A stretch of 38,578 nt of DNA from contig JAGQPW010000042.1 in the NCBI GenBank assembly GCA_020426515.1, positions 1 to 38,578 of the forward strand. The letters are read 5' to 3'. Under the pieces are notes generated by a model. It was not told where the DNA came from, made no database searches, and worked only from the letters and a program-made list of their open reading frames with translations. Below, in pieces: positions 1 to 38,578 of the stretch (positions within the stretch are counted from its first letter, which is position 1; every line of letters begins with the position of its first letter). The translations under genes and the position numbers were made by a program. This DNA comes from Planctomycetaceae bacterium. Lineage in GTDB: Bacteria; Planctomycetota; Planctomycetia; Planctomycetales; Planctomycetaceae.

Positions 1-1120
1 CCAATTGCAGGCTGATTTCCGGAGTGGGATTGGCCACCTGGATCTTCTTCCAGGACTCCAGGACCAGCTGTGACAGCTGGCAATCCCGACGTTCCAGCCG
101 GATGGGAGCAGCGTAGTTGCGGACTTCTTCGTACAGCCGCTGCAGTTCCGACAAGGCCTTTTTGGCGCGATGGATCAATTCCACCTGTTGCTGGTCTTCC
201 CCGATGTCCAGTTCCAGCATTTCCAGGCACGCCTGAGATCGTTGCAGTGCATTGCGGCTTTCGTGAGCCAGACCAGTCATCATCTGGCCGACGGCGGCCA
301 GTCGCTCTGACTGCACGAGCTTGTACTCCGTTTCCTTCAGCTCGGTGATGTCGTTGCCAACGCTAAGGACTCCGACAACATCTCCATTGAAGTTCGTCAA
401 CCGTCGACCGGACCAGGTGATAATTCGCTCGCGCCCGGAGCGGGTCAGGATGGCATTGACGTTGTTGACCACCGGAGTCCCGGCGAGTGACATGTCGAAT
501 AGCTGTCGAATTGCCTCTCGGTCCCGATCCGGAATGAACGTGTCGAACCAGTTGAGTCCGACAGCTTCGTCGAGCGAATATCCGCTCAACTGTTCAAAAT
601 AGGGGTTGAATCGCTCAATGCGGCCTCGCGGGTCCAGCACCAGGATGATGGCGTGGGCCGTGTCGATCAGGCTGCGGCTGAAATCTCGCTCCTTCCGGAT
701 CTGTTCGGCAGCGCGGACCTGTTCGCTGATGTCGTGGATGATTCCGGTGAAGTACTTCTTGCCGTCCAGATTGACTTCACTCACGGCAAGGTCGACGGGG
801 ATCAGAGTGCCGTCTTTTTTTCGGGCCGTCACCTGCCGGCCAATGCCGATGATTCGGCGATGTTTCGTGCGGAGATAATTGGCGAGGTAACCGTCGTGTT
901 CGTTCTGGTACGGCGGCGGCATCAGCATGGAGACGTTCTTGCCGAGCACCTCTTCACGCGTGTATCCGAACAGCTTTTGGGTTGCGGGATTGGCGTGCTC
1001 AATAATGCCAGATGTATTGATGGTGATGATGCAGTCGACTGCAGTCTCGACCACAGCTCGAAGGAACCCTTCGGCGGCGAACGAATCGGCAACTTGGTTG
1101 TTGGTATGCGGCGTGTTCAT
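1..1120 (-). CDS. PAS-PAS sensor histidine kinase, C-terminus cut by window edge
   Basis: Reading left from the ATG at 1120, 373 codons stay open to the window edge. Residues about 14-130 form a PAS domain very like that of FixL (SMLMPPPYQNEHDGYL, then RIIGIGRQV and KKDG). A second PAS domain covers about 145-260. A HisKA dimerisation/phosphoacceptor segment follows, with GLAHESRNAL placing the phosphorylated histidine at His286. The ATP-binding HATPase domain must lie beyond base 1. No membrane segment is visible, so the kinase is probably cytosolic. The residue just before IIGIGR, where I recall the FixL haem histidine lying, is Arg89; His87 is two places earlier, so haem binding is doubtful. 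It is divergent from an NtrC-type regulator 145 bp away, its likely partner (inference). Confidence 0.9.
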   Translation of the reverse strand, partial: MNTPHTNNQVADSFAAEGFLRAVVETAVDCIITINTSGIIEHANPATQKLFGYTREEVLGKNVSMLMPPPYQNEHDGYLANYLRTKHRRIIGIGRQVTARKKDGTLIPVDLAVSEVNLDGKKYFTGIIHDISEQVRAAEQIRKERDFSRSLIDTAHAIILVLDPRGRIERFNPYFEQLSGYSLDEAVGLNWFDTFIPDRDREAIRQLFDMSLAGTPVVNNVNAILTRSGRERIITWSGRRLTNFNGDVVGVLSVGNDITELKETEYKLVQSERLAAVGQMMTGLAHESRNALQRSQACLEMLELDIGEDQQQVELIHRAKKALSELQRLYEEVRNYAAPIRLERRDCQLSQLVLESWKKIQVANPTPEISLQL

Positions 1121-1196
1121 GGGCGTATCTTAGGTCGGCCTGCAATTGAACAATGCGTGTGCCAAACACGAAAACTCTCGGAAGTTCTTTCTAATC

Positions 1197-1213
1197 AGGC
1201 ACGGGACGTGCGA
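1197..1213 (+). promoter_or_regulatory. candidate sigma-54 (-24/-12) promoter of the NtrC-type regulator
   Basis: The sequence holds AGGCACG, four bases, then GTGCG, against the consensus TGGCACG-N4-TTGCW. The invariant GG (1198-1199) and GC (1210-1211) are exactly ten bases apart. Transcription would start near 1223, about 43 bases before the ATG at 1266. By-eye call without experimental support. Confidence 0.35.
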
Positions 1214-1265
1214 TACTGCACAGATCTGGATGGGGACCCCCACTGATCAGCACGCTGAGGAACTG

Positions 1266-2678
1266 ATGCCGGACTTTTCACCAATCGATCTGTTGTTCGT
1301 GGAGGACGATGAGGACTTTCGCAGCATGGCGTCACAGTACATTACGCGCAAAGGCCACCATGTGTCTCAGTCACCCAATGGGCAGGATGCCTTGGTCCAG
1401 TTGCAGCGTCGGCGATTTGATGTGGCGATATTGGACATGAATCTTCCCGGCATTACCGGCTTGGAATTGCTGGACCGGTTACGTGAACAGCAGATTGAGA
1501 CGGAGGTTATCGTCTTGACGGGGCAGGCCACAGTGGAAAACGCTGTGGAGGCGATGAAACGAGGGGCCAGCGACTATCTCACCAAACCTTTCCCGCTTGC
1601 GGAGTTGGAACAACGGTGCCTGATGGCCGCCCAACGCGGCCAGTTGCGGCGCGAGAATGAACAGCTTCGAGAACTGTTGCAGCGCGAGCAACCGGCTTCT
1701 CGCATGCTGGGCGAATCGCCCGCGATGGAGGATGTGTTCCACTTGATTTCGCGAATTGCTCCAACCGACAAGGCTGTTCTCATCGAAGGGGAGAGTGGCA
1801 CGGGAAAGGAACTGGTCGCCCGGGCCATCCTGGAGCAAAGCCATCGTTGTGGCCGGCCCTTTGTCACGATCAACTGTGCCGCACTTCCGGAGTCGCTGGT
1901 GGAAAGTGAATTGTTCGGGCACGAGAAGGGGGCCTTTACGGGGGCCGCTTCACGCAAACAGGGACTGTTCGAAGTGGCTCACGGGGGGACGTTGTTCATT
2001 GATGAAATCGGTGAACTGGCACCTACACTGCAGCCCAAGATGCTGCGGATTCTTGAGGATGGAGTCCTCAGGCGTGTCGGATCGCATCAGGAGCGGCGTG
2101 TGAATGTGCGGATCATTGCCGCCACGAACCGTGACTTGAAGACTGAGGTTGAGGCCGGTCGATTTCGTGAGGACCTGTATTATCGCCTGAATGTGATGTC
2201 GATCATGCTGCCGCCGCTGCGGGAACGCGGGGATGATGTGCTGCTGATCGTGCAGAACATGCTGGGGACCGAGTGGGAACTGGACGAGGAGGCCCGCGCA
2301 GCCATCCTTGCCTATCACTGGCCAGGTAATGTCCGTCAACTGATCAATGCGATCGATCGGGCCATGGTGCTGGCCGACGACAAAGTTCTCACTATTGATG
2401 ATCTGCCTCGTGAAGTGGCCGAAAGTCTCAATTCCAATGGAACCTGGTCTGCGCCCACAGGTTCCGGGGATTCGGCTTCAGTATCGTTTCAGTCCAAGGC
2501 AGAAATGCCCGCCGATGATCTGGCCTCCATTGAGCGGGCGCACATCGTGGCGGTCCTGCGAAAGGAGGCCGGGAACAAAGCTCGAGCGGCCCGGGCGCTG
2601 GGGATCCATCGGCGGAAACTGTATCGGCTCATTGAGCGGTTCCAGATCGACCTGGACCTGACGGCCAGTCCCCAATAG
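1266..2678 (+). CDS. NtrC-family sigma-54-dependent response regulator
   Basis: This 470-residue protein should activate sigma-54 promoters when phosphorylated. It has a receiver domain (about 8-120, phospho-Asp57 in ILDMN, Lys107 in LTKPF), then an AAA+ domain with Walker A GESGTGKE (175-182), the sigma-54-contacting GAFTGA loop (222-227) and Walker B TLFIDE (about 242-247). A C-terminal Fis-type helix-turn-helix follows (ARAARALGIHRRKLYRLIERF region). The start at 1266 is preferred over an in-frame start at 1146 because GAGGAA lies a few bases before it and the receiver fold begins right after it; the earlier start adds 40 residues unlike any domain. It is divergent from the PAS kinase and followed by a lone receiver protein, which suggests one signalling locus. 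Confidence 0.93.
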   Translation: MPDFSPIDLLFVEDDEDFRSMASQYITRKGHHVSQSPNGQDALVQLQRRRFDVAILDMNLPGITGLELLDRLREQQIETEVIVLTGQATVENAVEAMKRGASDYLTKPFPLAELEQRCLMAAQRGQLRRENEQLRELLQREQPASRMLGESPAMEDVFHLISRIAPTDKAVLIEGESGTGKELVARAILEQSHRCGRPFVTINCAALPESLVESELFGHEKGAFTGAASRKQGLFEVAHGGTLFIDEIGELAPTLQPKMLRILEDGVLRRVGSHQERRVNVRIIAATNRDLKTEVEAGRFREDLYYRLNVMSIMLPPLRERGDDVLLIVQNMLGTEWELDEEARAAILAYHWPGNVRQLINAIDRAMVLADDKVLTIDDLPREVAESLNSNGTWSAPTGSGDSASVSFQSKAEMPADDLASIERAHIVAVLRKEAGNKARAARALGIHRRKLYRLIERFQIDLDLTASPQ

Positions 2679-2834
2679 CGCGAGAGTGGCCGCAAAATCG
2701 CGCGCATGCAATCCGCTTTCTGGTGTGCGAAAAATGGGCGGCTGTTGTGCAGGTGTGGTCATCCGCGCGCCTGTGGCGGGTTGGGGCGCTGGACACGCAG
2801 GGTGTTCCGAATCCGTGACAATGTTGTCGGTGTC

Positions 2835-2863
2835 TTCAACTCTACGGGAGTTCGGTCTAGAAT
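2835..2863 (+). promoter_or_regulatory. candidate sigma-70-type promoter of the lone receiver gene
   Basis: TAGAAT (2858-2863, five of six matches to TATAAT) lies 17 bases after TTCAAC (2835-2840, three of six matches to TTGACA) and about 64 bases upstream of the ATG at 2927. The -10 is good and the -35 is weak. Confidence 0.3.
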
Positions 2864-2926
2864 CAGGCGCTGCGGTGTCCCTGTTCCGGGCATCACACTG
2901 CTGACTGTGTCGACGAAAGTATCAAC

Positions 2927-3388
2927 ATGAGTGACCTTGATTCTCCTGTGGGCCGTATCCTCGTGGCTGATGACAACGAGCCAAACCGCGAGCTGCTGGA
3001 AGCCTACCTCAGCGGGGATGGGCATGAAATTCTCATGGCTGCAGATGGTCGGGAGACCTTGGAGAAGGCTCTGTCGGAGCAACCGGACCTGATTCTGCTG
3101 GATGTGATGATGCCCCGCTTGAGCGGATTTGAGGTCTGTCAGCAGTTGAAGCAGCAGGAAGCCACGCGAAATATTCCCATTCTGATGGTAACCGCGCTGA
3201 AGGAGCCGGGGGATATTGAGAAGGCGGTGGCTGCGGGGGCTGACGACTTTCTGACCAAGCCGGTCCACCGTCTGGAACTGAAGACACGAGTTCGTTCGCT
3301 ATTGCGGGTGCGGCACCTGACGAATGAGCGAGATCGGCTGCTGGCGTATCTCGCGGAAGTCGATGCCGGCACAGACGTGCGTCCGTAG
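2927..3388 (+). CDS. single-domain response regulator (REC)
   Basis: This 153-residue protein is a receiver domain with almost nothing else. It shows the acidic pair DD early (ILVADDNEPNRELL), the phospho-acceptor Asp in LILLDVMMPRLSGFE, a Thr in MVTALKE and the conserved Lys in FLTKPVHRLELKTRVRSLL. The short tail after the last helix (RHLTNERDRLLAYLAEVD) may be a coiled coil. The pattern after the Lys resembles receivers attached to diguanylate cyclases or hybrid kinases, but no output domain is present. It could pass phosphate in a relay or act by protein contact. Its position just after the NtrC-type gene suggests, but does not prove, a link to that system. Confidence 0.9.
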   Translation: MSDLDSPVGRILVADDNEPNRELLEAYLSGDGHEILMAADGRETLEKALSEQPDLILLDVMMPRLSGFEVCQQLKQQEATRNIPILMVTALKEPGDIEKAVAAGADDFLTKPVHRLELKTRVRSLLRVRHLTNERDRLLAYLAEVDAGTDVRP

Positions 3389-3801
3389 TTCTCGTTGGCG
3401 TCTGACGGGCGGAATGCTCGTTGTGAATTCAGCAGGCAAACGACGGTCGGTTCTCCCTCTGCGCGAAGTGCTGAGGGTTCTCTCCATACACGCGTCGTCA
3501 CAGGTCGAGTTCACGGCTCTGATCATCAGCCCGGTGCCGGTGGCATCCAGGAGCCGTCATCTCTTCGAGGATGCGCGAGGTTCAACGCTTGGGGGCAGGA
3601 GTGCGCCACTGCCTCGGCGCGACTTCTGCTCAGCTGTTCTCTGAGGAGAAGCCCTGGAGCCGGAGTTCCGTTGCCGGTTGCACGTAAGAAATATCGTCCC
3701 GGCGTAGCTTCACCAACGCGTTTCCGCTGCTAAACTGATTCACATCAAGCATCTTTCATGGGTGCGTCCGTTCTCCGCTTCCCTTCTTATGTGAAATATC
3801 C
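3389..3801. other. 413-bp intergenic stretch, no gene seen
   Basis: No reading frame here has the codon pattern or domain content of a real protein; the longest open frame is low-complexity Arg/Ser/Gly sequence typical of chance GC-rich ORFs. No strong hairpin, repeat or clear promoter was seen. The promoter of the following zinc-ribbon gene presumably lies at its right end. Confidence 0.5.
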
Positions 3802-4602
3802 ATGCCTCTGAAAGCGACGTGTTCCAGCTGCGGCAAGACGTTTGGGGTTCCGGACAGATTTGCTGGCAAGCGATTCAAATGCAAGAACTGCGGCGAACCA
3901 GTGCAAGCCCCTGAGCTGGAAGCCGATGACGATTTGTTCGACGACATGGATTTCGGCGGAGGGGAAACGGTTCAGGAAGACCTACCGCCCAAGTCTCAGA
4001 AGTCTGGCAAATCGAAGAAATCGAAGAAGTCCAAAAAGGGCGGTGGCAGCCGCATTGCCGTCATTGCAGGAGCATCGGTTGCCGGGTTCTTTGCGCTCAT
4101 GGTGGCCGTTGGGGTGATCGTGAAACTTGCTCCCTTGCTTGCCAGCATGGCCACACCTCTCAGCTGGCAGGAATACACGACTCCCGATGGCGTGGTCACG
4201 CTGCAGATGCCCGGCGCCGTGAAGACAGTGAAGGTGGGGATGGCTGCACCGGGGGCTCAAAGCCTGGGAGTGGAGACGCGGCGTTTCGCTTGTGTTGTGG
4301 TCATCGAACCGATTCCGGCACAAGTACGCGACATTCCCGAGGCGGAGATGATTGATGCGCTGTCATCTGCCATTGGCATGACCCCCGGCGTTTCCAATGT
4401 GGGAGGGCTGACGGTTGCTGGCAAGCAGGGAGTGCAATTCGATCGAGTGGTCGGGGAACTGCATTCGGAGGCCCGCGCGTTCAAGAGCGGCAACAATTTC
4501 TACACCGTGACGTTTGCCTATAAAGGCAGTCCCAATACAAGTGTCCGGGACAAATTGTTCAACTCGGTCCGGGTCAACGAATCGTCCGGCGCCATGCCGT
4601 GA
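3802..4602 (+). CDS. zinc-ribbon, single-pass membrane protein of unknown function
   Basis: 266 residues. An N-terminal zinc ribbon has two CxxC knuckles at Cys7/Cys10 and Cys27/Cys30 (CSSCGKTF and CKNCGEP). An acidic stretch (about 40-60) and a very lysine-rich linker (about 62-82, SGKSKKSKKSKKGGG) follow, then one hydrophobic helix (about 85-108) and a C-terminal domain of about 155 residues of no family I recognise. The charge pattern suggests a cytosolic N-terminus and an exported C-terminus. Zinc ribbon plus linker plus membrane segment is a common planctomycete design. The C-terminal half contains PDGVVTLQMPG and an ending NSVRV that resemble the lipoprotein at 29491, which also has similar short domains; the likeness is weak. 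No function can be assigned. Confidence 0.8.
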   Translation: MPLKATCSSCGKTFGVPDRFAGKRFKCKNCGEPVQAPELEADDDLFDDMDFGGGETVQEDLPPKSQKSGKSKKSKKSKKGGGSRIAVIAGASVAGFFALMVAVGVIVKLAPLLASMATPLSWQEYTTPDGVVTLQMPGAVKTVKVGMAAPGAQSLGVETRRFACVVVIEPIPAQVRDIPEAEMIDALSSAIGMTPGVSNVGGLTVAGKQGVQFDRVVGELHSEARAFKSGNNFYTVTFAYKGSPNTSVRDKLFNSVRVNESSGAMP

Positions 4603-4646
4603 ATGCGGTATGAATCACTGCGAGTTGATGCGTCAGCCGCACCCGC

Positions 4647-4675
4647 TCGACACTCCGCGGAGTCTGCTTTAGAGT
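4647..4675 (+). promoter_or_regulatory. candidate sigma-70-type promoter of pgk
   Basis: TCGACA (4647-4652, five of six to TTGACA) and TAGAGT (4670-4675, four of six to TATAAT) are separated by exactly 17 bases, about 50 bases upstream of the pgk start. By-eye call. Confidence 0.4.
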
Positions 4676-4725
4676 ACCGCGCAGAGAGTGTCCTCCCGGC
4701 GTAATTCTGAATTGAGGAAGTAGTC

Positions 4726-5907
4726 ATGGCGAAGCTCAGCATCGCGGATGTCGATGTCTCCGGAAAAACCGTTCTGATGCGAGTGGACTTCAACGTCCCG
4801 CTCGACAACGGGTGTATTACCGACGATCGCCGCATTGAGATGGCGCTCCCTTCCATTCGTTCGGTCCTCGACCGGGGCGGCAAGCTGATCTTGTGCAGCC
4901 ACCTGGGCCGGCCCAAGTCCAACGACGACAAGAGCTGCAGCATGCAGCCAACGGCCGCTCGGTTGGGAGAACTGCTGGGGCGCCCGGTGCAGTTCGCTTG
5001 TGACACCGTCGGTGACGATGCTGCTGCCAAGGTGCAGAGCCTGCAGGCAGGTGATGTGCTGGTTCTCGAAAACCTGCGTTTCAACGATGGCGAAAAGAAG
5101 GGGGACAGCGAGTTCGCTGGCAAGCTGGCATCCTTCGCCGACATCTACTGCAACGATGCGTTTGGAACCTGCCACCGGACCGATGCGTCGATGTACGCCC
5201 TGCCACTGGCCATGGGCGACAAGCCCAAGGTGGTCGGTTTCCTCGTCGAGAAGGAAATCAAGTACCTGAAGGAAGCGATCGACTCACCGCAACGTCCCTT
5301 TGTGGCGATCCTCGGCGGGGCCAAGGTTTCGGACAAGATCAACGTGATCAAGAACCTGCTCAACGTCTGCGACAAGATCCTCATCGGCGGAGCCATGGCC
5401 TATACATTCTCGCTCGCTCAGGGCGGACAGGTTGGCAAGAGCCTCGTCGAAAAGGACAAGCTTGATCTGGCTCGTGAGCTGCTCTCCATTGGCGGCGACA
5501 AACTGGTTCTCCCTGTTGATACCCACTGTGGCGACGACTTCAGCGGCAGCTGCAACAAGGTTGTCGTGAAGGCTGGCGAGATTCCCGATGGCTTTGAAGG
5601 TCTCGACATTGGCCCCGAAACAGCCAACCTGTTCTCCAGCATCATTGCCGATGCGAAGACTGTCGTCTGGAACGGCCCGATGGGCGTATTCGAAATGCCT
5701 CCGTTCGATGCCGGAACCCGCGCTGTGGCCAATGCCGTTGCGAACTCCGATGCCGTGAGTATCATCGGTGGAGGTGACAGTGCCGCTGCCATTCAGCAGT
5801 TCGGTCTGGCCGACAAGGTCTCGCACGTGAGCACCGGCGGCGGAGCCAGCCTGGAAATGCTCGAAGGCCGTCCCTTCCAGGCTGTTGATGTGCTGACCGA
5901 GAAATAA
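4726..5907 (+). CDS. pgk: phosphoglycerate kinase
   Basis: 393 residues, the usual length. The enzyme interconverts 1,3-bisphosphoglycerate plus ADP and 3-phosphoglycerate plus ATP in cytosolic glycolysis and gluconeogenesis. The hallmark N-terminal RVDFNVPLD segment is at about 19-27, followed by [14 protein letters not shown], the hinge region GGAKVSDKI, the nucleotide-binding region ending WNGPMGVFE, and the C-terminal GGGDSAAA and STGGGASLE motifs. The ATG at 4726 follows GAGGAAG at a normal spacing. It stands alone between a candidate promoter and a strong hairpin terminator, so it is probably a single-gene transcript. The second glycolytic enzyme here, pgi, is 30 kb away and not linked. 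Confidence 0.98.
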
Positions 5908-5944
5908 GCGGCTCGCTGGCCTCACGATCAGCTGTCGGAAATTG

Positions 5945-5984
5945 AACAGAGCCTGCATTCCTCGCGAATGCAGGCTCTGTTTGT
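5945..5984 (+). terminator. hairpin terminator after pgk
   Basis: A perfect 16-bp inverted repeat (5945-5960 with 5966-5981, AACAGAGCCTGCATTC and its complement) with a 5-base loop CTCGC is followed by TTGT. The stem flanks are A and T rich, so it could work in both directions. It lies 37 bp after the pgk stop. Confidence 0.85.
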
Positions 5985-5997
5985 ATGCAGCTGGTGA

Positions 5998-6226
5998 GGT
6001 GCCACCGGCTGCTCGTCAGCCAGTGCGAGTCCATGCCGGTCTATCGGGTGGCCCAAGTTGGTTTCCAACTTGGGGCGACGCAGTCGCATGAAGGTTGGCC
6101 GCAAACAGCACCTCCAAGGCCTGTCGGCCCCCAACGGTTGCGGGGCCACCGGGGTCACCCAGCGGAGTAACAGCCCCGGATGCCAGTGGAGCCCCATTCA
6201 CTGGCTGACAAGCAGCCAGTGGCACC
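5998..6226. repeat. 229-bp non-coding element bounded by 28-bp inverted repeats
   Basis: The 28 bases at 5998-6025 are the reverse complement of 6199-6226 with two mismatches; both arms contain the core CACTGGCTGAC and end in GTGGCACC. The right arm is itself a 9-bp hairpin (CACTGGCTG, loop ACAAG, CAGCCAGTG). No gene lies between. It could be a MITE-like or REP-like dispersed element, or the degraded end of the cassette array. Its right arm overlaps the last bases of attC site 2, and GGGTGCCACTGG of that arm recurs inside attC site 2 (- strand, 6267-6256). Confidence 0.7.
6052..6074. repeat. 10-bp perfect hairpin inside the element
   Basis: CCCAAGTTGG (6052-6061), loop TTT, CCAACTTGGG (6065-6074). 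There is no T run after it on either strand, so it is probably a structural part of the repeat element rather than a terminator. Confidence 0.7.
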
Positions 6227-6282
6227 CAACAGAGCCCACACTCGATGCCACAGTTCCAGTGGCACCCGGCGCATGGTTAGGC
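6224..6282 (-). other. attC recombination site 2 (59 bp)
   Basis: Read on the - strand, it begins GCCTAAC (6282-6276) and ends GTTGGGT (6230-6224), both exact matches to the RYYYAAC and GTTRRRY cores; the two cores pair at 7 of 7 positions (two G-T). Three-base spacers follow on both sides, then a short stem GC-CC/GGGC with one extra G bulged from the left arm, as expected for the extrahelical base in attC, then an inner stem TGCCAC/GTGGCA with a 7-base loop. Its right end merges into the inverted-repeat element. It begins 14 bases after the stop of the cassette 2 ORF. Confidence 0.75.
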
Positions 6283-6296
6283 AGCGTCATCATGGG

Positions 6297-6623
6297 TCAA
6301 AGTAAATCATGCTCTGCTAGAGCGTCACTCCAAATCACGTCCTTGCTCTCCTGGAAGTATCTCCGCAACACCTCCTGGACCTGAACGCTCTCAACCTCGC
6401 CGCGAGCAATCGCATCCAAGAGTAATCGTGAATCCCCTGAACTCATCTTCCTGGCGGACTCCACGTGACAGCAGCCATAGCCATCGAATGAAATCCTGCG
6501 AATGGAAACTGTGCCGGTATCATCCGTGTCGAAGTCCGCGAATACACTCCCTCCCTGCAAAGACAGACAAAAGCTGCATGGGCGGGTCGGCATCACCGGA
6601 AATGTCTCAACTGCGATGCTCAT
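6297..6623 (-). CDS. integron cassette 2 protein, unknown function
   Basis: 108 residues, starting at an ATG 15 bases after the GTTAGGC cassette boundary and ending 14 bases before attC 2, so the ORF fills its cassette. No family is recognised. The protein is soluble, with several cysteines (PCSFCLSL near 15-22 and YGCCHVE near 50) and an acidic segment (VFADFDTDDTG). The C-terminal half (SGDSRLLLDAIARGEVESVQVQEVLRRYF) looks helical. No signal peptide or membrane helix is seen. There is no clear Shine-Dalgarno sequence, as is frequent in cassettes. It presumably depends on the promoter beside intI for expression. The reading frame could be wrong, but the fit to the cassette boundaries argues for it. 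Confidence 0.7.
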   Translation of the reverse strand: MSIAVETFPVMPTRPCSFCLSLQGGSVFADFDTDDTGTVSIRRISFDGYGCCHVESARKMSSGDSRLLLDAIARGEVESVQVQEVLRRYFQESKDVIWSDALAEHDLL

Positions 6624-6637
6624 GGTGTGGTCGAGCG

Positions 6638-6727
6638 GCCTAACGCCTGCCGTAACCGGGCACGAACGGAAGACTTTAATTTCAGTTGCCGCGTGATTGA
6701 GTGATCCGGTTCACGGCTTTGTTATGG
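6638..6727 (-). other. attC recombination site 1 (90 bp)
   Basis: On the - strand it runs from CCATAAC (6727-6721) to GTTAGGC (6644-6638). The inner arms are GCCGTGAACCGG (6717-6706) and CCGGTTACGGC (6659-6649). They pair perfectly over 11 bp except for one unpaired G in the left arm, the extrahelical base typical of attC. About 46 bases form the variable terminal structure. The stop codon TAA of the cassette 1 gene lies inside the left core. Confidence 0.88.
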
Positions 6728-7303
6728 CTTGCTCAGTTTGATTTCGCCGAACGTCATGAAGACCAACGCCGTACCGGCTGGCCCACGGTAAGCACCGTTC
6801 GCCTCCCCTAATCGGGCCGCGACGGCGGTAAACTCCCAAGCTTCATCCTCTGTGCACTCTACCATTCTTTCGGTGTATCGGGACAAGCCGTTGTCCAATC
6901 CGAATTGTCTGGCTAAGGCAGCGTGCTTGCTGAGTGGCTCAGCAACTGACGGGTGATCCCAGCCCCAGAGGAAGGTTCCGTTCTCAGTGTTGTAGGTGCC
7001 CACGATTTGCATATCGGCCTCGGCGATGGCCCCATCGGCAAACGTGAAATTGATACGGCCAGTATCCTGATCGGCGGCCCAATTTTCCTCGTCACCGAGA
7101 TGCCATGTCGAACTATGTGCCGCGGTTTGAGTGCGAAGCCCTTCAAGTGATTGTTGGATGTAAATCTTAGGGTCCATTTTTGCCTCGGTAGATGCTGAAT
7201 CGGACAGGTCGGGCGAAGTGCCAGACGGTTGTAGATCGCACCCAAGCAGCATCACTGCCGTGGCAAGAAGTGGCAGGCGAGCGGCGATCATAGATTGAGC
7301 CAT
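6722..7303 (-). CDS. integron cassette 1: predicted lipoprotein, DUF6882-like
   Basis: 193 residues from the ATG at 7303, which sits inside the GTTATGG cassette boundary. This start gives a clean lipoprotein signal peptide, MAQSMIAARLPLL...MLLGC, with a lipobox LLGC and lipidation at Cys22. A longer in-frame start at 7351 would read through the attI region and bury the signal. The mature part has TWHLGDEENWAADQDTGRINF, a QIVGTYNTENGTFLWGWDHP segment and a C-terminal AVAARLGEANGAYRGPAG segment. This resembles, from memory, the DUF6882 family of unknown function. The TAA stop lies within attC 1. No Shine-Dalgarno sequence is seen; transcription would come from the promoter at 7372-7400, giving a leader of about 60 bases. 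Confidence 0.8.
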   Translation of the reverse strand: MAQSMIAARLPLLATAVMLLGCDLQPSGTSPDLSDSASTEAKMDPKIYIQQSLEGLRTQTAAHSSTWHLGDEENWAADQDTGRINFTFADGAIAEADMQIVGTYNTENGTFLWGWDHPSVAEPLSKHAALARQFGLDNGLSRYTERMVECTEDEAWEFTAVAARLGEANGAYRGPAGTALVFMTFGEIKLSKP

Positions 7304-7361
7304 AACTAATTGATAGACAGAAGTCGGCTTCTGTGTATTGGGAGTTGACATTCTGTGTAAC
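7300..7361 (-). other. attI-like insertion site beside intI
   Basis: The region between intI and cassette 1 ends at the GTTATGG core (7306-7300). It holds two exact copies of TACACAGAA on the - strand (7359-7351 and 7337-7329), 22 bases apart, and an AGAAG/CTTCT inverted pair next to the second. attI sites of known integrons carry integrase-binding direct repeats upstream of the core, so these are candidates. A second weaker core, GTTACAC, lies at 7361-7355. The left limit of function is unknown. Confidence 0.6.
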
Positions 7362-7371
7362 GCGACGGATC

Positions 7372-7400
7372 ATCGTACGCTGATGGATTGGGGTTGTCAA
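7372..7400 (-). promoter_or_regulatory. candidate cassette promoter Pc
   Basis: On the - strand, TTGACA (7400-7395, six of six) is 17 bases from TACGAT (7377-7372, four of six). Transcription would start near 7365 and run into cassette 1, about 62 bases before its ATG. The position between intI and attI and the direction match the Pc promoter of known integrons. Confidence 0.65.
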
Positions 7401-7446
7401 TCAGGGAGGGTGTGTTTCGGTCATCTTGCAGACTGCGGGGCCGCTC

Positions 7447-8451
7447 ATGAAACCGGTTGTCGTCAACTCTCCTAAACTACTGGACAAGTTACGTTTACGA
7501 CTGCGTGCCAGCCATTATTCGTATCGCACCGAGCAGGCCTATGTGCGGTGGGTGGAGAAGTTCCTGCGGTATCATCGGGGGCGGAACGGCGGGGTGTGGC
7601 GGCATCCGGCGGAGATGGGAAAGGCAGAAGTCGAGGAATATCTGACGTTCCTGGCTGTGCAGCAAAACGTGGCGCCCTCCACGCAGAATCAGGCATTCTC
7701 GGCGCTTCTGTATTTCTGGGGCCACGTTCTGGAACGCAAACTCCCGGAGATTCAGGCCAATCGGGCACAACCCAAGCAGCGTCTCCCGGTGGTGCTGTCG
7801 CAGGAGGAAGTTGCGAAACTGCTGCCGGAGGTCCGCCCCGGGCCGTACGGGTTGATGTGCAAACTGATGTACGGGACCGGCATGCGGCTGATGGAGTGTT
7901 GCCGCCTGAGAGTCAAGGACATTGATTTCGGTCGCCGGCAAATCGTGATTCGGCAGGGGAAGGGGGGAAAGGATCGCGCGGTGCCGCTCCCGCAGTTGGC
8001 TGCAGACGAGTTGCAGCAACGCGTGGAGGTTGCCCGCAGGCAGTTGGAGCGGGATGTGGACGAAGGTTTCGCCGGGGTGCCGTTGCCGAAGGCATTTCAG
8101 CGGAAGAACAGTGTGGCCAGTGTGAGTCTGGCATGGCAATGGGTGTTTGGTTCGGATCAACTCAGCCGCGATCCCCAAAATCCTGAGAGCCCGCTGGTGC
8201 GTTATCATCTGCATGAGAACAACGTGCAGAAGGCATTGTTGAATGCCGTTCGCCGCTGCAAGTTCCAGAAGCGAGTGACCTGCCACACACTGCGCCACAG
8301 CTTTGCGACACATTTGCTTGAGAACGGCTATGACATTCGCACCGTGCAGGAGTTGCTGGGACACAGGGATGTCTCGACGACGATGATCTACACGCATGTG
8401 CTGAAGGTGGAGGCCGGCGCAGTACGGAGTCCGCTGGACGTGGTGGGATGA
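7447..8451 (+). CDS. intI: integron integrase IntI (tyrosine recombinase)
   Basis: 334 residues, full length for IntI. An N-terminal SAM-like DNA-binding domain covers about 9-95 (LLDKLRLRLRASHYSYRTEQAYVRWVEKF), and the catalytic domain follows. The tyrosine-recombinase residues are all present: Arg147 (GTGMRLMECCRLR), Lys172/175, His280 and Arg283 (HTLRHSFATHLL), His306 (LLGHRDVSTTMIYTH) and nucleophile Tyr315. Between about 218 and 255 it has the extra segment that separates integron integrases from XerC/D (SLAWQWVFGSDQLSRDP...). The ATG at 7447 is preferred to a TTG seven codons earlier. No frame damage is seen, so it may be active. It is divergent from the cassettes it would insert and excise. 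Confidence 0.95.
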   Translation: MKPVVVNSPKLLDKLRLRLRASHYSYRTEQAYVRWVEKFLRYHRGRNGGVWRHPAEMGKAEVEEYLTFLAVQQNVAPSTQNQAFSALLYFWGHVLERKLPEIQANRAQPKQRLPVVLSQEEVAKLLPEVRPGPYGLMCKLMYGTGMRLMECCRLRVKDIDFGRRQIVIRQGKGGKDRAVPLPQLAADELQQRVEVARRQLERDVDEGFAGVPLPKAFQRKNSVASVSLAWQWVFGSDQLSRDPQNPESPLVRYHLHENNVQKALLNAVRRCKFQKRVTCHTLRHSFATHLLENGYDIRTVQELLGHRDVSTTMIYTHVLKVEAGAVRSPLDVVG

Positions 8452-8479
8452 GAGCCACGTGACCAAACTGAGATGTGTC

Positions 8480-8497
8480 GGCATGCGGGGGCATGCC
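8480..8497. repeat. small palindrome after intI
   Basis: GGCATGC (8480-8486), loop GGGG, GCATGCC (8491-8497), 28 bp after the intI stop. It lacks a following T run, so it is at best a weak terminator; it may be a dispersed palindrome. Confidence 0.4.
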
Positions 8498-8643
8498 CTA
8501 CGGGGCTGTTGCTCGGGATCGTTCTGCGCTCGGCGTTGACCGGGCTGGTCATCGACGCCATTCTGAGGTTGGTGCCGCTGCCTCCGGGGACGTGGGCGGT
8601 GGGCAGAGTACTTGTTGACCGCCTTGGAATCTGGAATCTCGCG

Positions 8644-9750
8644 ATGGTGCTTTCGAACGAACAGGAGCAGAAGCTGACGCGGTTGTGTCGGCGGCTGGTG
8701 GATCAGTCGGCCGCGCGAGTGATTGTGCCTGCGCAGCAACCGGAATCGGGGTTCTGGTTTGGGGGCGGGAACATGATCACCGGAGGCGATGGCGCCCTGT
8801 ACGTGGTCGGTCGATACCGCAATCGGGGAGATTCGCGACTGGGGACCGGGGCGGGAGAACGGGGGCTGGAACTGGCCATCTTTCGATCAGGTGACCAGGG
8901 AGCCACGTTCGAAAAAGTCGCGAGTTGGACCAAGGCTGACCTGAATGTGGGGGACACGACAGTGGTTTCCATTGAAGGAAGCGCCCTGCTGAAGTCGCAT
9001 CGCGGCGTTGAGCTGTTTGTCTCCACCGAGAAAGATGGCGTGGGCTACCCGGCCGGGTTCGAAGATTTCCTCAAAGAGGGGACCGGAGTGTGGAGCATTG
9101 ATGTGCTGCAGGCGGATGCGGTGGAGGGGCTGAAGGCTGCGAAGGTTACGCCGGTCTATGCGTGCAGCGATCCGGCCTGGCTGCATATCAAGGACCCGTT
9201 TGTGTATGTCGATCATGCCGATACGGATTACCTGTTGTTCTGCTCGCATCCGTTTTGCTGGACGAGTTCGAATACCGGGTATCTGACCAGGCTGCCCGGG
9301 GAATCGGATTTCAGCGGGGCGGTGCTCGACTTCTTCCCGCGTGGCGTGACATGGGATGTGGCGATGACGCGTGGAACGGCAGTGGTTGATGTCCCGCAGG
9401 TGGGGGCTTTTTCCGGGCAGCAGGTGTCGCTGATGTTTTACGATGGCGGGGAATGTGTGCGGAATCTCGAAGAGCATTCCGCCGCGGTGAAGCGTCCTCG
9501 CGGGTATTCCTGTGAGGAACTGGGCGGAGCGGCGTACTTTGTGGATGGTCATCTGGCGCAGACTCAGCGGCTCTCGAAGTATGCCCCGCTGTTCGTGAGT
9601 CCGACCGGGACCGGTTGCAGCCGGTATGTCGATGTGCTGAAAACTCCCGAGCGATGGTACGTGACCTGGCAACAGTCGCAGGTCGATCTGTCGCAGCCTC
9701 TGGTGATGAACGTGGTTGAAGTCAGCGAGATTGAAGAACTGCTGAGTTAG
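8644..9750 (+). CDS. sialidase-like beta-propeller protein
   Basis: 368 residues from the ATG at 8644; an earlier in-frame start at 8473 adds 57 residues of Leu/Arg-rich sequence that reads like non-coding DNA. An Asp-box is visible (FRSGDQGATFEKVASW), as in sialidases and other bladed propellers. Segments such as GGNMITGGDGALYVVGRYRNRGD, DPAWLHIKDPFVYVDH and TGCSRYVDVLKTPERWYVTWQQ fit blades of a five-bladed glycosidase-like fold. No signal peptide is seen with this start. The substrate is unknown, and catalytic residues cannot be assigned with confidence. It follows intI on the same strand by 192 bp and is probably not part of the integron, as no attC is present near it. Confidence 0.7.
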   Translation: MVLSNEQEQKLTRLCRRLVDQSAARVIVPAQQPESGFWFGGGNMITGGDGALYVVGRYRNRGDSRLGTGAGERGLELAIFRSGDQGATFEKVASWTKADLNVGDTTVVSIEGSALLKSHRGVELFVSTEKDGVGYPAGFEDFLKEGTGVWSIDVLQADAVEGLKAAKVTPVYACSDPAWLHIKDPFVYVDHADTDYLLFCSHPFCWTSSNTGYLTRLPGESDFSGAVLDFFPRGVTWDVAMTRGTAVVDVPQVGAFSGQQVSLMFYDGGECVRNLEEHSAAVKRPRGYSCEELGGAAYFVDGHLAQTQRLSKYAPLFVSPTGTGCSRYVDVLKTPERWYVTWQQSQVDLSQPLVMNVVEVSEIEELLS

Positions 9751-9789
9751 CGGGGATTCGTGTCGGGCGAAGGTGACGAAAGAGGCCAC

Positions 9790-9815
9790 TGCTGAGGTCG
9801 CAGAGAACGCAGAGG
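9790..9815. repeat. CAGAG-type short repeat unit
   Basis: The stretch holds TCGCAGAGAACGCAGAGG; its complement reads like the 'CCTCTGCGTTCTCTG' unit scattered in many planctomycete and related genomes (from memory). A similar unit lies at 37153-37180 in the opposite orientation. It sits in the gap between the propeller gene and prfB. Confidence 0.35.
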
Positions 9816-9994
9816 AATAGAGGCGGGGCCGCGAATTTCAGTGTCAATACTCGCATCGGACGGATGTCTCTTTTCAACTTCGTCGGATTCGCGGCAGGCT
9901 TCCCGCTGAGTCGACGGCATTCTACGATGCGTCGGCGGTGACGATCGATTGGAATCGACCCATGTGAACCGCAGGCAGAACTCAGGAGTATGTT

Positions 9995-11104
9995 GTGATT
10001 GATAGTGAGCTGAGAGAATCCATTGATACGCTGCTGGAGCGGATTGCGCAGCTGAAAGAATCTCTCGACTATGCCACCAAGACGGACCGCGTCGCCGAGA
10101 TTGATGCCCTGATGGCTGAGCCGAATTTCTGGGATCACCAGGAGCAGGCGCAGGAGCTGATCGCGGAGATGCGCCGACTGAATTCCATCATTCGGCCCGT
10201 GGGCGAACTGCTGTCCGGGGCGGACGACCTGGGCGTGTTGATTGAGTTTGTTGAGGCCGATGAGTCGCCCGAACTGTACGACGAACTGACTCAAACCGTG
10301 CAATCCCTGTACGAAAAGCTCGAAGCAGTGGAGCTGCAGGCGAGCATGAAGAATCCGGAGGATGCCGGAAACGCGTACCTGCAGATTCAGGCCGGGGAAG
10401 GGGGGACGGACTCCGCCGATTTCGCCGAAATGTTGATGCGGATGTATCTCCGCTGGTGCGAACTGCACGACCTCCAGGCCGAAGAAATCGACATTTCTGA
10501 GGGGGAAGAAGCGGGGATTCGAAACGTCACGCTGCTGATCAAAGGGGACTATGCGTTCGGTTACCTGAAAGGGGAGACGGGAAATCACCGTCTGGTCCGG
10601 ATGAGTCCGTTCGATTCAGCGGGACGCAGGCATACGGCATTTGCCGCTGTCGATGTGACCCCGGACTTGGGAGATGCGGCGGAAATCGACATCGACTGGG
10701 AAAACGACGTTCGTGAGGACGTCTACCGTGCGAGTGGCGCTGGGGGGCAGCACGTGAATAAGACGAGTTCCGCGATTCGGTTAACGCACTTGCCTACCGG
10801 AGTGGTGGCGGCGTGTCAGAACGAGCGGAGTCAGCACCAGAACCGGGCACTCGCTCAAAAGATGCTGGTGTCGAAGCTGTATCAGATGGAAGTGGATCGC
10901 CGGGCTCAGGCGACGGCGGCTCGTCGCGGTGAGAAGTCGAAGATTGGCTTTGGTGGGCAGACCATTCGCCACTACGTGCTGCAGCCTCAACAGTTCGTGA
11001 AGGACGACCGGACCGATCTGAAACAGTCGAATCCGCACGAAGTCCTTGATGGAGCGCTTGATCCGTTCATTGATGCCTATCTGCGGTGGAGCATCGCCAA
11101 GTAA
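9995..11104 (+). CDS. prfB: peptide chain release factor 2
   Basis: 369 residues. RF2 reads UGA and UAA stop codons on the ribosome and releases the peptide. The tripeptide anticodon SPF is present (VRMSPFDSAGRRHT), which separates RF2 from RF1 (PxT), and the catalytic GGQ is in ASGAGGQHVNKTSS. The start is GTG at 9995, with AGGAG six bases upstream. The gene is a single continuous frame: around codons 22-27 (ESLDYATK), where many bacteria have an in-frame UGA and a programmed +1 shift, this one reads CTC GAC TAT with no stop. So the usual autoregulatory frameshift is absent. A strong hairpin follows and separates it from the convergent hsp20 pair. Confidence 0.97.
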   Translation: MIDSELRESIDTLLERIAQLKESLDYATKTDRVAEIDALMAEPNFWDHQEQAQELIAEMRRLNSIIRPVGELLSGADDLGVLIEFVEADESPELYDELTQTVQSLYEKLEAVELQASMKNPEDAGNAYLQIQAGEGGTDSADFAEMLMRMYLRWCELHDLQAEEIDISEGEEAGIRNVTLLIKGDYAFGYLKGETGNHRLVRMSPFDSAGRRHTAFAAVDVTPDLGDAAEIDIDWENDVREDVYRASGAGGQHVNKTSSAIRLTHLPTGVVAACQNERSQHQNRALAQKMLVSKLYQMEVDRRAQATAARRGEKSKIGFGGQTIRHYVLQPQQFVKDDRTDLKQSNPHEVLDGALDPFIDAYLRWSIAK

Positions 11105-11126
11105 TGATTTTCGGTTGAATCAAAAG

Positions 11127-11169
11127 AAATCAGCTCGTGCGGATCATTGGTTCCGCACGAGCTGATTTT
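11127..11169 (+). terminator. bidirectional hairpin terminator between prfB and hsp20
   Basis: A perfect 17-bp stem (11127-11143 with 11152-11168, AAATCAGCTCGTGCGGA and its complement) with an 8-base loop, followed by T and preceded by an A-rich stretch. It lies between convergent genes and has A/T flanks on both sides, so it probably stops both transcripts. Confidence 0.88.
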
Positions 11170-11191
11170 GTCATGGTCGACTTCCGTGAAT

Positions 11192-11623
11192 CTACTGGGC
11201 CCGCACCTGAATCTTGCGTGGCTGGGTTCTGGGCGTACGGGGCAGCCGCACTTCCAGGACACCACCATTCAATTTGGCGGTGATGCCTTCGTGGTTCACA
11301 TCTTCGCTGAGGATAAATGATCTCAGAAAATCGCCCATCTGGAATTCCTGATGAACGAGATGCTCATCGCCGGGGAGTGCGGTCTGGCATCGTCCAAACA
11401 GAGTGAGCTGGTTGTCCTGAATCTGAAGTTCAACTCCCTCCGCCGTCACGCCGGGCAAGTCAGCCAGCAGGACGAGCCCATCCTCGGCTTCGTAAATGTC
11501 GATGGGGGGCGTCCGCAGCCAGCGTGGTTTGGAATCCTGGGGGTCCGCCGGGGCTTTGGCTCCATTGGCTGGAACCTCGGGGGAGTTGATGGGGAGATGT
11601 CGGGTGTCGTTATTGTCGCTCAT
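11192..11623 (-). CDS. small heat shock protein Hsp20, second of pair
   Basis: 143 residues. The alpha-crystallin domain covers about 38-135, with the opening PPIDIYEAEDGLVLLADLPGV and the closing AKLNGGVLEVRLPR signature. The C-terminal IQV (PRKIQVRAQ) serves as the IxI-type motif used for oligomer contacts. The N-terminal 35 residues are Pro/Ala/Asp-rich and probably disordered. Such chaperones bind unfolding proteins without ATP. The ATG overlaps the stop of the upstream hsp20 by four bases (ATGA), so the two are co-translated. The central strands diverge from the partner (FQMGDFLRSFIL), so this is an old duplication, and mixed oligomers are possible. Confidence 0.9.
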   Translation of the reverse strand: MSDNNDTRHLPINSPEVPANGAKAPADPQDSKPRWLRTPPIDIYEAEDGLVLLADLPGVTAEGVELQIQDNQLTLFGRCQTALPGDEHLVHQEFQMGDFLRSFILSEDVNHEGITAKLNGGVLEVRLPRTPRTQPRKIQVRAQ

Positions 11624-12135
11624 GCGCCACCTCCGTTGCTTTGAGGGGGTACGTTGGCCTGCGGCTGCACCGCTGTATTTCGTTCGCCAGTCTCGACAGA
11701 CTGCACAACGCTGATCCGCCTTGGCTCCGTGACCGGGACCTTGGGGAGGTGCAATTTCAGCAGTCCGTTGACGAGTTCGGCCTGAATGTCGTCATCGCGG
11801 ACACGGTCTGGCAGAGCGATGGAGCGTTCCCATGTTCCCTGCAGGCGCTCGCTGCGGCGGAACTTGTCTTCTGCGACTTCGCTGCTCGCCTGCCGCTTGG
11901 CACGGATGGTGAGTGAGCCACCGGCGATGCTGACATCGAGGTCTTCTGCCTGGACGCCCGGCAATTCGGCGACGAGCAGAAACTCCGATTCGAGTTCATA
12001 CAGATTGAGTGCCGGGAATGGCCGACCGAGTCGCGGGCCATAACTGGCCTGATCAATCCGGCGCAGCCAGCGGTCCATTTCCCGTTCAAGATCCCGAAAC
12101 GCTTCGAGGGCACTGCCCCAACGAAAGACGGCCAT
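11620..12135 (-). CDS. small heat shock protein Hsp20, first of pair
   Basis: 171 residues. An N-terminal helical part is rich in Arg and aromatic residues (FRDLEREMDRWLRRID). The alpha-crystallin domain (about 42-140) runs from PALNLYELESEFLLVAELPGV to AELVNGLLKLHLPK, with the C-terminal ISV (PRRISVVQ) as the IxI-type motif. A Gln/Pro/Asn/Gly tail ends the protein. A good Shine-Dalgarno AGGAGG lies eight bases before the ATG. It heads a two-gene operon. A sigma-54-like promoter is seen about 50 bases upstream; no CIRCE-type inverted repeat was found there. Confidence 0.92.
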   Translation of the reverse strand: MAVFRWGSALEAFRDLEREMDRWLRRIDQASYGPRLGRPFPALNLYELESEFLLVAELPGVQAEDLDVSIAGGSLTIRAKRQASSEVAEDKFRRSERLQGTWERSIALPDRVRDDDIQAELVNGLLKLHLPKVPVTEPRRISVVQSVETGERNTAVQPQANVPPQSNGGGA

Positions 12136-12186
12136 GAGTCTGCCTCCTGTTCTGCGACATCAGGGTTGAGTCACAGGGAAGGTAGT

Positions 12187-12202
12187 AGCAGTTGGCGTGC
12201 CG
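12187..12202 (-). promoter_or_regulatory. candidate sigma-54 promoter of the hsp20 operon
   Basis: On the - strand: CGGCACG, four bases, CTGCT, against TGGCACG-N4-TTGCW. Only the outer bases differ; GG (12201-12200) and GC (12189-12188) are exactly ten bases apart. The predicted start near 12176 leaves about a 40-base leader to the ATG at 12135, with AGGAGG in it. Confidence 0.45.
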
Positions 12203-12382
12203 AAACAATGCCGGGCTGTGGGGTGTTGCTGTAATTGGAATACACAGCTTCGGTTACGTTCGACTTGCGGCAAACGTCCAGCCGTTGAAACAGGGACCGT
12301 TGACTGCCATTGTGGCATCGGATCGCTGTCCGGCGCGGGACCGTCAGAACGACATGACGCTGTTGTCCAAACGGAATCCAAT

Positions 12383-13330
12383 CTATTCGAAGGTGACTCC
12401 GAGCAGGCTGTGCAACACGAGTAGGAACAGCCTCGCATTCGCCATGCTGGCGTAGTTGAAACTGAACTTGCCCTTGCGGCTGAACCACTTGGCATCGGCC
12501 GTCTTGAACGAGAAGGTTCCGCCGCCGATGGAAATGTGCTTGAGTGCTTCCCCGTCGACACGTTCTTCGTTGGTGCCAAAGCAGAATTCCATGAAGCCCG
12601 GGCCGACGCGGACGGCATCGCGTTTGTTGACCTTGAACTCAACCGAGCCGTGCTTGTCGAGTTCGGCCTGCAGTGAGTCGAGCAGGTGGTTGCTCCAGGC
12701 GTACTCGGCATTCATGGCGAAGTAATACGGATCGTGTGTCTTGGGCGTGCCTGCCTGTGAATTGAATGTTCCCTGCAGGTTGAACACCTTTCTGCCCTGG
12801 GCATTCTCCCAGCGATAGAAGTACTGGGTGCCGGTGTACACGCCGTTGTAGTAGTGACGGGTCTGTCCGGTATACAGGTCGGTGGCTTCGGTGAACTCGA
12901 ACAGTTCCTCTTTCGGTTCTGCCTCGCGTGATCCCCTCAGTGTGTAACGGGCGACGCCCTGTTTTCCGACAAACGAACAGGACTGTTTGAACGATGTGAC
13001 ATAGTAGACCAGCGCCAGCCCCAGCAGTCCGAGAATGCCTCCCAGGATGTTGCCGACGACATCGTTCCCCGGGTCCATGGCCTTGAGGGCGAACCAGGTA
13101 CCGCCCCACAACAGCAGGGCGATTACCAGAGCAATGATCATCCGGACGGTTGGATTCCAGGCGTCCTTGTCGGTGCGCAGGGTGGAAAACGCAGAGACCA
13201 ATTCGCCAATCTCGGTCGGTGGAGCGGCAAAGAATTCCATTTGCGGCGGGATCGGCTCATCGGCATGAGTTACGGTCCCTTCCGGGGCGACCCAGGCGAC
13301 GTCGCGTGCTGCTTCATCAAATTCGGCCAT
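12383..13330 (-). CDS. two-helix membrane protein, unknown function
   Basis: 315 residues with no family I can name. The N-terminal 60 residues are soluble (acidic, then PPQMEFFAAPPTEIGELVSAFSTL). Two adjacent membrane helices follow at about 64-84 (IIALVIALLLWGGTWFAL) and 93-112 (ILGGILGLLGLALVYYV). A cytosolic C-terminal part of about 200 residues has many aromatics (TGQTRHYYNGVYTGTQYFYRWENAQG and a closing SFNYASMANARLFLLVLHSLLG). This layout recalls planctomycete proteins with a DUF-type pleckstrin-like domain, but that is a guess. It lies between hsp20 and the aldolase on the same strand, 44 bp from the aldolase stop. It may not share a transcript with them. Confidence 0.75.
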   Translation of the reverse strand: MAEFDEAARDVAWVAPEGTVTHADEPIPPQMEFFAAPPTEIGELVSAFSTLRTDKDAWNPTVRMIIALVIALLLWGGTWFALKAMDPGNDVVGNILGGILGLLGLALVYYVTSFKQSCSFVGKQGVARYTLRGSREAEPKEELFEFTEATDLYTGQTRHYYNGVYTGTQYFYRWENAQGRKVFNLQGTFNSQAGTPKTHDPYYFAMNAEYAWSNHLLDSLQAELDKHGSVEFKVNKRDAVRVGPGFMEFCFGTNEERVDGEALKHISIGGGTFSFKTADAKWFSRKGKFSFNYASMANARLFLLVLHSLLGVTFE

Positions 13331-13374
13331 CCGTCAGTGCTCCCGATTGTCGTCCTGTCGCTGTTGTCGATGGT

Positions 13375-14172
13375 CTAATAACGGGCGAGGTCGCCGTTGC
13401 CGGATGTCAGGTTGAGTTCGGAAGCGTTCTTCTGCGCCTGGGCGACCAGCATCGAGAGGTCGCTGCCCAGGGCGATGAACTGCCAGCCTTCGGCAATCCG
13501 CTGTTTCACAACGTCAACCGATTGAACGTGCAGGCCGACCGGGGTTCCGCACTTTTTACCCGCCGCGAGAATTCGCTGCAGCATGGCTTCGAACGCTTCC
13601 GGAGACGGGTCGGCCCCATCGGGGGTTCGCATCTGTGCCCGCAGGTCATTGGGACCGACAAAAATGGCATCACATCCGGGAAGGCTGTAAATCGCTTCTG
13701 CATTCTCAACGCCGCGAGGCGATTCGGTTTGCAGGATCACAATCACTTCATCGTTGGCGTGCTTGTAGTAGTCCCCGGCAGTGGCGCCGAAATTCAGTGC
13801 GTGCAGGGCCCCGCCGACGGAACGATTTCCATAGGGGGGATACTTGGCCGCGGCAATGATTGCCTTGGCCTGTTCCACGGTATCGACCATGGGAGCAATA
13901 ATGCCGTAGGCACCGGCATCGAGCACCCGCTTGATGTGATCGTGGCGCCCTTCAGGGACGCGGGCCAGCGGGACGCAACCGGCATCGGCGATTGCGGCAA
14001 ACAGGGCGGAAGCCTGAGACCAGTCGATCGGGGAGTGTTCGAGGTCGACCGTCAACCAGGGGAATCCGACACGAGCGAGCAGACGGGTGGCGGAAAGTTC
14101 ACCCAGACTGAGCCACGTACCGACTTGAGGATGGCCAGCTTGAAGTGCCTGTTTGACGGAATTCCTGCGCAT
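13375..14172 (-). CDS. HpcH/HpaI family aldolase
   Basis: 265 residues, the usual length. Class II pyruvate-dependent aldolases of this family cleave or form 4-hydroxy-2-oxo acids such as 2-keto-3-deoxy-glucarate or 4-hydroxy-2-oxo-heptanedioate, using a divalent metal. Visible features are [16 protein letters not shown] at the N-terminus, TVDLEHSP (catalytic His region), [21 protein letters not shown], the metal Glu in [15 protein letters not shown] and the metal Asp in [11 protein letters not shown]. The exact substrate cannot be told. It is divergent from the sulfatase gene with a 165-bp gap, so both might serve carbohydrate breakdown (inference). No Shine-Dalgarno sequence is seen before the ATG. 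Confidence 0.88.
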
Positions 14173-14337
14173 CGTTGAGGGGACTTTCTAATCGGGTCGT
14201 GACCGGGCAGATGAGACAGCCTTGCATGATCGCGAATCCTTACTGGAGTGCAAGTGGGAATGAGCTTGCTGGCCGCGATGCTGCAAGGAGGGGCCGGCAG
14301 CGGGTAGACTGTCGCCACACCCCAATGGAGACGTTTC

Positions 14338-16473
14338 ATGCTTCGACCAATCCTCATTGTGCTGCTGCTGGCTGTTGAATGTGCCTTCGTTCACGCGGCA
14401 GATGCTCGCCCCAATATCTTGCTGGCCATCAGTGATGATCAGTCGTGGCTGCATGCTTCCGCCTATGGTTATCAAGCTATCAAGACCCCGGCGTTTGACC
14501 AGGTGGCGAAGCAGGGAGTGTTGTGCCGCAACGCGATTGGAGCATCACCGGGATGCAGCCCGTGTCGAGCCGCACTTCTTACGGGACGCCACTGCTGGCA
14601 GGTGGCTGAGGCGGGAACCCATGCCAGTTCGTTTCCCAGAAAGTACGCCACATTCCCGGAGCGGCTGGCCGAGGCGGGTTACTTCAGCGGCTTCACAGGC
14701 AAGGGTTGGGGACCTGGAAACTTTCGCGTCGATGGGCGCGAGGAGAACCCTGCGGGGGCGGCCTACTCCAAACTGAAGACGAAGCCACCTTACAAAGGAA
14801 TCAGCGGCACCGACTACGCCGCCAACTTTGATGAGTTTCTGAAGGCGCGGCCGGAGGGACTGCCGTTCTGCTTCTGGTATGGGGGGCATGAACCGCATCG
14901 AGGATTCGAGCAGGGAGCCGGACTGAAGTCAGGCAAGAAGCTGGAGGATGTTGTTGTGCCTCCGTTTCTTCCGGACACACCAGAAGTGCGGTCCGATATT
15001 CTCGATTACTGCGTCGAGATTGAGTGGTTTGATCAGCACCTGAAACGGATGCTCGATTTGCTGGAGGAGCGAGGAGAACTCGACAACACACTTGTGATTG
15101 TGACCTCGGACAATGGCATGGCGTTTCCACGTGCCAAGGCCAATTGCTACGAATACGGAATTCACATGCCGCTGGCGATGTGCTGGGGCAACGCGATACC
15201 GGCCAATCGCACAGTGGATGATTTGATTAGTTTCGTGGATCTGACGGCGACAATCTACGATGTCGCCGGGATTCCAGTGGATGACTCCGGCGATGTCGGC
15301 AATCCATTGTCAATTTCTGGGCGCAGCTTAAGGCCGCTGCTCTGCAGCGCAGAAGAAGGCGTGATTGACCCGACCCGACTGGCTGTGTTTTCGTCACGAG
15401 AGCGACATTCGTCGTCGCGCTACCAGAATTTGGCGTATCCGATGCGAGCGATGCGGACAGCAGACCGTCTGCTGATCTGGAATGCCCGGCCTTCACGCTG
15501 GCCAGCGGGGCCATCGCAAGTCATTGTCAAAGGGGAATTGTCCGCTCCACATACTGCCTATCACGACATTGACGGCTGCCCCACGTTGACGTTTCTGGCC
15601 CAGAATGCGGACGATCCGGTGATCGGACCATTCCTGCAACTCGCCGTGCAGCGTCGACCGGAATGGGAGCTGTTCGACATCATCAGCGATCCCGGCTGCC
15701 TTAAGAATCTGGCGACAGATTCGGGATACGCTACTGAGCTGGAAACGCTGCAGGAGCAACTCCAGAACGAACTGCTGCGGACGGGGGATCCCCGCGTGGT
15801 GAATCCCGATGGTGGAGAAGTTTTTGAAACCTATCGGCGTTATTCGTCCATTCGCAAATTTCCCGAACCGGACTGGGCGCGTGAAGATCGCGAGGCAATG
15901 GAACAGGATGGCTGGGTGTCGCTGTTTGATGGTCAGACATTGAAAGGCTGGAAAGCAGCCGGTCCGGAAGGTTCGTTTGAGGTGGTAAATGGAATGATCC
16001 GCGCTCAGGCCAGTGCGGATCAGGCGCATCTCTTCTATGTGGGGCCCGACGGCAAGGCGGACTTTCGCGATTTCGAATTGCGGATTGATTGCCTGGCCGA
16101 ACCGGGAGCCAACGGAGGAATTTACTTCCACACTTCCTGGCAGGAAACCGGATTTCCGAATGATGGTCACGAAGTGCAGGTCAACAATTCGCATCACAAT
16201 CGCACGAAAACGGGAAGCCTGTTTTCAGTGGTGGATCTGGTGGAGTCACCCTATGAGGGCGATGTGTTCTTCAATGAGCACATCACCGTGCGTGGCAAGC
16301 ATGTGACAATTGCCGTCGAAGGGAACCCTGTGGTGGATTACACGGAGCCAGCGGACTACCAGCATCCGAAATACCTGGGCCGCAATGTCGACCACGGAAC
16401 GTTCGCACTGCAGGCACACGATCCAGAGAGTGTCGTGTACTACCGGAACATCTGGGTGCGTCCCCTCAAGTAA
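14338..16473 (+). CDS. exported sulfatase fused to DUF1080 (3-keto-disaccharide hydrolase) domain
   Basis: 711 residues. A signal peptide (MLRPILIVLLLAVECAFVHA) is followed by a type I sulfatase (about 23-480). It carries metal aspartates 33-34 (AISDDQSW) and the sulfatase signature CSPCRAALLTG with Cys73, which would become formylglycine. TSDNGMAF is in the middle. Residues about 525-710 form a DUF1080/LamG-like domain (GWVSLFDGQTLKGWKA, NGGIYFHTSW, the end VVYYRNIWVRPLK). The fusion suggests one exported enzyme that removes sulfate from a glycan and acts on or binds the sugar. Planctomycetes are rich in sulfatases; the substrate is unknown. An ATG at 14338 is the only good start, set by the signal peptide. 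Confidence 0.93.
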   Translation: MLRPILIVLLLAVECAFVHAADARPNILLAISDDQSWLHASAYGYQAIKTPAFDQVAKQGVLCRNAIGASPGCSPCRAALLTGRHCWQVAEAGTHASSFPRKYATFPERLAEAGYFSGFTGKGWGPGNFRVDGREENPAGAAYSKLKTKPPYKGISGTDYAANFDEFLKARPEGLPFCFWYGGHEPHRGFEQGAGLKSGKKLEDVVVPPFLPDTPEVRSDILDYCVEIEWFDQHLKRMLDLLEERGELDNTLVIVTSDNGMAFPRAKANCYEYGIHMPLAMCWGNAIPANRTVDDLISFVDLTATIYDVAGIPVDDSGDVGNPLSISGRSLRPLLCSAEEGVIDPTRLAVFSSRERHSSSRYQNLAYPMRAMRTADRLLIWNARPSRWPAGPSQVIVKGELSAPHTAYHDIDGCPTLTFLAQNADDPVIGPFLQLAVQRRPEWELFDIISDPGCLKNLATDSGYATELETLQEQLQNELLRTGDPRVVNPDGGEVFETYRRYSSIRKFPEPDWAREDREAMEQDGWVSLFDGQTLKGWKAAGPEGSFEVVNGMIRAQASADQAHLFYVGPDGKADFRDFELRIDCLAEPGANGGIYFHTSWQETGFPNDGHEVQVNNSHHNRTKTGSLFSVVDLVESPYEGDVFFNEHITVRGKHVTIAVEGNPVVDYTEPADYQHPKYLGRNVDHGTFALQAHDPESVVYYRNIWVRPLK

Positions 16474-16486
16474 TGGCGACGATACG

Positions 16487-18037
16487 TCAGTTTCCGGAAA
16501 TGGATTCGAGTCGCAGCAGGATCGCGACTTGCAGTGCTGCGCACGTGACGATCGTGACGTAATAGCACGGAGCAACCTGAACCGACTGGTGGAAATTCCC
16601 TTCGCGGATCAGCAGCAGCATGGTTCCTGCCACGGAAAACACCACGCTGCCGATGATACACAGCAGTCCAGTCGCCAGGGCGAGTGAGCCCCATTTGACG
16701 AACAGGGAGCAGAGCACCGTCAGATGACAGAGAACGAGAAACAGCCCCACGCCCAAAACCATTGCCGGCGAGAAAAACGTCTTCTCCGCAGAGGAGAGGT
16801 CACCGTGCAAAAACGCAAGTAACAAGGCCACGGCAAGAGTTGGAGCCACTCCGAGTAGACAGCCTGTGATTTTCGAGTAGCTGATGGAAGCAATGGAGTG
16901 AGGCAGCAGCAACAGGTTGGCCAGTGTGCCTTCCTTACGCTCGATGTGGAACAACAGGGACGAGGCGAACAGCAACTCTCCCCCGGCAATCAGGAACAGG
17001 GAAAGTTGCAGCGTTTGCCATGGGGAAAGGTACATGAATTCATGGCACCAGTCGGTCTTCCACCAGAACAGCAGGCCGAGCAGCGGAATCAGCAGCAGTT
17101 TGAGGCCCCATACGGTGAATCCGCCTGCGAGAAAGTGAAAATCCTTCCAGATGATGGGAGCGCTTCGGGGGCGTGACACAAGTTGCAGCCAGCGGCTCTT
17201 CGAGTGATGGACTGGCTCCAGTCGTGGCGGCGCTGTGACATCGGCATCCCAGATGACTCGACGGAAAACGATCCAGGCGCAAAGGAACGCCAGGCAACCG
17301 ATGATCAGGCTGCCTGTGGCCTGGGCACTCCACAACCCCCCGGAATATCTCAGTTGCTGCACGTCTTCGAGTCGATTCAGAATTGACCAGCCTTCGTGCA
17401 ATTGCAGCAGCGTATCGAAGGTTATCATCCAGCCGGGGGGCAGTTGGGCGCGGGAGGCAAGGATTTGGCCATAATAGTGCAGGGCCGGGATGGCCCCCAG
17501 AACCGTGAACAGCAGCAGAACCGCAATCAGGACAGCCTGTGTGCTGCGATGCGAACAGGCCGAGGCGAACAGAGCCAGATTTGCCACCAGAAACAGGTAC
17601 ATGGCCAGTGCGATGTAGGTGGCGGCAATTTGAGTGACCGTGATGCCTCCCAGCGTCAGTGCGAGCAGGGCGAATGGAAACTGAGCCGCAAACACGAGCC
17701 AGGCGGAAAGGATTCGATTGGTGGACTTGCCCAGCAGAATGGAGAAGGGGGAGAGATCCGCGAGCAGCAACAGCCCAAGGGTTCCCTCTTCCCGTTCCTC
17801 GGTGATCGCGGTCACGAAGTGCCCCAGTCCGGCCAGCGTGATCAGCACGACTCCCAGCAATGACATGTTTCGAAAGAAAACCAGGCCGGGGGCGGAGAAC
17901 GGACTCCCCTCAATATGTGCCGCGACGAGCATGATGAGGATCAACAACACGCTGGCAATGCGAATCGCGTGCGGGCCGCGCTTCTTCGCATCGGCTCGCA
18001 ACGAACGTTGCAGGAGTGCTGTTGTTCCGTGGTACAT
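16487..18037 (-). CDS. ABC-2 type transporter permease
   Basis: 516 residues from the ATG at 18037; an in-frame start at 18148 would overlap the upstream gene by 77 bases and adds an unlikely Ser/Pro/Cys-rich leader. About ten or more hydrophobic helices are visible in two halves. The first half has the EEREEGTLGLLLLADLSPF segment typical of ABC-2 permeases (coupling helix region), and the second repeats it as IERKEGTLANLLLLPHS, so the protein may be a fused pair. No ATPase gene is adjacent in the window; one could be outside or elsewhere. It is the last gene of the 16.5-25.9 kb operon, 34 bp after the preceding stop. Confidence 0.82.
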   Translation of the reverse strand: MYHGTTALLQRSLRADAKKRGPHAIRIASVLLILIMLVAAHIEGSPFSAPGLVFFRNMSLLGVVLITLAGLGHFVTAITEEREEGTLGLLLLADLSPFSILLGKSTNRILSAWLVFAAQFPFALLALTLGGITVTQIAATYIALAMYLFLVANLALFASACSHRSTQAVLIAVLLLFTVLGAIPALHYYGQILASRAQLPPGWMITFDTLLQLHEGWSILNRLEDVQQLRYSGGLWSAQATGSLIIGCLAFLCAWIVFRRVIWDADVTAPPRLEPVHHSKSRWLQLVSRPRSAPIIWKDFHFLAGGFTVWGLKLLLIPLLGLLFWWKTDWCHEFMYLSPWQTLQLSLFLIAGGELLFASSLLFHIERKEGTLANLLLLPHSIASISYSKITGCLLGVAPTLAVALLLAFLHGDLSSAEKTFFSPAMVLGVGLFLVLCHLTVLCSLFVKWGSLALATGLLCIIGSVVFSVAGTMLLLIREGNFHQSVQVAPCYYVTIVTCAALQVAILLRLESISGN

Positions 18038-18071
18038 GTTGCAACGTGGTTGAGTCTGGCTGGAGAAGAAA

Positions 18072-19952
18072 TCAGCGCAATGATTCCGATCCGGTGGGAT
18101 AGTCGAAGGTGAACAGGAGTGTGCCCCGCTGGTCGGGAAAGTCCGCACTGGGCACTTTGAAATCGTCCGGAAGGGACCTCTGAATCAACAGACGGACCTG
18201 CCCTTCAGGCACGCGGCATCGCCGTTCATCGACCGCAGCGGATTGTTGAAATGCGGCGGCAATCAGCAGCGGACGAATGCGTTCCAGAATGACTTGCTCC
18301 GCTTCGGGGATGTCACTTTCAGCTGGCGCTGAAGTTCTCCACATTCCGAGCGGTCCGATAGATTGTTGATCCGCCGGAGTGATGATTCCGGAAATCCCCA
18401 TGCTGCGATGTTGGCGACTCAGTTTCCAGACGGCTTCGCTGATATCCAGGGGATAAGCGACGTCGCGGTGGACGAGCCAGGCAGCGATCGCGCTCTTATC
18501 AAAGTCTGGACCGGGAGAAACCTGGGCACTCTGAACGGCGTTCGCGGTCTGCTCGAAGTTCGCGAGGTGCGGGCGCTGCAGCGACGAAGTGACTCGATTG
18601 CGCTGATACAGTCCCAAGGTTGATGCCGGAGCCATGTCCATGGTGAGTTCGTTTGTGGAGCAGTCATAGCTTCCGGGGAAGGCCTCCAAGTCGTTGAGGC
18701 CATGCACAGCGGCTCCGTTTCCAGCAAGTGTGAGATGGTAGGTTCCATCGCTTCTTGCACAGGCCATGGTCCACTGAGTGACATCGAACACTCCCTCTTC
18801 GAGCTCACGCGCGGCACCAAGGCTTCGCAGTCGATTGAATTCATGGCCTCCCACCTGTCCGAGACCGACAAACAGGGCGGAGAAGATCAACACCGATCCG
18901 AAGAAGGTGATGTAGAACCAGCGGACTTCGGCGTGATCCTGTCCCAGCCGGTAACAGACGGGAAACAGCGTCACCAGATAGCACGCGACGGCGAGATAGA
19001 TGAGAAGCCACGGGCGCTTGAAGATGGCCAATTTCCGCAACTCGCGTGAGGCCCATTCGTGCCGTTGCCAGCCGACGGCTTCAGTCGGCGGCATATAGCC
19101 GTATTGATTGAGCATCGTGGATCGACCCGTCGCCGAAATGGATGGTCGGTCGTCGTTGAACAGCAGGTTTCGCGCGGCATCAATGTCGAGGTCTTCCAGT
19201 GTAAACGGCAGACGTTTGACGACTCCGGCGCCGACAGAATACTCATTCGATTCCTGATTCAGAAAATCCATGCCGGACGGAAATCTCGGGTAGCTTCCCT
19301 GACTCGTCTTCAGCAGATAGACGCGTCCGCCCCCATTGAGCCATTCACGCAGCGTACGGACGCGGGCACCGGTCCAGAAGGGAACCGTGTGGAAAATGAC
19401 TCCTCTCAGACTCGCTGTTCCGGCGAGATTCTGAGGGAAGAGTTCCTCCGGCATTCTGCGCAGTGGACTGGTCGTCGACAGCACGGTGTCCGGATTGTAG
19501 ATCAGCACGGTCGGACGAGGACCTGCGGCGGGAGTCTGGAGTTCCAGGGTGCCGAATTCGCCGCCGCCCCAGTCCAGAAACCATCCCTCCAAGCTGTCGT
19601 TCAGCATGACAGTAAACTGGACCCACCGCGATTCCTCAGGACCGAGGGCGACGTCCAGTTGCAAAGGAATCCCCAGCGGCTGTCTGCCTGGGAGAACCTG
19701 CGTCAATCGAAGAGGACCATTCCAGGGATTGGAGGAGACGTTGTGGACCTTGAGGGAAAGGAGGTTGAACTCCTGGAGCTGAATGTTGTTGTCAAAGCCC
19801 CACCGGACTTCCTCCAGATGCAACAGCGACGGGTCAGAAGGGGGGGGCGACTCGGACGCGCTGCAAATGGTCGCGCAGCACAGGCCGCAGACCATCAACA
19901 GGTGAGCTGCGATGCTTCGACGTGAACGCTGTGGAGTGGTGACCTGTGACAA
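18072..19952 (-). CDS. large exported/membrane protein, unknown function
   Basis: 626 residues with a TTG start lying directly after the TGA of the upstream gene (the 3' end of the DUF1559 gene), which suggests coupled translation. A signal-like hydrophobic stretch (about 12-32) is followed by an exported N-terminal half (LRLTQVLPGRQPL, PRPTVLIYNPDTVLS, RTLREWLNGGGRVYLLKTS). Two helices at about 308-329 and 345-365 (PWLLIYLAVACYLVTLFPVCY and WFYITFFGSVLIFSALFVGLG) follow, then a C-terminal domain with little I can place. A glutamine-amidotransferase-like segment ('LNGGGRVYLL') is common in planctomycete and verrucomicrobial membrane proteins. It is next to the ABC permease, so it may be its partner (inference). 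Confidence 0.75.
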   Translation of the reverse strand: MSQVTTPQRSRRSIAAHLLMVCGLCCATICSASESPPPSDPSLLHLEEVRWGFDNNIQLQEFNLLSLKVHNVSSNPWNGPLRLTQVLPGRQPLGIPLQLDVALGPEESRWVQFTVMLNDSLEGWFLDWGGGEFGTLELQTPAAGPRPTVLIYNPDTVLSTTSPLRRMPEELFPQNLAGTASLRGVIFHTVPFWTGARVRTLREWLNGGGRVYLLKTSQGSYPRFPSGMDFLNQESNEYSVGAGVVKRLPFTLEDLDIDAARNLLFNDDRPSISATGRSTMLNQYGYMPPTEAVGWQRHEWASRELRKLAIFKRPWLLIYLAVACYLVTLFPVCYRLGQDHAEVRWFYITFFGSVLIFSALFVGLGQVGGHEFNRLRSLGAARELEEGVFDVTQWTMACARSDGTYHLTLAGNGAAVHGLNDLEAFPGSYDCSTNELTMDMAPASTLGLYQRNRVTSSLQRPHLANFEQTANAVQSAQVSPGPDFDKSAIAAWLVHRDVAYPLDISEAVWKLSRQHRSMGISGIITPADQQSIGPLGMWRTSAPAESDIPEAEQVILERIRPLLIAAAFQQSAAVDERRCRVPEGQVRLLIQRSLPDDFKVPSADFPDQRGTLLFTFDYPTGSESLR

Positions 19953-20807
19953 TCAGAAGGCTCCGACAAGCTCGCCGTCGGCCCGGTGAGCAATACGCTG
20001 CAGGATGGCGGAGTCCACATAACAGCTGATCACTCGGACGGAGCCGTCGACGAAACAGAAGTTGGCCGCGGCTCCATGCGCGCTCCCAAATGTGCCAACG
20101 GTAAGTAAGGGGTCCGTCTTAACCTCACTGTCCGGATTCAATGGCTCCGGCGCAGGCTGAGGATCATAGTAGTTGCGGGTGAAGATCTGGAATGACTCTC
20201 CACCGGGGTTGTTGAAATCACCAATGTTTCTCAGCGTATTGCGATCTCCCTGAATCCAGGACATTTGACCTCCAAGTTCGCCCAGCATGAGTGTGTGCCG
20301 AGTGCCATCAGTCACATCGCGCAGTCGAGTGCGGCTGTTGAGATACAGTACGCCATTGTTGCTGGTGTCGATGGGGGCTTCGGTGTCGTGGTGACAACCG
20401 GCGTAGCCGCTGGCTCCGGCCGCTGAGGGGCACTGGAGTATCGGCACTCCGTAAGCCACCAGCATGGCGTCCGGCTGATCAAAGGCCCCTCGCGTGAAGT
20501 CGAATCGGTTGTAGGCATTGGCTTCGTCAAGATAAGGCAGCAGCTGAACGATCCAGCTGAGCTTGTAGCCTTGTGCATCCGACTTGACCGGACCGGAAGC
20601 ATCGATTGTTCCGGGGGGCAACGTGTGATGGGCGTGATGGTACGCGTGCATGGCGATGCCGAGTTGCATCAGATTATTGGAACACGTGCTGCGCCGGGCG
20701 GCTTCTCGTGCCTGCTGAATGGCGGGGAGCAGTAATGCGATGAGGATGGCAATGATGGCAATGACCACCAGGAGTTCAATCGCGGTGAAAGCGGATCGTC
20801 TGGACAT
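19953..20807 (-). CDS. DUF1559 protein with prepilin-type N-terminus
   Basis: 284 residues. The class III signal is [37 protein letters not shown]; the classical motif is GFTLIELL, but here Ala stands at the cleavage position before Phe and Ala replaces Leu. The DUF1559 body follows, with the conserved early [16 protein letters not shown] and the C-terminal [12 protein letters not shown] part that marks the family. DUF1559 proteins are highly amplified in planctomycetes, and their role is unknown, probably pseudopilin-like and surface exposed. A GAGG Shine-Dalgarno sequence lies eight bases before the ATG. It sits 28 bp after the GspK-like gene in the operon. Confidence 0.93.
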
Positions 20808-20835
20808 GGGAAGACCTCAAGGCAACAAGGAGGAC

Positions 20836-21264
20836 CTACTCTGATGCGGATGGCATTGGAGCGGCCCATGTGTGATTGCGTTCAACACGCACCTGGGCTG
20901 TGACGGGGGCATCGCGTGGAAGCAGAACGGCAGCCAATGCGCGGTGCCGGTCCGGGGTTGATCGCGTAACGGTGAGGAGGACATGGGCCTGGCCGTGCCC
21001 CGGTACGTCCACGGTCCATTCCCCTCCTGGGTAGTCGGGATTTGATTTGCAGCGGGAGATGGCGATCCCCAACGCCGATTCAGCGAGGCAGTCGGCCTGC
21101 GTCCGCACTTCGAATCTTGCTGCCGATTTGTAGCGTGTGAGCGTGCTGCGCACTGCGGTGGTCAGGATTGCGGTGGACAGCGTGAGCACGATGACAGCCA
21201 TAATCAATGTATGGCCTCGGCGTGGCGATGGAGGCAATTTGTTGGAGAGGGAGGGCCGTTTCAT
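20836..21264 (-). CDS. pseudopilin-like protein (PilX/GspK-type N-terminus)
   Basis: 142 residues. The N-terminus is basic with a class III-like signal, RRGHTLIMAVIVLTLSTAILTTAVRSTLTRY, with His after Gly where Phe is usual and no Glu at position 5 of the mature form. That is the pattern of GspK/PilX minor pilins, which lack the Glu. The remainder is a small soluble domain (AGESALGIAISRC-like segment with DCLAESALGIAISRC, then VPGHGQAHVLLTVTRS). Its ATG overlaps the upstream stop by four bases (ATGA). It would sit at the tip of a pseudopilus in a T2SS-type machine (inference). Confidence 0.65.
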   Translation of the reverse strand: MKRPSLSNKLPPSPRRGHTLIMAVIVLTLSTAILTTAVRSTLTRYKSAARFEVRTQADCLAESALGIAISRCKSNPDYPGGEWTVDVPGHGQAHVLLTVTRSTPDRHRALAAVLLPRDAPVTAQVRVERNHTWAAPMPSASE

Positions 21265-21779
21265 GAACCCCTCCGGCCTGGGACGGCTTCAATGACGGTT
21301 AAATACGGACCGGGAAGCAGAACGCGAAGTCTTCCCGACTGCTCGTCGAAACGTGGATCCGACTCACCAAGACGGAACAGATTTCGTTCGAGCGGATGCA
21401 TCGCATCTGCGCCGGCGATTACGCGGCGGACTCCCCCTGTCTCGCAGTGGTATGTAATCAACGTTCCCTCCGGCAAAGTCAGGGTCAGCTTGTCAAATGT
21501 CTCCGGAGAGTTCGCAGCCGGGATCAGTTCAAAGTTGACCGCGTCATGAACATCATTGCGGAACCGCTCGGCGAATCGTTCGCAGCTCAGGGCGTGAGCC
21601 GCGTGGCTGGCTGAACTGGTGTCGAATCGCAGCAGGAGCGAGAGGATCTGAATCGCCAGCACAGACAGTGTGGCCAGCATGGTAATCGTGACCGACAGTT
21701 CGATCAGCGTCCAGCCGCGCCGAGGGATGTGCGTGGTTGGACGATGTGCCCTTTGCCGGCAGCGCTGGCTTGCGATCAT
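21261..21779 (-). CDS. pseudopilin-like protein (GspJ-type)
   Basis: 172 residues. The prepilin signal is RRGWTLIELSVTITMLATLSVLAIQIL, with the cleavage Gly, an aromatic (Trp in place of Phe) and Glu5, as expected for a class III signal cut by the prepilin peptidase. A soluble C-terminal domain (CERFAERFRNDVHDAVNFELIP, LTLTLPEGTLITYHCETGGVRRVI) looks like the minor pseudopilin GspJ. Overlaps of four bases at both ends (ATGA) tie it to the neighbouring genes. The start is set by the overlap. Confidence 0.75.
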   Translation of the reverse strand: MIASQRCRQRAHRPTTHIPRRGWTLIELSVTITMLATLSVLAIQILSLLLRFDTSSASHAAHALSCERFAERFRNDVHDAVNFELIPAANSPETFDKLTLTLPEGTLITYHCETGGVRRVIAGADAMHPLERNLFRLGESDPRFDEQSGRLRVLLPGPYLTVIEAVPGRRGS

Positions 21780-22207
21780 CGAGCCACCTCAGCGGGTTGA
21801 GGGATCCAGTAGCACAGGATGACCTGTTCACGAGGCTGGTTGGGGGCGGGGAGCCAAGAGAGCTTCAATTCGACTCGGCGTGTTTCCGCGAAGTCGGGAT
21901 CGTCGGTAATGTGTTGAGCAAACTCACACTCCGGCAGCAGGGCAAGTGTTTTCGGTGATGGAGTGAGTGGGTCTGCGGATGTCTGGTAGAGACCTTGCTC
22001 GGCGAGATTCCTCAGCTCGACAATCGCCAGATCGCGCTGTGCCATCTGATCCTGAACCGCCGACAGTCGCGCGATGACCGGTGTGAGGGATGCGAAGAAG
22101 GTTCCAAACAGCGCACACGCCACCATCGACTGCAGGAGGCTGAACCCCCGCCGTTGGGAGTGACGATTGTGTCGCCGCTTTATGCTGGCTCTTGCAATGG
22201 CAATCAT
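21776..22207 (-). CDS. pseudopilin-like protein (GspI-type)
   Basis: 143 residues from the ATG at 22207; a longer in-frame start at 22318 would lie inside the gspF gene and adds no recognisable sequence. The prepilin-like signal RRGFSLLQSMVACALFGTFFASL has the cleavage Gly and Phe but Gln where Glu5 is usual. The C-terminal part is short (VELRNLAEQGLYQTS, VELKLSWLPAPNQPREQVILCYW), as in GspI-type minor pilins. ATGA overlaps with both neighbours indicate translational coupling. Confidence 0.7.
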   Translation of the reverse strand: MIAIARASIKRRHNRHSQRRGFSLLQSMVACALFGTFFASLTPVIARLSAVQDQMAQRDLAIVELRNLAEQGLYQTSADPLTPSPKTLALLPECEFAQHITDDPDFAETRRVELKLSWLPAPNQPREQVILCYWIPQPAEVAR

Positions 22208-23760
22208 GAAAGGTCCTGCAGCAGTTTGATGAGCGGCATAAACGTTCCGACACAGTAAAACAATGCGAACGCTCCGAGGGTTAGGATCAGCAACGGTTCG
22301 GCGAGTCGAATGAACCAATTCGCGATTTCGCGTCGTCGCTGCTGGATCCGCCGACTCAATGCATGCAATGTCCAGGGGAGATGATCAAGGCGAGACGCCG
22401 CTTCAATGGCGGCTCGCTCTCTGCGCGTAACCAGCCCTTCCGCGAACAGAGCTTCCGCAAGTGGGTCACCCGATCGCAGACGCATCTGCAATCGTTCCAG
22501 TCGTCGCCGTTGTGGATCAACAAGCTCGGACACGGCGAGGGATTCCAAAGCATCGGGCAGTGGACTTGATCGGGCGACTCCATTGCTGATTTGATCGAGC
22601 AACTGAGGGCTCTCCATTCGCGGAAACCAGCGGAGCAGCCACCGCAACCGTCGATGGTTGCCGCTCGCCAGTCGCTGAATGAGCAGCACACCGCCGATTG
22701 CGAGCGTGAGTAGAGGCGCGAGGAGAAACCAGTATTTCGCCAGTAGGTCACCGACATGGATCAGTGCGAGTGTGACATCGGGCAACTCAACGCCAAAGCC
22801 CAGGAAGATTTCTTTGTGTTTGGGGATGATGTAGTACATCACAAACGTCAGGACCTGCAGTGCGGCCAATCCGACAATCCACACGTAACAAGCCGTCGCG
22901 AAGACTGACTCCTGCGTGATCGACGTGGTGATGTCCCGCGTGTGGCGGACTGTGATTTCAGGGAGTGCTTCCTTCAGATAGCCCCCTCGCTCGGCGGCAT
23001 TGATGCTGGCGACCAGATTGGGGCTGAGGAGTGACCGGCCAAGAAGGGTTTGTCCCAGAGGGACTCCAAACTCGAGGTCGTTGATGACAAGATTGAGCTG
23101 CTTGAGTTCATGTTTCTGGTTACGGGCGAAGAGTCGGGCGATTCCTCGTCGCGTCCAGAAGCGATAGCCCGGATGGGCGGCCTCCAGAGACATGGAATAC
23201 AACCGCAGTTCCCCGCTGACCGGACGATCGTGCTGAACAGCCAGCGACATCAGCCACAGCAGGCGGTTTTCTCGCATCCGGCGGTTGGTTCCGACAAAAT
23301 CTTCCAGCAGCAGGAAGACAGAAAATGGCAGCAGCAGGAAGAGGCCGGGGATCAGGAGTGGAATTCCAACCAGGATCAATGAAGCGGTGTGGAGTCCTGT
23401 GATCTGCTGATCGTGAACGGCGAGTTCACGGGCCGAGAGTTCGTCCCACTCGTGTTGTCCGGAAACCTGGAGTGCGGCCAATCCACTCCACAGGCAAACG
23501 ATTCCAATGAGACTTCGTGCCACCGCCCCAAACATCGCCTCGAATGTCAGACCTGGCGAAGTCGTCAGGCCAGTCAGTAGCGTGATGAGAAAGAAGGGAA
23601 CATGGAGCAGGGCGATCCAGCCCAGAATTTTGAGCATACTGCGACTGAAGTCCCGCCCTTGTCGATCGATCGCGGAACGTGACCGCTGGACGAACAACTG
23701 CATCAATCCCCCCAGCAGCGGGAGACCGAGAAAGCCGATGATGAGTTCAAGAGAGGTCAC
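22204..23760 (-). CDS. GspF-type inner-membrane protein, third of three
   Basis: 518 residues, starting with GTG. About 150 N-terminal residues are extra to the family, with hydrophobic helices (MLKILGWIALLHVPFFLITLL, SLILVGIPLLIPGLFLLLPFSVFLLL). The T2SF body follows: NLVINDLEFGVPLGQTL and SINAAERGGYLKEALPEI in the first repeat, SNGVARSSPLPDALESL and LRSGDPLAEALFAEGLVTRRERAAIEAAS in the second, and a C-terminal helix (LTLGAFALFYCVGTFMPLIKLLQDLS). GspF/PilC proteins bridge the cytosolic ATPase and the pseudopilus. It ends in the same 'PLIKLLQDLS' tail as the neighbour's 'PLIRLLNDLS'. A three-base gap separates it from the upstream gspF. Confidence 0.85.
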   Translation of the reverse strand: MTSLELIIGFLGLPLLGGLMQLFVQRSRSAIDRQGRDFSRSMLKILGWIALLHVPFFLITLLTGLTTSPGLTFEAMFGAVARSLIGIVCLWSGLAALQVSGQHEWDELSARELAVHDQQITGLHTASLILVGIPLLIPGLFLLLPFSVFLLLEDFVGTNRRMRENRLLWLMSLAVQHDRPVSGELRLYSMSLEAAHPGYRFWTRRGIARLFARNQKHELKQLNLVINDLEFGVPLGQTLLGRSLLSPNLVASINAAERGGYLKEALPEITVRHTRDITTSITQESVFATACYVWIVGLAALQVLTFVMYYIIPKHKEIFLGFGVELPDVTLALIHVGDLLAKYWFLLAPLLTLAIGGVLLIQRLASGNHRRLRWLLRWFPRMESPQLLDQISNGVARSSPLPDALESLAVSELVDPQRRRLERLQMRLRSGDPLAEALFAEGLVTRRERAAIEAASRLDHLPWTLHALSRRIQQRRREIANWFIRLAEPLLILTLGAFALFYCVGTFMPLIKLLQDLS

Positions 23761-23763
23761 GAT

Positions 23764-24813
23764 TCAGGACAGGTCATTGAGTAGTCTGATGAGAGGTGCC
23801 AGTATGCTCAGAATCAGTCCGCCAGCGCCGACAGCGATTATGACGATGAATGTCGGCTCCAGCAGAACCAGCGTCTGCCGCAGCTTTACCTCCGCCTGTG
23901 TAGCGTGCAGCACACCGTACATCCGCAGTTGTTCGGCCAGTGCATCGGTACTGGCGGTCTGGTTGAACAGATCGAGCAACTCCGGAGGAAGGTGGCTGGT
24001 GCGGATTAGCTCGCCGATCGATTCGCCAGCGGCAATCCGACTGCTGAGCCGCCTGGACTCGCGTCGCAAGGACATGTCGTTCAGCGAGGTTCCCAGCAGG
24101 GTCAGGGCTTCAGGGAGATCGATACCGGCTCGGATAAGTACGGACAGCAGAAAGCAGAATTCGCTCAGTCCCGCGTGCCGGAGTGATGCCCCAAGGACGG
24201 GGATCATCTTGAGAATCGCCTGGCGAATGCCGCGTCCCGGGAGTGTGCCATGACCAAGGAACGCCACGGCGCCGGCCAGCAGGAGTCCCAGCAGCAGAGG
24301 CCAGGAACGGAGTGCCCAATTGGACAGCGCGATGACGAACTGCGTGATGGCGGGAAGTTCAAGCCCGAAGTCGTTGAAGATGTTGGCGAACTGAGGAATG
24401 ATCCAGACCGGGAAAATGCTGCCGACAGCAATCAGGGCCAGGAGCACCAGCAGCGGATAAACGCCGGCCATGAGCAGTTGCTGCTGCAAATCTCGCCTCT
24501 GCCGGGAGAGCGTCAGATAGTCGGCCAGCAGCGGCGCCAGCTGACCAGTGCGGACACCTGCGGCGGTGAGCTGTTTGAGATAGTCTGGAATGCCGGATGT
24601 CTGCGAGATGACCTCTTCAACCGGGGCTCCCGCTTCCAGTCGATCAGCCATCCGCCGGAGGTTTGCCCGGTCGCGACGTGAGCAACTTTCTTCTGCACAA
24701 GCCCGCAGTCCGGCGATCACAGGCAGTCCGCCCTGAATGAGACGGGCCACTTCGTGTCCCGGGCCAAATACGGGCGTTCTTGTAGAGTCCTCCGGCATGT
24801 GAGGGGTCATCAT
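23764..24813 (-). CDS. GspF-type inner-membrane protein, second of three
   Basis: 349 residues from an ATG at 24813, overlapping the upstream stop as ATGATGA; an in-frame start 126 bases earlier lies inside the upstream gspF and adds no recognisable sequence. The T2SF repeats are clear: MADRLEAGAPVEEVISQTSGIPDYLKQLTAAGVRTGQLAPLLADY, then LLSVLIRAGIDLPEALTLLGTSL and SRIAAGESIGELI. Three helices are visible, with the last one before the end PLIRLLNDLS. The length is close to a standard GspF (about 400) with a short N-terminus. Together with its two neighbours it suggests a duplicated and diversified GspF set. Confidence 0.88.
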   Translation of the reverse strand: MMTPHMPEDSTRTPVFGPGHEVARLIQGGLPVIAGLRACAEESCSRRDRANLRRMADRLEAGAPVEEVISQTSGIPDYLKQLTAAGVRTGQLAPLLADYLTLSRQRRDLQQQLLMAGVYPLLVLLALIAVGSIFPVWIIPQFANIFNDFGLELPAITQFVIALSNWALRSWPLLLGLLLAGAVAFLGHGTLPGRGIRQAILKMIPVLGASLRHAGLSEFCFLLSVLIRAGIDLPEALTLLGTSLNDMSLRRESRRLSSRIAAGESIGELIRTSHLPPELLDLFNQTASTDALAEQLRMYGVLHATQAEVKLRQTLVLLEPTFIVIIAVGAGGLILSILAPLIRLLNDLS

Positions 24814-25871
24814 GGCTGCATCTCCAGCAGGAAGTGCAGCACATCGCTGATGGGGATCATCACAAACAGGCCATAGGCGAGTGTGAACCCGCCCGCGACA
24901 AAGGTGACGACCGTAAGCGGGACCACTTTCGAAAGCCACTCGGCCCGCTGAATTGCCCGACGTCGATAGTAGTTGGCGGCATCACGCAGCGTGGCTTCCA
25001 GTCGCGATTCACGCAGCCCGGTTGTCAACATCCACCATAGAAACTCGGGAATGCGGGAACCCCGCTGACGGGAGAGTTCCTCACCCCTCTCGATCTGATT
25101 GGCGGCTCGCAGAATATCGTCGTGCAGCGCGTGACTGTCGACCGTGGCAGCCACGGAGCGCAGCGCCTGAGGAAGCGGGACTCGATATCGGACTAATAGA
25201 GAGAGTAAGTGAATTGACCGGGCCAGTCGCGAATCGCGCAAGACCTGTCCGGTTCCAGGAATCCAGGCGACAAACGCCCAGCCGGAGAGTTCGTTGCGGG
25301 AACGTTGTGAAAAAATCCAGTAGACGACGAATAGAATCAACACCGAAAACGCCAGCATCTGACCGTAGTCTCTGAGGAACTGAGCCAGGCGAAGTTCGAT
25401 GTTGAGGAAGTTCGGGAGGGGCGTCGTTTCGTAGATCGCAGCCAGCGCCCCGGCAATCATTGGGAAGACAAAGCTGGCCAGGACCAGCGTCAGCAGAACG
25501 ACAACGGCGGGGTAGACGAGTCCGCGAATCATCGACTGTCGCATTTGCTGCAACTGCTCAGAAGTCCGGGCGAGTTCTTCGAGCAAGTCCTGAGTCTGCT
25601 CCGAGCAGACGCCGGCAACGACAATGGCGCGGAGAACGGGCGGCAGAATGTGCTCTTCGGCTTCCAGAGCCTCTGGAAGTGACCGTCCTTGTTCAAGGTG
25701 GTGAACGAGTCGGTCGACCGCGCTTTGCAGATTCGCCGACAGTTCGCCCGCGTGACGCAGCCCCAGATGCAGTGGAACTCCCGCCGCAAGAACGGCCCGC
25801 AACTCATCGCACAACAACACCACCTCTGCCGAGGTGAGAGGGCGGGCAAGGTTGGAACTCGGCTCGCTCAC
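24810..25871 (-). CDS. GspF-type inner-membrane protein, first of three
   Basis: 353 residues with a GTG start and AGGA upstream. T2SF repeats: AVLAAGVPLHLGLRHAGELSANLQ, HHLEQGRSLPEALEAEEHILPPVLRAIVVAGVCSEQTQDLLEELA; second repeat LLVRYRVPLPQALRSVAATVD, QIERGEELSRQRGSRIPEFLWWMLTTGLRESRLEATL. Three helices (RGLVYPAVVVLLTLVLASFVFPMI, MLAFSVLILFVVYWIF, VVPLTVVTFVAGGFTLAYGLFVMIP). It heads the - strand operon, and its end overlaps the next gspF by four bases. No gspE-type ATPase lies upstream within the window; the next gene is divergent. Confidence 0.87.
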   Translation of the reverse strand: MSEPSSNLARPLTSAEVVLLCDELRAVLAAGVPLHLGLRHAGELSANLQSAVDRLVHHLEQGRSLPEALEAEEHILPPVLRAIVVAGVCSEQTQDLLEELARTSEQLQQMRQSMIRGLVYPAVVVLLTLVLASFVFPMIAGALAAIYETTPLPNFLNIELRLAQFLRDYGQMLAFSVLILFVVYWIFSQRSRNELSGWAFVAWIPGTGQVLRDSRLARSIHLLSLLVRYRVPLPQALRSVAATVDSHALHDDILRAANQIERGEELSRQRGSRIPEFLWWMLTTGLRESRLEATLRDAANYYRRRAIQRAEWLSKVVPLTVVTFVAGGFTLAYGLFVMIPISDVLHFLLEMQP

Positions 25872-26343
25872 GGATTCCTGAATGGTCTGAACAACTCGGG
25901 GAGAACCGACGATGCAGGTTCTGGTGTACGGAAGATGACGTAGCCGTGCAATGGCCAGCTCTTCGGGACTGACTGTCTACGGTCTCGTGCTCCGTACTGT
26001 TGGATGAATTTTCTCAAGCGTTACACCCAGCTTGTTCCGTCGTCAGGAAGCAATCCGCTCAGGTTTCCCAGCTTTTCCAGGCGGAAAATCGTGGGGCGAT
26101 TGCAGCGAAATGCAGCAAGAAAGGGGACTTCGGACATCCAGATTTCTGATTCGGAGGCAGGATTTGCTGTGATGCTTGCATGATTTCGACGCAGTGGCGC
26201 TATACGAGTTGAGCAACCTGTGTCTATCGATTCCGATTGAATTCGTCTCCTTGGAGTCTGTAGCTGAAAGGTTGCCCTCCGCGGCAGCGTACTCAATGGC
26301 ATCCATTGCCAGTTCAGTTCGCTCATCAAGGGGCACCCACGCC
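25872..26343. other. 472-bp divergent intergenic region
   Basis: It separates the - strand secretion operon from the + strand ECF sigma gene, so it must carry promoters for both. Some open frame continues upstream of the sigma start (an in-frame ATG at 26176), but it shows no conserved sequence. A weak -35/-10 pair for the operon (TTGCAC, 17 bases, TACACC on the - strand, near 25950-25924) is the best I can see. No repeat or strong hairpin. Confidence 0.4.
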
Positions 26344-26904
26344 ATGTTGTCCACTCGCAGTTCGCTGTTAATCCGCCTACGTGACCCGGCCGACGGAGTG
26401 GGCTGGGAAGAGTTTGCCAGCGTCTACTATCCGTTCCTGTACGAAGTGGCCCTGCGGGCTGGCATCCCGCAGGATGATGCGAAAGATGTGATCCAGGACC
26501 TGTTTCTGGTGCTTCTGAAGGTGTTGCCAAACTTTGAGTACGAAGCGGAGCGGGGCAAGTTCCGAAGCTGGCTCAAACGTGTGGTCCGCAATCGCGTGAT
26601 CGACTGGTATCGCCGCAAACAGCGCGATCCAGTGAGGCTCCAGGAATTGAGCTGGTTGTCGGAGGAAACGAATGACTTCGATGAGCAGCATCGAATGCAT
26701 CTTGTACGGCACGTGCTGGATGAAGTTCGACGGGCGAGCGTACTGCAAACCTGGTTGTGTTTTGAACGGCATGTTCTCAAGGGGCAGTCTGCCGAGCGGG
26801 TGGCTGCCGACCTTCAGGTGAGCACCAATGCGGTCTACGTGAACTCTTCCCGTACGCTGTCAAAGATTCGACAGAAGTGTGCCACATATGGGGGAGAGTT
26901 TTGA
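26344..26904 (+). CDS. ECF-type RNA polymerase sigma factor
   Basis: 186 residues from the ATG at 26344, chosen because the sigma domains begin right after it (SSLLIRLRDPADGVGWEEFASVYYPFLYEVALRAGI). Region 2 has DDAKDVIQDLFLVLLKVLPNFEYEAERGKFRSWLKRVVRNRVIDWYRRK, and region 4 has RHVLKGQSAERVAADLQVSTNAVYVNSSRTLSKIRQK, a helix-turn-helix that would bind the -35 element. The intervening segment ELSWLSEETNDFDEQH is short, as is usual in ECF factors. The next gene starts two bases after the stop and encodes a zinc-finger/kinase protein. This resembles the planctomycete ECF groups paired with Ser/Thr kinases (from memory). Target promoters are unknown. Confidence 0.92.
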   Translation: MLSTRSSLLIRLRDPADGVGWEEFASVYYPFLYEVALRAGIPQDDAKDVIQDLFLVLLKVLPNFEYEAERGKFRSWLKRVVRNRVIDWYRRKQRDPVRLQELSWLSEETNDFDEQHRMHLVRHVLDEVRRASVLQTWLCFERHVLKGQSAERVAADLQVSTNAVYVNSSRTLSKIRQKCATYGGEF

Positions 26905-26906
26905 CC

Positions 26907-28649
26907 ATGGTGTCCTGTGCATGTCCTGCCGATGAGCAGCTTTGGCCTGTCGTAGTCGGAGAAACGCCAGAGGAAGCTCTTGAACGGCACCTGAACCAAT
27001 GTGATGAATGTCGGCGGCGAGTGGCTGAAGATCGCATGAGCCTGTCCCTGCTCCGCAACACGTTGAACTCTCCCGGGTTGAACGAGCCTTCGTTCATAGA
27101 CCGCCCCTCGCTGTCCGATCTCTTGATTCGGTTCTCCGGAAATGACGTCCGGAGTGATGATGATGTTCCGGAGAGCCTTGATGATCAGCAGGCAGTCGAA
27201 GGAGATGGAGATGACCTGAGTTCTCTGTTGTCGGGGTGTCCGAAGCTTGGGAAATATCAGATTGTTCGCAGGCTGAGTGCTGGCGGGCAGGGCGTGGTGC
27301 TGCATGCGTGGCACACGACGTTGAATCGCGAGGTAGCCATCAAGGTGTGTCGTCAGGCCGTCGATGCCAGCCGGAGTTCCCGAATTGTCTCCGAAGGAAC
27401 ACTACTGGCTCGAATCAATCACCCCGGACTGGCACAGGTATACGACCTGGATGTGTACGAAGGGCATCCCTATCTCGTGATGGAGTATGTTTCCGGTCGC
27501 AACTTGCGGCAGTTGATGCAGATGTCGGCGCTTTCCATACGGACTCGGATTCGCATCATGCATGAACTGGCGACCGCAGTGGCCGAGGCGCATCGGCATG
27601 GCATTCTGCACCTTGATCTCAAGCCTGAGAACGTGATGATCGACGAGCAGCATCACGTGAAACTGATTGATTTTGGAATGGGCTGCCTGCTGCCGGATGC
27701 GGAATCCCGGGATCGTCTGGTGGCGGGAACATATGAGTACATGGCCCCAGAACAGATGCGCGGGCACATGGCGAACTGGACTTCACGTACGGATGTCTAC
27801 GGATTGGGGGCCGTCCTGTACTTCCTGCTGACGGGCGGGCCACCGGTAGACACCCGCAGGCTGCAGACAGCCAAGGATCATGACGAAGCAATTCGGACCG
27901 CAATCCGGTCCCTGGATGGCGTGCGCGGAATTGGCAATTTGAAGGATGTGTGCGCCAAGGCTCTGGCTCCGGAACCAACACGGAGATATCGGGATGCCCG
28001 TTCATTCGATACCGCGATGCAGCGCGCGGTCAGGATTCCGTGGCTGGCCGTCAGTCTTATTGTCATTGGCGCGTGTGCGATGTTGTCTGCGGTGCTGACA
28101 GTAAAAATGGGGCGGCCCATCTTTTCCCCGCACGTTCCACCAGCTGCGACAGGCCAGGCCGCGACGAGGTGGTCTGGGGTTCGGCTCACAGTGCAGGCCC
28201 GCTGCCCCCGGTCATCAAATCTGTCGCTGTACCTCCGGGTTCCACAACACGGGATCATGCCGTTCAAAGGGCTGGCGACGACAGCGGAGTCCGGGTACAA
28301 GGTTTATCAGTTGCCCACAACTCAAGACACGATGGCATTTTATGGAGCCGACTGGGTACTTGTGCTGGCCGTGGAGGACTCAGGCGATCACCGGGATCTT
28401 GCGAAGGAACTCGTTCTTGTTAGTGAACAGGCGGCCAAGTCTCTTGCCGTACCTCCGACGCGAACGAATTTCGGGACCGGACGCTGGAATGACCGTCAGC
28501 CAGTCGGAAATCAGGAGGATCTGGTCTCGTGGCTCCAACGACGTCTTGAAGACACAAAGATTGATGCACAAGGGGTTTACCTCCGTTCATCTGACGAGGT
28601 GCCTGGACAAGAGCCCAATGTCTCGATCGTCCAGTTGCATTTTCTGTAA
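26907..28649 (+). CDS. anti-sigma zinc finger fused to Ser/Thr protein kinase with membrane helix
   Basis: 580 residues from the ATG at 26907, two bases after the sigma factor stop, preceded by GGGGGAG. Residues 28-35 (HLNQCDEC) are a zinc anti-sigma motif H-x3-C-x2-C. An acidic linker runs to about 110, and a PknB-like kinase domain covers about 117-375: glycine loop SAGGQGV (124-130), Lys146 in VAIKV, HLDLKPEN catalytic loop (235-242) with Leu in place of the usual Arg, DFG at 255-257, and APE-like MAPEQMRG. One membrane helix (about 378-399) and a C-terminal extracytoplasmic domain of about 180 residues with no known family follow. It probably senses an outside signal and controls the sigma factor by sequestration or phosphorylation (inference). 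Confidence 0.9.
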   Translation: MVSCACPADEQLWPVVVGETPEEALERHLNQCDECRRRVAEDRMSLSLLRNTLNSPGLNEPSFIDRPSLSDLLIRFSGNDVRSDDDVPESLDDQQAVEGDGDDLSSLLSGCPKLGKYQIVRRLSAGGQGVVLHAWHTTLNREVAIKVCRQAVDASRSSRIVSEGTLLARINHPGLAQVYDLDVYEGHPYLVMEYVSGRNLRQLMQMSALSIRTRIRIMHELATAVAEAHRHGILHLDLKPENVMIDEQHHVKLIDFGMGCLLPDAESRDRLVAGTYEYMAPEQMRGHMANWTSRTDVYGLGAVLYFLLTGGPPVDTRRLQTAKDHDEAIRTAIRSLDGVRGIGNLKDVCAKALAPEPTRRYRDARSFDTAMQRAVRIPWLAVSLIVIGACAMLSAVLTVKMGRPIFSPHVPPAATGQAATRWSGVRLTVQARCPRSSNLSLYLRVPQHGIMPFKGLATTAESGYKVYQLPTTQDTMAFYGADWVLVLAVEDSGDHRDLAKELVLVSEQAAKSLAVPPTRTNFGTGRWNDRQPVGNQEDLVSWLQRRLEDTKIDAQGVYLRSSDEVPGQEPNVSIVQLHFL

Positions 28650-28850
28650 CGGTTTTCCAAGTCACGTGTTACGAACATCCATCTGACGTGGTTTCTGTGC
28701 CAACAGGGGACGGATTCATATTTGCGAGCTTGAATCTGATCCGGCGGCATCCAATAATGCCGTGCTCTCTGGTCAGTTCCAGTCGTCGAATTGGACCGTA
28801 TCGGGGGCCAAAAAGCTGATATCCAAGCGAGCACACCTGGGACGTACCTC

Positions 28851-29240
28851 ATGTTGAAAGCGAAAGAGTTGGAGCAGTTCAAAGCACTATTGCTGGAGCT
28901 GCAGGCCCGAGTTCGCGGCGATGTCGCGACTTTGTCGTCTGGTGCTTTGGGCAGTGAATTTGATTCGCGCAGCCCGACTCACATGGCCGAACTCGGAACC
29001 GAAACTTACGAGCAGGACTTTTCATTGCGGGTGATGGAGGGTGATCAGGAAGTCTTGAAGGAAATCAAGGCCGCGCTGGGACGAATTGAAGAGGGGACCT
29101 ACGGTCAGTGCGAAGGTTGCCTTGAACAGGGGAAATCGCCCAGCAAGTGCGTGATTCCCAAGACGCGACTGAAAGTGATCCCGTATGCCCGGCACTGTGT
29201 GGCCTGCGCCGAGACGCATCAGGCAAACGTTCACTATTAG
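28851..29240 (+). CDS. DksA/TraR-family zinc finger protein
   Basis: 129 residues from the ATG at 28851; an in-frame start 60 bases earlier adds residues unlike the family. A helical coiled-coil N-terminus (LKAKELEQFKALLLELQARVRGDVATL) has HMAELGTETYEQDFSLRVMEGDQEVLKEIKAALGRIEEGTYGQCEGC in the middle, then a CxxC...CxxC zinc finger (CEGC and CVAC, 28 or so residues apart) with the typical RLKVIPYARHCVACAE. DksA proteins enter the RNA polymerase secondary channel; shorter members of the family vary in role. It has no close operon partner here. Confidence 0.9.
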   Translation: MLKAKELEQFKALLLELQARVRGDVATLSSGALGSEFDSRSPTHMAELGTETYEQDFSLRVMEGDQEVLKEIKAALGRIEEGTYGQCEGCLEQGKSPSKCVIPKTRLKVIPYARHCVACAETHQANVHY

Positions 29241-29384
29241 GATTTGCTGGCGCGCGAGTCGCAGTGCCGAACGTGAGATCTTCCGCGGTGAGAGACTGCC
29301 CATGCCGCTCTCACCGGGCGCATCAATTTTCGGAACAGTGATGACCGCTCGTGTACTTTGTGCCAGCGGGGGGACTATAATGAG

Positions 29385-29418
29385 GCATGGCGGGGTTGCC
29401 CGCCTCCCCGCCCCATGC
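29385..29418. other. GC-rich hairpin after the DksA-like gene
   Basis: GCATGGCGGGG (29385-29395) pairs with CCCCG-CC-CCATGC (29406-29418) with a two-base bulge and a 10-base loop. No T run follows on the + strand, so it might be a weak terminator or a leader element of the next gene. Confidence 0.35.
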
Positions 29419-29490
29419 TTCCCATCGTTGGATGTGGAAGCCCTGCCGATTGGCTGACTCAGCCATTGTCCCCCAACGCCTGTCGGGTTG

Positions 29491-30561
29491 ATGCTCAAAT
29501 TCGCGCCCAGATTGTTTTCTCTGCTCCTGTTGCTGACTTGCGGCTGCGGGCGGGAAGAACCGATTCATCAATATACGGTCGAGAAGCCTCGCAAGGCGAA
29601 TGAGGCAACGGGCCTCGCCGGTGGCGCTGATGCAAAGGCCTGGTTCTTCAAACTCAACGGTCCCGCGGATGCCGTTGGGGACCGCGTGATGCAGTTCGCG
29701 GAACTGATTCGCTCCGTCACACTGCAAAGCGGCGAACCGGTGTTTGATCTGCCCCCCGGCTGGGAACGCCAATCGGGCAACGCCATGCGGTATGCCACGC
29801 TTGTCATTCCGGACACCGACCCGGCATTGGAAGTGGCTGTGTCGTCCCTCCCCTATGCGGCGGAAATGGGGGATCAGTACGAACTGGCGAACCTGAATCG
29901 CTGGCGTGGTCAACTTGGATTGGACGCCTTGCAGGGAGCCGACTGGCGGACGCAGGCGGAAGATCACAAGGAACTGCTCGAATTCCCTTCGCAGGAAGGG
30001 CGGATTCTGCTTGTTCATCTCGTGGGCGAAACCAAAGACTTCGGGAACACCCGAATGCTCGCCGCGATGTTTCTGCCAACATCGTCCAAGGGGACGTCGG
30101 CTGCTCCACCTGCGATGAGTGACATTCCGGTGCGGACCGCACCGGCGCCATTTCAGTACACGTTGCCAGAAGGCTGGGAAGTCGCCTCAGGCAATTCGGT
30201 CCGACTGGCCTCATTTAAGGCCACCACGGACGACGGGGTCGTTGATGTCAGCGTGACACGATTCCCCGGTGGCGGAGGGATGCTCGACAACATCAACCGC
30301 TGGCGCGGTCAGGTGAAGCTCGAACCAATCGACGAGGCGGAGCTGGAAAAGTCGATGTCTCCCATTGATGTGGGGGGGATTGCCTCGCAACTGGCCGAAA
30401 TCGTTGGCCTGGAACAGTCGATTCTCGTGGTCACTGTGCCAGAGGGGGAATCAAAGTGGTTCTTCAAGGCCCAGGGGCCAGCCAAGGCGATTGCGGCGCA
30501 ACGAGCGGCGTTTCTCAGCCTGATGGAGTCCGTCACCTTCGAAGCGAAAGCGGCGGAGTAG
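29491..30561 (+). CDS. lipoprotein with a duplicated domain, unknown function
   Basis: 356 residues from an ATG at 29491; a TTG three bases earlier is also possible. A lipoprotein signal (MLKFAPRLFSLLLLLTCGC) has Cys19 as the likely lipidated residue. The mature part carries two copies of one domain: FDLPPGWERQSGNAMRYATLVI ... NLNRWRGQLGLDAL in the first and YTLPEGWEVASGNSVRLASFKA ... NINRWRGQVKLEPI in the second. An N-terminal piece AWFFKLNGPADAVGDRVMQFAELIRSVT is matched by KWFFKAQGPAKAIAAQRAAFLSLMESVT near the end. So the protein is an internal tandem repeat. It lies 69 bp upstream of the cytochrome c maturation gene on the same strand and may work with it (inference). Confidence 0.82.
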   Translation: MLKFAPRLFSLLLLLTCGCGREEPIHQYTVEKPRKANEATGLAGGADAKAWFFKLNGPADAVGDRVMQFAELIRSVTLQSGEPVFDLPPGWERQSGNAMRYATLVIPDTDPALEVAVSSLPYAAEMGDQYELANLNRWRGQLGLDALQGADWRTQAEDHKELLEFPSQEGRILLVHLVGETKDFGNTRMLAAMFLPTSSKGTSAAPPAMSDIPVRTAPAPFQYTLPEGWEVASGNSVRLASFKATTDDGVVDVSVTRFPGGGGMLDNINRWRGQVKLEPIDEAELEKSMSPIDVGGIASQLAEIVGLEQSILVVTVPEGESKWFFKAQGPAKAIAAQRAAFLSLMESVTFEAKAAE

Positions 30562-30630
30562 CGGCGGAACAGACGGTCCGGCCAGTGGAATTTGCCGGGC
30601 ATCACAGAGTCATTCAACAGGGAGCCAAGC

Positions 30631-33600
30631 ATGGCTGACAAGACCCCTGAATCTACGGTTGATCTCACACACGATTCCCTGCTCAGCCAGACAAATGTCT
30701 CGGATGAATGGAAGACCGTACAAAAGGTGTTGGCCCCGCTGGCTTCGCTGAAGCTGACCGTCGTGCTGCTGCTGATGGGGATTTTCATCGTCTTCGTCGG
30801 CACACTGGCGCAGGTGGAGAAAGACATCTGGGAGGTCATCAGCGAATATTTCCGCATCAGCAATGGGCAGTTTCTGGTCTGGGTCAAACCCGCGCTGTTC
30901 TTCCCTCCAGCCTTCTTCCCTGATGGGGCACCTGCGTTTCCCGACTGGCTGGGCATCTGGTTCCCCAAGGGCTGGGTGATCGGAGCGGCCATGATCCTGA
31001 ACCTGCTCGCCGCGCATGTGGTACGGTTCAAGGTGCAGGCGAAAGGAACGCGGTTGCTGGCTGGCATATTGACGATTGTCCTGGGATCAATCGCAACGCT
31101 GCTGGTGATCTACGACACTTCGAATGCTGATGGTCTGCAAGGGGTTCCGTGGATTTCCTACAAGGAAATCTGGATGGGGCTGAGCCTGGTCCTGCTCGCC
31201 CTGTGTGGCGTCTGCACGTTTACCGCCACGATGCCCGGAGAGGGTCTCCGGAGCCGCCGACTGCTGTTTGCCGGTCTGGCTGTTGTGCTGGGGGGCGGAG
31301 CAATTTACGGATTGCGCACCGAGCCGTTCGATTCGGACACCATGCGCATTCTGTATCAGCTGCTGAAGGCCACATTCGTTTCTGTCGTGTTGATGGCCGG
31401 TTGCGTTCTGGTGTTCAAAAAGCGTGGAGGCATCGTACTGATCCACGCCGGGATCGGGTTGATGATGGCTTATGAAGTGCTCGTGGGGCTGCAGCACGTG
31501 GAAAGCCAGATGCGGATTCAGGAAGGCGAGGCCGTTAACTTTTCCAGAGACATCCGTGAAGTAGAACTGGCGGTGATTGATCCGAGCGACAACGAACAAG
31601 ACACCGTGACCGTTATTCCGGGCAGTCGGCTGTCACGTGCGGCAAACGGCAAGAAAACGATTTCCAACGAGTTGTTGCCTTTTGATATTGAACTTCTGTC
31701 CTACTTTTCAAATTCCGACCTGCGTGCGATGGCCTCGTTCCAGGGAGAAGACAAGCCACCAGAGAACCCGGCCACGACGGGAATCGGAACTCGGTTTGTG
31801 ACGTTCGCCGCTTCCGCGTCGACAGGAACAGACACCTCGGGGCAGGTCGATGTCCCTGCCGGCTATGCGAGGCTGACAACGAAATCTGGCGAGGATCTCG
31901 GCGTATACATGCTTTCGGCATTCCCGGACATGGTGCCCGGGATGTTGGACGAGACGCAGTCTGTCACCGTGGATGGCAAGGAGTACTCCATCTCCTTGCG
32001 CTACAAGCGGATCTACCACGACTACTGGATTACGCTCAATGACGTTCAAAAGAACGACTACAAGGGAACGAACAACCCGCGTGACTACTCCTCGTTTGTG
32101 AAGGTTGAACACGATGGGACGTCATTCGAGCAACGCATCTGGATGAACAACCCCATGCGATTCGCCGGGGCGACCTTCTATCAAAGCAGCTACATTCCGT
32201 CCGGAGCCATGGGACGCAGCAGTCGCGAAACCACGGTGTTACAGGTGGTCACGAATCATGGCTGGATGACTCCCTATGTCGCCTGCATGATGGTGGTCGT
32301 GGGGATGATGGGGCAGTTCGGGGCCACGCTGCTACGTTTCCTCGACCGGCGGGAACGGGCACTGAATCCGATTGAGTCCGTCAGCTCATCGTGGTCCACT
32401 GGCTGGACTGGTCAGGCGATTGGACTTGTGCTGGCGCTGATGGTCGTGGGACAGATTGCCAGTAAGGCGCGGGCACCGGTCGTAGGCCCCGGCGAATTCA
32501 ACGTGGCGAAGTTTGGTCAATTGCCAATCTGGTATCGGGGTCGCGCGATGCCGCTGGACACCTTTGCCCGCAACTCGCTGCTGCAACTGGCCGATCGCGA
32601 AACCTACCGCGATGCCGACGGGAAACGACAGCCGGCCATGCAATGGCTGCTGACTCTCATGGCGGATGAAGATGCGGCTCGTAAGCTGCAGACGATCCGC
32701 ATCGAGAATAAGGACGTCATTGATTCCCTCGGTCTGGAGGCCAACCGTGAAGGGCTGGTGTTCTCGATGGAAGAAATCGGCAATGGCTTCCAAAACCTCA
32801 TCGAACAGGCACAGGCGGCGTCACAGAAGGATCCCAAGAGTCGTTCGGTGCGCGATAAGAAAGTTCTTGAGCTCGCGAATCGCGTGGTGCTCTATCGGTT
32901 CATTGAAATGACCATGGGGCGACCTCCGGAACTCCCCAACGATGAACAGTTTGGCAGCCGCGATCCGCAATTGCGGAAGACGATGTTTGGTCGATTCCTG
33001 CAGGTGCAGCGCGAAGCGGTCAGCGAGTTCAGCCGTGAAAACCGCGGCGTCGGCCCGCTGCCGATGGTGGTCCCCTCGCACATTGGGATTGAATCGACCA
33101 AAGGGCTGCCAATGGGATTCCAGTCGGACTGGGATACCTTGGCGGCAAGCTGGATTTTCGCGCAGTACTTCAGTGAGTTTGATGCAGAACAGGCCCCGGC
33201 AGTCACGCACTTCTGCAGCATCATCAAGGCGTACGGCGATGACGAGGCTGAAAAGTTCAACTCGGAACTGGATGCCTATACCACACTGCTGCAGCAGCAC
33301 TATGACCAGCTGAAGGCCGAAAAGAAGCCCACCGCAGAAGACTTGCCACTAAATCGCACCGACGCTGAAGCACGGTTCAATCGGATGGCATTGTTCACGA
33401 ATCTCTCGGTGTACTACGTCGTCAGTCTGGTGATTGCGTTCCTGGGCTGGCTGGTGGCACCGGTGTTGAATCAGCGAATCGCATTCATGTTTTCGCTGTG
33501 TCTGCTGGCTGTTTACACGTATGCGGTGTACATGCGGATGTACATTTCCGGGCGGCCACCGGTGACGAACCTGTATTCATCCGCCATCTTCATTGGCTGG

Positions 33601-34347
33601 GCGACAGTGGCCGGCGGGCTGATCATTGAGAGCTTTACCTGGAAGGGTATTGGCAATGTCATTGCCGCCGCGACCGGATTCGCCGCACTCCGCATTGCCG
33701 ATGGTCTGGCGACCGACGGCGATACAATCGCCGTGATGGAAGCTGTGCTCGATACACAGTTCTGGCTCGCCACTCACGTGGTCTGCATCACACTGGGGTA
33801 TGCGACCACCTTCCTCGCTGGTGGTCTTGGTGTGCTGTACCTGTTCATCTGGGCGTTGTCATCGAAGATGAGCGACGAATGGGACCGCACCATCACTCGC
33901 ATGCTCTACGGTACGTTGTGCTTTGCGACCTTCTTCAGCTTCTTCGGGACTGTCCTGGGTGGCCTGTGGGCGGATGATTCCTGGGGGCGGTTCTGGGGCT
34001 GGGACCCGAAAGAGAATGGGGCGTTGATCATCGTCCTCTGGAACGCTGTCATTCTGCATGCCCGCTGGGGGGCCATGATCAAAGGACGCGGACTGGCGAT
34101 GCTCGCCACAATCGGCAATATCGTGGTGGCATGGTCCTGGTTCGGCGTCAATGAACTGGGGGTGGGATTGCACAGCTACGGATTTACCGAAGGTCGGTTG
34201 CGGTGGCTCGCGATCTTTGTCGGCTCGCAGCTGATCATCGCGGCTCTCGGATTCCTTCCCAAGCACCTGTGGGCAGGGACTGATCAGCTTGACGAAGATC
34301 TGGCGAAACTGGCCGAGTCGGAAGGAACAGCCGTTCCGAAGTCCTGA
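30631..34347 (+). CDS. ccsBA: System II cytochrome c maturation protein, ResB-CcsA fusion
   Basis: 1238 residues. ATG 30631 follows GGGAG at a normal spacing. The N-terminal part is ResB/CcsB-like (about 40-570): helices at LKLTVVLLLMGIFIVFVGTLA, AAMILNLLAAHVV and VLLMAGCVLVF, and His272 in GGIVLIHAGIG. A hydrophilic middle (about 600-910) is large and lacks helices. The CcsA part (about 920-1215) has THVVCITLGY with His1049, the haem-binding Trp-rich motif WGRFWGWDPKE (1118-1128), His1143 in LHARWG and His1181 in GLHSYGF. These give the four His ligands expected for haem export and binding. The protein delivers haem to apocytochromes c outside the membrane. Length is well above a typical fusion (about 900-1100), due to the middle region. 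Confidence 0.93.
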   Translation: MADKTPESTVDLTHDSLLSQTNVSDEWKTVQKVLAPLASLKLTVVLLLMGIFIVFVGTLAQVEKDIWEVISEYFRISNGQFLVWVKPALFFPPAFFPDGAPAFPDWLGIWFPKGWVIGAAMILNLLAAHVVRFKVQAKGTRLLAGILTIVLGSIATLLVIYDTSNADGLQGVPWISYKEIWMGLSLVLLALCGVCTFTATMPGEGLRSRRLLFAGLAVVLGGGAIYGLRTEPFDSDTMRILYQLLKATFVSVVLMAGCVLVFKKRGGIVLIHAGIGLMMAYEVLVGLQHVESQMRIQEGEAVNFSRDIREVELAVIDPSDNEQDTVTVIPGSRLSRAANGKKTISNELLPFDIELLSYFSNSDLRAMASFQGEDKPPENPATTGIGTRFVTFAASASTGTDTSGQVDVPAGYARLTTKSGEDLGVYMLSAFPDMVPGMLDETQSVTVDGKEYSISLRYKRIYHDYWITLNDVQKNDYKGTNNPRDYSSFVKVEHDGTSFEQRIWMNNPMRFAGATFYQSSYIPSGAMGRSSRETTVLQVVTNHGWMTPYVACMMVVVGMMGQFGATLLRFLDRRERALNPIESVSSSWSTGWTGQAIGLVLALMVVGQIASKARAPVVGPGEFNVAKFGQLPIWYRGRAMPLDTFARNSLLQLADRETYRDADGKRQPAMQWLLTLMADEDAARKLQTIRIENKDVIDSLGLEANREGLVFSMEEIGNGFQNLIEQAQAASQKDPKSRSVRDKKVLELANRVVLYRFIEMTMGRPPELPNDEQFGSRDPQLRKTMFGRFLQVQREAVSEFSRENRGVGPLPMVVPSHIGIESTKGLPMGFQSDWDTLAASWIFAQYFSEFDAEQAPAVTHFCSIIKAYGDDEAEKFNSELDAYTTLLQQHYDQLKAEKKPTAEDLPLNRTDAEARFNRMALFTNLSVYYVVSLVIAFLGWLVAPVLNQRIAFMFSLCLLAVYTYAVYMRMYISGRPPVTNLYSSAIFIGWATVAGGLIIESFTWKGIGNVIAAATGFAALRIADGLATDGDTIAVMEAVLDTQFWLATHVVCITLGYATTFLAGGLGVLYLFIWALSSKMSDEWDRTITRMLYGTLCFATFFSFFGTVLGGLWADDSWGRFWGWDPKENGALIIVLWNAVILHARWGAMIKGRGLAMLATIGNIVVAWSWFGVNELGVGLHSYGFTEGRLRWLAIFVGSQLIIAALGFLPKHLWAGTDQLDEDLAKLAESEGTAVPKS

Positions 34348-34400
34348 CCGTGTTCCATTAGCAGACGCGCCGACTCCATGGGTGTTACAGGAGACAGACC

Positions 34401-35507
34401 ATGCCTGCAATTTGGCGCTGTGTACTGGTTGGGATGCTGAGCCTGCTGTGGAGTCGGGATGTTCTGCTGGCTCAGCCCGAAGACATCTCGGCTGACCTCA
34501 AGACGCTTGCAGCGAAGCACAATGTCCCCGCAATGGGCATTGCGATAGTCATCGATGGCGAAATTCAGGCGGTGGGAGCCACAGGAATTCGCCGTCGTGG
34601 ATCTTCGGAGCCAGTGACCACCGAGGACAAGTGGCACGTTGGCTCCTGTACCAAAGCTTTCACCGCCACACTGGCGGCCCTTGCCGTGCGTGAGGGGCTC
34701 ATCTCCTGGGATTCGACGGTGGAGGACGTGTTTCGCTCACAGCGAGTCCAGATCCATCCGGAGTTCCGGTCAGCCACGTTGCGGCAACTGCTGAGCAACA
34801 CTGCGGGCTGTCCGGAAGATGTTCCCGAGACGCTGTGGCAAACTCTCTGGAAGAACCGAGGGACAGCCCGGGCTCAGCGAATGCAACTCGTGCGCGGACT
34901 GCTGAAGTACGCTCCCGCAAGTCCGCCCGGAACGAAGTACGAGTATTCAAACGCCGGATTCGCAATTGCCGGAGCGATGCTGGAAGTTGTCTGCAATCAG
35001 CCGTATGAAACGCTCGTGCAGGAACGGGTCTTTAAGCCCTTGGGAATGACCTCGGCTGGTTTTCGTGCTCCGGGCATTAAGGGACGCGTCGATCAACCCT
35101 ACGGACACAATCCCGATCCCGTTGATCCTGAACCACAAGGGGACAATCCGCGGGGGATTGCTCCCAGCGGGGCGATTCACTGTTCGATCACCGACTGGGC
35201 GAAGTTTGCTCAACTGCACCTGGGAACATCGCCATCCAATCTGCTGACGGCCGAAGAGCTCGACTTCCTGCATCAGGTCGTTGATGAGAAAGAAGGCTAC
35301 GCGCTGGGCTGGTATCGATTCGATCGAGGCTGGGCACGCGGTCCCGCGCTCAATCACAACGGGTCCAACACGATGTGGTACTGCTGCATCTGGCTGGCTC
35401 CGGCGATGAAGTACGGTGTCGTCGTCACCACAAACATCGGAGGAGATGAGGGGTTCAAGGCGTGCGATGATGCGGCCCGCTGGAGCATCAACCGCCTCTC
35501 GCGTTAG
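34401..35507 (+). CDS. exported serine hydrolase, beta-lactamase class C/PBP-like
   Basis: 368 residues. A signal peptide (about 1-24, ending in LLAQ) precedes a beta-lactamase-like fold. The active-site serine is Ser82 in GSCTK (SxxK, Lys85) and the YxN motif is Tyr182-Asn184 (YEYSNAGF). The third motif, usually KTG or HxG, reads HNGSNTMW (about 317-322), as in many esterase or peptidase members. So the protein is more likely a D-aminopeptidase/esterase or hydrolase than a resistance lactamase. It follows the cytochrome gene by 53 bases on the same strand and ends before a hairpin. The substrate is unknown. Confidence 0.85.
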   Translation: MPAIWRCVLVGMLSLLWSRDVLLAQPEDISADLKTLAAKHNVPAMGIAIVIDGEIQAVGATGIRRRGSSEPVTTEDKWHVGSCTKAFTATLAALAVREGLISWDSTVEDVFRSQRVQIHPEFRSATLRQLLSNTAGCPEDVPETLWQTLWKNRGTARAQRMQLVRGLLKYAPASPPGTKYEYSNAGFAIAGAMLEVVCNQPYETLVQERVFKPLGMTSAGFRAPGIKGRVDQPYGHNPDPVDPEPQGDNPRGIAPSGAIHCSITDWAKFAQLHLGTSPSNLLTAEELDFLHQVVDEKEGYALGWYRFDRGWARGPALNHNGSNTMWYCCIWLAPAMKYGVVVTTNIGGDEGFKACDDAARWSINRLSR

Positions 35508-35558
35508 ACGTGGCCATCTGAATCTACCGGAGATCAGACGTGTCCAACCCACTCCGCA

Positions 35559-35583
35559 GGCCCCCTGTCGAACGCAGGGGGCC
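35559..35583. terminator. GC-rich hairpin between convergent genes
   Basis: GGCCCCCTG (35559-35567), loop TCGAACG, CAGGGGGCC (35575-35583): a perfect 9-bp stem between the hydrolase and pgi stops. No T run follows on either strand, so termination may be weak or rely on other factors. Confidence 0.6.
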
Positions 35584-35604
35584 CTCCAGGCTCACGCATC
35601 CCGA

Positions 35605-36999
35605 TTATGAGCCGTACAGAATGCGTCCCATCGCATTCTTGTAGCCTTCCACTCCGGGTTGGCCGTATGGATTGGTGCCAACCAATCGTCCTTCGAGGAC
35701 CGTGCCCAGCATGAACATCTGCAGCAATTGTCCCATGGAGTAGGCGTCCAGCTTGGGCAGATGAATATCTGCGGTCGGGCGACGGTCCGAAGCGTAAGCT
35801 TCGTTCGTCCCCTGAATCGCCGCGGACATCATTTCTGGAATCAGCTTGCCAGCGATGCGGTTCAGCTGATCCTGGTCGTGCTCGGACTTGGGAAGCTGCA
35901 AGGTCGCCGATGTGGTCGTGTCCACAATCAGATTTGTAATCACACGATCGCGCTTGCCTTCCTGATGCTGCTGTCCGCGGCTGTGCAGGTCTCGGGTGTT
36001 GACCACGGTCAAAGGCGTGGCCCCACGTTCGTGCTTACCCAGACTCTCCGCGAGCAACTGATCGTACCACAACCCCGCCGCTTCAAGTCCCTTGCCCCAG
36101 GTGGAGAGAACCCGCAAGTCCATGCCGTGATCCCGTTCGAGCAAGTGGCAGGTGGCGACATAGTCGAGAATTGGATTGGTGCCCAGTTCTCCGGTACGGA
36201 AGGCTTCGGTCACGTCAGCCGCTCCCTGCAGCATCAACCGAATGTCAATGCCCAGCACCGCAGCAGGATAAAGGCCAACAGCAGTGAAGACAGAAAATCG
36301 ACCGCCGACGCCATCGGGAATCGGGAACGTGACGGGATAGCCGATGGCATTCGAGAGGTCCCGCAGTTTGCCCGTTTCGCCAGTAATCGGAATTACCAGT
36401 TCGGTCGTTTCCGGTGCTCCAGCTCCGTAGAAACGTTCCAGGGCATTGCGATAGGTTCGGAATGCTGAAGCAGTTTCGAGTGTGCCGCCCGACTTGCTGA
36501 TCACGACAATCCCCCAGCGATCGCTCAGTTCGCTGGAGTTTGTCGACTCATTCATCAGCAGTTTCAGCAGCGAACGCTGTGCATCGTTGTCGAGGTTGTC
36601 CCCTTCGAATGAGAGGCGAGGGATCTCGTTGCGGGCATGGCGAGGAAGCTCGTTGTGGTAACGATCACACAAGGCTTCAAACAGAGCCCGCAATCCCATG
36701 TAGGAACCGCCAATGCCCAACAGCACCATCCGGTCGACCTGTTCGGCGAAGTTCGCGGCGGACTCTTCAATCTGGTCCAGCAGGTTGGCTTCACCTGCCA
36801 GCAGCCGCTGAGGCAAATCGATGAATCCTGCATCCAGCGGCTTTTTCTCGTCCGGAATCGATCCGCTGTGCATCAGCTCAATATCAGCGAAAACCTCGTC
36901 TCGGGCCTTCAGCAGGCTGGGGCCAAGCTCGTTCCAGGTGCTGTCATCAATGAGAACACGAGCAGCGGAGGGATCGTAGGAAATCGGTGGATACGACAT
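35605..36999 (-). CDS. pgi: glucose-6-phosphate isomerase
   Basis: 464 residues, the shorter bacterial type. It interconverts glucose 6-phosphate and fructose 6-phosphate in the cytosol. Visible motifs: LLGIGGSYMGLRALFEAL (phosphate binding), VISKSGGTLETASAFR (SIS domain sugar-phosphate motif), PDGVGGRFSVFTAVGLYPAAVLG (PGI signature 1 type), and QLLQMFMLGTVLEGRLVGTNPYGQPGVEGYKNAMG near the end (PGI signature 2 region). The ATG at 36999 has a candidate promoter about 50 bases upstream. It converges with the serine hydrolase gene. Note that pgk, the other glycolytic gene in the window, is far away. Confidence 0.96.
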   Translation of the reverse strand: MSYPPISYDPSAARVLIDDSTWNELGPSLLKARDEVFADIELMHSGSIPDEKKPLDAGFIDLPQRLLAGEANLLDQIEESAANFAEQVDRMVLLGIGGSYMGLRALFEALCDRYHNELPRHARNEIPRLSFEGDNLDNDAQRSLLKLLMNESTNSSELSDRWGIVVISKSGGTLETASAFRTYRNALERFYGAGAPETTELVIPITGETGKLRDLSNAIGYPVTFPIPDGVGGRFSVFTAVGLYPAAVLGIDIRLMLQGAADVTEAFRTGELGTNPILDYVATCHLLERDHGMDLRVLSTWGKGLEAAGLWYDQLLAESLGKHERGATPLTVVNTRDLHSRGQQHQEGKRDRVITNLIVDTTTSATLQLPKSEHDQDQLNRIAGKLIPEMMSAAIQGTNEAYASDRRPTADIHLPKLDAYSMGQLLQMFMLGTVLEGRLVGTNPYGQPGVEGYKNAMGRILYGS

Positions 37000-37049
37000 G
37001 CGGAATCTGAATCGGGTGAAGGGAAATCGGGACGTGCAGCGCCGAGGCG

Positions 37050-37078
37050 ATTATGGAGCGTTGCCAGTGATGAAACAA
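37050..37078 (-). promoter_or_regulatory. candidate sigma-70-type promoter of pgi
   Basis: On the - strand, TTGTTT (37078-37073, three of six) is 17 bases from CATAAT (37055-37050, five of six), about 50 bases before the pgi ATG. Confidence 0.4.
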
Positions 37079-37152
37079 GCTAGCGCGGCCAAGACCATAG
37101 AGGGCGAGAGTTCCCGCTCCCGGGCTATCGATTTCTGTTCCATCAATGATCT

Positions 37153-37180
37153 CCTTTGTGTTCGTGGGCTCCTCTGCGGC
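37153..37180. repeat. second CAGAG-type short repeat unit
   Basis: CCTTTGTGTTCGTGGGCTCCTCTGCGG-like stretch; it resembles the complement of the unit at 9790-9815. Diverged, so low confidence. Confidence 0.3.
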
Positions 37181-37496
37181 TGGATCTTCCGACGTGAAGT
37201 GAACTGCGGACTGGGGCCGTCATTGGCTGCACAAATGCCGCTGCCTTGGTCGCCGCAGCGGATTTCACGCGTCCTGCCCCTGCCGGATGCCTTTCTCATT
37301 GACCGTAGCGGGACTCTCGCCTAGAACCCGGTCTGGTTTCACTGCGTCCCAGTCGCCCTTCGTACCGGCGGCCGCAGTTGGGAGATGTTGGCTTCCGGCC
37401 GCTGGCCATTGACTGGCCCACCTCCCGCGAACCACGCAACAGTCTTTGGGGTCCGGGTTTCTGTCAACCGCCAAAGGCCAAAAGCCAATCTCTGCC

Positions 37497-38578
<1,082 letters not shown>

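Follow-up and report, generated by a model that had tools for sequence, protein, structure and literature searches.

The last attC site of a small planctomycete integron appears to be half built from a mobile palindrome. Our preferred reading, to which we assign a probability of roughly 0.78 from sequence comparison, is that the DNA behind the cassette array is a mosaic of palindromes linked to RAYT transposases, and that one unit of it, carrying the palindrome we refer to as REP-B, landed in the last attC site (attC2), whose native second half would now be gone. The window, the whole stretch of DNA analysed here (38,578 nucleotides), is contig C366 of the host draft genome, whose 530 contigs add up to 5,807,500 bases.

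A two-cassette chromosomal integron

The integron integrase gene, intI, lies at 7426–8451 on the plus strand (NCBIfam TIGR02249, 405.5 bits against a cut-off of 265; also Pfam Phage_integrase) and is followed by two cassettes on the minus strand. Cassette 1 opens at the attI/cassette 1 junction core GTTATGGC (7299–7306, minus strand), which is the exact complement of GCCATAAC (6721–6728, minus strand), the first box of attC1 (GCCATAAC ... GTTAGGC, 6638–6728, minus strand). These bounds of attC1 come from core complementarity; our simple attC finder returned 6638–6742, because GCCATAAC does not match RYYYAAC. The open frame of cassette 1 (6722–7351, minus strand) encodes a DUF6882 protein (Pfam PF21813, 3.1e-33) and begins upstream of the core GTTATGGC, the likelier start, as judged from the sequence, being the ATG at 7303–7301 within that core. 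The protein read from this ATG (6722–7303) has an LLGC motif and an N-terminus which we take to resemble a lipoprotein signal peptide. Cassette 2 carries a 108-aa open-reading frame (6297–6623, minus strand), whose protein drew no family match from Pfam or NCBIfam (E ≤ 0.001) and has homologues in few genomes of the class (5 of 397, its own genome counted). One homologue, in locus L262 (genome G121, contig C5), directly adjoins an integrase 57% identical to the window IntI and has the cores GTTAGCT and AGCTAAC, hence the cassette 2 gene family travels in integrons.

The first attC box of a cassette complements its own 5′ core. The core pair of cassette 1 obeys this rule, as do those of cassette 2 (GTTAGGC at 6638–6644 and GCCTAAC at 6276–6282, both minus strand, exact complements) and of the L262 homologue; we therefore read both as cassettes and the first attC2 box as real. 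With an IntI-type integrase and cassettes bounded by matching cores, the locus is a two-cassette chromosomal integron. It shares these features with other chromosomal integrons, but differs in that its last attC looks chimeric with a REP. The stretch 5998–6226 was also tried as an integron cassette and set aside, lacking an attC of its own with a first box complementary to its 5′ core.

A promoter-like TTGACA-17-TACGAT (7372–7400, minus strand; 10 of 12 consensus positions, a resemblance that is not evidence of function) points into the array and is a candidate cassette promoter. On the far side the region is bounded by a phosphoglycerate kinase gene, pgk (4726–5907, plus strand; NCBIfam NF010569, 547 bits, below the cut-off of 883, the match covering half of that bifunctional model), which is followed by a hairpin at 5945–5981 (inverted repeat 5945–5960/5966–5981). 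Nothing in the window reached the gathering score of an Rfam family.

Palindromes behind the array

Between pgk and the array, the first-pass annotation had described a 229-bp element with inverted ends (5998–6226), and its anatomy proved accurate in several respects. The 28-bp terminal inverted repeats with two mismatches are there, as arms at 5998–6025 and 6199–6226 that are 26/28 identical after reversal (93% complementary, 173 nt between them), and each 28-nt arm is a hairpin by itself, with a 9-bp stem. We refer to the arms as REP-B, the first on the minus strand (6199–6226; recognised by the inverted-repeat call, copies elsewhere and its hairpin fold) and the second inverted, on the plus strand (5998–6025; inverted-repeat call and copies elsewhere). 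The internal 10-bp hairpin, CCCAAGTTGG-TTT-CCAACTTGGG at 6052–6074 (plus strand), is also present and is one end of a larger structure, REPIN-A (6046–6160, plus strand; GGGTGGCCC...GGTCACCC), an inverted doublet of REP-A type palindromes lying between the arms; the REP-A palindrome at its other end (6110–6158, minus strand) departs at 4 positions from a 49-nt consensus that was assembled by eye. The element had been said to begin exactly where attC2 ends, which is right to 3 nt, the GTTGGGT box of attC2 (6224–6230) overlapping the end of the arm. The sequence said to be common to arm and attC2 is indeed found in both, GGGTGCCACTGG occurring on the minus strand at 6216–6227 in the arm and at 6256–6267 in the attC2 region.

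Composition of the last attC site

On the minus strand of 5900–6290, the only RYYYAAC is the first (R″) box of attC2, GCCTAAC at 6276–6282, which complements the 5′ core of cassette 2 and is read as native, and the only GTTRRRY is GTTGGGT at 6224–6230, which resembles an attC R′ box and is the head of REP-B. As no other GTTRRRY occurs there, the native second half of attC2 appears to be missing. The rest of the called site belongs to a repeat unit (6182–6273, minus strand) which comprises a degenerate hairpin (6244–6267) and one REP-B arm (6199–6226), and this unit, to about 6273, that is, the called attC2 except GCCTAACCA, is copied at two other places in the host. The copy at C158:3584–3673 is 94% identical, extends to 6271 of the query and has the same GTTGGGT head; that at C13:7092–7171 is 78% identical over 6193–6273 of the query. 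The first is located after an open-reading frame which we read as HEAT-repeat-like, the second between one which we read as PDZ-protease-like and another open-reading frame, and no integrase match near either copy was better than E 0.41. Our simple finder made no attC-like call in the C13 stretch and a weak one inside the C158 open-reading frame (L188 1119–1243, −13.5 kcal/mol). In another genome (G012), three ends of related repeats read GTTG ahead of the hairpin. Close to the REP-B unit of C158 there is a further inverted repeat, TAGGGCAGGCTC...GAGCCTGCCCTA (L188 about 3680–3810).

Since the unit is copied outside integrons and its GTTGGGT is the REP-B head, the reading we favour for attC2 is a native first box, GCCTAAC, with a landed repeat behind it, the remainder of the site, GTTGGGT included, belonging to the repeat unit. 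The direction, from repeat to attC, would follow from the distribution of three copies of the unit. It is unlikely that attC2 is instead a complete native attC, from which the C158 and C13 copies were carried off together with REP-B, even though the site looks good by several measures. The simple finder called it at 6224–6282 (minus strand), where 7 of 7 box positions pair if G-T is counted and the inner duplex has −16.8 kcal/mol; other loci, 897,353 bases in total, reached this stringency at two places. Its DNA fold has the layout of an attC, with a box stem, a 3/3 spacer and a bulged inner stem, and amounts to −8.1 kcal/mol for its 59 nt, whereas the 91 nt of attC1 give −14.2; per nucleotide the two are close (−0.137 vs. 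−0.156 kcal/mol). Against this, only one of the three copies of the segment is in an integron, and the R′ box is the head of a repeat which, at other places, usually begins similarly: among 59 exact REP-B copies in named genomes, 49 have the head GGGT (GTTGGGT in two), whilst the tails vary, the commonest being CCAA, TAAA and AGAA. The case is a warning to users of attC callers, which can pass a site even when a mobile palindrome makes up half of it.

The first-pass annotation had also proposed looking for copies flanked by RYYYAAC and GTTRRRY cores. This search gave little: of the 59 exact 27-mer copies, two had a GTTRRRY head, three had an RYYYAAC within 125 nt upstream (6 to 7 expected by chance) and one had both.

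Dispersal of the palindromes in the host and its relatives

The dispersal of these palindromes is directly observed. Searching the host with 5990–6300 returned 37 matches at E ≤ 10, self-matches included, the best at another place having an E-value of 6.5e-34. Outside the window the arm was found on C158, C13, C99 (twice), C55 and C8 at E ≤ 0.0016, and REP-B is low in the host overall, with 3 strict matches and 8 arm-like places at E ≤ 0.0016. The interior, REPIN-A, is nearly whole on C74 and C122, with partial copies on seven further host contigs (C527, C421, C167, C19, C477, C524 and C119). As arm and interior each have separate host copies, the inverted-repeat observation is more than chance; a count of the arm had been called for, and rather than single copy it is dispersed in both the host and its relatives. 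The 311-bp query at E ≤ 0.001 matched 9 of 59 genomes, the host counted, and outside the host only parts of it were matched; REPIN-A is nearly whole at two places in the same-genus genome G001.

A REP-B type pattern, GTGCCACTGGCN{2,30}GCCAGTG, had 1026 matches in 35 of the 59 genomes, against 7 matches in 5 genomes for its reversed control. Strand counts were nearly equal in rich genomes (137/137, 113/112 and 59/58), as expected for inverted doublets. The exact REP-B 27-mer was found in 58 stretches of named genomes, half of them (29) on the single chromosome of Planctomycetes bacterium Pan216; 28 of the other 29 are labelled planctomycetes. The palindromes are thus REPs in the broad sense, short palindromes dispersed over many genome places, and REPIN-A is an inverted doublet that recurs as one unit (C74, C122 and twice in G001). 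In many of 20 Pan216 stretches (G039, L148–L167) REP-B is embedded in a larger repeat, some 130 bp in length and with termini like CTAGTGC...GCACTAG; this carrier is unlike that in the window.

Linkage to RAYT transposases

Both families are physically linked to RAYT genes, inverted pairs around such a gene being found for REP-A in the host and in genome G024, and for the REP-B type in relatives only. On host contig C421 a RAYT gene (NF047646, 100.4 bits, containing one TAG) is flanked on both sides by an inverted pair of REP-A copies (4 and 3 mismatches to the 49-nt consensus). On G024 contig C59 an open RAYT frame lies between inverted REP-A copies, as read by eye from the sequence, the ungapped scan having missed these copies; the downstream copy is also a BLAST match. 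Plus-then-minus REP-B-type pairs 500–900 bp apart, picked by eye among the matches listed, enclose a RAYT in five of five cases (two in G004, one each in G017, G025 and G040), and four of these RAYTs are open and above the NCBIfam cut-off, the fifth being stop-interrupted. In one Pirellulales MAG (L217 and L222), the exact REP-B 27-mer and an inverted partner bracket RAYT remnants. L222 has two REP-B pairs of about 320 bp (3259–3576 and 6309–6628), the first of which encloses RAYT remains and looks like a MITE formed by deletion.

The association holds across genomes in one direction. An NF047646 match is present in each of the 13 genomes in which the REP-B pattern occurs at least 10 times, and the 11 genomes lacking one have 0–5 pattern matches; the converse fails, genome G013 having 15 RAYT matches and one palindrome, and G005 six and none. 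Two further results also weigh against our reading. The scanned stretches around the six host RAYT matches contained no REP-B when up to 8 mismatches were allowed, and in Pan216, a genome rich in REP-B, five of the seven Y1_Tnp loci were scanned and none of the five had REP-B within about 1.5 kb at up to 6 mismatches. The analysis nevertheless documents, in planctomycetes, a clan of RAYT-linked palindromes with a GGGTG head.

Dispersal and RAYT linkage together explain the repeats without any role in transcription or at mRNA ends. We regard it as quite improbable that the palindromes are kept mainly as such structures, although they fold strongly and lie between two convergent transcription units, pgk and the cassette array: no terminator-like site was called within 5998–6282, the sole call within 5800–7500 being at 7323–7349.

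A mosaic of two repeat families

Arm and interior recur separately, and among the 37 host matches at E ≤ 10 none besides the window itself spans both arms, nor did the host search show the two arms and their spacer together at a second place. The stretch is, therefore, not one 229-bp element but a mosaic of two palindromic families, both dispersed, with REP-B in the arms and REPIN-A in the interior; of the original description, the inverted arms and the hairpin stand, whilst their unity does not. The suggestion of a MITE landed at the array end fares similarly, in that a MITE-like mobile repeat is there, but not as a single 229-bp piece. A MITE with 28-bp terminal inverted repeats, moved whole and with REPIN-A as its normal interior, would suit arms that are inverted and outermost and a stretch that folds whole as a single strand (−66.1 kcal/mol, a value without a shuffled control); it is made very improbable by the occurrence of REPIN-A and REP-B apart on host contigs and by the inner flanks of the arms, which differ (AATGGGG vs. 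CGAGTCC) and have their like at different other copies. That the stretch is a non-coding third cassette, as had also been proposed, is scarcely credible, for although it starts at a GTTRRRY-like box at the array end, the minus strand of 5900–6290 has neither a second GTTRRRY nor a second RYYYAAC, there is no attC-like call in 5500–6223, and the other copies of the unit are outside integrons.

Proposed insertion into attC2

The mosaic resembles bacterial interspersed mosaic elements, with two inverted REP-B hairpins and a REPIN-A doublet between them. The palindromes would be the substrates of RAYT-family single-strand (HUH, Y1) transposases recognising the folded hairpin, a chemistry presumed from the family. 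From the arrangement we infer a transposition step and an order of events in which the REP-B unit would have landed in the last attC, immediately after the GCCTAAC box, which is native, and the site would have lost its own second half. The remnant would still pass for an attC since the REP head, by chance, reads GTTGGGT. This would account for the puzzling end of the array.

Two negative results count against such a step. The first-pass annotation had proposed a search for target-site duplications; none was found at five candidate end pairs, the longest words common to the flanks being 2–5 nt, although to our knowledge none are expected for this transposase class. The same-genus genome G001 showed no empty site within the stretch compared, the last 9.3 kb of a contig: the pgk end is present (95% identical over 79 aa), but the integrase, the cassettes and the rest of the seven further window proteins compared were unmatched, so an insertion boundary is not readable there.

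A mobile palindrome entering an attC is, on our best reading, preferable to attC sites arising from the palindrome. As a general statement, the earlier idea that attC-like sites arose from the repeat finds no echo at other integrons, the arm motif GTGCCACTGG having no occurrence in the 255,841 bases of 17 further integrase loci of the class. With 0.63 matches expected, a figure computed for a pattern stricter than GTGCCACTGG, this excludes only a strong link between the arm motif and integrase loci. Nor was there any sign that REPs target integrons, in a sample of 17 loci that could not reveal a weak preference. These loci, from 13 genomes, were drawn from 21 other integrase matches (E ≤ 1e-40); the 16 integrases compared with TIGR02249 all pass it (313–446 bits), and the 17th (L168) has an internal stop.

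Relationship to known systems

Mobile elements placed in attC sites are known from the IS1111-attC insertion sequences. The present case is alike in that a mobile element sits in an attC site, but differs in showing no sign of attC preference and in belonging to another transposase class. The element is known in kind and the event ordinary, whilst the position in an attC is unusual.

REPs, BIMEs and REPINs with their RAYTs (PMC3733652, PMC8266576) are likewise short dispersed hairpins, often inverted doublets, that flank RAYT genes; they differ by a GTAG tag, where the head here is GGGTG. GTAG and CGTC repeats have been reported from Planctomycetes (PMC3733652), but these repeats have neither tetranucleotide at an end, which places them outside those super-families and counts against our reading. 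The same source describes, for TIRtrons with TIRYT transposases, RAYT-like genes between inverted repeats unrelated to the GTAG REPs, some of these inverted repeats being repeated families. In contrast to those of TIRtrons, the inverted repeats here are hairpins and have over 200 matches in each of two genomes. Overall, the repeats resemble RAYT-linked REPs/REPINs or TIRtron repeats, and do not belong to the GTAG or CGTC super-families.

Possible activity of the chimeric site

As attC2 still folds and scores like an attC, activity of the chimeric site is conceivable. We consider it a long shot that the site works, with IntI using the REP hairpin as inner stem and GTTGGGT as recombination box, and at the same slender odds half of an attC would have been co-opted from a transposon palindrome. 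PMC8266576 notes that folded single strands are acted on by REP transposases as well as by IntI; with single-strand hairpins as the substrate of both systems, a REP whose head reads GTTRRRY could become the seed of a new attC site. A chimeric site that proved active would supply a concrete path, open to testing, by which attC sites might originate. Among the titles and abstract openings of the literature searched, we found no treatment of REPs in attC sites or of the REP-B palindrome. Beside an integrase at L175 1–8000 (genome G032, contig C28), there is a large cassette array with many regularly spaced attC-like sites, the simple finder having made 96 overlapping attC calls in this 19.5-kb locus.
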